Assembly: GCA_027295505.1 (NCBI GenBank)
Contig: JAPUKU010000233.1
Coordinates: forward strand, 1 to 52,084
Length of the DNA: 52,084 bases
Direction of reading: 5' to 3'
Source: Acidobacteriota bacterium
Lineage (GTDB): Bacteria; Acidobacteriota; Polarisedimenticolia; JAPUKU01
Positions within the stretch are counted from its first letter, which is position 1; each line of letters begins with the position of its first letter. Position numbers and translations under genes: made by a program. Shown piece after piece: positions 1 to 52,084 of the stretch. The notes beneath the pieces were generated by a model. That model worked only from the letters and a program-made list of their open reading frames with translations, had not been told where the DNA came from and did not search any database.

Positions 1-107
1 AGAAGGTGGGCGCAGAGGGTCTCCATGGTCTGCTTGCGGTCCCATGGACAGCCGTCCGGAGCCCTCAGCCGGCGGGTGATGTCGACGAGCTTTTGCCATG
101 CACTCAT
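1..107 (-). CDS. mazG: MazG-type nucleoside triphosphate pyrophosphohydrolase, 5' fragment
   Basis: The minus strand from an ATG at 107 reads MSAWQKLVDITRRLRAPDGC followed by PWDRKQT and METLCAHLL, and then leaves the window. The LRAPDGCPWDxxQT block is the N-terminal signature of MazG, which hydrolyses nucleoside triphosphates to monophosphates and pyrophosphate and is thought to cleanse aberrant nucleotides. Only about 35 residues are present; the metal-binding ExxE motifs lie outside the window. The gene is divergent from the DUF1844 gene across a gap of about 220 bp. The identification rests on this one motif, which is quite specific. Confidence 0.8.
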   Translation of the reverse strand, partial: MSAWQKLVDITRRLRAPDGCPWDRKQTMETLCAHL

Positions 108-247
108 TGGTGTATAACAGTCCTCGTACGGTCCGGGGCAGGCCGCCCTGGCCCGGCAGATCGCCCGCTGGGAAGCTACTGCCGGACGAGTGTGAGAATG
201 AGCCATTCTAGGGAAACCCGGTCCCGGCCCGCAACCCACGCTGTCAG

Positions 248-276
248 TTGAATTTTCAGGCCCACGAACTTAACTT
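248..276 (+). promoter_or_regulatory. weak candidate sigma-70 promoter in the mazG/DUF1844 divergent gap
   Basis: TTGAAT (248-253), a 17-base spacer and TAACTT (271-276) lie about 50 bases upstream of the DUF1844 start. The -35 is good and the -10 is poor (3 of 6). The rest of the gap, 108-326, shows nothing else I can name. Confidence 0.3.
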
Positions 277-326
277 TGAGCGCGTGCACGTGCGCGTCGC
301 TCGCCGAGGCCCCAGGAGGGATCCGC

Positions 327-737
327 ATGAAGAATCCTGACAAGCCAAAGATGAAGGTGACCGACCGGCGGCACTTCACCTCTCAGGGTGAACGTCGGGG
401 TTCCGATGCACCGCAAGAGGAGAACGGCCGGCAGAAGGATGCCGCTGGCGGGACGCCATCCGGCACTCCCGCGCAAGGTCCTCAGGCCCGGGCTTCGATC
501 GAGTTCGAGACCCTGGTGCTGTCCCTGACGCGGCAGGCACTGATGCTCATGGGGGAAGAGCCGGATCCCCAGGGGAAGCAGGTGGAGCCACAGATGGAGG
601 CAGCGCGAGGCCTTGTCGACATGCTGATGGCCCTACGCGAGAAGACAAAAGGGAATCTGACACCCGATGAGGAAGAGCTCGTCCGCCGGGTGATTTACGA
701 GCTGCAGATGAAGTTCGCGCAGAAGATGAAGTCATGA
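327..737 (+). CDS. DUF1844 domain protein
   Basis: This is a small soluble protein of 136 residues. After a polar N-terminal stretch of about 50 residues it carries the DUF1844 pattern: IEFETLVLSLTRQALMLMGE, then a helical region containing MLMALREKTKGNLTPDEEEL. The family is common in Acidobacteriota, Deltaproteobacteria and Planctomycetes and has no established function. The ATG at 327 is chosen because AGGAGGG (314-320) sits 6 bases ahead; an in-frame start at 276 lacks such a site. The stop overlaps the start of the next gene (ATGA at 734-737), so the two are probably translationally coupled. Confidence 0.85.
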   Translation: MKNPDKPKMKVTDRRHFTSQGERRGSDAPQEENGRQKDAAGGTPSGTPAQGPQARASIEFETLVLSLTRQALMLMGEEPDPQGKQVEPQMEAARGLVDMLMALREKTKGNLTPDEEELVRRVIYELQMKFAQKMKS

Positions 738-2710
738 ACCAGCGCAGTGAATTGCTGCGCCCCTGGGCAGGGCGCGTGATCGTGGCGGCATTGGTTTGTC
801 TGCCCGTTTCACTATCGTGGGTGCTGGGGCAGACATCCGCGGGCGAGTCCGAAATTATCCTTCTGGACGATGAAGCTCCCGTCAGGAGTCAATCAACCGA
901 ACGCAAGCCCACCCGCAGGCAGCAGAGCGCTGCCGCTCCGCGGACCCCCGCCCTGGAGAATTCTGAGCTCCGCATCCAGGCGCTGTGGTTTGCTCGTAAA
1001 GCCTACCTCGAGATCGAGCAGGTCGAGCGTGCGGCGGAGAAGTTGCACGCCATGCAGGAGTTCCGCCGCCAGGAAGGGATCACCCGCCTCGATTCGATCG
1101 CCGGGGCTTTCTCTTATGAGGGGTACCAGCATCTGGAGGCCTCCCGGTTTGGTGCCGCCCACGCTTCTTTCCGCCTCGCCAAGGAGTTTAGTCCCAAGCT
1201 GCCACACGTCTATTACGGGCAGGCTCGAAGCCTCCACAACCTGCGCATGGGGTGGGCGGCCACTTTCCGCGAAACCCTGGAGGGGATCAAGGTCAGCCTG
1301 GGGAACTTCTCCTCCGCCTATGCCCTGATGGGCAACCTCATGCTCATCGGCCTGGCCGCCGCGAGCCTCGCCGGAGTCGTGCTGCTCCTGGCACTGGTCT
1401 GCAAATACCAGGCGCTTCTCCGCCATGATCTAGTGGAGAGGTTTGCCCGTCGCATGGGCGAATCGACGGCAGAGCTCCTGGCCTGGGTTGTGTTCCTCGT
1501 TCCGCTTCTGGTCGGCCTGGGCTGGGTCTGGGTCCTTCTAATCTGGACTGTCGCCATCTTTCCCTACGTGCGATCCTCGGAGCGTGCCCTGGTCACCGTG
1601 GTGCTGCTGTGGGCCCTGGCGCTTCCGGTAGCGTTCCAATCGGTGGCCCGGATCTTTGAAACGAGCGTGAACCCCGAGGTGCGCACGCTGGTCTCGGCGA
1701 TGCGTGGCGGCTACGACCCGGAGAAGATCCGCTTTCTGAAAGAGTCGGCCGAACGCGATCCCGACAACGCCATGACGCATTTCCTGCTTGGCGCCCTTTA
1801 CAAGAACGGCGGCTACTTCAACGAGGCGCTCGTGCGATACAACCGCGCCGTCGCCATTGACCCCCAGTTCCACCAGGCAATCAACAACCTCGGCAACCTT
1901 TACTTCCTGACCCAGAACTTTGCCGTCGCCCAGCAGGAGTACCAGAAGGCCGTCGATCTAAGGCCCGATTTCTCCCTGGGGTACTTCAACCTGCATGTGG
2001 CCCAGTACCAGCAGTTCAACGTCGAGGAGGCCGAACAGAACCTGGAAACCGCTCGCCATCTGGATCCCGAGGGGCTGGGCGTGCTGAGCACGGCCGAGCT
2101 TCCCACCAGTGTCGTGGACGCCCAGCTCGACCTGGACAGCGTGTGGGAGAGCGTCGTCGCAAGCAGTCGCAAGCCCGAGGACACGGCCTCCCCGGGCACA
2201 GCGCTGCGTAGCCCTTACGCCCTGGCTGGGGGCGCGGCCCTGCTGGCCGCCTACGGTCTGATGTTCTACCGCCGCAAGCGAAAAGCACGCCGATGCTACA
2301 AGTGCGGCAAGCCCTTCTGCTCGAGATGCCGCAGCGGCACGCAGTTTTCCGATTTCTGCACGCAGTGCGTGCACCTGTTTGCCAAGCGCACCGGGCTAGC
2401 GCCCAGCACCAAGAAGGCAAAGCTCGAGGAGGTGCGCTGCTTCGAGAACCGCCGGCGGCGTCTCAGCCGCCTGCTGTCCATGCTGACGCCGGGGCTCGGC
2501 CATGCATGGGGCGATCGCAGCCTGCTGGGGTTTGTCGCCATGCTTCTGTGGAGCTTCTGTCTCATCGCCTGGGTGGCTCACGACCAGCTGCTTCGCTTAT
2601 CCGACCTGGCGTACGCCAACGCTTCAAGTCCTGCTGGCCTGCTGTGCATCGCAGGCGGGGTTTTTGTGTGGTTAAGCGTCAACCTCATTCCGCCGTTGGC
2701 CCGGAGCTGA
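734..2710 (+). CDS. TPR-repeat membrane protein with a Cys-rich (zinc-finger-like) segment
   Basis: A 658-residue protein of unknown specific function. It starts with a hydrophobic signal/anchor (about residues 14-32), followed by a helical region. Membrane segments lie at about 200-225, 245-280 and 285-305. TPR-like repeats fill roughly 330-445, including LGALYKNGGYFNEALVRYNR and LGNLYFLTQNFAVAQQEYQK. A single membrane span near 495-512 precedes six cysteines at 521, 524, 529, 532, 542 and 545, spaced as in treble-clef or B-box fingers. Two more hydrophobic segments close the chain. The layout suggests a protein-interaction scaffold in the inner membrane. It is coupled to the DUF1844 gene by a 4-base overlap and lies 3 bases before the next gene. 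Confidence 0.75.
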   Translation: MNQRSELLRPWAGRVIVAALVCLPVSLSWVLGQTSAGESEIILLDDEAPVRSQSTERKPTRRQQSAAAPRTPALENSELRIQALWFARKAYLEIEQVERAAEKLHAMQEFRRQEGITRLDSIAGAFSYEGYQHLEASRFGAAHASFRLAKEFSPKLPHVYYGQARSLHNLRMGWAATFRETLEGIKVSLGNFSSAYALMGNLMLIGLAAASLAGVVLLLALVCKYQALLRHDLVERFARRMGESTAELLAWVVFLVPLLVGLGWVWVLLIWTVAIFPYVRSSERALVTVVLLWALALPVAFQSVARIFETSVNPEVRTLVSAMRGGYDPEKIRFLKESAERDPDNAMTHFLLGALYKNGGYFNEALVRYNRAVAIDPQFHQAINNLGNLYFLTQNFAVAQQEYQKAVDLRPDFSLGYFNLHVAQYQQFNVEEAEQNLETARHLDPEGLGVLSTAELPTSVVDAQLDLDSVWESVVASSRKPEDTASPGTALRSPYALAGGAALLAAYGLMFYRRKRKARRCYKCGKPFCSRCRSGTQFSDFCTQCVHLFAKRTGLAPSTKKAKLEEVRCFENRRRRLSRLLSMLTPGLGHAWGDRSLLGFVAMLLWSFCLIAWVAHDQLLRLSDLAYANASSPAGLLCIAGGVFVWLSVNLIPPLARS

Positions 2711-2713
2711 GCA

Positions 2714-4033
2714 ATGGCATTAGAAGGAACTCTCAGGGATTTCAGCCTCCCCGACATACTCCAGCTCATTGGCATCCAGCGTAAGACCGGCGTGCTGACC
2801 CTCAAGAGCGGGGCCGAGATGGTGACCGTCTCATTTGTCGAGGGCAACGTGGTCTCTGCCGACTCCCTACGAAAGCGTCTCGAGGATCAGCTCGGCACCG
2901 TGCTCGTAAAAGCCGGTCATATCACCGACTCCCAGCTGGAGTCGGCGCTGAAGACCCAGCGCGACACCTTGAAACGTCTGGGACACGTGCTGATCGACAA
3001 CAGGTACATCAGCACCCAGAACCTGCGCCACGCGCTGCAGCTCCAGGTCACCCAGATCATCTACCGCCTCTTCCGCTGGAATGACGGCGAATACCACTTC
3101 AACCAGGAAGAGAAGGTCGATTACGACCGCGAGAACTTCACTCCCATCAGTGCCGAGAATATCCTGATGGAAGGTGTGCGGATGGTCGACGAGTGGCCGA
3201 TGATCGAGAAGAAGATCCGCTCGGCTGACATGGTGTTTCGCAAGGCCGATGTCGATCAGGAGGTGGAAGTCGACGAGGCCCTGTCTCTGATTGACGAGGA
3301 CATGGATTTCCACTTGGGAGAAGGAGAGGAGGAGAAAACCTCATCCGCTGCCGACCCTGAGATGGCGATCCGCCTCAGCCGCGAGGAAGGGTGCATTTAC
3401 AAGCTCGTGGATGGCCGCCTGAACGTTCAGGAAATTGTCGACCGCAGCCGCATGGGAGAGTTCGATGTCTACAGAGTTCTCTTCGAGCTCCTGAACCGCA
3501 ACCTGATCACCGAGGCAATCAGCACGCCTGCCGCGGCCACGAAGGCAACGCGCCAGGCTGGTCGGGGGCGCGAGTTCCTGGTGCGCGTGGCCGCCGTGCT
3601 GCTGGCCGCTGCCAGCCTCGGGATGGTGGTCCACCAGGTGCATACGATGCGTCCTCTGTGGCCTCTCACGGGCCAGGAGGCAGAGTCCCGGGCTCGGATC
3701 CAGGTGAGCATCGGCCACAGCCAGCTCGAACGCCTGGGGTTCGCCATCAAAGTCTATTACCTGGCGTTCGGCTCCTCCCCCAGAAGCCTAGATGCGCTCC
3801 TCGAGCGGAGCCTTATTCGCCCGGGGGATCTGGTAGATCCGTGGGGGAGACAGTTCCATTACCTGCAGATGGACGGAGGGTATATCCTGGCCGCCTATGA
3901 TCGGTTCGGGGACGGCCTCGACCCTGAACTCCGGCTGCTGGAGACCTTTCCTACCGCTGGTGTCGTGCGAGACGGCGCGGTTCGGAGCGCACAACCGGTC
4001 TCATCCGACTCGGAGACGATCCTTCTCCAGTAA
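2714..4033 (+). CDS. PATAN/DUF4388-domain protein with a PulG-like C-terminal domain
   Basis: 439 residues. Positions 1-150 carry the DUF4388 (PATAN) pattern (MALEGTLRDFSLPDILQLIG, then KTGVLTLKSG and LFRWNDGEYHF), with an inserted T2SS-E-N-like helical stretch (LGTVLVKAGHITDSQLESAL). A winged-helix-like segment follows (IYKLVDGRLNVQEIVDRS, about 230-265), then one membrane span (about 295-312). The end resembles the C-terminus of type II secretion or pilin-like proteins (DPWGRQFHYLQ...GYILAAYDRFGDG). PATAN domains occur in signalling proteins of gliding and social bacteria. The pseudopilin-like end placed behind a cytoplasmic PATAN region is unusual. The gene directly follows the TPR gene, so the three genes probably form an operon. 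Confidence 0.8.
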   Translation: MALEGTLRDFSLPDILQLIGIQRKTGVLTLKSGAEMVTVSFVEGNVVSADSLRKRLEDQLGTVLVKAGHITDSQLESALKTQRDTLKRLGHVLIDNRYISTQNLRHALQLQVTQIIYRLFRWNDGEYHFNQEEKVDYDRENFTPISAENILMEGVRMVDEWPMIEKKIRSADMVFRKADVDQEVEVDEALSLIDEDMDFHLGEGEEEKTSSAADPEMAIRLSREEGCIYKLVDGRLNVQEIVDRSRMGEFDVYRVLFELLNRNLITEAISTPAAATKATRQAGRGREFLVRVAAVLLAAASLGMVVHQVHTMRPLWPLTGQEAESRARIQVSIGHSQLERLGFAIKVYYLAFGSSPRSLDALLERSLIRPGDLVDPWGRQFHYLQMDGGYILAAYDRFGDGLDPELRLLETFPTAGVVRDGAVRSAQPVSSDSETILLQ

Positions 4034-4102
4034 CCCTCGAATCCATCATAAACCACTATAAACATTGCTATTTTATGAATTTTCCGAATCCGGCTGGCTT
4101 CC

Positions 4103-4131
4103 TTGACAGGCCACATGGGGCCTCTTATAGT
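4103..4131 (+). promoter_or_regulatory. dnaK promoter, sigma-70 type
   Basis: TTGACA (4103-4108), a 17-base spacer and TATAGT (4126-4131), followed by a short leader and the AAGGAGCGGAGGA ribosome site before the ATG at 4170. This is a near-consensus housekeeping promoter. I see no CIRCE inverted repeat (TTAGCACTC-N9-GAGTGCTAA) and no obvious sigma-32 type site, so heat induction is not evident from the DNA. Confidence 0.75.
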
Positions 4132-4169
4132 AGGGCGCAACTGATTAAAGGAGCGGAGGATAGCGCCCA

Positions 4170-6107
4170 ATGAGCAAGATTATCGGAATCGACCTGGGAA
4201 CCACAAACTCGGTCGTGGCGGTGATGGAGGGGGGCAAGCCCACGGTCATCACTAACCCCGAGGGAAACCGCACCACCCCGTCCGTGGTGGCGTTCACCGA
4301 CAAGAACGAGCGGCTGGTGGGCCAGGTGGCCAAGCGCCAGGCAATTACCAACCCCGAGAACACCATATTTTCAATCAAGCGATTCATGGGACGGACAACC
4401 TCGGAGGTCACCGAGGAGATGAAGCTCGTGCCCTTTAAGGTCGTGCCCGGTCCCCACAACGACCTGCGCGTCGAGGTCCGGGACAAGCTGCATTCCGCAC
4501 CCGAGATCTCCGCCTTCATCCTGCAGACGATGAGGCAAGCCGCGGAGGAGTACCTGGGCGAGAAAGTGGCCCAGGCCGTGATCACGGTGCCGGCTTACTT
4601 CAACGACGCCCAGCGGCAGGCAACCAAGGATGCCGGACAGATCGCCGGCCTGGAGGTCCTGCGCATTGTCAACGAGCCCACGGCGGCCGCGCTTGCCTAC
4701 GGGCTCGACAAGAAGAAAAGCGAGACCATCGCCGTCTATGACTTCGGCGGCGGCACCTTCGACATCTCGATCCTCGAGGTCGGCGACGGTGTCGTGGAAG
4801 TGAAGGCCACCAATGGCGACACCCACCTGGGCGGCGACAACATCGATCAGCGCATCATTAATTGGCTGGTCTCGGAGTTCAAGAAGAAGGAAGGGATTGA
4901 CCTCTCGAAGGACAAGATGGCCCTGCAGCGCCTCAAGGAGGCGTCGGAGAAAGCCAAGTGCGAGCTGTCGACCGTGGTTGAGAGCGAAATCAACCTGCCC
5001 TTCATCACCGCCAACCAGGCGGGGCCCAAGCACCTTCTCGAGAAGTTGTCCCGCGCCAAGTTCGAGGAGCTGACCCTGGACCTGCTCCAGCGCTCCCTAC
5101 CACCCTGCGAGCAGGCGCTCAAGGATGCCGGGCTCAAGCCCGAGGACATCAACGAGGTCGTGGTGGTCGGGGGCTCCACCCGCATCCCCAAGGTTCAGGA
5201 GCTCGTCAAGGGTTTCTTCAAGAAGCACGAGCTCAACAAGGAGGTCAACCCGGATGAGGTCGTGGCGGTGGGAGCGGCCATCCAGGCCGGCGTGCTCGGC
5301 GGTGACGTCAAGGACGTGCTTCTTCTGGACGTGACACCCCTGAGCCTGGGTATCGAAACCCTGGGGGGAGTGTTCACCAAGCTCATCGACCGCAACACCA
5401 CGATTCCGACGAAGCGCAGTGAGACGTTCTCCACGGCCGCCGACAACCAGAATAGCGTCAGCGTGCTGGTCTTCCAGGGCGAGCGCGAGATGGCCCGTGA
5501 GAACCGCAAGCTCGGCGAGTTCAACCTGGACGGGATACCGACGGCACTTCGGGGCGTGCCCCAGATCGAGGTCACCTTCGACATCGATGCCAACGGTATC
5601 GTGCACGTTTCCGCAAAGGACCTGGCCACGAGTAAGGAGCAGAAGATCCGCATCGAGTCTTCCAGTGGACTGACCAAGGAAGAGATTGACAAGATGATGT
5701 CGGAGGCGGAGGCGCACGCCGATGAGGATCACAAGCGGCGTGAAGAGGCCGAGGCCCGCAACCGTGCGGACAGCCTGGTCTACGCCACCGAGAAGCTGCT
5801 GCGCGAGAACAAGGAGAAGATAGGGGACACCGATCGCCAGGCAATTGAAACAGCCGTGGAATCTCTAAAGAAGATCCTGGAGAAGGGATCGGCTGAAGAG
5901 ATCAACCGCGGTGTCGAAGAGGTGACCCGCGCTTCTCATAAGATTGCTGAGACACTGTACCAGAAGACACAGTCTACGCAGGAGTCCAGCACCAGCGCCG
6001 CCGCGGCCGACGAGCAGCCCGCCGCAGAGCCGGGTGGATCGGAATCCGGGAAGCCGGGTGACGTGATCGACGCCGAGTACGTCTCGGAAGACGAATCGAA
6101 GAGCTGA
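4170..6107 (+). CDS. dnaK: molecular chaperone DnaK (Hsp70)
   Basis: Full-length 645-residue Hsp70. The ATPase domain opens with [18 protein letters not shown] and holds [15 protein letters not shown], the phosphate-2 motif [14 protein letters not shown] and [13 protein letters not shown]. The linker [19 protein letters not shown] leads to the substrate-binding domain. The C-terminus ends in a low-complexity Ala/Ser/Glu tail plus the conserved DVIDAEY. It folds and refolds proteins in the cytosol through ATP cycling with DnaJ and GrpE, neither of which is encoded here. A strong ribosome site precedes the start. The next gene encodes a small heat-shock protein only 15-20 bases downstream, so the two likely share transcription. 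Confidence 0.99.
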
Positions 6108-6128
6108 GCCAACAGAGGGAGGATGCCG

Positions 6129-6584
6129 ATGCCGGGCGCGAAGCTGGATCCCTACCGGGAACTGGCCATCATCAAGGAACGCATGAACCGACTCTTCGAA
6201 TCGGCCATGGGCCGCACCGAAATCGGCTCCGAGGGTGGCGGCGTAGCCTGGACACCACGAGCCGATGTGTACGAAACTGACGACCAGGTCGTGGTCAACA
6301 TCGAGATTCCCGGAGTTCCGCGGGAATCAATCGGCGTGCGGGTGGCTGACAACACCCTGATCATTGAGGGTGAGCGCCCTCCGGAGAAAGGCCTGAAGGA
6401 AGAGGCCTTCCAGCGTGTGGAACGCTCCTACGGCTCCTTCGTGCGGCGGTTCTCCCTGCCGGCTACCGTCAGCGTGGACAGCGTTGCTGCCCAGTACGAA
6501 CGGGGTGTGCTCACGGTCCGCCTTCCCAAGCTCCCGGACGCACGCCCGCGCCAGATCAACGTTTCTCTCACCTCCGGCGATTGA
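6129..6584 (+). CDS. Hsp20/alpha-crystallin small heat-shock protein
   Basis: 151 residues with an alpha-crystallin domain over about 35-140: WTPRADVYETDDQVVVNIEI at the first strands, the GERP turn, and the AxYxxGVLTVRLPK motif (QYERGVLTVRLPKL) near the end. Small Hsps bind unfolding proteins without ATP and pass them to DnaK, which fits the position directly after dnaK. The ATG at 6129 is preferred because GGGAGG (6117-6122) lies 6 bases ahead; the ATG at 6123 would touch the ribosome site. Confidence 0.95.
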   Translation: MPGAKLDPYRELAIIKERMNRLFESAMGRTEIGSEGGGVAWTPRADVYETDDQVVVNIEIPGVPRESIGVRVADNTLIIEGERPPEKGLKEEAFQRVERSYGSFVRRFSLPATVSVDSVAAQYERGVLTVRLPKLPDARPRQINVSLTSGD

Positions 6585-6603
6585 ACTCTCTATAAAACGC
6601 TCA

Positions 6604-6632
6604 TTGCGCATCCAGGGTGCGGACACTATAAT
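6604..6632 (+). promoter_or_regulatory. candidate promoter of the sigma-factor gene
   Basis: A perfect TATAAT (6627-6632) lies 17 bases after a weak TTGCGC (6604-6609), about 38 bases upstream of the sigma-factor ATG. This suggests that the sigma gene is transcribed separately from dnaK-hsp20. Confidence 0.55.
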
Positions 6633-6670
6633 TACGCCCGCTGGGAGGAGGGCGGAGGGAATCGAAGCGA

Positions 6671-7528
6671 ATGGAGCAAGAGCGAAGCCGCCAGCGCAGC
6701 ACAGGCTCAGAAACTCTAAAGAAATACCTTCAAGAAATCTCGAAACTGCCCAGGATCACTCCTGATGAGGAGAAGATCTTGGGAGCAAAAATTCACAGGG
6801 GCAATAAAGCCGCGCTCAAGAAGCTGGTCGAGGCGAATTTGCGTTTTGTCGTCTCGTTCGCCAAGAAGTACCGCGGCTGCGGCTTGTCCTTCCTGGATCT
6901 GATCAATGAAGGAAACGTGGGCCTGATCGAGGCCGCCAAGCGTTTCGATCCCGGCAAGAACGTCAAGTTCATTACCTACGCCGTCTGGTGGGTGCGCCAG
7001 TCGATCATCCACGCGCTCTCCGATCACAGCGGCGCCTTCCGGCTACCGCAGAAGCAGGCCAACCTTCTTTACCGCATCGGTAAGACGATCTCGACCCTGA
7101 CGTATCAGTTCGAGCGTCATCCGACCCCCGATGAGATCGCCCGCAAACTGGACATTCCGGTTACGGAAGTCAATGCATTGCTCCAAGTTTCGGACGAGAA
7201 CGTGTCCCTGAGTACCGTCATCGACGAGGAGCACGAGTTCTATCTCAGCGACAAGCTCGAGCAGGACACCATTCCGCCCGCCGACACGGCGCTCTTCAAG
7301 ACCAGCCTGAAGAAGCAACTCCGATCGGCAATGGACGAGCTGGACCCGAAGGAAGAACTTGTCATCAAGCTGAGGTTCGGCCTGGGCGAGGAGGAGCCCA
7401 AGACGCTGAAGGAAATCGGCGAAATGCTCAACCTCTCCCGTGAGAGAATCCGCCAGATTGAAGCGCAGGCGCTGGAGAAGCTGAACCGCTCGCAGAAATG
7501 CCAGCAGTTGCGAGGTTACCTGAACTGA
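6671..7528 (+). CDS. RNA polymerase sigma factor, sigma-70 family group 2 (RpoD/RpoS-like)
   Basis: 285 residues with regions 1.2 to 4.2 but no region 1.1, which marks a group-2 (alternative) sigma rather than the primary RpoD. Region 1.2: TLKKYLQEISKLPRITPDEE. Region 2: LVEANLRFVVSFAKKY, LDLINEGNVGLIEAAKRFD, and FITYAVWWVRQSIIHALSDH for -10 recognition. Region 3: HPTPDEIARKLDIPVTEVNA. Region 4.2: TLKEIGEMLNLSRERIRQIE. It directs polymerase to a subset of promoters. It follows the chaperone genes, but whether it drives them is unknown. GGAGGGA (6654-6660) precedes the ATG. It could be annotated as RpoS-, SigA- or RpoH-like; the regulon is not decidable from sequence. Confidence 0.92.
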   Translation: MEQERSRQRSTGSETLKKYLQEISKLPRITPDEEKILGAKIHRGNKAALKKLVEANLRFVVSFAKKYRGCGLSFLDLINEGNVGLIEAAKRFDPGKNVKFITYAVWWVRQSIIHALSDHSGAFRLPQKQANLLYRIGKTISTLTYQFERHPTPDEIARKLDIPVTEVNALLQVSDENVSLSTVIDEEHEFYLSDKLEQDTIPPADTALFKTSLKKQLRSAMDELDPKEELVIKLRFGLGEEEPKTLKEIGEMLNLSRERIRQIEAQALEKLNRSQKCQQLRGYLN

Positions 7529-7566
7529 GACCCGGGCCGCTCAGGCGACCCTCTTTAACTGAGACC

Positions 7567-8286
<720 letters not shown>

Positions 8287-8293
8287 GCCACTT

Positions 8294-10312
8294 CTGACAG
8301 CTTCGACCCCATCGCCTCCGGGCCTGTGCCTGACGGCATGGCTTCTGGTATGGATGCTCGCCCCCGGCACCACCCCGGCTCAGTCCGGGGCGGAGACCGA
8401 TTCTCCTGAGGCGAACCCACAGGCAGAGGGCCCGGTGTCACCCACCAACGAGACAACTGATTTTGAACTTGCCCTCAGCCGAGAAGGGCGTGACCTGTTC
8501 CGCCTGCATGCCAGGCGCAGCTCTACCTTCGGCACTTCCTACACCGACCTCGAGGTTGTAACCCTGGAAGTTCCCCAGGGCCCCATCCCGGGACTGGTAA
8601 TCCGCGCCGAGCACGGCCGCTACACACCTTCGACCGGTGATTTCACCCTTGAGGGCAGCATTGTCGCCGGCCTGCCGGATCGGGTGGAGGCACACTTTGA
8701 GCACCTCGTGTTTAGCGCCGCCGACGGCCTGGCAGTAAGCGACGACCCGATCGTCATCCGGGGGCGCAACCTGACGGGAGAATCGATTGGCCTCGAAATC
8801 TCCCCTTCAGAGGAGCGCCTGAGTCTGCTCTCGGAGGTACGCCTTCATTACCAGAAAGGCGGCCGCCGGTCCCGTGAAGGGACCCTCGAATGCGGACGTC
8901 TGGATTACTGGCTCTCGCCGCCTCGCCTGGAGTGCGAGCAGGGCGTGCGCGCCAGCGAGCCCAGGCGCCGCCTGGAGTCCGATCGCCTGCGCGTTGATCT
9001 TCGGGAATCGGACCGCCGCCCCCTCAAGGCGCGCGCCGAAGGGAACGCCCGGCTTTCGCTCCAGGTGGCCCCGGCGGAAGGCAACGGGCCCGATCCGCTG
9101 GCCATGGGATTCCCGTCCGGATCCAATGTGGCGATGGAGGGCGAGGTCGTGGACCTACTGTTCGACCCGGAACGCCGGCGCCTCCGGCAGGCCACGGCGC
9201 CCGAGAGGGGTTCCCTGGTGATGCGGCCGATGGACGGCAGCGACTCGGAGCGAATCCTCGATGCCGGAAGGCTGGAGCTCTCGTTTCGGCCCGGTGCAAA
9301 ACCGGGGCGCACACTGCCCAAGGCCCTGACAGCATCGAACGGGGTCCAGCTGCGCTGGCGTGGGCCGGACGGTAGCGGCGAGCTGCGGTCCGAAACTCTC
9401 ACGGCACGCTGGAGCGAAGATGCCAACCGTATCGAGGAAGCCCATCTCGAGGGCGGCTGGCAGCTCGAGCAACCCGACCTGGTGGGACGGGGCGACGAGG
9501 CCGATGTCAATGACGAGTGGATCGAGCTGCGGGGCGGGCCTGACAGCCTTGCTATGATCGATCGTGGCGGACGGTTGCTCGCCGGCTTCCGACTGAGGCT
9601 GCCCCGAGGCGAGGGGCACTGGCACGGAGAAGGAGGCGTGCAGGCACGACGCAGCACCTCGGCGCGGGAATCCTCCTGGTCGCCGCTGGGCGCAGAGGGT
9701 GAATTCTGGGTGAGCGCCCGCAGGTTCCAAGTCGACCCGGAGACATGGAACTGGCGCTTCGAGGAACAGGTCCGGGCCTGGCAGGGATCCAACCTCATTG
9801 AATCCGATCGCCTCGACGTGAATGAGGCAGAACGCAGCCTGCAGGCGCTGGGAAATGTCACCACGCGTGGTGTCTCGAGCTCCGACACCACCGAGGGGGG
9901 AGGCACCCATCTCGTATGGGTTCGCGCTGCACGCTTGCGCTACACCGAAGGGGGGCGCCTGGCCGAGTATCGCGGTGGGGTTGAACTGATCCATGATACG
10001 AGCTACCTGGAGGCGGCCGAGCTGGATGTCTATCTCGCTGATCAGGGGTCGGGCATTGATCGCGTGCTGGCACGAGGCGACGTGCACACTGTCTACGCGG
10101 ACGTGCTGGGAGAGGCTCAGCGGGCCGAGTACCGGCCCGCGGAACGGTATCTGCGGCTGTGGACACCGGGCGGGAGCGCTCGAGCTCGCCGACGGGATGG
10201 CAGTGAAGCCTTGAACGGCCAGGAACTGAGCTTCGGCGGATCAAGTGGAAGGATCACAGTTAAATCAGGAACCCGCGGTCGATCGTGGATCGTCCTCGAA
10301 GATTCTCCCTGA
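8294..10312 (+). CDS. LPS-export periplasmic protein, LptC-LptA fusion (start uncertain)
   Basis: The readable product is about 670 residues. The first third is LptC-like (residues after the signal: FELALSREGRDLFRLHARRS...GRYTPSTGDFTLEGSI). The rest is made of repeated OstA/LptA-like beta segments (LIESDRLDVNEAERSLQALG, YLEAAELDVYLADQGSGIDR, VLARGDVHTVY). These proteins form the periplasmic bridge carrying lipopolysaccharide to the outer membrane. A hydrophobic signal (about 8315-8371: LCLTAWLLVWMLAPG) lies upstream of the only nearby ATG (8354). No ATG, GTG or TTG occurs in frame between 8147 and 8354, so initiation may use CTG (8294 or 8324), ATT (8279), or an ATG at 8135-8144 deep inside the upstream gene. 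I list 8294 as a compromise. lptB follows with a 68-base overlap. Confidence 0.75.
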   Translation: MTASTPSPPGLCLTAWLLVWMLAPGTTPAQSGAETDSPEANPQAEGPVSPTNETTDFELALSREGRDLFRLHARRSSTFGTSYTDLEVVTLEVPQGPIPGLVIRAEHGRYTPSTGDFTLEGSIVAGLPDRVEAHFEHLVFSAADGLAVSDDPIVIRGRNLTGESIGLEISPSEERLSLLSEVRLHYQKGGRRSREGTLECGRLDYWLSPPRLECEQGVRASEPRRRLESDRLRVDLRESDRRPLKARAEGNARLSLQVAPAEGNGPDPLAMGFPSGSNVAMEGEVVDLLFDPERRRLRQATAPERGSLVMRPMDGSDSERILDAGRLELSFRPGAKPGRTLPKALTASNGVQLRWRGPDGSGELRSETLTARWSEDANRIEEAHLEGGWQLEQPDLVGRGDEADVNDEWIELRGGPDSLAMIDRGGRLLAGFRLRLPRGEGHWHGEGGVQARRSTSARESSWSPLGAEGEFWVSARRFQVDPETWNWRFEEQVRAWQGSNLIESDRLDVNEAERSLQALGNVTTRGVSSSDTTEGGGTHLVWVRAARLRYTEGGRLAEYRGGVELIHDTSYLEAAELDVYLADQGSGIDRVLARGDVHTVYADVLGEAQRAEYRPAERYLRLWTPGGSARARRRDGSEALNGQELSFGGSSGRITVKSGTRGRSWIVLEDSP

Positions 10313-11042
10313 GCACCGGGGAAGTCTTCGAGCTCTCGGTCTGACAAAAACTTACGGATCGCGTCAGGTTCTGCGCGACCTATCCGTGGAGATCGGGGCC
10401 GGTGAAGTCGTCGGTCTGCTCGGCCCGAACGGGGCTGGAAAAACCACCACATTCCACTGCGTTCTCGGGTTAACCGATCCCGACCGCGGTCAAATTTTTC
10501 TGAACGGCGATGACATCACCCAGCAGCCAATGTATCGGAGGGCGAGAAAGGGGATCTCCTACCTTCCGCAGGAGCCCTCAATCTTCCGCCGGCTGACGGT
10601 CGAGCAGAATCTTCTTGCAGTTCTTGAAACGCTCGACATCCCCAAAGAGGAACTGACCACCCGCTCCCGCGCCCTGCTCGAGGAATTCCGAATCGATCAC
10701 CTGGCCCTGCAACTCGGACAGGCTCTGTCGGGAGGCGAGCGGCGGCGGACTGAAATCGCCCGCGCCCTCGTTCTATCTCCGTCGTTCATGCTTCTGGACG
10801 AACCCTTCACGGGCCTGGATCCAAAAGCGCGTTCGGACGTGCAACGCCTCATAGGACACCTGCGGGAGCGAGGTATCGGGATCCTCATCACCGACCATAA
10901 CGTGCGTGAAACCTTGCAAATAACGGACCGCGCTTATATTATTGCCAATGGCGTCATAATTAAGACTGGCACTCCGGAGGAACTGGCGGCTGACTCCAAT
11001 GTACGGGAGGTGTATCTAGGAGAGGACTTCCGCCTGACCTGA
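10245..11042 (+). CDS. lptB: LPS export ABC transporter ATP-binding protein LptB
   Basis: 265 residues. Walker A GPNGAGKTT, Q-loop YLPQEPSIFRRLTVEQNLLA (the PQEPSIFRxLTVxxN block is characteristic of LptB), signature LSGGERRRTEIARAL, Walker B FMLLDEPFTGLDP and the switch His in ILITDHNVRETL. It hydrolyses ATP on the cytoplasmic face to drive LPS extraction with LptFG, which are not in the window. The GTG at 10245 is the only usual start in frame and overlaps the fusion gene by 68 bases. The N-terminal extension of about 27 residues is longer than in E. coli. Its position between the lptC-lptA fusion and rpoN matches the conserved lpt-rpoN-hpf neighbourhood. Confidence 0.95.
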   Translation: MEGSQLNQEPAVDRGSSSKILPEHRGSLRALGLTKTYGSRQVLRDLSVEIGAGEVVGLLGPNGAGKTTTFHCVLGLTDPDRGQIFLNGDDITQQPMYRRARKGISYLPQEPSIFRRLTVEQNLLAVLETLDIPKEELTTRSRALLEEFRIDHLALQLGQALSGGERRRTEIARALVLSPSFMLLDEPFTGLDPKARSDVQRLIGHLRERGIGILITDHNVRETLQITDRAYIIANGVIIKTGTPEELAADSNVREVYLGEDFRLT

Positions 11043-11065
11043 CCTAGAGCCCGCGGAATCCATCA

Positions 11066-12523
11066 ATGGCACTCGAGCAAAAGCTAACCTTACGGCTGTC
11101 ACAGCGCTTGATCATGACGCCGGCGCTGCAGCAGGCGATCAAGCTGCTGCAGATGTCAAAGCTCGAGTTGCTGACCGAAGTCGCCCAGGAACTGCAGGAC
11201 AACCCGGCCCTCGAAGAGACCAACCTCGAAACCCCTTCCTCGGAAACCGCCGAAGAAACGCCCCTGGAGCGCGAAGATCGAGAGGAGCGCGAGCAGTACC
11301 AGGAGGAAGAGCGCCAGCGCGAGGAGGAGTTTGACTACGGGGCGTTCAAGGACTACCTGGATGCCAGCTGGGTCCCCACACCCACGCGGCATGTCATCGA
11401 TGACCTCCCATCGTACGAAAATACCCTCACCAAACCGCAGGGACTCTCCGATCACCTCATGTGGCAGCTCAATTTATCTCCCAATTCCGAACGGCTGCGC
11501 GAAGTCGGCCGCGCCATCATCGGCAACATCGATGAGGACGGCTACCTCGTGGCTACAAGCGAAGAGATCCAGGGCATGGGGGATTACACCGCCGAGGAGT
11601 TCGAGAAGGCCCTGAGCGTGATCCAGGAGCTCGACCCCGCAGGAGTCGGAGCTCGCAACCTGCGCGAGTGCCTGCTGCTGCAGCTGCAGCATCTCGACTG
11701 CGAAGAAACCCATGCCGAAACCATTGTGCGCGAGCATCTCGATCTGGTGCAGGTGTACAAGTTTGACGAAATTGCCCGCCGCCTGAGCTGTTCGGTCGAA
11801 CAGGCACGCCACCACGTCGACATCATCCGACGGCTCGATCCCAAGCCGGGCCAGAAATATAACAGCCAAACTCCGAACTACGTCGTTCCCGATGTCTACG
11901 TCCTAAAGGTCGACCGGGGCGAATATACCATCGTGCTCAATGAGGAGGGGCTTCCCCGACTGCGCATCAGCCCCGTCTACCGGCGCATGCTCGAGGGACG
12001 ACAGGGCAACATCGGCAAGGAAGCACTCGAGTTCGTGCGCGACAAGTTCCGCTCCGCCTTCCGGCTCATCAAGAGCCTCGAGGAGCGGCAGCGCACGATT
12101 TACAAGGTGGCGCGCAGCATCGTTCGCCATCAACGGGGATTTCTGGATTTCGGCATCGAGAAAATGCGCCCTCTGGTCCTGCGCAATGTCGCCGATGACA
12201 TCCAGATGCACGAGTCGACCATCAGCCGTGTGGTGAACAATAAGTACATGCACACACCACGCGGCGTATTCGAGATGAGGTTTTTCTTCCACAGCGGCCT
12301 GCAATCCACGGGAGGGGACGACGTATCTTCCCTGACCGTCAAGCAAAAGATTAAAGACATGGTGGGAGCCGAAGATCCACAGCACCCGTTGAGCGATTCG
12401 GCCATCGCCAAGAAGCTCGGAGTGGACGGCCTGCGAATCGCCAGACGCACCGTTGCCAAATATCGTGAAGAGCTACGAATCCCTTCTTCAACCGATCGCC
12501 GGCGTCAACTGTCTCGTTTCTGA
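11066..12523 (+). CDS. rpoN: RNA polymerase sigma-54 factor RpoN
   Basis: 485 residues. Region I: LRLSQRLIMTPALQQAIKLL with LQMSKLEL. An acidic region II follows (about 55-95), then the core-binding domain with GNIDEDGYL and ELDPAGVGARNLRECLLLQL. The DNA-binding HTH is at VADDIQMHESTISRVVNNKY. The RpoN box ARRTVAKYREE is present near the C-terminus. It directs polymerase to -24/-12 promoters and needs AAA+ enhancer-binding activators, none of which is in this window. It sits 23 bases after lptB and just before hpf, as in many Gram-negative genomes. Confidence 0.98.
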   Translation: MALEQKLTLRLSQRLIMTPALQQAIKLLQMSKLELLTEVAQELQDNPALEETNLETPSSETAEETPLEREDREEREQYQEEERQREEEFDYGAFKDYLDASWVPTPTRHVIDDLPSYENTLTKPQGLSDHLMWQLNLSPNSERLREVGRAIIGNIDEDGYLVATSEEIQGMGDYTAEEFEKALSVIQELDPAGVGARNLRECLLLQLQHLDCEETHAETIVREHLDLVQVYKFDEIARRLSCSVEQARHHVDIIRRLDPKPGQKYNSQTPNYVVPDVYVLKVDRGEYTIVLNEEGLPRLRISPVYRRMLEGRQGNIGKEALEFVRDKFRSAFRLIKSLEERQRTIYKVARSIVRHQRGFLDFGIEKMRPLVLRNVADDIQMHESTISRVVNNKYMHTPRGVFEMRFFFHSGLQSTGGDDVSSLTVKQKIKDMVGAEDPQHPLSDSAIAKKLGVDGLRIARRTVAKYREELRIPSSTDRRRQLSRF

Positions 12524-12570
12524 CACGCCACCCGCCCCCGTGGATCGGAGTCTCTGGAGAACTCCACACC

Positions 12571-13113
12571 ATGCAAGTGCATTTCACTGGCCGTCATCTG
12601 GAGATCACCCCTGCGCTCGAAGAGTTCACTCGTGAGCGCCTCGAGAAACTGCAGAAACTCCTACCGATCATTATTAAAGTCCATGTCATTCTGCATATAG
12701 AAAAGTATCGCCATCAGGCGGAGATCAACATCCACACGCGCCGGTTCTCGCTGAGCGGTGCCCACGAGACAGACGATATGTACCAGAGCCTCACGAACGT
12801 GTTCGGGAAGCTCGAGCAGCAGGCTCGCAAGCGCAAGGAAAAGCGCACCAGGCGCAAGCATCGCACCTCGGCGTCCCGCAGGAGCTCACAGGCTGCACCG
12901 GAACCTCGTGCCGCGAACCGCGGACGACAGGTGAACCGCTCCCGCGTCGTGCACACGGAGGTTCCCGATCTCAAACCGATGTCCCTGGAGGATGCTATCC
13001 TGCAGATGCAGGACTCGGTTAATGATTTTTTTGTGTTCCGCAACGCCCGCTCCAAACAGCTCAACGTCGTTTATCTCCGGACCGATGGAGACTTCGGCGT
13101 CATCGAGCCCTGA
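12571..13113 (+). CDS. hpf: ribosome hibernation promoting factor, long form
   Basis: 180 residues. The N-terminal S30AE/HPF domain (1-95) shows VHFTGRHLEITPALEEF and the RFSLSGAHETDDMYQSL segment. A basic linker rich in Lys and Arg follows. The C-terminal dimerisation domain (about 130-180) holds PMSLEDAILQMQDSVNDFFV and ends DGDFGVIEP. The C-terminal domain marks the long form, which dimerises 70S ribosomes into inactive 100S particles in stationary phase. The gene lies 47 bases after rpoN. Confidence 0.95.
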   Translation: MQVHFTGRHLEITPALEEFTRERLEKLQKLLPIIIKVHVILHIEKYRHQAEINIHTRRFSLSGAHETDDMYQSLTNVFGKLEQQARKRKEKRTRRKHRTSASRRSSQAAPEPRAANRGRQVNRSRVVHTEVPDLKPMSLEDAILQMQDSVNDFFVFRNARSKQLNVVYLRTDGDFGVIEP

Positions 13114-13119
13114 ACGACC

Positions 13120-14271
13120 GTGAACCTCCTCCTCAGCGAAGAACAAAAGCTCCTGCAACAGACGCTCCGCACTTTCGTCGACAAGGAGATCCGGCCCCAT
13201 GCGGCGGAGATCGACCGTGAGCGCCGCTTTCCGGTCGAAAACGTCCGCCGCTGCGCCGACATGAGCCTCATGGGAATCATGGTTCCCCAGGAGCATGGCG
13301 GCAGCGGCATGGACGCCCTCTCGTACACCATCGTGATCGAAGAGCTATCCCGGGCGTGCGCGACCACAGGGGTTATTGTTTCCGTCAACAACTCACTCGT
13401 GTGCGCGCCGCTCCTGGCGTATGGGAGCAAGGAGCAGAAAGAGAAATACCTCAAGCCCCTCGCCGCCGGTGAAATGCTGGGCTGCTTCGCCCTGACCGAA
13501 CCCAACGCAGGATCCGACGCCGCCGCCCTGCGTACACGGGCGGAGAAGAAGGGACGCGATTACCTTTTGAGCGGCAACAAGGTTTTCGTCACCAACGGCA
13601 CCGCGGCCGATGTGGCGCTAGTTTTTGCCAGCACCGATCTATCCAAGAAGCACAAGGGGATATCGGCCTTCATCGTGGAGAGCGGATTCCCCGGGTTCCG
13701 CAGAGGGCGCGAGGAACGGAAGCTCGGCATCACCGCCTCCGGTTCCCGCGAGATCGTTCTGGATCGCTGCCAGGTGCCGGCCGCCAACCTTCTGGGTGCG
13801 GAAGGGGAGGGTCTGAAGATAGCCCTGAGCACGCTGGACGGCGGCCGCGTTGGTATCGCCGCTCAGGCGGTGGGTATCGCCCAGGCGGTCCTCGACGAGG
13901 GGATACGTTACAGCCAGCAGCGGGTCCAGTTCGGCAAACCGATCAGCGAGTTTCAGGCCATCCAGTGGATGCTGGCGGATATTGCAACCGAGACCGAGGC
14001 GGCACGCCTTCTGACCTACCGTGCGGCGCGCGCCGAGGAGTCACAGCAGCGCTACAGCTATGAAGCCTCAGTGGCGAAGCTTTTCGCCTCCGAGACGGCC
14101 ATGCGCGCCGCCACTAAGGGAGTGCAGATCCTTGGAGGGTACGGCTATGTTTCCGATTACCCGATGGAGCGCTACTTCCGCGACGCCAAAGTGACTGAAA
14201 TCTACGAGGGCACTTCAGAGATCCAGCGCCTGGTAATCGCCGAGCACGTCCTGAAGGACGGAGCCTCGTGA
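13120..14271 (+). CDS. short-chain acyl-CoA dehydrogenase (butyryl-CoA type)
   Basis: 383 residues, standard length, with N-terminal helical, middle beta and C-terminal helical domains. Family motifs: [20 protein letters not shown] (FAD/substrate), RVQFGKPISEFQAIQWMLAD and ILGGYGYVSDYPMERYFRDA. The catalytic base is predicted as Glu363 in [10 protein letters not shown], the position used by short- and medium-chain enzymes. It oxidises acyl-CoA to trans-2-enoyl-CoA and passes electrons to ETF. The GTG at 13120 follows hpf by 6 bases. It is coupled to a paralogue by a GTGA overlap and lies in the same run as an acyl-CoA mutase of predicted isobutyryl-CoA type. Butyryl-CoA is therefore a plausible substrate (inference). 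Confidence 0.93.
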   Translation: MNLLLSEEQKLLQQTLRTFVDKEIRPHAAEIDRERRFPVENVRRCADMSLMGIMVPQEHGGSGMDALSYTIVIEELSRACATTGVIVSVNNSLVCAPLLAYGSKEQKEKYLKPLAAGEMLGCFALTEPNAGSDAAALRTRAEKKGRDYLLSGNKVFVTNGTAADVALVFASTDLSKKHKGISAFIVESGFPGFRRGREERKLGITASGSREIVLDRCQVPAANLLGAEGEGLKIALSTLDGGRVGIAAQAVGIAQAVLDEGIRYSQQRVQFGKPISEFQAIQWMLADIATETEAARLLTYRAARAEESQQRYSYEASVAKLFASETAMRAATKGVQILGGYGYVSDYPMERYFRDAKVTEIYEGTSEIQRLVIAEHVLKDGAS

Positions 14272-15497
14272 GCGCCCCTTCACCGAGCACGCCAATCGGT
14301 ACCGCTTCCGGCGCCATGGACTTCCGCCTCACGGCCGATCAGAAGGGCGTGCGCGACAGCATCCGTGAGCTAGCGGACAAGGTGCTGCGCCCCCGTGCGG
14401 CCGCGTTCGAAGCTGCCGGTGAAGTGCCGGCCGACGTGCGCCGACACCTCGCTGAGATGGGACTTTTCGGCATGCTGGTGCCGGAGCGCTTCGGGGGCTC
14501 GGCGCTCGATCCGCTCAGCTACTGTCTGGCCATCGAGGAGCTCGCCCGCGCCTGTGCGGCAACCTCGATCACGGTGAGCGTCAGCAATTCCGTGGTGGCG
14601 GCACCCATAGCCGCTCATGGATCGGACGAGCAGAAGCAGAGTCTTCTTCCATCCATGGCACGCGGAGAACTCCTGGGAGCGTTCTGCCTGACTGAAGCGC
14701 ACGCCGGCTCGGATGCGGCCGCCCTTCGCACCAGGGCAACGCGTACCGCTGAGGGCTACCGGCTCCAGGGCTCCAAGGCCTGGGCCACGAACGCTGGCTG
14801 GGCCGGATTGTTCATCATCTTCGCTACGCTCGATCCGGCCCTGGGCAGCCGTGGCATCACGGCCTTCCTGGTTCGATCGGGGAACCCGGGCCAACCCGCA
14901 GGCCCGCCTGAGCGCAAGATGGGTCTGCGTGCCTCCTCCACGGCGCCGGTCTATCTGGACGATTGCGAAATCCCCTCGAGCGACCGTCTCGGCGAGGAGG
15001 GGCGGGGCATGGCCATTGCTCTTGAGACCCTGGACGCGGCCCGGATCGGAGTTGCCGCGCAGTGCGTGGGCATCGCCCAGGCTGCGTTCGAGGAAGCGAC
15101 AGCGTATGCGCGAGGTCGGCGCGCCTTTGGCCACCCGATCGCCGAATTCGGCGCCGTGAAGGCTCAAATCGCCGACATGGCCACTGACATTGACGCCGCC
15201 CGCCTGCTGACTCACCATGCCGCCAGCCTCAGGGCCACAGGAGCAGAGTTCGGTTGCCAGGCCTCGATGGCAAAGCTCTGGGCCTCGGAAGCCGCCAACC
15301 GGGTGGCCGCCCGCGCCGTGCAGATCCATGGGGCTGCGGGCTACTCCGCGGACAGCCCGGTGGAGCGTCTCTACCGCGACGCCCGGGTCACCACGATCTA
15401 CGAGGGCACCTCGGAAATCCAGCGCCTGGTCATCGCCCGCCGTCTTCTGGGATCCCGTGTGCATTCCACACCCATCTCCCCGGGGCCCCTGGCATGA
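14268..15497 (+). CDS. acyl-CoA dehydrogenase, second paralogue
   Basis: 409 residues from a GTG that overlaps the previous stop (GTGA). GGAG lies 5 bases ahead, which favours this start over the ATG at 14316 even though conserved sequence begins at [16 protein letters not shown] (residue 17). Motifs parallel the first paralogue: [60 protein letters not shown], with catalytic Glu379 in [10 protein letters not shown]. The two paralogues share the same [14 protein letters not shown] end and probably arose by duplication. They may act on different isomers, one straight and one branched, linked by the mutase encoded next (inference). The ATG of the mutase overlaps this stop (ATGA). Confidence 0.93.
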
Positions 15498-17122
15498 GCA
15501 CACGCAAGAACTCGTCCCCTCCGGAGCCGGCCACCGCGAAGCAGCGTTACCGCACACAATCCGGACTACCTCTCAAGGAGGTGTACACAGAATCGGATCT
15601 GGCCGGATCCAATCCGCCCAGGGAGATCGGCAATTCGGGTGAATATCCCTTCACTCGGGGGATTCACCGCACCATGTACCGTGGCAAACCCTGGACGATT
15701 CGCCAGTTTTCCGGTTTCGGGAGCGCGGTCGACACGAATCGCCGGCTGCGCTTCCTGCTGGAGCAGGGACAGCACGGCCTGAGCACCGCCTTCGACCTCC
15801 CGACCCTCATGGGCAGGGACAGCGACGATCCGCTCTCGCGCGGCGAGGTGGGCCGTGAAGGTGTGGCCATCGACACGCTCGATGACCTGGAGACGCTGTT
15901 TCGCGACATCCCGCTTGAGAAGATCTCTACTTCCATGACCATCAATGCTCCAGCGCCCGTCATCTTCGCCATGTACTTGGCAACGGCGCGCCGCCAGGGC
16001 GCCGCCTGGAGCACACTCCGGGGCACCCTGCAAAACGACATTCTGAAGGAGTACATCGCCCAGAAAGAGTGGCTGTTCCCGCCCCGGCCATCGCTGCGGC
16101 TGATTACGGATCTGGTGGCCTTTTGCTGCCGGGAGGTCCCAAAGTGGAACACCATCAGCATCAGCGGTTACCACATCCGGGAGGCCGGCTCCACGGCAGT
16201 GCAGGAACTCGCCTTCACGCTGGCGGACGGGATCGGTTACGTACAGTCGTGCCTCGAAGCGGGCCTGCAGGTCGATGAGTTTACGCCCCGGTTCTCCTTC
16301 TTTTTCAACTCGCACAACGATTTCTTCGAAGAGGTCGCCAAGTTGCGTGCGGCGCGGCGCCTGTGGGCGGTCATCATGCGCGAGCGTTTTGGCGCTCGCG
16401 ATCCACGCTCCTGGATGCTGCGCGCGCATGTGCAAACCGCCGGATGCTCTCTGACCGCCCAGCAGCCGTACGTCAACGTCGCCCGTACCACACTGCAGGC
16501 CCTGGCGGCGGTGTTCGGAGGCACGCAGTCGCTTCACACCAACTCCCTCGACGAGACTTATGCCCTGCCCACGGAGGAAGCCGCCACTCTGGCTGTGCGC
16601 ACACAGCAGGTCATCGTACATGAGAGCGGGGTGAGCCAGGTGGTCGATCCCCTCGGCGGCTCGTACTTTGTCGAAGATTTGACCCACCGTATGGAAAAAG
16701 AAGCCTCCCGTCTGATCCACACGATCGACGACATGGGTGGGATCGTCGCAGCAATCGAGAGAGGGTTCCCCCAGCGCGAGATCGCCGAGGCTTCCTACAC
16801 CTACCAGCGTGAGGTCGACTCCGGGGAACGCATCATCGTCGGAGTGAACCGTTACCAGCAATCAGATGACACGCCCATCCCAACCCTGAGCATCGACCCG
16901 GAGGTGGAGAATGATCAGCTCAAGCGCCTCGAGAAGATCAAGAGCCAGCGCTCCCAACGGGAGGTCACCCGGGCGCTCGATCGCGTGCGACGGACCGCTC
17001 GGGGGACAGAGAACCTCATGCCCACCTTCGTCGAGGCGGTGGAAGCCCAAGTGACTCTCTGGGAGGTGTGTGGCACACTAAGGGAGGTTTTCGGCTCCTA
17101 TCAGGAAAATCCCGTGTTCTGA
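15494..17122 (+). CDS. icmA: B12-dependent acyl-CoA mutase large subunit, predicted isobutyryl-CoA mutase
   Basis: 542 residues forming the TIM-barrel catalytic domain without the B12-binding domain. Core motifs: [52 protein letters not shown] and [10 protein letters not shown]. Aligned without gaps to the Propionibacterium methylmalonyl-CoA mutase (constant offset of 17), the two residues that bind the methylmalonyl carboxylate, Tyr89 and Arg207, are Phe72 and Gln190 here, while the catalytic His244 is kept as His227. Phe plus Gln is the published signature of isobutyryl-CoA mutase, which interconverts isobutyryl-CoA and n-butyryl-CoA. Automatic annotation would probably say methylmalonyl-CoA mutase. 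The start is the ATG at 15494, overlapping the preceding stop. The small subunit follows after 13 bases. Confidence 0.9.
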
Positions 17123-17135
17123 GGAAACACGATCG

Positions 17136-17564
17136 ATGAAACCACACCCCCACGCCCGCATCCTGGTTGGAAAAGTAGGCCTCGACGGTCACGATAGGGG
17201 GGCCAAGATTGTCGCCCGCGCTCTCAGGGATGCCGGCTTCGAGATCATCTACACTGGGTTGCATCAGACTCCGGAGATGGTGGTCAGCACCGCTGTCCAG
17301 GAGGACGTCGACGCCGTGGCCCTGTCCATCCTCTCCGGAGCGCACAACTACCTGTTTCCGAAGGTGCTGGGGCTGCTTCGCGAGCAGGGCGCCCACGACG
17401 TGGTCCTTTTCGGCGGGGGTATCATCCCGGAAGAAGACCGAGCCCGCCTCCTGGAGCAGGGGGTGGCGGAGATCTTCACCCCAGGTACACCGATCCAGAA
17501 AGTGGTCGATTTCGCGCACGAAAAAATTGTTCCCCTGGCCCGTAAGCGGCGGCAGGCAGGGTAG
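17136..17564 (+). CDS. icmB: cobalamin-binding small subunit of the acyl-CoA mutase
   Basis: 142 residues, a stand-alone B12-binding Rossmann-like domain. DxHxxG is present as [10 protein letters not shown] (about residues 13-22), whose His becomes the lower cobalt ligand. [16 protein letters not shown] and [13 protein letters not shown] line the nucleotide-tail pocket. It pairs with the large subunit encoded immediately upstream, giving the split architecture of isobutyryl-CoA mutase and archaeal-type methylmalonyl-CoA mutase. No MeaB-type GTPase chaperone gene lies in the window. The ATG at 17136 has a weak ribosome site (GAGGAAA). Confidence 0.93.
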
Positions 17565-17582
17565 AGTCGTGCGCTCTGTTGC

Positions 17583-17611
17583 TTGACTCGACGTCCTGCG
17601 CTTGCTATGTT
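17583..17611 (+). promoter_or_regulatory. candidate sigma-70 promoter of the CheW-like/receiver genes
   Basis: TTGACT (17583-17588), a 17-base spacer and TATGTT (17606-17611), 42 bases before the first CheW-like start. It marks a probable transcription unit boundary after the mutase genes. Confidence 0.55.
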
Positions 17612-17652
17612 TTAGCGCTGAATCGCCGAGTGGGTAACGGTGAGCATCACAC

Positions 17653-18066
17653 ATGAACATCCTCCTCCTGGCAGTCGATGAAAACGTCTACGGCATCGAC
17701 CAACGCTGCGTGCTCAGGGTGATCGACCCGCGCCGTGAGCCGGTCCACGAGGATCTCAACGAACACCGCGCATCGTACCGGGGGGAACAGTTGAGGCTCG
17801 TGGACGTCCGGCGTGACTTGGAACAGGTACCGGGGACCCGGGAAGAGGGACAGGCGCCCGCCTATCTTCTGGTCAAATCGAAGGATGACGGCGATTCCGG
17901 GCGCTATCTGCTGTCGGTGGACGAGGCACGTGCGATCATCAGCGTCAGCGGTAACGAAGTCTTTCCCATTCCCCCGTACGTCTTTGAGGAGATGACTGAC
18001 TGCTTCCGCGGCGTTTTCGAATACCAGGGCCGCCTGCAGTTACTTTTCAATGAGCAGCGCCTTTAG
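17653..18066 (+). CDS. CheW-like domain protein
   Basis: 137 residues with weak but recognisable CheW topology: the N-terminal strand ILLLAVDENVYGIDQRCVLR, a central LRLVDVRRDL strand that corresponds to the CheW LPVIDL block, and LLSVDEARAIISVSGNEVFP before PPYVFEEMTDCFRGVF. CheW domains couple chemoreceptors to histidine kinases or serve as scaffolds in chemosensory-like arrays. No kinase or receptor gene is adjacent. A second CheW-like gene follows 15 bases downstream and a receiver-domain gene after that. The assignment rests on pattern and neighbourhood. Confidence 0.65.
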   Translation: MNILLLAVDENVYGIDQRCVLRVIDPRREPVHEDLNEHRASYRGEQLRLVDVRRDLEQVPGTREEGQAPAYLLVKSKDDGDSGRYLLSVDEARAIISVSGNEVFPIPPYVFEEMTDCFRGVFEYQGRLQLLFNEQRL

Positions 18067-18081
18067 GGAGCAGCGCCGGCT

Positions 18082-18474
18082 GTGCAGTCGCGGTTCCTGC
18101 GCTTCGAGGTTGGAGATCGAACCTGGGCCCTGCCCTTGCACCGGATCCGGGAGATCCTAGAGGGTCCTGCCGTCCTCAAGGTACCGCGTTGCCGCCCACA
18201 GGTCGTGGGACTGATTCTGAGAAGAGGAGTGCTCGTGCCCGTCTATGACATCATGCCGGAGGGTTCTCGCGTTGGCACTCACGTTCTGGTTCTCGAGTGG
18301 GGGGAGATGGTCAACGGGCTGCGCGTGGCTGAACCCGAGGCCGATCAAGCACTTTCGGAGGAAGAGGAAGGCAGTGTGGAGCCGCCCTGCCGTGGGCAGG
18401 TGAAGCTCCGAAGCGGCATTGCGGAACGCCTGGATCTCGCGTTACTCTACGAGTTGCTGGAAATCCCGGCCTGA
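18082..18474 (+). CDS. CheW-like domain protein, second copy
   Basis: 130 residues from a GTG. It shows a clearer CheW pattern: FEVGDRTWALPLHRIREILE, then PQVVGLILRRGVLVPVYDIM and VLVLEWGEMVNGLRVAEPEA. CheW proteins are adaptors in chemosensory signalling complexes. It differs in sequence from the preceding CheW-like gene, so the pair is either an old duplication or two roles in one complex. The receiver-domain gene begins 8 bases downstream, which suggests one operon. Confidence 0.75.
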   Translation: MQSRFLRFEVGDRTWALPLHRIREILEGPAVLKVPRCRPQVVGLILRRGVLVPVYDIMPEGSRVGTHVLVLEWGEMVNGLRVAEPEADQALSEEEEGSVEPPCRGQVKLRSGIAERLDLALLYELLEIPA

Positions 18475-18482
18475 GCCAAACC

Positions 18483-19730
18483 ATGGGCAAAAGAATCTTA
18501 CTGGCAGACGACAGCATCACCATACAGAAGGTGGTGGAGTTGACCTTTTCAGACGGTGATTTTGATGTCCTCAGCGTTGGCAGCGGTGATCAGGCGATCA
18601 CCAAGGCGCGGGAGTTCAAGCCTGACATTGCGCTGCTCGACGTGATCATGCCTGAGAAGAACGGCTATGAGGTCTGCCAGGTGCTCAAGCAGGACAGCGA
18701 GCTGAGCCATATTCCCGTCCTGCTTCTCACCGGGACATTCGAGTCATTTGATCGCGCGCGTGCCGAAGAGGTGGGCGCTGATGGCTACCTGACAAAACCA
18801 TTCGAATCTCAGATGCTCATTTCCAAGGTCGAAGAGCTGCTCGCCTCGGCTCCGCTCCAGGTCAGCGCCAGCGCGCAGGACAGAACGATCCCAAATGTGA
18901 AAAACCCTGCCGCCGGGGAATCCACTACCAGCGCGGCCGCGCCCGAGACGCCCCCACAGGATGCGGCACTGCCGCCAGAGCCTCCTCCGCAGGAGCCACC
19001 ACCACCACCTGAGCAGGCTCCGCAGGAAGTGGCGCCAGCGCCCCAGCCCGTGGCTGAACCCGCCCCCCCTGCGCCACCCGCGGGTCCGGTGGCCGGGGCA
19101 CAGCACAGCGCGGGACCGGAAACGACCACAGAGGCAGAGGCGTCTTCTCCCGAACCTGTTTCACCGATCGAGCCAGTGCCTCCGCCCATGGGCGCTGACG
19201 TACCGCCCCCGGATCTCCCGGCCGCCGGGGAACCGGCGCCAGAACCTCCACAGACCCAAGACCGCGATGAGATCATGATGGCCGATGAGGGCCCCCCCCC
19301 GCCGCCTGCGGACTCCCTAGCCGGGGAGGAGCCCGCGCCGCCGGTCGAGGCCGTACCACCCGTTGCCGAGCCAGCTTCTGCTGATTCGCTGCCTCCCGCA
19401 GAAACCACCTCGGGTGACTCCGATTCGTACGAGTCGACCTTCGTGATGCCGGGTGAGCCGGAAACCATCGCCCTGTCCGGACCGCGCCCGGCCGAGGAAC
19501 AGGAACCTGGCACCCTCTACCCTGGTCCGGCCTCCGAGCCAGCCCCAGCCGCAGCACCCACTCATACCCTGACACCGGAGCAGCTCGACGAGATCGTGCG
19601 ACGTGTGGTCGGGCAGCTTTCCGATCAGGTCATGCGCGAGGTGGCCTGGGAAGTGATCCCGGACCTGGCAGAGATCCTGATCCGCAAGCGCATCTCCGAG
19701 CTCGAGCGCGACGGCGAACCGCGCGGCTGA
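18483..19730 (+). CDS. receiver-domain protein with Pro-rich linker and conserved helical C-terminus
   Basis: 415 residues. Residues 1-122 form a CheY-like receiver: acidic pair D9/D10, phospho-acceptor Asp53 in IALLDVIMPEKNGYEV, Thr in LLLTGTF and Lys in YLTKPFES. Residues about 130-355 are a disordered Pro/Ala/Glu linker. The last 55 residues are a helical module (LTPEQLDEIVRRVVGQLSDQ, then VMREVAWEVIPDLAEILIRK) resembling C-terminal modules of receiver proteins in Myxococcota and Geobacter, and loosely the PopZ (DUF2497) end. No DNA-binding domain is present, so output is probably by protein contact. It ends a likely three-gene signalling operon; valS begins 39 bases on. Confidence 0.8.
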   Translation: MGKRILLADDSITIQKVVELTFSDGDFDVLSVGSGDQAITKAREFKPDIALLDVIMPEKNGYEVCQVLKQDSELSHIPVLLLTGTFESFDRARAEEVGADGYLTKPFESQMLISKVEELLASAPLQVSASAQDRTIPNVKNPAAGESTTSAAAPETPPQDAALPPEPPPQEPPPPPEQAPQEVAPAPQPVAEPAPPAPPAGPVAGAQHSAGPETTTEAEASSPEPVSPIEPVPPPMGADVPPPDLPAAGEPAPEPPQTQDRDEIMMADEGPPPPPADSLAGEEPAPPVEAVPPVAEPASADSLPPAETTSGDSDSYESTFVMPGEPETIALSGPRPAEEQEPGTLYPGPASEPAPAAAPTHTLTPEQLDEIVRRVVGQLSDQVMREVAWEVIPDLAEILIRKRISELERDGEPRG

Positions 19731-19769
19731 ACCGCCAGCACGCTCCCTCCGACCGCCCCACCGCCGACG

Positions 19770-22457
19770 ATGTCTGATCCCGCCTCGAAACGTTCCACAC
19801 GCACCCCCAGGCCTGACGAGCTGAACAAAACCTTCGATCCCCAGCCGATCGAAGCCCGCTGGTACGAGCACTGGATGGAGCTCGGTCTGTTCGAGGCCAA
19901 GCCCCGTTCCCGCAAGAACCCGTTCACCATCGCCATCCCACCCCCGAACATCACGGGCTCCCTGCACATGGGACACGCCCTCATCTACACATTGCAGGAT
20001 GTGGTCGTACGGCGCCACCGCATGATGAACCGGGACACCCTGTGGCTGCCCGGTACCGACCACGCGGGCATCGCCACCCAGCTCATGGTGGAGCGTGCCC
20101 TCGAATCGGAGGGCTCGAGCCGGCAGGCAATCGGCAGGCAGAAGTTCGAGAAGCGCGCCTGGGCATGGAAAGAGGAGTATGGGGGAAGGGTGCTGGAGCA
20201 GCTGCGTAAGCTGGGGTGCTCTTGCGACTGGTCCCGCCTGCATTTCACGCTCGATGCGGACCTGTCCCGGGCCGTGCGCGAGGCGTTTGTCCGTCTTTAC
20301 GAAGAGGGGTTGATTTACCGCGGCGAATACATCGTCAACTGGTGTCCCCGCTGCCGCACCGCGCTGTCGGACCTCGAGGTCGTGCACGAGGAAACTGCCG
20401 GAAAACTCTACGAGATCCGCTACCCTCTGGCGGACAAGAGCGGAGACCTGCGTGTGGCCACAACCCGGCCGGAAACGCTGCTGGGAGATACCGCGGTTGC
20501 CGTGCACCCCAAAGATCCTCGTTACCAGTCCCTGATCGGACGACGTGTACGCCTTCCCGTGCTGGGTCGTGAGATACCGGTGATCGCAGACGACTGGGTG
20601 GACCGCGAATTCGGGACCGGTGCCGTGAAGGTTACCCCCGCCCACGATCCAAACGACTTCAAGCTGGGCCAGCGCCACCGGCTACCCTCCGTGAAGGTCA
20701 TGGACGAGACGGGCGTCATGACCGCCGAGGCCGGTCCGTTCGAAGGGCTGGATCGCGCTGAGTGTCGAACCCGGATCGTTGAGCGCCTGAAAGAAGACGG
20801 CCTGCTGGTCGGCACCCGGGATCACACTCTGGCGCTGGGCCGCTGCCAGCGATGCAGGACCGTGGTCGAGCCGTTTCTCAGCCGGCAGTGGTTTGTCCGC
20901 ATTGCCCCGCTCGCCAAGCCGGCCACACAGGCGGTGCGCCAGGGACGTATTCGCTTCGTGCCCGAGATGTGGAGCAAGACCTACTTCGAGTGGATGAACA
21001 ACATCCACGACTGGTGCATCTCACGCCAGCTCTGGTGGGGCCACCGCATCCCGGCCTGGCACTGCCGCTCCTGTGATCATGTCGAGGTCTCGCGCGAAGA
21101 TCCTGCCTCGTGCTCTGCCTGCAAGGGATCGGTCGAGCAGGATCCGGATGTTCTCGACACCTGGTTTAGCAGCGCCCTGTGGCCACTTTCCACTCTGGGC
21201 TGGCCGGATCGTACACCCGATCTGAAACGCTATTACCCGACCTCGGCACTGATCACCGGCTTTGACATCATCTTCTTCTGGGTGGCACGGATGATCATGA
21301 TGGGCCTGCACTTCATGGGAGACGTGCCGTTTCGCGAGGTTTATTTCAGTGGGCTGGTGCGTGACGCCCAGGGCCAGAAGATGAGCAAAACGCGGGGCAA
21401 TGTCATCGATCCCCTGGAGGTGTTCGAGCAGTATGGCACCGATGCGGTGCGTTTCACGTTGGCCTCTCTGACCAGCCCCGGAGCCGACATTCCACTGGCC
21501 GCCAAGCGCATGGAGGGATACCGCGCATTCGCCAACAAGCTCTGGAACGCAGCCCGTTTCGTGCTCATGAATCTGCGGGGCAACGAGGACCGATTCCGTA
21601 TCCGGCAGAACGAGCTCTCGATCGTCGATCGCTGGATTCTCGATGGCCTGCACCGGGTCACGAGGACGGTCAACGAAGCGCTCGACCAGTACCGCTTCGA
21701 TCAGGCGGCAAGCGCCCTGTATCAGTTCATCTGGCACCAGTTCTGCGACTGGTACATCGAGCTCGTCAAGCCCTGCCTGACCGGGCCGGAATCGGAGAGC
21801 CGGAACGCCGCCCGAAGCCGCGCCGTGCTCGTGAAGGTTCTCGATTCAGTCCTCAGGCTGTTGCATCCCTTCATGCCCTTCATTACCGAGGATCTGTGGC
21901 AGCGCCTGCCGCACCGTGGCAAGTCCCTGGCGGCGGCCGATTACCCCGTGGCTAAGGGAACCCGTCCCCATGCCGGTGCCGCTCGTGACATGGAGCGGGT
22001 TCTGGAGATCATCTCCTGCGTTCGGCACGTGCGGGCCGAGAGCAACATCGATCCTGGCCGTCGCATCCACCTCCTGCTGCGGACCCGCAGCCGATCCCGC
22101 CGCACATTGCTCGAAGGCAGCCGTGAATCGATCCGCCACCTGGCGCGCTGCGAGAACGTGCAGATCGTCACGACCCTGAAAGCGACCGGACCCGCCGCCC
22201 GGGGAGTAGCGCAGGATGTGGAGTTCGCAATCCCGCTCGAGGGCATGCTCGATCTGGATGCAGAGCAGCGCCGGCTAAAGCGTGAGATTGACCGCCTCTC
22301 TGAGGACATGGAAGTCCAGCAGCGCAAACTCTCGAACCCAAGTTTCATCTCCAAGGCCCCGGCCACCGTGGTCGGCAAGACGCGCACGGATTTCGAAGCG
22401 ATGAACGAGAAAAAGTCACGCCTGGAAGAGACACTGCGCCAGATCGGACTCAACTAG
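19770..22457 (+). CDS. valS: valyl-tRNA synthetase
   Basis: 895 residues, class I synthetase. HIGH motif in PPPNITGSLHMGHALIYTLQ, editing-domain block GDLRVATTRPETLLGDTAVA, the DWCISRQLWWGHRIPAWHC motif, the zinc-like CRSCDH/CSACKG pair and KMSKS as GQKMSKTRGNVIDP. The C-terminal arm ends in a coiled coil (about 830-890). It charges tRNA-Val in the cytosol. The ATG at 19770 follows the receiver gene by 39 bases, and the length is normal for bacterial ValRS. Confidence 0.98.
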   Translation: MSDPASKRSTRTPRPDELNKTFDPQPIEARWYEHWMELGLFEAKPRSRKNPFTIAIPPPNITGSLHMGHALIYTLQDVVVRRHRMMNRDTLWLPGTDHAGIATQLMVERALESEGSSRQAIGRQKFEKRAWAWKEEYGGRVLEQLRKLGCSCDWSRLHFTLDADLSRAVREAFVRLYEEGLIYRGEYIVNWCPRCRTALSDLEVVHEETAGKLYEIRYPLADKSGDLRVATTRPETLLGDTAVAVHPKDPRYQSLIGRRVRLPVLGREIPVIADDWVDREFGTGAVKVTPAHDPNDFKLGQRHRLPSVKVMDETGVMTAEAGPFEGLDRAECRTRIVERLKEDGLLVGTRDHTLALGRCQRCRTVVEPFLSRQWFVRIAPLAKPATQAVRQGRIRFVPEMWSKTYFEWMNNIHDWCISRQLWWGHRIPAWHCRSCDHVEVSREDPASCSACKGSVEQDPDVLDTWFSSALWPLSTLGWPDRTPDLKRYYPTSALITGFDIIFFWVARMIMMGLHFMGDVPFREVYFSGLVRDAQGQKMSKTRGNVIDPLEVFEQYGTDAVRFTLASLTSPGADIPLAAKRMEGYRAFANKLWNAARFVLMNLRGNEDRFRIRQNELSIVDRWILDGLHRVTRTVNEALDQYRFDQAASALYQFIWHQFCDWYIELVKPCLTGPESESRNAARSRAVLVKVLDSVLRLLHPFMPFITEDLWQRLPHRGKSLAAADYPVAKGTRPHAGAARDMERVLEIISCVRHVRAESNIDPGRRIHLLLRTRSRSRRTLLEGSRESIRHLARCENVQIVTTLKATGPAARGVAQDVEFAIPLEGMLDLDAEQRRLKREIDRLSEDMEVQQRKLSNPSFISKAPATVVGKTRTDFEAMNEKKSRLEETLRQIGLN

Positions 22458-22478
22458 CCCCCGACCGGTCCGCCCCCG

Positions 22479-23312
22479 GTGCGCACGCCCGTGGCCGCCA
22501 CAAGTTCAGCCAACGAGCACCCACCTGCGGGACTCTTACGGCTGGTTCGCCGGCGCCGTGACGCTCGAATCGGGCATACGCTCCTCTGGCGGCCCCAGGT
22601 CGACTCCACGAACAGCTGGCTTCGCCGTCAGGCGGACCTGGGTGCGCGTGAAGGCACGCTGGCGGTGGCGCGAGCCCAGAGCTGCGGCCGCGGGCGTCTC
22701 GGCCGATCGTGGGAATCCCCCCCGGGTCTCGGGATATACTGCTCTGTGCTGCTGCAGCCCCGTCTTGAGGCCGCGCGGCTGGGGATACTGCCGCTGGCCG
22801 CCGGAATCGCCGCCGCCCAGGCAGTGCGCCGCGCCGCACGCCTGCAAACCTGCCTGAAATGGCCGAACGATCTCTTGATTGGCCGGCGCAAGGTGGGGGG
22901 CATCCTCGTGGAAGGGGCGAGCCGAGGTGGACGGCAGGATTTCGTGATCGTCGGGTGGGGCCTGAACTTGCGTCAACAGCGCACTGATTTTTCACCCTCC
23001 CTGGCCGCTCGCTCCACGTCGGTGCGCCTGGCACGTGGAAGGCTGCGCCCCTGGGAAAGCTTTCTGGCGTGGTTCCTCTCGGGGCTGGAGAAACAGTTGA
23101 CGCTGCTTGAAGCAGGAGAGTCTTCAACCGTGCTGGCCCGGTTCGGAGCGCTGTGCCCCTCCATCCGGGACACCCGCCTGAGGATCCTCATCGATGGACG
23201 CTGGCGGCACGCCACGAGCCGGGGCCTGGCGGAGGACGGTTCCCTGCTCGTTGATCTTCCTGAAGGCCAGCGGCGGCTTCACGGCAGTGAGCCACTTCGC
23301 ATACTGAGATAA
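22479..23312 (+). CDS. birA: biotin--[acetyl-CoA carboxylase] ligase (BirA catalytic type)
   Basis: 277 residues. The biotinyl-AMP loop is GRGRLGRSWESPPGLGIYCS, KWPNDLLIGRRKVGGILVEG contains the catalytic Lys, and a short C-terminal SH3-like domain is seen (ATSRGLAEDGSLLVDLPEG). There is no N-terminal HTH, so it is a monofunctional (group I) ligase without repressor activity. It attaches biotin to carboxylase carrier proteins. The GTG at 22479 gives an N-terminus of about 35 residues before WRPQVDSTNSWLRR. The coaX ATG follows 4 bases after the stop, a common birA-coaX pairing. Confidence 0.95.
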   Translation: MRTPVAATSSANEHPPAGLLRLVRRRRDARIGHTLLWRPQVDSTNSWLRRQADLGAREGTLAVARAQSCGRGRLGRSWESPPGLGIYCSVLLQPRLEAARLGILPLAAGIAAAQAVRRAARLQTCLKWPNDLLIGRRKVGGILVEGASRGGRQDFVIVGWGLNLRQQRTDFSPSLAARSTSVRLARGRLRPWESFLAWFLSGLEKQLTLLEAGESSTVLARFGALCPSIRDTRLRILIDGRWRHATSRGLAEDGSLLVDLPEGQRRLHGSEPLRILR

Positions 23313-23316
23313 CGCC

Positions 23317-24084
23317 ATGCTCTTTGTCGCCGACGCAGGGAATACGCAGATCGCCCTCGGAGTGTACGAAGGGAGCGAATTGCGTACTCACTGGCGCCTG
23401 GCAACAGACCGCGAACGCACGGCCGACGAGTATGGCGCGCTCTGCCGCCAGCTCTTCGCCGCATCTACGGTGGCGGTGGATTCCGTCCACGCCGCCATCC
23501 TGTCTTCGGTCGTGCCACCGCTGACGCCGACGCTCTCCGACATGATCGAATCTGTCTTCGGCGTCAGACCCATCCATGTCGAACCGGGCATCAGGACCGG
23601 CATGCCAATACTTTACGAAAACCCCCAGGAGGTCGGCGCCGATCGGATCGTCAATGCCGTGGCCGGCTTCGCGCGCACGCACTGCGCAACGATCGTGGTC
23701 GACTTTGGCACCGCCACCACCTTCGATGTCATCTCGGCCCGCGGGGAGTATGTCGGCGGCACCATCGCGCCCGGGCCCGGGATTTCATCAGAGGCTCTCT
23801 TCGCCCGCGCCGCCCGTCTGCCCCGGGTTGAGATTCGACGCCCCCCCCAAGTCATCGGGCGCAACACGGTTCATTCCCTGCAGTCCGGTCTCTACTTCGG
23901 TTACCGGAGCCTGGTTGAAGGCATGGTACGGCGTCTGCGTGCCGAGATGGACCCGGGTACAAAGGTGATTGCCACCGGAGGCCTGTGCGAAGTCGTGGCC
24001 GGCGGTCTCGAGTGCGTCGACATCATCGACCCCTTGCTCACGCTCGAAGGGCTCCGTATGCTGCACGAAAAAAACTCTGCGTGA
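23317..24084 (+). CDS. coaX: type III pantothenate kinase
   Basis: 255 residues. The phosphate-binding motif is ADAGNTQIALGVYEG at the N-terminus, with the second motif GADRIVNAVAGF, the third VVDFGTATTFDVIS and YVGGTIAPGPGISSEALFAR. The C-terminal VIATGGLCEVVAGGLECV completes the ASKHA fold. It phosphorylates pantothenate, the first step of coenzyme A synthesis, and is insensitive to CoA feedback in the family. It lies 4 bases after birA and overlaps or abuts the following unknown gene. Confidence 0.97.
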   Translation: MLFVADAGNTQIALGVYEGSELRTHWRLATDRERTADEYGALCRQLFAASTVAVDSVHAAILSSVVPPLTPTLSDMIESVFGVRPIHVEPGIRTGMPILYENPQEVGADRIVNAVAGFARTHCATIVVDFGTATTFDVISARGEYVGGTIAPGPGISSEALFARAARLPRVEIRRPPQVIGRNTVHSLQSGLYFGYRSLVEGMVRRLRAEMDPGTKVIATGGLCEVVAGGLECVDIIDPLLTLEGLRMLHEKNSA

Positions 24085-24085
24085 C

Positions 24086-24862
24086 GTGGTGAGCGAACAC
24101 CCTTCGGTCGATCTGCCAGACGAGCCTGATTACGTTGCGGGGGTGGAGGCGAGGATCGCGGAGCTCCGGGGAGCCCCGCTGATTCTCTCGACACGCGACT
24201 GGGAACGTGTCTGCACCTGGCGGCGACAGGGGATCCCCCTTCGCGTGGTGCAGCGCGCGCTGGACGATGTCCTTGGCTCGAATGAAGAAGGGGAAGAGGA
24301 CGGCCTCCACCCACCACGATCGCTCGCTTACTGTGAACGGGCGGTCCAGCAGCGCTGGAAGGCCAGGCGGGAAGCCTGGGTCGGCCGCGCCAACGTCTCC
24401 ACCTCATCGCCGCGCCGAGTGCGTACGGTGCTCAATGCGCTGGCACGCCACATCGAACTCGCGGCCCGAAACCTGAAGCACGGACCGCACGGCGGCCTGG
24501 CGCCACCGGTGAGGAAGCTGGCCTCGACTCTTCGCGACTTGGCGCGGCAGTGCGCCTCCTCTGCCCACCCCCTGGACGACCTGGCCCCGGCGCTGGGCGA
24601 CGCCGAATCCTCCTTTCACCGTGAGCTGCAGGCCTCGCCTGAAAGCGCCTGGAAAGACCGCCAGGTCAGCGAACGCAAACGCCTCCAGAAGCAGCTCGCC
24701 GGCATGAGCCCCGGGGCTGCGGACGCTACGGTCGACGCCGCGCTCCTGCGGCAGCTGCGCCGGGAGCTCTGTGTTCCCGGCTTCGATCTCGGCGCCGTTC
24801 ACGCGCGCTTGCAGGCGGGGCCGGCACGGCGTCGCTTGACAGTACCTTCTAAAGCCGTCTAG
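24086..24862 (+). CDS. uncharacterised helical protein between coaX and comEC
   Basis: 258 residues from a GTG at 24086 (or 257 from the GTG at 24089), one base after the coaX stop. I do not recognise a named family. The N-terminal 55 residues (YVAGVEARIAELRGAPLILS, then STRDWERVCTWRRQGIPLRV) look like a compact helical DNA- or protein-binding unit. The rest is Arg/Ala-rich helix with a probable coiled coil. The tight spacing suggests an operon with birA and coaX. There is no signal peptide or membrane span, so it is probably cytosolic. Confidence 0.7.
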   Translation: MVSEHPSVDLPDEPDYVAGVEARIAELRGAPLILSTRDWERVCTWRRQGIPLRVVQRALDDVLGSNEEGEEDGLHPPRSLAYCERAVQQRWKARREAWVGRANVSTSSPRRVRTVLNALARHIELAARNLKHGPHGGLAPPVRKLASTLRDLARQCASSAHPLDDLAPALGDAESSFHRELQASPESAWKDRQVSERKRLQKQLAGMSPGAADATVDAALLRQLRRELCVPGFDLGAVHARLQAGPARRRLTVPSKAV

Positions 24863-24891
24863 TCTGCGCCGGAGAGTCGGCGGCCTCTGCC

Positions 24892-24898
24892 GAGGAGG
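24892..24898 (+). promoter_or_regulatory. ribosome binding site placing the comEC start at a CTG
   Basis: GAGGAGG ends 6 bases before the CTG at 24905, ideal spacing. No ATG, GTG or TTG occurs in this frame between the upstream stop (24862) and the TTG at 25079, which would cut off the first membrane helices. Confidence 0.65.
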
Positions 24899-24904
24899 CC
24901 GGTC

Positions 24905-27529
24905 CTGCCTGATCGGGCAGCTCTGCCCACGCTTGTTGCGGCGATCGCTTTCGGCGTCGGCGCGCTCGCGGCACCGTGCGAGCGGCCCCTCGCCCCCGCA
25001 CATTTCCTGATCGCCTTCGTTTCCCTGCTCGCCAGACGCACCACAGCGCGGCGTGCGCTGCGTAACCTGCCCATTGTCTTGAGCGTGGCTATCGCGGGTC
25101 ACGCCATCCAGGATGCCCGACACCTGAGACAACTGGCTCTGCAGGAACAGCTGCGTGACGCCTTCGCCGTGAGCGATCGATGCGATCTTGAAGGGCGCAT
25201 CGAGCACACCTGGAACCTTACAGGGAACAAACGGCAGGGAATAGTCCGTCTCCGCACGCTGCGCTGTGCCAGGAAGGTGGTTCCGGTCAATGCCCTCGCG
25301 AGGCTCACGTGGCCGTCGCCCCGCAAAGAAGAGGCAATCCATCCGCCCCGGAGCGGAGATCGGCTCACCGCCCACGCGCGACTCATCCGGCCTTCGCGAT
25401 CGCGAAATCCCGGCGCCCTGGACAGTGCGTCGCTTCTCGCTGCCAGAAACATCCTGATTCTAGGCCACATCAAGAGCCGCCGTCTGCTGGCAATCGATCC
25501 GGAAGACAGACCCCCGATCCTGGCCCGACTGTCGAGAATGCGTGATCGTGCGCTCAACCGCCTCAGAGACTCGATCGATCGCCTCGCGGACGTCCACGCT
25601 GCCACCTCACCGCTCCTGTCGGCGCTGTTGCTGGGCGAACGCCATGGACTGGATCACCGCCTGCGGAACGATCTCCAGGCCGCCGGACTGTACCACCTGG
25701 TGGCAATCTCGGGCCTGCACATCGCTTTGCTGGCTTGGTTGCTGCTGCGAATAGCGTCTGTGCTCGGTCTGCCGCCCGGAATTCGGTCTCTGGCGGCCAA
25801 CCTCGTTCTCGGTTTCTATGTCCTGCTCATCGGCGCTCCGGCGTCGGCCATGCGCGCCTACGGCATGTTCGCCCTGTGGAGCTGCGGCCGCCACACGGGG
25901 CGCCGTGCGCGCGGTCTTTCCCTGCTGCTGGTGGTATCGGCCATCATGCTGGCGATGCGGCCGGGCTTGCGCAGTGATGTGGGTTACTGGCTGAGCGTAT
26001 GGGCCACAGGAGGAATCATCGGCTTTTTGTCCGGCCACCGCAGGAAGGATGTCGAGTGGCAGGCCCGATGGGCTCCGCGTTTCTCCCCGCTACGCGTTTC
26101 CGCTTCCGCGTACTTCTCGGTCGCGCCCCTGGCCGCCCTCTGGTTTCAGCGTTGGACGCCGCTCGGCATTCTGCTGAACCTGCTCGCGGTACCACTCGCC
26201 GGCCTGCTGCTCTGCAGTGCCCTGGCACTCCTGGCACTGGGCGATACATTCCTGGCGTGGCCCATCGCGGCGGCGGCGGATACCGGGGTCCGTCTGCTGA
26301 TCAAGATCGCTTCCCGCCCCTTTTTTCACTCTGAGATCTTCCGACTGACGCCGCCATCGGCCCTCGTCCTGTGCGCCCATCTTGCGGCCTCTGCAGCGCT
26401 CTGGTTCCCTGCGATTCCGCGCCCCGCCTCGCGGAACCTTCTGGCCGCCGCCCACCTGGCCCTGCTCCTGCCAGCAGCGGCCCCGGGAACCGGTTCCCTG
26501 GCGCTCACCCTGTGGGATGTCGGGCAGGGGGAATCAGCCCTGGTGTCCCTTCCGGATGGTGGTCACGTCGTTGTCGATACCGCCGGTCGTCTGCTCGCTG
26601 GAGGGACGGCCGCCGAGCGCTGGGTGTTGCCGGCTCTGAGAGCACAACAGGTCCGCAGGGTGCATGCCCTGGCTCTCTCTCATCTCGACTCGGACCATGC
26701 AGGGGGGCTGGGCGTCATGATGGCCGCCCTGCGCCCGGCCGAAGTATGGGTGCCTGCTGGACTGAGCGCCGACGCGCTCAAAACGCTTCGCGCCGCCTCC
26801 CGCGAGCATGGTGCCCGGCTGGTCCCCCGGGCGGAGGGGGATCGGTGGCAGTTGGGGGGCGCGCTCTTTGAAGTACTCTCACCGGAGCGGCACGCCCCGG
26901 GGCGGAGCGACAACGCAGGCTCTCTCGTGCTGCGCGTGCACGCCGCGGGCGAACAGATTCTTCTTACGGGTGATCTGGAGGCGTCGGGAGAGCGCCACCT
27001 GGCGACGTTCCCTCTGGAGCCCGCTTCGGTGCTCAAGGTCTCGCACCACGGCAGCCGTGGCTCGTCCGACACAGTATTCCTGCGGAAGGTACGGCCGCGC
27101 GCAGCGCTCATCTCCGCCGGTGTCCGCAACGCCTGGGGGCATCCGCATGAAGAGGTGCTTCGAAGGCTCACCGCAATCGGCGCCTGCACCGTCTCGACCT
27201 CGGACGGTGGCGCCGTTCGCGCCCGCATGGCGCGCGGTGTTCTGCGTGTGGAGCGCTGGCACGGTTCGTGGGAGACGTTCGTGCGTCTGGCGCCCGCCCG
27301 TTGGTTGTTACCCCAGGCGGATCGGCACCGGCATGAAGGTGATGATGAAGATCGCCAGAGCGACGCCCAGGAGAATCCAGCGCGTGCGGCCGAGCGGCTG
27401 CCAGGTCAGCACCGGCGGGTGACGATCCCCGACTGCGAAAAGAAGCACCAACCACAGCAGCCACGGTGTGGCCGCCATAATTCCGGCCCCTGGCAGAAAG
27501 ATGAGAGCCACCAGGAACGTGGCGAATGA
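24905..27529 (+). CDS. comEC: DNA internalisation/competence protein ComEC (Rec2)
   Basis: About 874 residues if initiated at the CTG at 24905. An N-terminal hydrophobic region (LVAAIAFGVGALAAP, HFLIAFVSLLA) precedes the OB-like DUF4131 segment. The competence channel domain holds SALLLGERHGLDHRLRNDLQ and AAGLYHLVAISGLHIALLAW. A C-terminal metallo-beta-lactamase-like domain follows: LWDVGQGESALVSLPDGGHV, LSHLDSDHAGGLGVMM (HxDxDH) and VLKVSHHGSRGSSD. ComEC carries single-stranded DNA across the inner membrane during transformation. The domain ends near 27300. The last 75 or so codons run antisense through the M50 gene, give polar low-complexity sequence and probably reflect loss of the original stop. 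Confidence 0.92.
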   Translation: MPDRAALPTLVAAIAFGVGALAAPCERPLAPAHFLIAFVSLLARRTTARRALRNLPIVLSVAIAGHAIQDARHLRQLALQEQLRDAFAVSDRCDLEGRIEHTWNLTGNKRQGIVRLRTLRCARKVVPVNALARLTWPSPRKEEAIHPPRSGDRLTAHARLIRPSRSRNPGALDSASLLAARNILILGHIKSRRLLAIDPEDRPPILARLSRMRDRALNRLRDSIDRLADVHAATSPLLSALLLGERHGLDHRLRNDLQAAGLYHLVAISGLHIALLAWLLLRIASVLGLPPGIRSLAANLVLGFYVLLIGAPASAMRAYGMFALWSCGRHTGRRARGLSLLLVVSAIMLAMRPGLRSDVGYWLSVWATGGIIGFLSGHRRKDVEWQARWAPRFSPLRVSASAYFSVAPLAALWFQRWTPLGILLNLLAVPLAGLLLCSALALLALGDTFLAWPIAAAADTGVRLLIKIASRPFFHSEIFRLTPPSALVLCAHLAASAALWFPAIPRPASRNLLAAAHLALLLPAAAPGTGSLALTLWDVGQGESALVSLPDGGHVVVDTAGRLLAGGTAAERWVLPALRAQQVRRVHALALSHLDSDHAGGLGVMMAALRPAEVWVPAGLSADALKTLRAASREHGARLVPRAEGDRWQLGGALFEVLSPERHAPGRSDNAGSLVLRVHAAGEQILLTGDLEASGERHLATFPLEPASVLKVSHHGSRGSSDTVFLRKVRPRAALISAGVRNAWGHPHEEVLRRLTAIGACTVSTSDGGAVRARMARGVLRVERWHGSWETFVRLAPARWLLPQADRHRHEGDDEDRQSDAQENPARAAERLPGQHRRVTIPDCEKKHQPQQPRCGRHNSGPWQKDESHQERGE

Positions 27530-28270
27530 CCAGCGCGCCACGCGCGACAGGATCCGGTGCCGGCGCGCCACCACCGAATAAAGCAGGTGGCCACCGTCCA
27601 GCTGTCCGACCGGAAACAGGTTGAGGCAGGTGGCCAGTTGCCCGAGCCATGCGGCGACGAACACCGAGCCCACGAAGATTTCCTCGCCCGCGGCCAGCGT
27701 TCCCCAGCGTAGTTGCACCAGGAAACCCACGAGCAGAGAGTCGGAGAAATATATCCCGCTGGTCTGCAGAGGCGGCACGCCCACCCTCGCGGACCCGATC
27801 CCGTAAACCAGAGCTGGCACACAGATCACAAATCCGGCCAGAGGCCCGGCCACCGCGATGTCGAACAGGGCCCGCCGGCTCGGAATCGGCGAGCGAATGC
27901 GTATGAAAGCTCCCATCGTGCCGTAGCTCTGGGGAAACGGCAGCGGGATAAAGTGTGGCCAGGTAGCATGCACGCGGTAGCGGCGGCAGGCGAGATAATG
28001 ACCGAGCTCGTGTGCACCCAGGATTCCGAGGATTGTCAGGCAGTAGGGGAGCCCGAGGAGCAGCGCGCGGGGGTGCAGGAAGATGGCAATCGGAAAGAGG
28101 GATTGTTGCAGCGACTCGATGAGCTCGGGGAACTGGTCAGCCGCCGCACCGATCTCTCTCCAGGCCCCTGCCCACAGGGTCGTAAGGAACGTGGCAGCGA
28201 GCAGCAAAACCGGAAGCCAGCGGCGCCCGGCGCCCGGTACCGGCGGTCCATGGGGGGTGTCTGTACTCAG
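27308..28270 (-). CDS. M50 family membrane metalloprotease
   Basis: 320 residues if begun at the CTG at 28270, or 299 from a TTG at 28207. Active-site HELGH in ILGAHELGHYLACRR and the third ligand motif NLFPVGQLDGGHLL, with about six or seven hydrophobic spans, identify a site-2-protease-like enzyme that cuts within the membrane. Reading back in frame from the TTG reveals LSTDTPHGPPVPGAGRRWLP, a good cytoplasmic N-terminus before the first span, opening with CTG. That codon overlaps the HU-like gene stop (CTGA), which suggests coupling. The 3' end overlaps comEC tail to tail by 222 bases. Confidence 0.88.
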   Translation of the reverse strand: MSTDTPHGPPVPGAGRRWLPVLLLAATFLTTLWAGAWREIGAAADQFPELIESLQQSLFPIAIFLHPRALLLGLPYCLTILGILGAHELGHYLACRRYRVHATWPHFIPLPFPQSYGTMGAFIRIRSPIPSRRALFDIAVAGPLAGFVICVPALVYGIGSARVGVPPLQTSGIYFSDSLLVGFLVQLRWGTLAAGEEIFVGSVFVAAWLGQLATCLNLFPVGQLDGGHLLYSVVARRHRILSRVARWSFATFLVALIFLPGAGIMAATPWLLWLVLLFAVGDRHPPVLTWQPLGRTRWILLGVALAIFIITFMPVPIRLG

Positions 28271-28533
28271 AGGTTTCGCAGGTTCTTCCCGGGCTTGAAG
28301 CGGATCGTCTTGCCGGGAGGAATCTTCACTTCGGTGCCCGTACGCGGGTTGCGGCCGAGCCCCTTCTTCCGGGGTTTGACCTGGAACACACCGAATCCCC
28401 GAAGCTCGATCCGGTTCCCGCGGCGCATCGACTCCTTCATGGCGTCGAGCACGGCCTCGACCGCGATGACGGCCTTGACCCGCGTGATGTCCGCGATGCG
28501 GGAAACTTCGTTGATTATGTCAGCTTTGATCAT
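28267..28533 (-). CDS. HU/IHF family DNA-binding protein (first copy)
   Basis: 88 residues: MIKADIINEVSRIADITRVK, the beta-arm start RIELRGFGVFQVKPRKKGLG, then RNPRTGTEVKIPPGKTIRFK and PGKNLRN. The GRNPRTG arm with its intercalating Pro and the length match HU/IHF nucleoid proteins, which bend DNA. AAGGAGG lies upstream of the ATG at 28533, and a consensus promoter lies further upstream. It is followed by the M50 protease gene with a one-base-shifted stop/start overlap. A second family member is encoded at 47233-47550. Confidence 0.95.
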   Translation of the reverse strand: MIKADIINEVSRIADITRVKAVIAVEAVLDAMKESMRRGNRIELRGFGVFQVKPRKKGLGRNPRTGTEVKIPPGKTIRFKPGKNLRNL

Positions 28534-28575
28534 CTCGAGGGGCCTCCTTGCAGTCCCCCTGATCGAGCGGGTCGG

Positions 28576-28604
28576 ATTATAGACGGGCCGACCGACACGG
28601 TCAA
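28576..28604 (-). promoter_or_regulatory. consensus sigma-70 promoter of the HU-like gene
   Basis: On the minus strand TTGACC (28604-28599), a 17-base spacer and TATAAT (28581-28576) lie about 45 bases before the HU-like ATG. The remainder of the gap (to 28748) is AT-rich and presumably holds the der promoter, which I cannot place. Confidence 0.8.
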
Positions 28605-28748
28605 GCCAGCCTGAGGCGATTACTCCTTCATTTACATTAAATTAGGTCGCCATCGTCAGATTGCAAGTTCTTAAGATCGCATGCTAGGATGTGCGTGTAA
28701 CCGTAAATATATCAGGGATTTAAATCAGAATTCCAGCGATTTTTTAAC

Positions 28749-30062
28749 ATGCCTCTCCCCAGCGTAATCATCCTCGGAGCCCCGAACGTCGGCAAGTCTA
28801 GGCTTTTCAACCGCCTGGCGGGGGGCCGACGATCCCTCGTGCATGCCACACCGGGGGTTACCCGGGATCGCCTCGAGGCCCGGATCACCCTGGATCAGCG
28901 CACTTTCCTTCTCGTCGATACGGGCGGCCTCTCCCCCGGACATCAGGGGGAGCTGGAAAAGGAGATCGAGCGCCAGGCCCTGGCTGCGGCCCGAGAGGCG
29001 GACCTGCTGCTGTTTGTCGTCGATCTCAAGAACGGGTTGACAGCGCTCGAACGCGATCTGGCCCCGAAGCTCCGGCGCCTGGGACGCCCAGTGCTGCTCG
29101 TGCTCAACAAGGTCGACGCCACTTCGTCGGCGGAGGAAAACCGGGCCGAAGCATGGAGCCTGGGACTCGGCGAGGGCGTGGAGATCTCGGCCGAACATGC
29201 CGTGGGGATCAGTGAACTTTGCGACGCGATCGAGCAAGCGCTGCCGGAGCAGCCGGCTCCGGACCCGGAATCGATCGAAGCGATCCCGGTGGCCATTGTC
29301 GGCAGACCGAACGCTGGAAAATCCTCCCTATTTAACCACCTGCTGGGTAAACAGCGTGCCATCGTCAGCGCCGTACCGGGCACGACGCACGACCGCCTGG
29401 AGGGTTTCTTCGACTATAGCGGCCAACGTTACCGCTTGATCGATACGGCCGGACTGCGACGCGGAGCACGGGTCCATGAGCCGCTCGAAGCGCTCACCGC
29501 AGCCGTGGCGCGGGGCGTGATGGATCGTTCCGCCATCACGCTCGTCGTCCTGGATGCGGCGCGAGGGGTGGACCGCCAGGATCTCGCGGTGGGCGGTTAC
29601 GCTCTGCGCACGCACCGCTCGCTCGTCGTGGCCCTGAACAAGGCGGATCTTCTCTCGAGGGGAGAGCTCAAGGAGCTACGAACTCGCACTCGGGAGGAGT
29701 TCGGATTCGCACGCTTCGCTCCCCAGGTACCGGTGTCGGCGCTCACGGGGCGGGGCCTGCGCGTGCTGAAATCGACGCTGCGCACGGTCTGGGAGCAGGG
29801 CGGGCGCAGGGTCAGCACCGGCGTCCTGAACCGGCTCATGAAACAATTTTGCCGCCGACGCTCCGCCTCCCCCCGGCGGCGTACGGTTCGCCCCCTGTAC
29901 GCCACCCAGGAGGGTGTGCACCCTCCGTCCTTCATTGTTTTTGGGCACGCAACCGGCCGACCGCATTTCGCTTATCGCCGCGGGCTCGAGAATTTCCTGC
30001 GCCACCAGCTTGAACTGACCCACACACCGCTGGTTCTCCGTTTCCGATCCCGGCGCAGTTGA
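28749..30062 (+). CDS. der: ribosome-associated GTPase Der (EngA)
   Basis: 437 residues with two consecutive G domains and a C-terminal KH-like domain. Domain 1: GAPNVGKSRLFNRL, DTGG, LNKVD. Domain 2: GRPNAGKSSLFNHL, DTAGLRRGARV, LNKADL. The KH-like end has TGVLNRLMKQF and HPPSFIVFGHATGRPHFAYR. Der is needed for 50S subunit maturation. The usual Thr after GKS in the first G1 motif is Arg here (GKSRLF), while the metal-binding Ser is kept. The gene is divergent from the HU-like gene. Confidence 0.96.
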   Translation: MPLPSVIILGAPNVGKSRLFNRLAGGRRSLVHATPGVTRDRLEARITLDQRTFLLVDTGGLSPGHQGELEKEIERQALAAAREADLLLFVVDLKNGLTALERDLAPKLRRLGRPVLLVLNKVDATSSAEENRAEAWSLGLGEGVEISAEHAVGISELCDAIEQALPEQPAPDPESIEAIPVAIVGRPNAGKSSLFNHLLGKQRAIVSAVPGTTHDRLEGFFDYSGQRYRLIDTAGLRRGARVHEPLEALTAAVARGVMDRSAITLVVLDAARGVDRQDLAVGGYALRTHRSLVVALNKADLLSRGELKELRTRTREEFGFARFAPQVPVSALTGRGLRVLKSTLRTVWEQGGRRVSTGVLNRLMKQFCRRRSASPRRRTVRPLYATQEGVHPPSFIVFGHATGRPHFAYRRGLENFLRHQLELTHTPLVLRFRSRRS

Positions 30063-30169
30063 CTCACTTAGACGATCGCACTATATTGGCGATTGTTGTA
30101 AGGGACGGCCTGTCAGAAACTTAGCCTTGTTCGCGCGACTGGGCAAACAGACCGGAGCGGCCCGCCCAG

Positions 30170-31444
30170 ATGGTTCTCTTTAACTATTCCACACGCGAAC
30201 TGACCGCGAAAATCGTCTACTACGGGCCCGGCCTGTGCGGCAAGACCAGTAACCTTCAGTACATCTACGAGAACCTGCCCCAGGATGTCTCCAGAGGCAA
30301 GATGTTGTCGCTGGCTACCAAGACTGATCGCACGCTCTTCTTCGATTTCCTGCCGATCGATCTAGGAACAATCCGCGGCATGAAAACTCGTATCCAGCTT
30401 TACACCGTTCCGGGCCAGGTGTTCTACAACTCCACGCGCAAGATGGTGCTCAAGGGAGCTGACGGAGTGGTGTTCGTGGCCGACTCGCAGGCAAAGATGA
30501 TAGACGCTAACATCGAATCCTTTGCTAACTTGGAGGAAAATCTCGCCGAACAGGGGATGCGTCTCGATCAGATGCCGCTTGTGCTGCAGTTCAACAAGCG
30601 GGATCTGCCCAACCTGGCCTCGATCGAGGAACTGAACTTGCAGCTCAATAAGTACAACGCTCCTTTCTACGAGGCCATCGTCATCAGCGGCATCGGTGTC
30701 CACGACACCCTGAAGGCGGCGACCAAGCTGGTTCTGAACTCCCTGACAAACAAATACCGTCTGGAAAAGCCGGAAGCAAGCAAGGCCACCGCTCAACCCG
30801 CTGCCCAAGCCGCGGCACCACCGGCCACCGCCCAACCCGCTGCCCCGGCTGCGACACCACCGGCTGCCGCCCAACCCGCTGCCCAGGCCGCGACACCACC
30901 GGCCGCCGCAGCCGCTCCACCGCTGGCCTCCGAGCCGGCGCCCCAGCCCCCGGTTGCAGCGCCCGTGGCCATCGCTCAGGAGGAACCAGATGCAGAGGTG
31001 CTCGAGCTGGTGGAGGACGGGGGCGACGAGAACATCCTCGAGATCGTCGAGGAACTGGCCGCCCCCGACACCGGCAGCACCACCATGCGCCTCTCCGCAG
31101 CTTCCGGTCCACTCGACCCCAACAGCAAGGCCGCTCGCCCGCCCTTGGAGCCGGACCCCGGCCTCGATGAGCTCGAGATCGTTCCGTTGCAGGGCGCGGG
31201 AGAGCCGGCCGCTAGCATCCCCTCCGTGCCGGTGAGTCCGGCCGAGGCCGTGAATGAGATTCCGCCAGAGCTCGGAGAGCCCCGAGCCCAAAACCCGGCC
31301 ACCGACCAGACGGTAGAGCCGATCGTGCTGAAAGTGCAGCCGGGTGAAAGTCCGATCGTGAACGTGCCCTTGAAAATCAACTATGGCAACCGCACGCTTG
31401 AATATAGGCTGCAAATTCATTTACAGGCGCTCGACGAGCACTGA
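30170..31444 (+). CDS. MglA-type Ras-like GTPase with long Ala/Pro-rich tail
   Basis: 424 residues. Residues 1-195 are an MglA-like GTPase: P-loop YYGPGLCGKTSNLQYIYENL, switch region LYTVPGQVFYNSTRKMVLKG, VVFVADSQ and QFNKRDLP. Residues about 200-260 are Ala/Pro repeats, then an acidic Glu-rich segment and a C-terminal end (PGESPIVNVPLKINYG...YRLQIHLQALDEH) that looks folded. MglA sets cell polarity for motility in Myxococcus, but stand-alone MglA is only about 195 residues. The tail may tether an effector or the pole (inference). No mglB-like roadblock gene is adjacent. The ribosome site is weak and the gap after der is 107 bases. Confidence 0.9.
   Translation: MVLFNYSTRELTAKIVYYGPGLCGKTSNLQYIYENLPQDVSRGKMLSLATKTDRTLFFDFLPIDLGTIRGMKTRIQLYTVPGQVFYNSTRKMVLKGADGVVFVADSQAKMIDANIESFANLEENLAEQGMRLDQMPLVLQFNKRDLPNLASIEELNLQLNKYNAPFYEAIVISGIGVHDTLKAATKLVLNSLTNKYRLEKPEASKATAQPAAQAAAPPATAQPAAPAATPPAAAQPAAQAATPPAAAAAPPLASEPAPQPPVAAPVAIAQEEPDAEVLELVEDGGDENILEIVEELAAPDTGSTTMRLSAASGPLDPNSKAARPPLEPDPGLDELEIVPLQGAGEPAASIPSVPVSPAEAVNEIPPELGEPRAQNPATDQTVEPIVLKVQPGESPIVNVPLKINYGNRTLEYRLQIHLQALDEH
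30794..30910 (+). repeat. three tandem 39-bp units inside the GTPase gene
   Basis: CAACCCGCTGCCC recurs at 30794, 30833 and 30872, exactly 39 bases apart. Each unit encodes 13 residues of the type QPAAQAATPPAAA (residues from about 209). Base differences between the copies are few, so the array is young or kept alike, and copy number may vary among strains. Confidence 0.85.
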
Positions 31445-31497
31445 TCGTTGACGACCCGGCCCGCACCGTCGACGGGGCGGGCTCTCAAACACACCCC

Positions 31498-34400
31498 ATG
31501 ACTGAGCTGGCGGATCTGCAAGAAGAGATCCGTTCCCTGTGCTCGCAGGCGGAAGCCTGGGGGCGCCATTACCTCAAGCACATTGCCGTTCTGCGCCGGG
31601 CCGCAGCATCCCTGCTTCCGCAGTTGACCGACTCCCGGGAGTTATCCCCTCTCACATCCGAGTGGCGGGCGGGGCAACCGCCGGTACGTGCGCCCCTGGA
31701 GGCGGTTCCCTCCGAGACGGGCGAGCACTTCCTCGATCGAGTGCAGTGCTTCTATACCCTGCAGCTGCTACGCCTGCACCGGGATTCGCTCGAGCGCCTG
31801 AGAGCACGCGCCCGCAGCGCGCCGCAGGACGCGGCCTCACTGCGTGACATTCTCGTGGACATCGAGCGGCGGCATGAATGGATCTCGCGAACCACCATCG
31901 AGGCCATGCTCCGGGAGTTCCTGCGGGACCAAGATGTTCCCGCGTTCGCCCTCTTCAATGTAGGCACGTCACTGCACCTGGATGACATCGATGTCGCGGT
32001 GGTGGCCGCCGCTGACTCTGCTCCGCTCAATCATGCCCTGTCGCGGCTCACGATGGAGATGATCCGGCGCGCCTCACGTCTGCACTTCTACCTTGCGGAA
32101 CAGCTGCAGACCGACAGCTACTACGCTCCGATGGATCGGTATCACCATTGGATCAAGCAGGGGGTGCGTAACTACGTAGGGGTCTCGGAACTATTGAGCG
32201 CGCGCTTCATTACCGGCGACCCCCAGCTCTACGAGCGTTTCGGACGGGAGATCGGCGAACGATTCTATTACACGCTGGGCAGCACAGCCGAGCACTACGC
32301 TTACATGCGGGGCATGCTCACTGAGGTTCGCAGTTTCTTCCGTCACGATCCCGAGGCGTTCAGCATCAATTTCAAACGGGATGCCATTCGTGCCATTCGC
32401 GCGCTGGTGAGCGCTGAGAGCACTCGTTACAGTATCCACGCAACCTCCGTGTGGAAGGCACTGAACATTCTGTGCTCGAAGGAAGAACGGCTGCGCGAGG
32501 TTTACCAGGGCCTCGAAGAAGTCCTGGTGCTGTTCGAAATCTTTCGCTACCTATACCAGCTTTTCGTGGTCCAGGAAGAGCATCTGGCGCTCTCGGACGA
32601 TGAAATTCTCGGCGTTCTGGATCCGATTGCCCGCGAGCTGGGCTACGAGGAGATCCGGCACATCCGGCCCGGAAACCGTCTGCTCCTGGAGTACAGCGCC
32701 GCCCTCATCCGCAGTCGCCGCCTCGTACAGACACTTCTGGATCAAGAGCGTATCTACGTCAGGGCACTGCACGTGTTCGGGAAAATTGCCCGCAGCGGCC
32801 AGTTTGTAACATCCCTGGCTGAGATCCGCGGCAACATGGGACGCGAGTTTCTCGAGGTGGTCCGCTGGTTCCGGGGCACTCCCTTCTGGCAGGACATCCT
32901 GCGCCTGCTTACGAACATTGACAGGGACTCCCTGAGGCGCTTTGCGGACGACCTGCTCGAGCCGGGTGAAGGGCCTTCCCTCGTGGAACGCTACGTGCGG
33001 CTGGTCAGCCAGGACACGCGCTCCTTGCTTCGACTGCTTCTGGTCATAGGGGAGCACCGTGACTATGGCCGTGTTAGCCACCTGTTCTGGATGTTTATGG
33101 AGTCATGGCAGCAGCGTTTGAGCCGCAAGGTCGCAGAGCGCGAGCGCCTACTCTCCTTCTACCAACGCGATCCAAAACCGTTCGTGCGGCTCCTGCAGTG
33201 CCTCGACCAGAAACACCAGCAGGCCCTTCTCGAAACGCTGTCGAGGCCCGTGCTGGATCCGGAGCTCGTCAAGGTGCGCAGCGGTCTGCTGCACGTCCTA
33301 GCAACGTTCACCCGTTGCAGCCGGTTTTTCGAGCGCACCCTTCGCCACGTCGTCGAGCGGCACCCGGAGGTGCTCAAGCATCTGGACGACGGCCGCGCCC
33401 TCGGGCGCATGGGCCGCTGGATGCTCACACGTTCGTTGAGGTTGAGGGATATTGACGCCGGCCTGGCCGAAGCCCGCTCTCATTACGAACTCGAGTTCGT
33501 GCGCCTGGGAACCGAGATCATGAACGGACGGCGAATCCCGATCCTGCTGCGTGATTTCCGCCGCATGTCAGAGCGCACCGTCACGGCGCTGGCCACGCTG
33601 TGCCATCGACGCCTTCGCGAGGAGGCATTCCCGGCCGCTCCCCCCGAGACCGAGCCCCCGTACGCCATCCTGGCGACCGGCGGCAACGCGCGCGAGGAAG
33701 GCTATCTGGCCGACTACGACGTGATCTTCCTTGCCCCCGAGGACGAACAGCTGAATTTCTGCCAGCGTGTGGCCGTGCACTTCAACGCGGAACTGACACG
33801 GGTGGGTATCCTACCGCACCATCTCCTGGCCGATCATTTCGGACGTTATGCGCTCACGATCGGCGACCTCCGCGGCTTGCTGCAGAAAGGGTGCGGCCAG
33901 GACTTTGCCGAGCGCTCAGAGATCCTGGGCGCCCGTTTCGTCTATGGCAGCTCCAGGCTCTACGAGGAATTTGTGCGAGAGATCGTGGACGGCGAGGTGC
34001 TTCTCCACCGGAAATCGTATCTGCTGGCCATGCTTGCCGATGAACGCGCCCGCCAGAAGCCGACTCCCGAGGCCGGACGGCGAATGATCCGCCTGAAGTT
34101 CGATCGGGGCTCGCTCAAGGAGATCCACCTGACGCTCGATCTGCTGCGCGCGCACTTCAGCATCATCGAGCCGGGAGCTCGGCGCCTGCTCGCAAAGCTG
34201 GTAAAGCGGGACCCGGAGCACCGGGAGGAGTATTACACGCTTCTGCGGTCCCTGAACTTTCTGGTCCGGATGCGGGTCCTCTACCAGCTCACGGTCGGAC
34301 ACTACGGCACCATCGATCCACAGCAGATGGGGCACGCTATCGACGCCCTGCGGATTAAGGTCCGGCCGGGGGATGACCCGGCGGAGGCGCTCCTGGGCCG

Positions 34401-34527
34401 ATACCGGCGTCGAACGGCCCGGTCAGCCCGCGCCTCGGCCCGCCTGAGCACCTGGCTGAGGGGGGAGCTGGAAGACGGGGCCGGGCGCCAAACCGTGGAC
34501 AGAATCCCTCCATCTTCTATATTGTGA
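31498..34527 (+). CDS. large protein with two nucleotidyltransferase-like domains, function unknown
   Basis: 1009 residues, all-soluble and Arg/Leu-rich helical. Residues 722-745 carry a convincing nucleotidyltransferase motif, ATGGNAREEGYLADYDVIFL, of the GlnD/DUF294 type (GG-x-AR-x-E then D739 and D741). An earlier, weaker copy lies at 154-168 (FNVGTSLHLDDIDVAVVA), which keeps GTS and D-x-D but lacks the Arg/Glu part. Two NTase-like domains separated by a long helical linker recall GlnE or GlnD, but neither the GlnE motif (GKLGG) nor HD or ACT domains of GlnD are seen. It may modify a protein or nucleotide; the substrate is unknown. It follows the MglA-like gene by 53 bases. Start ATG at 31498. 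Confidence 0.75.
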   Translation: MTELADLQEEIRSLCSQAEAWGRHYLKHIAVLRRAAASLLPQLTDSRELSPLTSEWRAGQPPVRAPLEAVPSETGEHFLDRVQCFYTLQLLRLHRDSLERLRARARSAPQDAASLRDILVDIERRHEWISRTTIEAMLREFLRDQDVPAFALFNVGTSLHLDDIDVAVVAAADSAPLNHALSRLTMEMIRRASRLHFYLAEQLQTDSYYAPMDRYHHWIKQGVRNYVGVSELLSARFITGDPQLYERFGREIGERFYYTLGSTAEHYAYMRGMLTEVRSFFRHDPEAFSINFKRDAIRAIRALVSAESTRYSIHATSVWKALNILCSKEERLREVYQGLEEVLVLFEIFRYLYQLFVVQEEHLALSDDEILGVLDPIARELGYEEIRHIRPGNRLLLEYSAALIRSRRLVQTLLDQERIYVRALHVFGKIARSGQFVTSLAEIRGNMGREFLEVVRWFRGTPFWQDILRLLTNIDRDSLRRFADDLLEPGEGPSLVERYVRLVSQDTRSLLRLLLVIGEHRDYGRVSHLFWMFMESWQQRLSRKVAERERLLSFYQRDPKPFVRLLQCLDQKHQQALLETLSRPVLDPELVKVRSGLLHVLATFTRCSRFFERTLRHVVERHPEVLKHLDDGRALGRMGRWMLTRSLRLRDIDAGLAEARSHYELEFVRLGTEIMNGRRIPILLRDFRRMSERTVTALATLCHRRLREEAFPAAPPETEPPYAILATGGNAREEGYLADYDVIFLAPEDEQLNFCQRVAVHFNAELTRVGILPHHLLADHFGRYALTIGDLRGLLQKGCGQDFAERSEILGARFVYGSSRLYEEFVREIVDGEVLLHRKSYLLAMLADERARQKPTPEAGRRMIRLKFDRGSLKEIHLTLDLLRAHFSIIEPGARRLLAKLVKRDPEHREEYYTLLRSLNFLVRMRVLYQLTVGHYGTIDPQQMGHAIDALRIKVRPGDDPAEALLGRYRRRTARSARASARLSTWLRGELEDGAGRQTVDRIPPSSIL

Positions 34528-34552
34528 GCGAGGGGCTGGAGCCAATGACAGC

Positions 34553-36001
34553 GTGACCACCACCGTCCTCCTTCACTGCGACCACTGTGGAGCCAACCTG
34601 AGGCTCGCGTCGGGGCGCTTGCGTCCTGGCGTAACGGCCAGCTGTCCCAAGTGCCAGCAACCTGTCCGCATGCCGGAGACAGTTCAGGAAACCTCGGTGG
34701 AGGAGATCCAGTGCCAGATTTGCGGCGCGCTATTGCGGTTGCGTGCGGATCGCCGGCCCGCTGCGGGTGGCACCGCCAAGTGCCCGCGTTGCCGCTCGAC
34801 GGTAACCATTCCACCCCCCGAGCTCCCGCTTCCCACCGCAACTCCGGCTGCGGGCGGCACCGTCACCCCTTCAGGGGATGATGTGATGCCCGCCGGCCTC
34901 TCGCCTCAACCGGCCCCGGCGCCCGATCCCACGCCCGCGTCGGCAGGGAAGGCAGGAGACAATCTTTTTCCAGGCGAATTCCCCGGCACTGCACCGGCAC
35001 CACCGGTGCCCCCGGAGGACTTTCCGGCAGACCCGGGCATGGAGGGAATCTGTCCACCTGCTCCGATTGATCCGCCGCCGGGGGAGAGCACACCTGCGGC
35101 GACTCCGGTGTCTCAGGACACCGCCTCGCCGGTTTCAGCTCCCGACCCGCCTATGCCGACTCCCGCCCCGGACCCCGATCCGGCTCCTGCCGAGGAGCCG
35201 GAAAACCCGGCCGCGCTCATGCCTGCGACCGCACCGGAGGAGCCGGAGATCGAAATTCTGGGTGACGCGAGTGAAGAACAGAGCGCCCCTGCGGTCGAGT
35301 CCGGACCGCATGAAGCACCACCTACGCGTAAGCACTATCACGGGGTGGAGCCACCCGCGTTCTGGACGGTGGAGATCGGGGATGAGACCTTGCAACCAGG
35401 CGGCGTGGCCACACTGCGACACTGGGCCCGCCAGGGAAAGCTCAGGGCGGAGGATCGGGTGCGCCGTGGCGACGGACCCTGGCAACTCGCTCGTGAGGTT
35501 CCAGAACTTGCATCCATACTGGCGCGCCCTGGGGCAGAGAAGGCTGCCTCCCACCAGGCTCGAAAACCCATGAGCCGGGACGCGCGTGATGGCATGCTCT
35601 CAGGGCTGGTCGGCGGCGCGGTCGCTCTGGTTCCGGTGCTCGCTCTTCTCGTCCTCTCCCAGGAATTCGAGCGCCTCAGCGCACGCTGGAACCTGAGCCT
35701 GGGGAATGGCGTGGCGCTGCTCACATCGGCCGTGCTGCTCACCGGTTTTCTGATTGGGCGTACCCTGGCCTTCATGCAGGCGTACTACGAAAGACGCGGC
35801 GAGTTCACCAATATGTGGTCGTGGAGCGGGGCGTCTGCGATTGGCTCCGGTTTTGGCCTGGCCCTGGGCATCCTGGCACTTGCCTTCTGGCCCCATATCA
35901 GCGCTTTCACCCTGCTGCTCGGATTTGTCGTCTACGGCCTCAGTGTGGGTGTCCTCTCGTTGATCTGCTATCGATCGATCTTCCAAGACCGCAAAACCTG
36001 A
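34553..36001 (+). CDS. zinc-ribbon and GYF-like domain membrane protein
   Basis: 482 residues from a GTG. Two CxxC zinc-ribbon pairs occupy 1-85 (LHCDHCGANLRL...CPKCQQP; CQICGALLRL...CPRCRST), each like the MJ0042/double-zinc-ribbon domains of secreted-envelope regulators. A long Pro/Ala/Glu linker follows (about 90-260). Then a GYF_2-like segment appears (FWTVEIGDETLQPGGVATLR, HWARQGKLRAEDRVRRGDGP, W). Four membrane spans end the protein (about 345-475). Such proteins are probable membrane-bound interaction hubs. The gene starts 25 bases after the nucleotidyltransferase-like gene. Function not known. Confidence 0.75.
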   Translation: MTTTVLLHCDHCGANLRLASGRLRPGVTASCPKCQQPVRMPETVQETSVEEIQCQICGALLRLRADRRPAAGGTAKCPRCRSTVTIPPPELPLPTATPAAGGTVTPSGDDVMPAGLSPQPAPAPDPTPASAGKAGDNLFPGEFPGTAPAPPVPPEDFPADPGMEGICPPAPIDPPPGESTPAATPVSQDTASPVSAPDPPMPTPAPDPDPAPAEEPENPAALMPATAPEEPEIEILGDASEEQSAPAVESGPHEAPPTRKHYHGVEPPAFWTVEIGDETLQPGGVATLRHWARQGKLRAEDRVRRGDGPWQLAREVPELASILARPGAEKAASHQARKPMSRDARDGMLSGLVGGAVALVPVLALLVLSQEFERLSARWNLSLGNGVALLTSAVLLTGFLIGRTLAFMQAYYERRGEFTNMWSWSGASAIGSGFGLALGILALAFWPHISAFTLLLGFVVYGLSVGVLSLICYRSIFQDRKT

Positions 36002-36030
36002 CGCACGCAAACGACTCCGGGCCCACGTGC

Positions 36031-36036
36031 TATAAT
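36031..36036 (+). promoter_or_regulatory. -10-like TATAAT upstream of the secreted-protein gene
   Basis: A perfect TATAAT lies 42 bases before the ATG at 36079, with no recognisable -35 at the expected distance. It may be an extended or activator-dependent promoter (preceded by GTGC). Confidence 0.35.
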
Positions 36037-36078
36037 TTTGTTTACCAATCGCTTTGTCGCGGAAGAACAGGGGAGTGC

Positions 36079-37200
36079 ATGCTGAGCACGTCACGATACT
36101 GGCGCCTGGGGGCAGGATACCTCAGCTTATTGGCAGTCGCCGCTCTGCAACCGCAGGCGTCGTTGGCCCAGGTAACAGATACCAACTCTCGAGACTTCGT
36201 CGTCTATACCCAATACAATCCGACCTTCGTGCCGAGCAAGAGCAAGGTGTTCTTCACCGTCACCGCTTACGTCCAAAACGGCACTTCGAAAGATTACAAG
36301 AACGTGGAGATCCTGCGCTCCTTTCCGGAAGGCTTCGAGGTCAAGACCGTACCCGACACCTTCCAGGCGGTGGTCCGCCGTCCCCCGGAGTTCAAGCAGG
36401 GGATTGATGCGAATCGGTACACCATGTCTCTACCCGAGATCTGGGGGGGGCGGGGAGCCTCAGTCTTCTATGAGGTGCACCCGAAAGGCCGGCATGATCA
36501 GGTGCTGCTGCCGGGCCTGGAGATCGCTTACGACCTGGAAGGAACCCGGCTGAAGACTGCTACGAGCGGGGATCTCGTGGAGCTCAAGCGTTACACCCAT
36601 TTCAGTGGATCCCTGCGCGACTTTCTCAAGCGCAACGCTCAGGTGTCGATGGCCTTTGGAACCGGAGGCGACCCGTGGAGAATGGCTGCGGTCGATGTCA
36701 GGGCACTGGGGCGGAACCCGGCCGGCATCACCGGCGTCACCGGTGATCTCACGAAAGGCCATTTCCGTCTGCAAGCAGGGGTTCCCGGAAACTTCCGTGA
36801 CCTGCTGGTCGTCTGGTGGCCCAAACGCAAGAAAGACCGCGTCCAGACGGAAGAGGAGTTCCGTAAGCTGGTCAAAAATTACTCTTCCTGGGTCGGACTG
36901 CGGAAGTTCATTGACGGCAGCGTCAAGGTCGAACCCAACCACTCCTTCAAGAAGTTTCGCGGCTGGTACGCCCAGGGACTCTGGATCGACGTAGTTCCCG
37001 AACGCTATGGTGAGGGCCCCTTTTCTTCGGCCCTCATGTACTCATCGGTCAGCGACGCCGAGTACCTGCTGTTCTGGTGGGCTCAGGGACGAGGTATGGG
37101 ACTCGGCCGCAGCAACGTTCCGCAGCCGGCGCGGGACGCCACCCTCATGAAGCAGCTCGATGCGATCGTCAACTCCTTCCGCCCTTTCCGCAAGCACTGA
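36079..37200 (+). CDS. secreted protein of unknown function
   Basis: 373 residues. A clear signal peptide (SLLAVAALQPQASLAQ) leads to a beta-rich domain (about 35-150; FFTVTAYVQNGTSKDYKNVE, then ILRSFPEGFEVKTVPDTFQA) resembling DUF11/CARDB-like adhesive or repeat domains. The remainder (about 200-373), with FGTGGDPWRMAAVDVRALGR and DVVPERYGEGPFSSALMYSS, I do not recognise. GGGGAG upstream supports the ATG at 36079. It is followed by another exported-protein gene overlapping by 41 bases, so the two may act together in the envelope. Confidence 0.75.
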   Translation: MLSTSRYWRLGAGYLSLLAVAALQPQASLAQVTDTNSRDFVVYTQYNPTFVPSKSKVFFTVTAYVQNGTSKDYKNVEILRSFPEGFEVKTVPDTFQAVVRRPPEFKQGIDANRYTMSLPEIWGGRGASVFYEVHPKGRHDQVLLPGLEIAYDLEGTRLKTATSGDLVELKRYTHFSGSLRDFLKRNAQVSMAFGTGGDPWRMAAVDVRALGRNPAGITGVTGDLTKGHFRLQAGVPGNFRDLLVVWWPKRKKDRVQTEEEFRKLVKNYSSWVGLRKFIDGSVKVEPNHSFKKFRGWYAQGLWIDVVPERYGEGPFSSALMYSSVSDAEYLLFWWAQGRGMGLGRSNVPQPARDATLMKQLDAIVNSFRPFRKH

Positions 37201-37972
37201 TCGGCCGTGCCGGACCCTCCTGGGGGCCGCCGGGGTTCTCCTGCTATTCACCCCTGCGGGCGCCGTGGAAATCCCCGAGCGGGGAACGGATCAGATCGCC
37301 CACTTTTGCCTGGTGGCACACGGGGGCCCCGAACGCTGGGAGACCGTCCGTGACATGCGGTTCACCCACGTGGTGACCCGCTACGGCCCGGGCAACAAGG
37401 TTATCCAGGAACGCGCCGCAGAGGTCTACATGCGGCTGCAGCCCCACCGACAATGCCGCATCGAATCTTTCACAGAGGACGGAAAATCCCAGATCATCAT
37501 CTACGACGGCAACGAACTCCAGCTCCTGAACGACGGCGTCGCCGACAACGACAGTGTGGCCCTCAAGAGAGCACGGAGACGAACCCTGAGCCTCCTCTAC
37601 ATGGCCAGCCTGCCTTTCAATCTGGACGATGAGGACGTATCCCTCACCTACCGAGGAGAGGGCACGATCAGCGGTCGTGACGTCTACCACCTTCGGGCCA
37701 AGATCAGGGGTGGAAGAATCTTTTCGCCCGCTGATACGTACGACTACTTCATCGACCAAGAGACGTATCGGGTGGCACAGCTCGTTTACACAAACAGCGG
37801 CGAAGGGGTCTCGTACTTGGTGCGATGGAGCGAGATGAAGAACTTCGGGGGAATCCTGCGCCCGGTACGCTGGGATTACATGGCTTCGCCCCGACAGAAA
37901 GCCACTTCGGTGGAATATAAGGACCTTCAGATCAACCCGGGACTGGACAGCTCATTATTTGAGATCGAGTAG
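37160..37972 (+). CDS. exported protein, LolA/LolB-like lipoprotein-sorting fold candidate
   Basis: 270 residues from an ATG inside the end of the previous gene (41-base overlap). A signal sequence (RTLLGAAGVLLLFTPAGAVE) is followed by a beta-rich body with GGPERWETVRDMRFTHVVTR, RIESFTEDGKSQIIIYDGNE, YFIDQETYRVAQLVYTNSGE and WDYMASPRQKATSVEYKDLQ. This pattern of strands is seen in outer-membrane lipoprotein-sorting-like (DUF4292/LolA-like) proteins. The assignment is by general pattern only. No lipobox cysteine is visible. Confidence 0.65.
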   Translation: MRSSTPSALSASTDRPCRTLLGAAGVLLLFTPAGAVEIPERGTDQIAHFCLVAHGGPERWETVRDMRFTHVVTRYGPGNKVIQERAAEVYMRLQPHRQCRIESFTEDGKSQIIIYDGNELQLLNDGVADNDSVALKRARRRTLSLLYMASLPFNLDDEDVSLTYRGEGTISGRDVYHLRAKIRGGRIFSPADTYDYFIDQETYRVAQLVYTNSGEGVSYLVRWSEMKNFGGILRPVRWDYMASPRQKATSVEYKDLQINPGLDSSLFEIE

Positions 37973-38203
37973 CTCCGCTCCTGTGGATTTTCCTGTGGAA
38001 AAGTCGTGCAAATCAGGTGCAACGCGTGTGGAGTGTCTTGTGGGCCCCAGTGCACAATTCCCGTGAGTGAATCCCGGCCTGGTAGGAAAGTAACGGCGCC
38101 CAACCTTCCACAGCTGCTGTGCAAAAGTCCGTGGAAAACCCGCTAGAATCACCCGCGAACTTTATCTCGTTAAAAGCTTTGCCGCACTTTGCATAACAAT
38201 GGG
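37973..38203. other. convergent intergenic region with clustered TGTGGA/TCCACA words
   Basis: 231 bases between a plus-strand and a minus-strand gene end. It contains TGTGGATTT (37982), TGTGGAAAA (37994), TGTGGAGTG (38027), TTCCACAG (38106) and CGTGGAAAA (38130). One of them, TGTGGAAAA, equals a TTTTCCACA DnaA-box variant. CACAG-CTG-CTGTG (38109-38121) can fold into a short hairpin. The right end (38155-38203) is AT-rich. No protein-coding gene is supported. Confidence 0.5.
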
Positions 38204-40240
38204 TCAGGGATCTCGCACCCACCTGAACGACCACTCCAGGTCAGCGCTCCGGTTTCCGGCCCGATCGATCGCGCGCGCTCTCAGGTGGTGTTTCCCCACG
38301 GCCATCGTGCCGTCCAGCAGCGCCTCGGCACGGTCGTGATCTGGATCGTACTCGAATAGAAGTACTTTTCCGTCGAGCTCGAGCGTAATTCCCTCCCAGT
38401 CGATACCGGATCCGTGGTCGGTCACCACCACCCGCACGCGCCTCATTCCCGGCCCTATGCTAGAGTTGGACGTCGGTTGAATCCGACCCCACTCGGGGGG
38501 AGCGGTGTCCTCAAAGGGGCGAAAAAGTCCAAACTCTCCCAGCCTGATCTCGACCTCTCCCTGCTCTGCCTCGCCGGTACCTCCCGCGTGGCTCCATCTC
38601 TTGCGCACGGGGTTCCACTGATAAATGCCCACGCGCTCCATGCGGTATCGGTGCGGGTCGAAGGAAAAGCCCAGCAACGCCTGCACTGCAGGAATCCGCC
38701 AGGCCGGCTCGATGCGCACCGCAGTACCGGCCGGAATGAGACCCTCCTCCGCTCTCTGTGAGGGAACTTCGTGCAGTGTGAGCGCGGTGTCCGGCGGCAG
38801 CGCGCCGCGGGGCATGTGCAGATTTGCCGAACCGCTGCGCGTCACGGTGGAGCCGGTCCCGACAATCACCTGTGTCGCCTCGTAGACGGCCTGCAGGTCG
38901 GCATAAAACCGCAGGCGCCCTCCCTCCGGAATCTGGGCCAGCAGCAGAGTTCCGGCTGTGGCCCCTGCCGCGCCGCGCGATCGCCAGAGCGACGCGGAGG
39001 CGGGGAATCCGTCCGATCGAAGCAGGTGGTACCTGCGGGTTTCCTGCGGGCAGGATCCATCACCGGGATGCACAACCGGCAGAGCTACCGATCCGGAGAG
39101 CCACCGGGCAGAGGTGAGATCCACGCATGGCTGCTCGGCCATCGATAATGCCCCCACGCTGACCTGCTCCCGGGCCAGGGTTGCTTCCGAGACCCCCAGA
39201 ACCGTCAAGCCAATTCGGGATGCATTCCCAACCGCGTCACGAACCTCCACCTGCAGACGGTGTTCACTGCCCGGCGTGCTCTCGAGAAGACCAGGAGGTG
39301 AACTGTCCGACCAGGCTGACGGACCGTGGTAGGCCAGAGGTCGGTAGGCAAACCGGGTGGGGGACAGGTGGGAGTAGCGCGCATCATGAATGGCTGAGAC
39401 CTTCCGGATCTCACCGAACGAGTACGGCCCCACGTGACTGCTGGCCACCTCGCGCCCGTCCCACCAGACCCGGATCGCCGAGACTCCGAGCTTCGAGCCG
39501 CCCGGCGCGAGATCATGCGCCTCGACCGCCAGATCAAACAGCCCCGCCACCTGCAGGGGGCCGGCCTCCAGGGTGCCGGCCACCCCCCTGCGTACCTCCA
39601 GGCGCCTCTCGGTTCCCGCTCCCCCCACCCAGGCCCCGGTCTTGCCAGAAAACACCCACAGGGCCTCGATCCGGGGCGGCTCGGTATCCTGGACGGGAGG
39701 AAGCACACCATCCGCCAGCGGATCGCTCGGCAAGTTCCCTGGCGTGCGGATCTCGAAATGAAGGTGAGGGAGACCTGAGCCGCTCTCGCCGGTTCGCGCG
39801 ATGATCTGTCCGCGCCTCACCTGCACCGGCGGAGAGATCGTGAGGTTCCCGGGGTACCGGCCACGGCGGGCGCGAGCGGCCTCCACGGCCGCATTCAGCC
39901 CTGGCGCCGAGAACGACTCCAGGTGGGCGTAAACCAGGATGCGCCCATCCGCAAGGCGCAGGTACAGGGCACGGCCATACCCCCTCCACTGGATCTTCAG
40001 CTGAAAGATTTCTCCGTCGCCAGCGGCCCGCACCGGCAGGCCTGTGGCTCCTCCGGTTGACAGATCCACCCCGCCATGAACCCGGCCCCCGGGCCGGTAC
40101 TCCCCGAAGGAGGACCTCAGGCGCGGAGGAGAGTCAAGAGGCCACAGGAGGTTCCGGTGCTCCCCCTGGGGGACGGCTCCGGCGATGCTCCAGAGGGCCA
40201 GAAGGCCCGAAACGACCGCCACCCGGGCCCTGATGAACAC
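38204..40240 (-). CDS. M23-family peptidase-like secreted protein
   Basis: 678 residues from a GTG at 40240 (a TTG at 40354 would add 38 residues and collide with the divergent start). The signal sequence is VFIRARVAVVSGLLALWSIA. The M23 (LytM) domain lies at about 40-190: FGEYRPGGRVHGGVDLS (HxxxD), YAHLES, GxSGSGLPHLHFEIR. The rest is a long beta-sandwich region with Ig-like features and DRAGNRSADLEWSF at the end. LytM domains cut peptidoglycan cross-links. The HGGVDLS and HLHFE zinc ligands are present, so activity is plausible. The long C-terminal tail is unusual for the family. The gene is divergent from the cNMP/FHA gene. Confidence 0.88.
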   Translation of the reverse strand: MFIRARVAVVSGLLALWSIAGAVPQGEHRNLLWPLDSPPRLRSSFGEYRPGGRVHGGVDLSTGGATGLPVRAAGDGEIFQLKIQWRGYGRALYLRLADGRILVYAHLESFSAPGLNAAVEAARARRGRYPGNLTISPPVQVRRGQIIARTGESGSGLPHLHFEIRTPGNLPSDPLADGVLPPVQDTEPPRIEALWVFSGKTGAWVGGAGTERRLEVRRGVAGTLEAGPLQVAGLFDLAVEAHDLAPGGSKLGVSAIRVWWDGREVASSHVGPYSFGEIRKVSAIHDARYSHLSPTRFAYRPLAYHGPSAWSDSSPPGLLESTPGSEHRLQVEVRDAVGNASRIGLTVLGVSEATLAREQVSVGALSMAEQPCVDLTSARWLSGSVALPVVHPGDGSCPQETRRYHLLRSDGFPASASLWRSRGAAGATAGTLLLAQIPEGGRLRFYADLQAVYEATQVIVGTGSTVTRSGSANLHMPRGALPPDTALTLHEVPSQRAEEGLIPAGTAVRIEPAWRIPAVQALLGFSFDPHRYRMERVGIYQWNPVRKRWSHAGGTGEAEQGEVEIRLGEFGLFRPFEDTAPPEWGRIQPTSNSSIGPGMRRVRVVVTDHGSGIDWEGITLELDGKVLLFEYDPDHDRAEALLDGTMAVGKHHLRARAIDRAGNRSADLEWSFRWVRDP

Positions 40241-40304
40241 CCATCGGGACCGGTCCAGCCCTCCGCGGTCGTGGCGGGTGGGCCCGGTGTCCCTGGGCAA
40301 ATGG

Positions 40305-40333
40305 TTGAAAACCCGGGAATTGCACACTAGATT
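40305..40333 (+). promoter_or_regulatory. candidate promoter of the cNMP/FHA gene
   Basis: TTGAAA (40305-40310), a 17-base spacer and TAGATT (40328-40333), 20 bases before the ATG at 40354. Its position within the extended reading of the divergent M23 gene supports the shorter M23 start at 40240. Confidence 0.5.
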
Positions 40334-40353
40334 TCGCTCCGAGGCCAACCTCA

Positions 40354-41166
40354 ATGCCCCCGTCTGCTTTCAAGGATTTTACGGTCACCTACCGCGCCGG
40401 CGAGCGCATCTTCTCTGAAGGGGAGAAGGGGGCTGAGTTCTTCGTGGTTCAGAAGGGCCGCGTCGAAATCTTCCGGGAGCAGAACAACAATCGAAAGCCA
40501 CTCGCGCACATGGAGAAGGGAGATTTCTTCGGGGAGCTCTCCGTGCTTCTTGATGTGCCCCGCGCCGAGAACGCCGAAGCACTCGAGAAATGCGAGCTCA
40601 TCGTCATCAACTCCACGGTGTTTGATCAGATGATCCGCTCCAACATCGAGATTGCGGTGCGCATTCTCCGCAAGCTGTCTCTACGATTGCTGGAGACGAC
40701 GCAGAAGCTGCAGGGTCTGCAGGGAGCCGCGAGCGCGGAAGACATCGACGCGCCCCCCGCCGCCACCATGACCGCCGAGGAGGAGCCCGTCCCGCCCCCC
40801 GAGGCCGCCAGCGAAGCGGAAGCCGTGGAACGAAATCCCCTCCAGGGAGCGTATCTGGAGACCGAGGATGGAGAGCAGCAGTTCACTCTTAAGGGAGACA
40901 CGCTGACGATAGGGCGTTTCGATCCGGTCACCGGACTCAAACCCGAGGTCGATCTCTCTTCAGTGGACATCAATCGCTCGGTGTCACGGCGTCATGCCAA
41001 GCTTCAGCTCGAGAACGGAGTTTACCAGCTTTCCGAGGAGGTCGGGGCATTGAACGGCACCCTGGTCAACAACCGGCGGCTGGTCCCTGGCAAGCCGTCG
41101 CCGCTCGACGATGGCGACACGATCCATTTCGGAATGGTGCAGCTGACGTTCCACAACAAGGGATGA
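40354..41166 (+). CDS. cyclic-nucleotide-binding and FHA-domain signalling protein
   Basis: 270 residues. Residues 5-120 form a cNMP-binding (CRP-like) domain: YRAGERIFSEGEKGAEFFVV, and GDFFGELSVLLDVPRAENAE carrying the FGE-x6-PR phosphate-binding cassette. Residues about 165-268 are an FHA domain: TIGRFDPVTG...SVSRRHAKLQ...NGTLVNNRRL and DGDTIHFGMVQLTF. FHA domains bind phosphothreonine. There is no HTH, so this is not a CRP-type transcription factor; it probably joins second-messenger and Ser/Thr-kinase signals. The small gene at 41188 follows 21 bases on. Confidence 0.9.
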   Translation: MPPSAFKDFTVTYRAGERIFSEGEKGAEFFVVQKGRVEIFREQNNNRKPLAHMEKGDFFGELSVLLDVPRAENAEALEKCELIVINSTVFDQMIRSNIEIAVRILRKLSLRLLETTQKLQGLQGAASAEDIDAPPAATMTAEEEPVPPPEAASEAEAVERNPLQGAYLETEDGEQQFTLKGDTLTIGRFDPVTGLKPEVDLSSVDINRSVSRRHAKLQLENGVYQLSEEVGALNGTLVNNRRLVPGKPSPLDDGDTIHFGMVQLTFHNKG

Positions 41167-41187
41167 CCACCTAGTAACCGGGATTTT

Positions 41188-41454
41188 ATGGCCCACTTCA
41201 TCGGCGGTAGCGCCTACACCATGGCGAAAGACATCGCCGAGGGCCTCATCCTTCTGAACGGCACGATGCTCCGGAGGTTTTCTCGCGCAGATGTCCAGCA
41301 GGTGTTGTTCGAGCTCGACAAGATTGTGCGAGAATCGCGCAGCATAATCGTCGAGCAGGCCGACATCCAGGCCATCCAGAAGAAGAATCGCCGTCTTTCA
41401 CGCATCATGTCCGCCCTGCAGATCCTCAAAAGCAAGCTGAGCGCCCGCCGCTGA
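41188..41454 (+). CDS. small uncharacterised helical protein
   Basis: 88 residues. The sequence MAHFIGGSAYTMAKDIAEGL is followed by an amphipathic helix with VLFELDKIVRESRSIIVEQA and a basic end RRLSRIMSALQILKSKLSAR. There is no signal peptide, membrane span or recognised motif. It lies 21 bases downstream of the cNMP/FHA gene and is probably co-transcribed. GGG before the ATG is the only ribosome-site hint. Codon use looks coding (GC at third positions). Confidence 0.65.
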   Translation: MAHFIGGSAYTMAKDIAEGLILLNGTMLRRFSRADVQQVLFELDKIVRESRSIIVEQADIQAIQKKNRRLSRIMSALQILKSKLSARR

Positions 41455-41527
41455 CATTCGCGACGTTGACGGCGCCAAATGGCGCATGTTACGCTGCGTT
41501 TAGGCCTCCGGCCCGGGCAGCTGCACG

Positions 41528-41789
41528 GTGGGTTTCTGCTCTCTCGATCTGGGCTGCCGAGCCTTGCAACTCGTCGTATTCCTGTTCTCGCTGTCGTTCC
41601 ACGAGAGTGCCCCCGCTGGACGGCTTCTGGATAGTAACCGGATTCCTGCCGGAGAAAGCCCTGCATCATTACGAGAGCCTGCGCCCCTACGGCATCCTGC
41701 TCCTCTACGGACTCATCCTCTCTCCTGTCTGGAGAAGGTGGGTCTTACCCGCAGTGGAAGAGGTCACCTCACGACTGTTGGCAGCGTGA
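41528..41789 (+). pseudogene. site-2 (M50) protease remnant with internal deletion
   Basis: One frame from the GTG at 41528 reads LDLGCRALQLVVFLFSLSFH followed by ESA, the usual N-terminus and zinc motif start (HESAHA) of short site-2 proteases. At about 41609-41613 it joins, in a shifted frame, PPLDGFWIVTGFLPEKALHH and YESLRPYGILLLYGLIL, the C-terminal half. In intact proteins of this family, over 100 residues separate the HExxH and PPLDG motifs. The middle is missing and the frame is broken, so no protease can be made. The junction lies in GTGCCCCC, consistent with a deletion between short repeats. The stop overlaps the trpS GTG (GTGA). Confidence 0.8.
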
Positions 41790-42787
41790 TTGCTTCCCCC
41801 AAACGCTCGCGTGTTCTCTCGGGCCATCGACCCACAGGACCACTGCATCTGGGACACCTGGTAGGCGCCCTCGAGAACTGGGTGCACCTGCAGGACGAGC
41901 ACGATTGTTTCTTCGCCATCTGCGACTGGCACGCGCTGACCAGCGAGTACTCTCGCAAGTCTCCGCTGCGAGAGTGGACCGAGGTCGTAGCTGCGGAGTG
42001 GCTGGCGGCCGGAATCGACCCCGAACGTGCAACGTTGTTCGTACAGTCAGATGTGAAGGAACACGCAGAGCTTCATCTCCTCCTGTCGATGCTCGTGCCC
42101 CTGCCGTGGTTAGAGCGGGTACCGACGTTCAAGGAGCAACAGCAACAGTTGTCGGATCGCGACCTGAACACGTATGGCTTCCTCGGCTACCCGGTCCTCC
42201 AGAGTGCCGACATCCTTATCTATCGGGCACACCTGGTGCCGGTGGGGGAGGACCAGGTGGCCCATATCGAGTTCACCCGCGAGGTGGCTCGCCGCTTCAA
42301 CTCTCTCTACGGCGAGGTCTTCCCGGAGCCGACCGCCCGGCTGACCGAGACAGCCCGGCTACCCGGCACCGACGGCCGTAAAATGAGCAAGTCGTACGGC
42401 AACTCCATCAACCTGGGGGATGAACCGGCCAAGATTCGTGAGAAAATTGCACGCATGGTGACCGACCCGGCCCGGGTGCGGCGCTCCGACCCGGGCAACC
42501 CGGATGTCTGTCCAGTCTTCACGATTCATCAGGCCTTCACCGGGCAGAAGCAACGTGATGAGATCGACCAGGGTTGCCGGACAGCGGCTATCGGTTGCCT
42601 GGACTGTAAGAAAATTCTGAGCGACCGGGTGCTCGAGCGCATCGCACCTCTTCAGGCCAGACGGGCGGAGCTGGTCGGAGACCGGAAGAAGCTGGCCGGC
42701 ATCCTCGCCGCGGGCGCCGACCGCGCCCGTCAGGTGGCGGGGGAGACAATGAAAGAAGTCCGCGAGCGAATGCTGGGACGAACATGA
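41786..42787 (+). CDS. trpS: tryptophanyl-tRNA synthetase
   Basis: 333 residues, the usual size. HIGH-like motif in SGHRPTGPLHLGHLVGALEN, QSADILIYRAHLVPVGEDQV in the Trp pocket and KMSKS as DGRKMSKSYGNSI. It charges tRNA-Trp in the cytosol. The GTG at 41786 is chosen because the conserved region starts 9 codons on and GTGA overlaps the remnant upstream. An open frame continues upstream to 41528, but that part belongs to the decayed protease. scpA overlaps its stop (ATGA). Confidence 0.97.
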   Translation: MIASPKRSRVLSGHRPTGPLHLGHLVGALENWVHLQDEHDCFFAICDWHALTSEYSRKSPLREWTEVVAAEWLAAGIDPERATLFVQSDVKEHAELHLLLSMLVPLPWLERVPTFKEQQQQLSDRDLNTYGFLGYPVLQSADILIYRAHLVPVGEDQVAHIEFTREVARRFNSLYGEVFPEPTARLTETARLPGTDGRKMSKSYGNSINLGDEPAKIREKIARMVTDPARVRRSDPGNPDVCPVFTIHQAFTGQKQRDEIDQGCRTAAIGCLDCKKILSDRVLERIAPLQARRAELVGDRKKLAGILAAGADRARQVAGETMKEVRERMLGRT

Positions 42788-43674
42788 GCGAAGATCCACA
42801 CGTTCAAGATCCGGAACAGCCTGTTACGGACTGGCCCGACGGCCGTCCTGAAGCGGCGGAGGAAGCCGCACCCGGGGCGAAAAGGTCTGATTCGTACCGT
42901 ATCCAGCTGGCCACTTTCGACGGCCCGCTCGACCTGCTGCTTCACCTCATCCGGGTGAACGAGATCAACATTTATGACATCCCCATCGCCGAGGTGACCC
43001 GCCAGTACGAGGAGTACCTGGACCTCATGCATGAGCTCAACCTGGAGCTGGCGGGCGAGTATCTGGTGATGGCTGCCACGCTGGTGTACATCAAATCAAA
43101 AATGATGCTGCCGACTCCTCCGGGAGAAGAGCAGCCACAGGAGGATCCGCGCGCCGAACTACGCGACCGACTACTGGAATACCAGCGCTATAAGGAAGCG
43201 GCGCTCATCCTCGCCAAGCGCCACCGTGAGGCCCAGCAGACCTGGGCGGTGGGAGCCCCGGCAGCGGAGATGACACAGGGGGAAACGGTGGTCGAGGCCA
43301 GCCTGCTCGATCTGCTGACAGCCTTCCAGAAAGTCCTGCGCTCCATCGGCGAAGAGGACCGTATGGAGTTTCGCCGCGACACCCTGCCGGTCGCCGACAG
43401 CATCGCACGCATCTGGGAACTGCTCGAGTGGGTGCCGAGCCTCCTGTTCGAGGAGCTGATTCTGCAGCGGCGAACGCGGGCAGAGTGCGTGGTGATGTTT
43501 CTCGCGGTCCTTGAAATGATCCACCTGCAGATGTTGCGAGCCACGCAGGCCAGCAGCGCTGGACAGATCCTGATCTGGCGGCGAACACCTTTGCTGCTGA
43601 CCCCATCAACTCGTGCCCGCCGAGCACCCCGCGCCCACCGGCCACGCCACCGCACATCCGAGGCCATGCCATGA
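42784..43674 (+). CDS. scpA: chromosome segregation/condensation protein ScpA
   Basis: 296 residues. The N-terminal kleisin motif is YRIQLATFDGPLDLLLHLIR, then VNEINIYDIPIAEVTRQYEE, LAGEYLVMAATLVYIKSKMM and the Arg/Lys-rich YKEAALILAKR. The C-terminal winged helix ends near SAGQILIWRR; the final 25 residues are basic and variable. ScpA bridges SMC heads with ScpB to condense the chromosome. The start overlaps the trpS stop and the end overlaps scpB (ATGA at 43671), so this is a translationally coupled trpS-scpA-scpB unit. Confidence 0.96.
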   Translation: MSEDPHVQDPEQPVTDWPDGRPEAAEEAAPGAKRSDSYRIQLATFDGPLDLLLHLIRVNEINIYDIPIAEVTRQYEEYLDLMHELNLELAGEYLVMAATLVYIKSKMMLPTPPGEEQPQEDPRAELRDRLLEYQRYKEAALILAKRHREAQQTWAVGAPAAEMTQGETVVEASLLDLLTAFQKVLRSIGEEDRMEFRRDTLPVADSIARIWELLEWVPSLLFEELILQRRTRAECVVMFLAVLEMIHLQMLRATQASSAGQILIWRRTPLLLTPSTRARRAPRAHRPRHRTSEAMP

Positions 43675-44336
43675 GCGACCCACCTGAAACTTCCCTGCGA
43701 GCCACCCTGGAGGCATTGCTGTTCGCTGCGCCGGAGCCTCTCACGCCGGCCGAAATCCGGGAAGTCCTTCCGGACGCTACTCCGGAACAGATAGAACGTG
43801 AGCTGGCCGCGCTGTCCAAAGATTATGAGCAACCGGGGCGGGGTGTGCGCATTAGCTTCGCCGCCGGCGGGTACCGCATCACGACCCGCCGCGAGCAGAG
43901 CGGCGCCCTCGAACGCCTGTTCCAGTCACGGAACCGCTCACGGATGTCGCAGGCAGCTCTGGAGACCCTGGCCGTGGTGGCGTACCGGCAACCGATCACC
44001 GGGCCGGAAATCCAGGAGCTGCGTGGCGTCAACTCGCAGGGCGTTCTCAAGACCCTGCTGGACCGGCGCCTGATCCGGATCTTAGGCCGCAAGGCGGTGG
44101 TTGGCCGGCCCCTGCTGTACGGCACAACGCGCGACTTTCTGCTCCATTTCGAGCTCGGCTCGCTGACCGAGCTGCCCAAGGTGGAAGAACTCCAGGAAGC
44201 ACTCCCCGAACCGGCCGAGCAGGCTTCACTCAACGGGGCCGCCCGGCAGACGGCACCCGCCAGCGACGAAACCATCACCGTGAGCGCTGAGCCTGCCGAG
44301 GAGGATGAGGCAGGCGAGCTCGAGCCACATCCCTGA
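43671..44336 (+). CDS. scpB: segregation and condensation protein ScpB
   Basis: 221 residues with two winged-helix domains: LRATLEALLFAAPEPLTPAE and IREVLPD first, then AALETLAVVAYRQPITGPEI and QELRGVNSQGVLKTLLDRRL with GRPLLYGTTRDFLLHF. The C-terminal 45 residues are acidic and disordered. ScpB dimers bind ScpA and SMC. It directly follows scpA with a 4-base overlap and is followed by rluB, a widespread gene order. Confidence 0.96.
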   Translation: MSDPPETSLRATLEALLFAAPEPLTPAEIREVLPDATPEQIERELAALSKDYEQPGRGVRISFAAGGYRITTRREQSGALERLFQSRNRSRMSQAALETLAVVAYRQPITGPEIQELRGVNSQGVLKTLLDRRLIRILGRKAVVGRPLLYGTTRDFLLHFELGSLTELPKVEELQEALPEPAEQASLNGAARQTAPASDETITVSAEPAEEDEAGELEPHP

Positions 44337-44346
44337 GGCGGCCACC

Positions 44347-45075
44347 ATGGCTCGCGAGCGTCTGCAGAAGATCCTGTCCCGAGCCGGTCTGGCCTCACGT
44401 CGGGAGGCCGAACGCTGGATCGAGGAAGGCCGTGTCGAGCTGAACGGCCGCACCGTTCGCCGCATGGGTGAAGCGGCCGACCTGGAGCACGACGATCTGC
44501 GTGTTGACGGCCGGCGGGTCCGACCGCAGCACCGGCGTCTGGTCGTGGCCCTGAACAAACCCCGGGGGGTCATCACCAGCATGCGTGATCCGCAGGGACG
44601 GCCCACCGTACGCGACCTGCTCAAAAAAGTGCGAGAAAGGCTCTATCCGGTGGGACGCCTCGACTACGCCAGTGAGGGGCTGCTCCTGATGACCAACGAT
44701 GGCGACCTAGCCGCCCACCTGATGGCCCCCAGGAGCCACTGCCCGAAGGTCTACGAGGTCAAGGTTCGCGGCGTGCCCGAGGTCCCGGCCCTGAAGCGCC
44801 TGAGCCAGGGGATCGTGCTGCAGGGCCGCCGGACGCTGCCGGCCCGGATCCGCTTCCTCAGAGGGCGTCACAACTCCTGGCTGGAGGTTCGTCTCATCGA
44901 GGGCCGCAAGAACCAGATCCGCGAGATGTTTCGGAGGGTCGGCCATCCCGTGCTCAAGCTGCGGCGGGTGCGAATCGGCAGCCTGGTTCTGGGAAAGCTG
45001 CGGCCCGGGGCCTACAGAATTCTGACCCAGAAAGAGGTTCAGCACCTCCAGGACAGTCTCCGGGAAAGCGCTTGA
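44347..45075 (+). CDS. rluB: 23S rRNA pseudouridine synthase, RluB/RsuA family
   Basis: 242 residues. The N-terminal S4 domain is ERLQKILSRAGLASRREAER, with VELNGR. The catalytic domain has NKPRGVITSM, GRLDYASEGLLLMTNDGDLA with the catalytic Asp in GRLD, and EGRKNQIREMFRRVGHPVLK. The RluB group isomerises U2605 of 23S rRNA; members RsuA, RluE and RluF are alternatives, though the scpAB context favours RluB. The ATG at 44347 is preferred because the S4 motif starts directly after it; a GTG/ATG upstream would lie in scpB. Confidence 0.92.
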   Translation: MARERLQKILSRAGLASRREAERWIEEGRVELNGRTVRRMGEAADLEHDDLRVDGRRVRPQHRRLVVALNKPRGVITSMRDPQGRPTVRDLLKKVRERLYPVGRLDYASEGLLLMTNDGDLAAHLMAPRSHCPKVYEVKVRGVPEVPALKRLSQGIVLQGRRTLPARIRFLRGRHNSWLEVRLIEGRKNQIREMFRRVGHPVLKLRRVRIGSLVLGKLRPGAYRILTQKEVQHLQDSLRESA

Positions 45076-45100
45076 CAGGCCCCCTCCGTCTCTCCATAAT
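45072..45100 (+). promoter_or_regulatory. rpsA promoter, overlapping the rluB stop
   Basis: TTGACA (45072-45077), a 17-base spacer and CATAAT (45095-45100). The -35 contains the rluB stop TGA (45073-45075). Transcription would give a leader of about 130 bases (45107-45237) before rpsA, long enough for the S1 autocontrol known in other bacteria (inference). Confidence 0.75.
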
Positions 45101-45237
45101 TAGGTTTCTCTATAAGTTACGTGATCTGGTTTGCCTGTAGAGAGGTCACCAGCAAGAGCAGAATCGAGGTCCGCGTGACGTCCTTAACCAGGGGGCAAAA
45201 CCAACCGCGGGGCCGGAAAAGGGGGACAGTTCCCATT

Positions 45238-47181
45238 ATGGATTTACAGAAACCGCTGACACCTGACCCAGCTCAGACCCAGGAGGAGGCCCTGGCGTTT
45301 GACGGGTCAGATCAGCCCTCGAAACCCGGCGCAGCCGAGCAGCCCGCTGAGCAGGAAGACTTTGCTGCCATGCTCGAGCAGTACGACGCCGCCATTGGCA
45401 AAATCGCCGAAGGGGAAGTTGTTCGCGGCCGCGTGCTGAAAGTTCTCTCCAATGAGGTCATCGTTGACGTCGGCTACAAGAGCGAGGGGATGATCGACAT
45501 CTCGGAGTTCCGGGATGAATCGGGCAAGCTCAATGTCGCCGCCGGGGATGAGATCGATGTTCTTCTCGAGCGCACCGAAAACCGGGACGGCTACGTGGTC
45601 CTGTCTCGCGAGAAGGCCGAGAAGATGAAGGTGTGGAACCAGATCGAGGGCGCCTACCGTGAAGGACGCCCCATCATGGGCCGAGTCATTGAGCGCATTA
45701 AGGGAGGACTGGCCGTCGACGTCGGCGTTCGCGCCTTCCTGCCGGGCTCGCTGGTCGACATGCGTCCGGTGCGCAACCTGGATGCCATGCGGGGCAAGGA
45801 ATTCCCCATGCGCGTTATCAAGGTGAACCGCCGCCGCGGCAACATCGTGCTGTCACGAAAAGCCGTCCTCGAAGAGGAGAACAGCGAGAAGAAACAACGT
45901 ACGCTGGAGAACCTGCAGGAAGGGCGAACCCTGAACGGCATCGTCAAGAACATTACAGAGTACGGAGCCTTTGTGGACCTGGGCGGTCTGGACGGACTGC
46001 TGCACATTACCGACATGTCATGGGGCCGCCTGAGCCACCCATCGGAAATGCTGAGCGTGGGGCAGGAGTTGGAGATCGTCGTGCTCAAGTTCGACCGCGA
46101 GCGCGAGCGGGTATCACTGGGACTCAAGCAGCTCACACCCGATCCGTGGCTCAAGGTTCCCGACAGCTACCCCGTGGGAACGCGCGTCAAAGGCAAGGTT
46201 GTGAGCCTGACCGATTACGGCGCCTTCGTGGAGCTGCAACCGGGAGTGGAAGGCCTGATCCACGTTTCCGAAATGTCCTGGAGCAAGCGCATTAAGCATC
46301 CCAGCAAGGTCGTTAACCCCGGGGATTCGGTTGAGGCCGTGGTGCTCGACGCCGATGTGGCGGCCCGCAGGCTGTCACTGGGACTCAAGCAGATTGAGCC
46401 CAATCCCTGGGATGCCATTGCTGAGAAGTATCCCGTGGGCACGCACATCACCGGCGAGGTCCGCAACCTCACGGAGTTCGGGGCCTTCATCGAAGTCGAG
46501 GAAGGCATTGATGGACTGGTTCATATCAGCGATCTCTCCTGGACCAAGGCGGTCAAGCACCCATCTGAGGTACTCAAGAAGGGCGACTCGGTGGAAGCAA
46601 TCATCCTCAAGATCGACTCCGAGAACCAGAGGCTGTCGCTCGGTATCAAGCAACTGCAGCCCAGCCACTGGGACGAGTTCTTCAACCGTGCACGGGTGGG
46701 CGATCTGGTGAAGGGCAAGATTGCCCGGTTAGCCGAGTTCGGCGTGTTCATCGAGATCGAAGAGGGTGTCGAAGGACTTTGCCACGTTTCAGAGCTGTCC
46801 GAGGAACGCATCGAGCATCCTCAGGAGAAGTTCTCGGTTGGGGACGAAATCACGGCCAAGATCATCCGCCTGGACACGACCGAGCGGAAAGTTGCACTGA
46901 GCGTCAAGGCTCTGGAGACCGATGCCGAGCGTGCCGATCTCGAGCAGTACCTGAAGCAGCGCGACGGCGGCTCCGCAAGCCTGGGCGAACTGGTCGGGGA
47001 GATACCGGCCGAATCCGGAACCGCTCTCTACTCCTCCAAAGAGGAAGAAGAAGCGGCGGCACAGGATGCCGGACAGCTGACCGGCCACAAGGAAGAAATC
47101 ACTGAGGCCGAGTCCAAACCATCGGAAGGTGAACAGGGCGAACCAGAAGGGAGCTCTGACCCGGAAGGGAAAGAGTCCTGA
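45238..47181 (+). CDS. rpsA: 30S ribosomal protein S1
   Basis: 647 residues from the ATG at 45238. Six S1 (OB-fold) repeats are visible, beginning GEVVRGRVLKVLSNEVIVDV, GRPIMGRVIERIKGGLAVDV, GRTLNGIVKNITEYGAFVDL, GTRVKGKVVSLTDYGAFVEL, GTHITGEVRNLTEFGAFIEV and GDLVKGKIARLAEFGVFIEI. The N-terminal 45 residues are acidic and the last 80 are Glu/Ser-rich and disordered, longer than in E. coli S1 (557 residues). S1 brings mRNA to the 30S subunit and unfolds structured leaders. GGGGGA lies before the start. The next gene encodes an HU/IHF protein, as in the E. coli rpsA-ihfB order. Confidence 0.97.
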   Translation: MDLQKPLTPDPAQTQEEALAFDGSDQPSKPGAAEQPAEQEDFAAMLEQYDAAIGKIAEGEVVRGRVLKVLSNEVIVDVGYKSEGMIDISEFRDESGKLNVAAGDEIDVLLERTENRDGYVVLSREKAEKMKVWNQIEGAYREGRPIMGRVIERIKGGLAVDVGVRAFLPGSLVDMRPVRNLDAMRGKEFPMRVIKVNRRRGNIVLSRKAVLEEENSEKKQRTLENLQEGRTLNGIVKNITEYGAFVDLGGLDGLLHITDMSWGRLSHPSEMLSVGQELEIVVLKFDRERERVSLGLKQLTPDPWLKVPDSYPVGTRVKGKVVSLTDYGAFVELQPGVEGLIHVSEMSWSKRIKHPSKVVNPGDSVEAVVLDADVAARRLSLGLKQIEPNPWDAIAEKYPVGTHITGEVRNLTEFGAFIEVEEGIDGLVHISDLSWTKAVKHPSEVLKKGDSVEAIILKIDSENQRLSLGIKQLQPSHWDEFFNRARVGDLVKGKIARLAEFGVFIEIEEGVEGLCHVSELSEERIEHPQEKFSVGDEITAKIIRLDTTERKVALSVKALETDAERADLEQYLKQRDGGSASLGELVGEIPAESGTALYSSKEEEEAAAQDAGQLTGHKEEITEAESKPSEGEQGEPEGSSDPEGKES

Positions 47182-47232
47182 TCACATAATCCAGGCAGAT
47201 TTTTACCAAGGTTCTCGACAGGAGTGACGGGA

Positions 47233-47550
47233 ATGACCAAAGCAGAACTGGTCGAGGAAGTATCTCGAGTATCTGAGCTGACGAAGAAGCACTCAGAGGT
47301 CATCGTTAACACCGTTTTCCAGTCAATCGTAGACGCGCTTCACAAGAACGAGAAGATCGAGTTGCGCGGCTTTGGCAGCTTCCGTATACGCCAGCGCCGC
47401 TCCCGGCAGGGCCGCAACCCGAAGACCGGCCAGAAGGTCGATGTGCCGGCGAAGCGTATCCCATATTTCAAGCCGGGCAAGGAGCTCAAGGAGCTCATCA
47501 ACCGTCCTGCTGAAGAGCCTCCCGAGATCAGTTCGCCCATATCCGAGTGA
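47233..47550 (+). CDS. HU/IHF family DNA-binding protein (second copy)
   Basis: 105 residues from the ATG at 47233 (GGAG at 47221-47224, 8 bases ahead). Motifs: MTKAELVEEVSRVSELTKKH, KIELRGFGSFRIRQRRSRQG, RNPKTGQKVDVPAKRIPYFK and PGKELKELIN. Its place after rpsA is that of ihfB in many genomes, so an integration-host-factor beta-type role is likely, with the first copy at 28267 as possible partner. The 13-residue acidic tail is extra. The stop overlaps the GTG of the HIT gene (GTGA). Confidence 0.95.
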   Translation: MTKAELVEEVSRVSELTKKHSEVIVNTVFQSIVDALHKNEKIELRGFGSFRIRQRRSRQGRNPKTGQKVDVPAKRIPYFKPGKELKELINRPAEEPPEISSPISE

Positions 47551-48044
47551 CGCCGGGCGCCGGGATGCGCGCACTGTTCACTCCCTGGCGCCTGGCCTAC
47601 ATCATGTCCTTGAAGCGGGACGCCGGGTGCGTCTTCTGCAAGGCCCAGAAGGGCGCTGACGAAAAGAGCCTGATTCTTCACCGGGGCCGCCACAATTTCG
47701 TCATCCTCAACCTGTACCCTTATAACAACGGACATCTGATGGTCGTACCCTTCCGCCATCTCGCCAGCCCGTGTGAGGCTGAACCCGAGGAGCGTGCCGA
47801 GATGATGGAACTGGCCGTACACTGCCAGAATGCGCTACAGAAAACCTACAGGGCCGAAGGCTTCAACCTCGGCATGAACCTGGGCCGCGGTGCTGGCGCT
47901 GGAGTCGCCGAACACTTTCACCTGCACATTGTACCGCGCTGGGTGGGGGACACGAACTTCATGTCGGTTGTGGGTGAGACGCGGATCGTGCCCGAGGATC
48001 TGAAGCAGACACTAGAAAAGCTAAAGAAAAACTTTAACTCTTAA
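47547..48044 (+). CDS. HIT-family protein, Ap4A phosphorylase-like
   Basis: 165 residues from a GTG overlapping the upstream stop; an ATG at 47565 is an alternative. The N-terminus MRALFTPWRLAYIMSLKR and CVFC are typical of the HIT subgroup with dinucleotide-polyphosphate activity. The histidine triad is HFHLHIVPRW, and NLYPYNNGHLMVVPFRH is the substrate strand. HIT enzymes hydrolyse or phosphorolyse nucleotide esters such as Ap4A. Co-transcription with the HU-like gene and miaB (27 bases downstream) is likely. Confidence 0.88.
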   Translation: MTPGAGMRALFTPWRLAYIMSLKRDAGCVFCKAQKGADEKSLILHRGRHNFVILNLYPYNNGHLMVVPFRHLASPCEAEPEERAEMMELAVHCQNALQKTYRAEGFNLGMNLGRGAGAGVAEHFHLHIVPRWVGDTNFMSVVGETRIVPEDLKQTLEKLKKNFNS

Positions 48045-48071
48045 GACATCTCATATTATCCCGAGGAACGC

Positions 48072-49415
48072 GTGCCTGTCGGACAGCGGTACCACATCGA
48101 GACCTGGGGCTGCCAGATGAACGCTCACGAAACGGAGCGGGTTTCCGGTCTGCTAGAAGCCCAGGGGCTCCGCCGCGCAGACGGGGCGCGCGATGCTGAT
48201 CTCATATTGCTAAACACCTGCGCCGTGCGTGAAGGTGCCACAGGCAAGGTGCTCACCCGGCTCGGGGAGTTGCGATCCCTCAAGGAGAGCGATCCTCACA
48301 AGGTGATCGGAGTGCTGGGCTGTGTGGCGCAGGAGAGGGGCGCGGAGTTGTTCCGGCGCGCTCCTCATGTGGATCTCGTCGTCGGTCCCCGCGCCCTGGC
48401 ATCCGTCCCGCGCCTGCTGGAGCAGGTGCGGACCACCCGCCACCTGATGGACCTCGAGCATTACACCGAGAGCGTGCTCTACGGCCACGAGCAAATCCGC
48501 AGGCAGGATTCCCGGAAGGCCTACCTGACGGTGATTGAGGGTTGCAGTAAGGCGTGCTCCTACTGCATCGTGCCGTTCACCCGGGGTCGCGAGGTCAGCC
48601 GCCCCTTTGCCAACATCCTGAGCGAGGTACGCTACCTGGTGGAACGGGGAACGCTCGAGGTGGAGCTTCTGGGCCAAAACGTCAACGCCTGGAGGGACGG
48701 CGGTCGCGACTTCGCCGACCTGCTCCGTGAGATCGGCGCCGTGGCCGGCCTGCGCCGCATCCGCTTCGTGACATCGCACCCGCTGCACTTCTCCCAGCGA
48801 ATTATCGAAGCCATGCGGGACTGCAAGCAGGTATGCAACTACCTGCATCTGCCACCTCAATCGGGCTCCGACCGGGTCCTGCGCCGCATGAAGCGTGGCT
48901 ACACACGCCGGCACTATCTCGCTTGCATTGGCGCCTTGCGGCAGGCTGTTCCTGACGTGCGTCTGTCCGGTGACATAATCGTCGGGTTCCCCGGAGAAAC
49001 AGACGAAGACTTCGAGGCAACCCTGGACCTGCTGGAGGGGGCGCGTTTCGATTCGCTGTTCTCGTTCCGGTACTCGCCTCGTCCCCACACCACAGCCACC
49101 GAGTTCACCGATCAGGTCCCCAGGGCGGTGCAGGATGGGCGCCTGGCGCGCCTTCAAGAGCGCCAGCGCCAGATTCAGGAAGTGGCCAACCGTCGCCACC
49201 TCGGCCAGATTTACGAAGTGCGTGTCGAGGGCCCGAGCCCCAAGGGCCACACGCTGTGCGGCCGTACCGCGCACGGACTCATGGTGCACTTCGAGGCCCC
49301 ACGAGAGTCACCGGACTCCTTCGTCAATGTTCAGGTCACCCGCACCGGTATTCACTCCGTGTCCGGCGAGCGCGTTGAATTGTCCCCGGGAACCTCCCCC
49401 ATCACGGCGCTCTGA
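48072..49415 (+). CDS. miaB: tRNA-2-methylthio-N6-dimethylallyladenosine synthase MiaB
   Basis: 447 residues, radical-SAM methylthiotransferase. The N-terminal UPF0004 domain has TWGCQMNAHETERVSGLL, NTCAVREGA and GVLGCVAQ, with its three Cys binding an auxiliary cluster. The radical SAM domain has CSKACSYCIVPFTRGREVSR (CxxxCxxC). The C-terminal TRAM domain is near YEVRVEGPSPKGHTLCGRTA. It adds a 2-methylthio group to i6A37 in tRNA. The GTG at 48072 follows GAGGAA. MiaB is favoured over MtaB by the QMNAHE motif. Confidence 0.95.
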   Translation: MPVGQRYHIETWGCQMNAHETERVSGLLEAQGLRRADGARDADLILLNTCAVREGATGKVLTRLGELRSLKESDPHKVIGVLGCVAQERGAELFRRAPHVDLVVGPRALASVPRLLEQVRTTRHLMDLEHYTESVLYGHEQIRRQDSRKAYLTVIEGCSKACSYCIVPFTRGREVSRPFANILSEVRYLVERGTLEVELLGQNVNAWRDGGRDFADLLREIGAVAGLRRIRFVTSHPLHFSQRIIEAMRDCKQVCNYLHLPPQSGSDRVLRRMKRGYTRRHYLACIGALRQAVPDVRLSGDIIVGFPGETDEDFEATLDLLEGARFDSLFSFRYSPRPHTTATEFTDQVPRAVQDGRLARLQERQRQIQEVANRRHLGQIYEVRVEGPSPKGHTLCGRTAHGLMVHFEAPRESPDSFVNVQVTRTGIHSVSGERVELSPGTSPITAL

Positions 49416-49455
49416 GAACGCGCCGGTATCCTCCAAACTATTGTGAGCGCATTTC

Positions 49456-49484
49456 TTGACACCCCCCAGGGGCAGGTCTATCAT
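49456..49484 (+). promoter_or_regulatory. sigma-70 promoter of the BFN-family gene
   Basis: TTGACA (49456-49461), a 17-base spacer and TATCAT (49479-49484), 33 bases before the ATG at 49517. It separates the BFN-parA-parB genes from miaB. Confidence 0.75.
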
Positions 49485-49516
49485 GGGCCCGACATGGAGA
49501 GGGGAGGCTGACCGTG

Positions 49517-50002
49517 ATGCTGGTGGAGATGAAGATCAAGGGTCTGATGATCGATCCACTGACCCAGATGCCGATTGTCATTCTTCGCGATCCCCAGGGA
49601 GACTCGGTCCTGCCGATCTGGGTGGGCATCTTCGAAGCCAACGCCATTGCCCTGCAGATCGAGAAGATCCAGACCCCCAGGCCGATGACTCATGATCTGC
49701 TCAAGAGCCTTCTTGGTAGCATGGGAGCCTCTCTTCAGAAGATCGTCATAACGGAGTTGAAGGACAACACCTTCTACGCGCTGATCCACCTGCAGCACAG
49801 CGGTCGCGACCTTACTGTTGACTCCAGGCCCAGCGATGCCATCGCCATCGCACTGCGCACCAACTCTCCCATCTTCGTGGACAGTGCGGTGATTGAGAAG
49901 GCCAAGAGTGTAGATTTGAGCAAGGAAGCGGGCGATCAGGAACGGCTGCGCAAGTGGCTCGAGAACCTCGATCCTGACGAGCTCGGCAAGTACGAGATGT
50001 AG
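49517..50002 (+). CDS. bifunctional nuclease family (BFN/DUF151) protein
   Basis: 161 residues from the ATG at 49517, with a GTG at 49514 also possible; GGGGAGG lies 9 or 6 bases ahead. The DUF151 pattern runs IKGLMIDPLTQMPIVILRDP, LPIWVGIFEANAIALQIEKI and VDSRPSDAIAIALRTNSPIF. Plant members have DNase and RNase activity. The bacterial role is uncertain and may be in DNA repair or RNA turnover. The acidic end (WLENLDPDELGKYEM) is typical. A 51-base gap leads to parA. Confidence 0.92.
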   Translation: MLVEMKIKGLMIDPLTQMPIVILRDPQGDSVLPIWVGIFEANAIALQIEKIQTPRPMTHDLLKSLLGSMGASLQKIVITELKDNTFYALIHLQHSGRDLTVDSRPSDAIAIALRTNSPIFVDSAVIEKAKSVDLSKEAGDQERLRKWLENLDPDELGKYEM

Positions 50003-50053
50003 CCGGCGGGGTTGCGCACCCCCTGATCCGTACAGACCTACCCGTCAACCGGT

Positions 50054-50809
50054 ATGATCCTCGCCATCGCGAATCAGAAGGGCGGGGTCGGTAAGACCAC
50101 GACCGCCCTCAACCTCGGCGCTGCGCTAGCGCAAAAGGGCCTCAAAACCCTGCTGGTTGACCTCGACCCCCAAGCCAATTGCACTCTGTCCTACCTCGAC
50201 ATGAACAATGTCGAGCGCTCGATGTATGACGCCCTGGTTGATAAGGACGTCACCGTCAAGGATGTGATACTCCGCACCTCGATCCTCTACCTCGATATTG
50301 CCCCTTCTAAGATCGCCCTGGCAAAAATTGAGGGGAGGCTGATAGGGGAGATGGATGGCCATTTCAGGCTCAAGGACAAGCTGGGGCCTATCAGCGAACT
50401 TTATGACTACATCATCATCGATACACCTCCAACGCTGGGTCTGCTCACCGTGAACGCACTGGTCGCAGCAACCCACCTTCTGGTACCGATCCAGTCCTCC
50501 TACTATGCGCTGGAAGGTACCGACGACTTGCTCGAAACGATTGAAAAGGTCAAGGCCCGTCCGAACCCAGCCCTGAACTTTCTGGGGGTGGTCATAACCC
50601 TCTACGATCGGCGTACGGTTCTGGCTCGTGATATCTACCAGCAGATCCGCCAAGTCTTTGGAGACAAGGTATTCAAGACCGTCGTCAACAAGAATGTTCG
50701 GCTCGAGGAGAGCCCCGCCTACAAGGAGTCTATCTTCACCTTTTCGCCGGAATCCAGTGGCGCTCTGGACTACTACCGCCTCTCCGAGGAGGTGATCGGA
50801 CGTGTCTAA
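50054..50809 (+). CDS. parA: chromosome partitioning ATPase ParA (Soj)
   Basis: 251 residues, small chromosomal-type ParA without an N-terminal HTH. The deviant Walker A is NQKGGVGKTTTALNLGAALA with both lysines, Walker A' is LLVDLDPQANCT and Walker B is YDYIIIDTPPTLGLLTVNAL. VPIQSSYYALEGTDDLLETI completes the family. ParA dimers on the nucleoid move ParB-parS complexes. The stop is overlapped by the parB GTG. In most bacteria the chromosomal parAB lies near the origin; I found no dnaA or canonical parS in the window. Confidence 0.96.
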   Translation: MILAIANQKGGVGKTTTALNLGAALAQKGLKTLLVDLDPQANCTLSYLDMNNVERSMYDALVDKDVTVKDVILRTSILYLDIAPSKIALAKIEGRLIGEMDGHFRLKDKLGPISELYDYIIIDTPPTLGLLTVNALVAATHLLVPIQSSYYALEGTDDLLETIEKVKARPNPALNFLGVVITLYDRRTVLARDIYQQIRQVFGDKVFKTVVNKNVRLEESPAYKESIFTFSPESSGALDYYRLSEEVIGRV

Positions 50810-51629
50810 ACTGCGCGGATTGCCTCAGACCAAACGGATGCGCCACGATTTTCATTTCGTGGAGCACCTTCTGTCGAATCAGTCGACACCGGTTGGCCAG
50901 ACACTCGACATCCTTCTTCTCGATCCCTCCCCGGGCCAACCCCGCAAAGACTTTGGAGATCTCTCTGACCTCGTTTCTTCGATCAAGGACCGCGGAGTCC
51001 TGGAGCCTATCCTCGTCAGAAAAACCGGCAGCCGGTTTCAGATCATCGCCGGTGAACGCCGTTACAGAGCCGCCATCAAGGCAGGGCTTGCCCGGCTCCC
51101 TTGCATCGAGCTCGATGTGGATGAGCGGGGGATGCTCGAGATCTCGCTCATCGAGAATCTCCAACGCCGTGACCTCAACCCGTTCGAAGAAGCTGATGCA
51201 ATATATCAACTTGTGGAAACCCTCGAACTCACTCATGCCGAGGCGGCCCGCCGGCTAGGCCGCTCCCGAAGCTCCCTGACCGAGACACTTTCACTCGTCC
51301 ATTTACCCGCCTCGATCCGTGGGCGCTGCCTCAGCAACGCCATCATGGGACGATCGATTCTGCTGCAGATTGCACGGCTCAGGACCGAAGTTCAAATGTC
51401 CGAGCTTCTCGATAAAATCCAGCATGAGAAGCTGACCCGCCAGGACGTACGCGATCTTCGCAAGGTCAAGCCTAAGCCCAACCCGGGCCGGCCCCGAGGC
51501 TACACCTTCAAGTTCCAGCCCCCCGATCGATCCTTCCGGCTCCAGCTGCGGTTTGGCCGTCCGAACATCGCCAAACACGAGCTGATCGAAGCGCTGCGCG
51601 CCATCATTAATTCTCTTGAAACCAAGTAG
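50802..51629 (+). CDS. parB: chromosome partitioning protein ParB (Spo0J)
   Basis: 275 residues from a GTG that overlaps parA by 8 bases. The N-terminal CTPase fold has LLLDPSPGQPRKDFGDLSDL, VLEPILVR and IIAGERRYRAAIKAGLARLP, with GERRYRA as the CTP motif. The HTH ENLQRRDLNPFEEADAIYQL and AARRLGRSRSSLTETLSLVH binds parS. The C-terminal dimerisation part ends ELIEALRAIINSLE. It loads at parS and spreads as a clamp. The length is near the family norm. Confidence 0.95.
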   Translation: MSKLRGLPQTKRMRHDFHFVEHLLSNQSTPVGQTLDILLLDPSPGQPRKDFGDLSDLVSSIKDRGVLEPILVRKTGSRFQIIAGERRYRAAIKAGLARLPCIELDVDERGMLEISLIENLQRRDLNPFEEADAIYQLVETLELTHAEAARRLGRSRSSLTETLSLVHLPASIRGRCLSNAIMGRSILLQIARLRTEVQMSELLDKIQHEKLTRQDVRDLRKVKPKPNPGRPRGYTFKFQPPDRSFRLQLRFGRPNIAKHELIEALRAIINSLETK

Positions 51630-52084
51630 TTCCGTCCCATTGTCGGCCCGCCGACATGGACGCCAACTATCTTATTTGCACTATTTGCGCCCCAACATAT
51701 AAACCCAACTCGGGCCAGACAGTCCTTCCTCAAGAGTCAACCTCGCTCCTCGCCTCGCCAGACGCCTCCACCTCATCCCTTGGGCCACGTCTTCGTTCCA
51801 CCGATCGCACTGCCCGCGAAGACATTACATCAATCATTCACCCCCCCCGCCCAGGGAGGACCCGGGAAACCAGGAGCAAGGGAAGTTCTTCGATCTGGAG
51901 TGCTCCGGAAAAGCTCGAGCTGCCACGGAGCAGCGAGTTGAGGACGATCCGGGTTGCCCTTTCTGGAAAGCGGCTTCCCGTATTTGAATCCACCTATAAA
52001 AGCGTATCTCAGGCTGAACATTTGCTCATCAGGAATTAGCCTGGCTCCTCGCCAGCGCCTCAGCCTCAGCCGGCACCCCGTCAT
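51630..52084. other. non-coding or unassigned region after parB
   Basis: 455 bases to the window edge with no convincing gene. The two open frames (plus 51656-52039 and minus 51830-52084) give Ser/Thr/Arg-rich chains without motifs or ribosome sites. TGTCGG-CCCG-CCGACA (51641-51656) is a 6-bp hairpin just after parB, with no T-run, so it is a weak terminator candidate. TATTTGC words occur at 51674-51690. The right edge may belong to a gene outside the window. Confidence 0.4.

Follow-up and report, generated by a model that had tools for sequence, protein, structure and literature searches.

Two bacterial enzymes are among the known systems closest to the protein described here. GlnE, the glutamine synthetase adenylyltransferase/adenylyl-removing enzyme, carries PF03710 and PF08335 twice, and its two halves act oppositely on glutamine synthetase. 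GlnD, the PII uridylyltransferase/uridylyl-removing enzyme, combines a nucleotidyltransferase domain and PF08335 with HD and ACT domains. Known enzymes of the GlnD/GlnE type with this module pair transfer nucleotides onto tyrosines of metabolic proteins. Known regulators at the 2-oxoglutarate node are PII and OdhI/GarA, the latter being FHA proteins that act on the pyridine-nucleotide-dependent 2-oxoglutarate dehydrogenase. The 2-oxoglutarate:ferredoxin oxidoreductase (KGOR) is a ferredoxin-linked and partly reversible alternative to this dehydrogenase; in anaerobes, it catalyzes a key reaction of the reductive TCA cycle.

The window analyzed here, a stretch of 52,084 nucleotides from an Acidobacteriota bacterium, encodes a 1009-residue protein (Table 1) which the initial annotation had proposed to be a two-site nucleotidyltransferase with GlnE layout and, conceivably, a signalling modifier whose function is undescribed. 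In these points our analysis supports the proposal, a signalling role being probable. The uninterrupted reading frame represents a real gene, because full-length homologues with ca. 25-28% identity are found in many phyla. We define the family as KGOR-linked tandem nucleotidyltransferases; of its features, full-length homology and both DxD sites are present in the window's protein, and adjacency to korC or korDABC is not. The gene is single-copy in the window's genome (G000; 2.9 Mb, 259 contigs). Besides this genome, 10 of 60 relatives from the Acidobacteria phylum carry a full-length homologue at this level of identity, and 66 further loci were found in genomes outside the relative set. Carriers belong to a dozen phyla, most of them uncultured, and the lineages of the further loci include Neomarinimicrobiota, KSB1, Zixibacteria, Krumholzibacteria, Latescibacteria, Calditrichota, WOR-3, TA06, Cloacimonadota, Gemmatimonadota, Acidobacteria, Myxococcales and a few labelled otherwise. 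All of the loci outside the relative set are from metagenome-assembled genomes by title, one of them named Caldithrix sp. Literature text searches, covering mainly papers outside subscription, yielded no description of the family, which thus appears to be an undescribed bacterial family with two GlnE/GlnD-like protein-modifying sites. The modules themselves are known; new are their apparently independent duplication and KGOR as genomic partner.

Table 1. Features of the tandem nucleotidyltransferase gene and of associated genes. Positions are those of the window unless a locus or contig is given.
Feature	Position	Strand	Remarks
Gene for 1009-aa tandem nucleotidyltransferase	31498..34527	+	Single uninterrupted ORF, ATG start
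N-terminal site, residues 156-165, GTSLHLDDID; consensus VGTRxDQDDID	31963..31992	+	D163, D165 invariant; aligns with catalytic DxD of GlnE-AR and GlnD
N-half signature, residues 291-298, consensus NPKxDxLR	32368..32391	+	K293, R298 63/63; counterpart of C-half KExxGGLRD by N-half/C-half profile alignment
Middle all-helical region, ca. residues 440-675, joins both modules	32815..33522	+	AlphaFold models; weak HEAT-repeat protein matches
C-terminal site, residues 728-741, GGNAREEGYLADYD; consensus GGHAREQxFDDDYD	33679..33720	+	D739, D741 63/63; aligns with GlnD GGYGRGELxPxSDxD
C-terminal PF08335-like helical domain, residues 865-973, KFDRGSLKE for consensus KExxGGLRD	34090..34416	+	PF08335 15.3 bits, cut-off 21
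Solo diverged korC	G000:C52:1-285 (L164)	-	59% identical over 95 residues; cut by contig end
Small upstream gene (cluster c13)	L022:9273-10004, L025:1517-2260, L037:9102-9941, L038:1504-2235, L053:9218-9970, L062:1-282

Profile comparisons using hhalign point to an internal duplication, since the N-half profile aligns with the C-half profile at E = 2.6e-33. The C half aligned with the GlnD nucleotidyltransferase at 1.3e-18 and with both GlnE halves at ca. 1e-14, while weaker matches were obtained for the N half (GlnE-AR 1.2e-6, GlnD 4e-7). The full-length family profile was co-linear with GlnE over 803 columns (E = 6.6e-18). Throughout the alignments, DDID of the N half and DYD of the C half coincided with the SDxD that is catalytic in GlnE and GlnD. 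When the PDB was searched by sequence alone, the window's protein found no match; the family profile does find GlnE there. AlphaFold models were of higher quality for the L083 homologue (AF2, 42 alignment rows, pLDDT 90.6, pTM 0.83) than for the window's protein (10 rows, pLDDT 81, pTM 0.61), and the top PDB matches of both were the two halves of E. coli GlnE, with the L083 model matching the GlnE N-terminal domain (1v4a) at a TM score of 0.74 by target length (E = 7.6e-11).

The family thus resembles GlnE in having two nucleotidyltransferase plus helical modules in tandem, at a similar length of ca. 950-1000 residues, and in its best structural match. Each module consists of a nucleotidyltransferase domain with polymerase-beta fold and, after it, a helical domain of PF08335 type. 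Differences are found at the level of domain profiles, as PF03710 does not hit the window's protein even at E<=10 and matches 3 of 42 family members weakly (best E 0.0034), and in the shortened N-site loop and the genomic partner, which is KGOR instead of glutamine synthetase. When the modules were placed in a tree individually, the family's N and C halves formed one clade, the AR and AT halves of GlnE another and GlnD a third, each with support of ca. 100/99, some branches being long. The tandem layout seems to have arisen separately from that of GlnE, since the tree groups the family's halves with each other and the GlnE halves with each other. Common descent of the N half with GlnE-AR and of the C half with GlnE-AT is contradicted by this tree, with long branches leaving some doubt.

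Similar to GlnD, the C half carries the GGxAR...DxD and KExxGGLRD motifs. Unlike GlnD, the family is a tandem duplicate and occurs in genomes that often lack PII. The nearest NCBIfam models are GlnD models, but all scores are far below cut-off. Pfam searches detected neither an HD nor an ACT domain in the window's protein and no family-wide match to either among 42 members. PF08335 (GlnD_UR_UTase), which stays below threshold in the window's copy, scores 79.7 bits in the L083 homologue, matches 41 of 42 aligned members at E<=0.01 and is found in both halves of several relatives' proteins. PF08335 and DUF294_C have been placed among the HEPN-like helical domains that follow GlnD/GlnE-like nucleotidyltransferases (PMC3710099). 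The DUF294 putative nucleotidyltransferases (PF03445/PF10335) reach 20.5 bits in the C half of the window's copy, with a PF03445 cut-off of 21. Only 6 of 42 family members match weakly, and neither a CBS nor a cyclic-nucleotide domain was found. The initial annotation had held that the protein is neither GlnE nor GlnD and had named beforehand an ordinary match to either enzyme, or a catalytic Asp pair that is not conserved, as grounds for abandoning its proposal. HMMER searches of Pfam and NCBIfam gave no ordinary match to GlnE or GlnD, and both Asp pairs are conserved. By profile the protein is neither enzyme, though it is a relative of both.

In an alignment of 63 members, D163 and D165 of the N-terminal site were conserved in 63/63 and D162 in 62/63 sequences, within the extended consensus VGTRxDQDDIDhG(I/V)(I/V). 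The glycine loop at this site is four residues shorter than normal and shorter than that of the C-terminal site. Both sites had been correctly located in the initial annotation, and profile-profile alignment places both DxD pairs on the catalytic DxD of GlnE and GlnD. The description of the N-terminal site as decayed did not hold up. Because its Asp pair is invariant within a conserved motif, the alignment identifies it as a conserved site with a shorter loop and not as a relic; the drift lies in the window's copy and affects both sites. With this shortened loop, the N-terminal site may serve for binding instead of transfer.

Genomic context was analyzed by tblastn, with kor genes named according to NCBIfam (2-oxoacid/2-oxoglutarate:ferredoxin oxidoreductase). 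Sixty-four loci offered room upstream of the family gene, and at 51 of them korC lies immediately before it on the same strand. At most of these 51 loci, the family gene stands behind the whole korD-korA-korB-korC set, as the last gene of the korDABC operon. In KSB1, FolE2 and Ndk often lie downstream. At six further loci (L056, L066, L067, L077, L080, L082), the family gene is transcribed divergently from the adjoining succinate dehydrogenase genes sdhAB, which encode the next enzyme but one after KGOR in the cycle. Where searched, the genomes of these six loci carry a canonical korC elsewhere. Members away from kor are also found, for example L058, L068, L084, L087, G016, G055 and the window's gene.

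Among 60 relatives from the Acidobacteria phylum, KorA (>=65% identity) and the family were found together in 9. G007 has such a KorA only, G055 the family only, and the other 49 have neither (Fisher 7e-9, ignoring descent and confounded by common descent). G055 has a KorA of 56% identity, and G025 was counted as positive with its KorA split over contigs. In the subset belonging to family f3, KorA and the family went together without exception (7 vs 5, 0.0013). The family gene is adjacent to kor in 8 of these relatives. Beyond the phylum set, a KorC with at least 53% identity was present in all 28 other family-carrying genomes searched. In G007, which has a canonical KorA and no detected family gene, a second short match to the KorC C-terminus lies at the start of a contig behind a complete korDABC (L165, G007:C36:1-12000; 19-99, 2033-2548, minus strand).

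Based on the constant presence of KorC and on gene order, we propose that the family is a nucleotidylylating regulator of the four-subunit KGOR (KorDABC) or of a KorC-like partner, a reading to which we assign a probability of roughly 45%. The family probably helps to switch the 2-oxoglutarate oxidizing enzyme on and off. The C-terminal module would attach AMP or UMP to one of the KGOR subunits or to a KorC-like partner, with gamma (KorC) as the best candidate target. The N-terminal module would then reverse or sense the modification, in the way the GlnE halves act on glutamine synthetase. As a result, flux from 2-oxoglutarate to succinyl-CoA would be gated by carbon, nitrogen or energy state. 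Domain composition, the conservation of both sites, co-occurrence and operon linkage are observed; catalysis, the nucleotide, the target and its modified residue, the direction and effect of the reaction and the physiological signal are inferred. Like OdhI/GarA and PII, the family would act at the branch point between carbon oxidation and nitrogen assimilation. If correct, the carbon-nitrogen branch point would be under a novel control that operates also where PII, GlnD and GlnE are missing, and the layout of GlnE would have been invented independently for a second time. The arrangement within the KGOR operon extends across Marinimicrobia, KSB1, Zixibacteria, Krumholzibacteria, Latescibacteria, Calditrichota, Acidobacteria and others. 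Our literature searches, again mostly outside subscription papers, found no paper on covalent regulation of KGOR and none on covalent nucleotidylylation of the ferredoxin-type enzyme.

Operon linkage would also fit a factor for KGOR assembly or a regulator that responds to 2-oxoglutarate but controls another process. A structural or non-catalytic helper, involved in assembly, maturation or scaffolding of KGOR and with nucleotidyltransferase folds that only bind nucleotide, would be in line with the gene's position after korDABC, the large helical linker with its weak matches to HEAT-repeat solenoids and the shortened N-site loop. Yet inactive nucleotidyltransferase folds usually lose their DxD, and here the Asp pairs, the GG..AR motif and KExxGGLRD are very strongly conserved, even in the fast-evolving copy of the window. 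We thus consider a helper role rather unlikely.

The layout and fold shared with GlnE could alternatively reflect a glutamine synthetase adenylyltransferase that replaces GlnE. Among 61 genomes of the phylum, GlnE (17 genomes) and the family (11 genomes) never occur together, with GlnE absent from 11/11 family-carrying genomes (chance 0.018, ignoring descent). In contrast, GlnE is present alongside the family in 2 of the 28 other genomes, those of L083 (Latescibacterota) and L041 (Myxococcales), the recurring neighbor is kor and not glnA, and the duplication is separate from that of GlnE. The two genomes with both proteins rule out strict replacement, and we regard this role as improbable in general. 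A replacement of GlnD, acting as PII uridylyltransferase, could be suggested by the similarity of the C half to the nucleotidyltransferase half of GlnD, its closest relative, and by the nearest NCBIfam models. It is highly improbable given that no HD or ACT domain was found and given the distribution of PII (PF00543), which has no match in 6 of the 11 family-carrying genomes of the phylum (the window's genome and 5 of 10 relatives) and in 13 of the 28 other genomes, including L059 and L063, whose records are titled chromosomes. Family-carrying genomes without a PII match argue against PII as the general target, and we rejected this reading. Since PII is widely missing and GlnE is present in 2 of 28 genomes, neither PII nor the absence of GlnE is required; the element common to family-carrying genomes is a KorC.

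KorC as the direct partner of the proposed regulator is suggested by pairs of a solo korC and the family gene. At about a dozen loci, mostly from Zixibacteria and Krumholzibacteria, a solo diverged korC precedes the family gene, with no korAB next to the latter on that strand (L028, L033, L035, L046, L052, L054, L055, L063, L064, L070, L079, L085). In these solo KorCs, the GGQG loop is changed to GGHG, SSNHG or GAHG and GK to AAR. The solo-korC genomes searched carry a more canonical korC at another place. At L028, L046, L055, L063, L079 and L085, another, less similar kor operon (KorA ca. 50%, KorC ca. 37% identical) lies divergent from the pair. A tentative and fairly doubtful extension of our proposal is that the KorC-like protein is a new signal partner, reversibly nucleotidylylated by the family in a role like that of PII or glutamine synthetase. 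In Zixibacteria, Krumholzibacteria and perhaps the window's genome it would be a dedicated, non-catalytic KorC signal protein, compare the eroded GGQG loop. Tyr31 (EAAAIYD) would be a candidate acceptor. This position is Tyr in 49 of 50 family-linked KorCs and Phe, Phe, His, Tyr and Glu in five moderately close KorCs (57-64% identity) of relatives lacking the family, a contrast that is confounded by descent.

In the window itself, the gene is adjacent to neither korC nor korDABC and is instead flanked by genes for an MglA-like GTPase and a zinc-ribbon protein. The GTPase (30170-31444, plus strand) contains a long insert rich in Ala and Pro and, at ca. residues 385-424, an additional C-terminal segment that looks conserved, and its Pfam matches to Ras, Arf and Roc are weak only. 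It had been suggested as a possible target of the window's protein, by AMPylation or UMPylation. DrrA modifies the GTPase Rab1 in such a manner. The two genes lie on the same strand, 53 bp apart, and among the structural matches to the model of the window's protein DrrA-Rab8a ranks fourth (E = 2.1e-4). However, the better model of the L083 homologue has no DrrA match below E = 0.001, and at no other locus examined does the GTPase stand beside a family gene, the recurring neighbor being the KGOR operon and above all korC. We thus found the suggestion unsupported and consider it very improbable; local re-targeting to the GTPase after leaving the kor operon could have taken place in the window's copy. 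In the 24-43 kb part of the window, no other gene recurs beside homologues, except for a weak partial match of 40354-41166 to L025; a gene-order link to the MglA, Der or zinc-ribbon genes was rejected.

Profile searches of the window's genome with PF03710, PF08335 and PF00543 gave no match. As PII, GlnD and GlnE were not detected, nitrogen control in this genome must differ from the textbook system. A canonical KorA was not detected either; the best match is a 701-codon open frame of 35% identity with a KorB-like gene beside it, and korAB may have been missed in the 95.5% complete assembly. Complete absence of the KGOR gamma subunit is ruled out by a solo korC fragment at a contig edge, located directly after sucC-sucD and with its GGQG loop changed to GSADQN. 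This fragment and the family gene lie on different contigs. Both halves of the proposed pair, the family protein and a diverged KorC, thus persist in this genome, but at separate places.

The copy in the window has drifted from the family form. It shows Q161L, Ser instead of the Arg found in most members at residue 158, and KF..GSLKE in place of KE..GGLRD. At conserved columns it is the most divergent of 42 aligned members, retaining 41 of 62 near-invariant columns, and its end branch in the family tree, at 3.69 compared with a median of 0.45 (8x), is too long for placement inside the tree. Among the 23 columns that show no variation in the remaining 41 members it keeps 21, including all four Asp residues of both DxD pairs, which argues for rapid evolution with the active sites held. 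The window's copy is thus a fast-evolving, relocated member that may or may not have kept the family function.

At six loci, a small gene of ca. 245 codons (cluster c13, Table 1) lies directly upstream of the family gene, several times between korC and the latter. Its product is weakly similar to DUF6036 nucleotidyltransferases at sub-threshold scores and carries the motif ...WDxDLLF, so that it possibly represents a third nucleotidyltransferase in the same operon.
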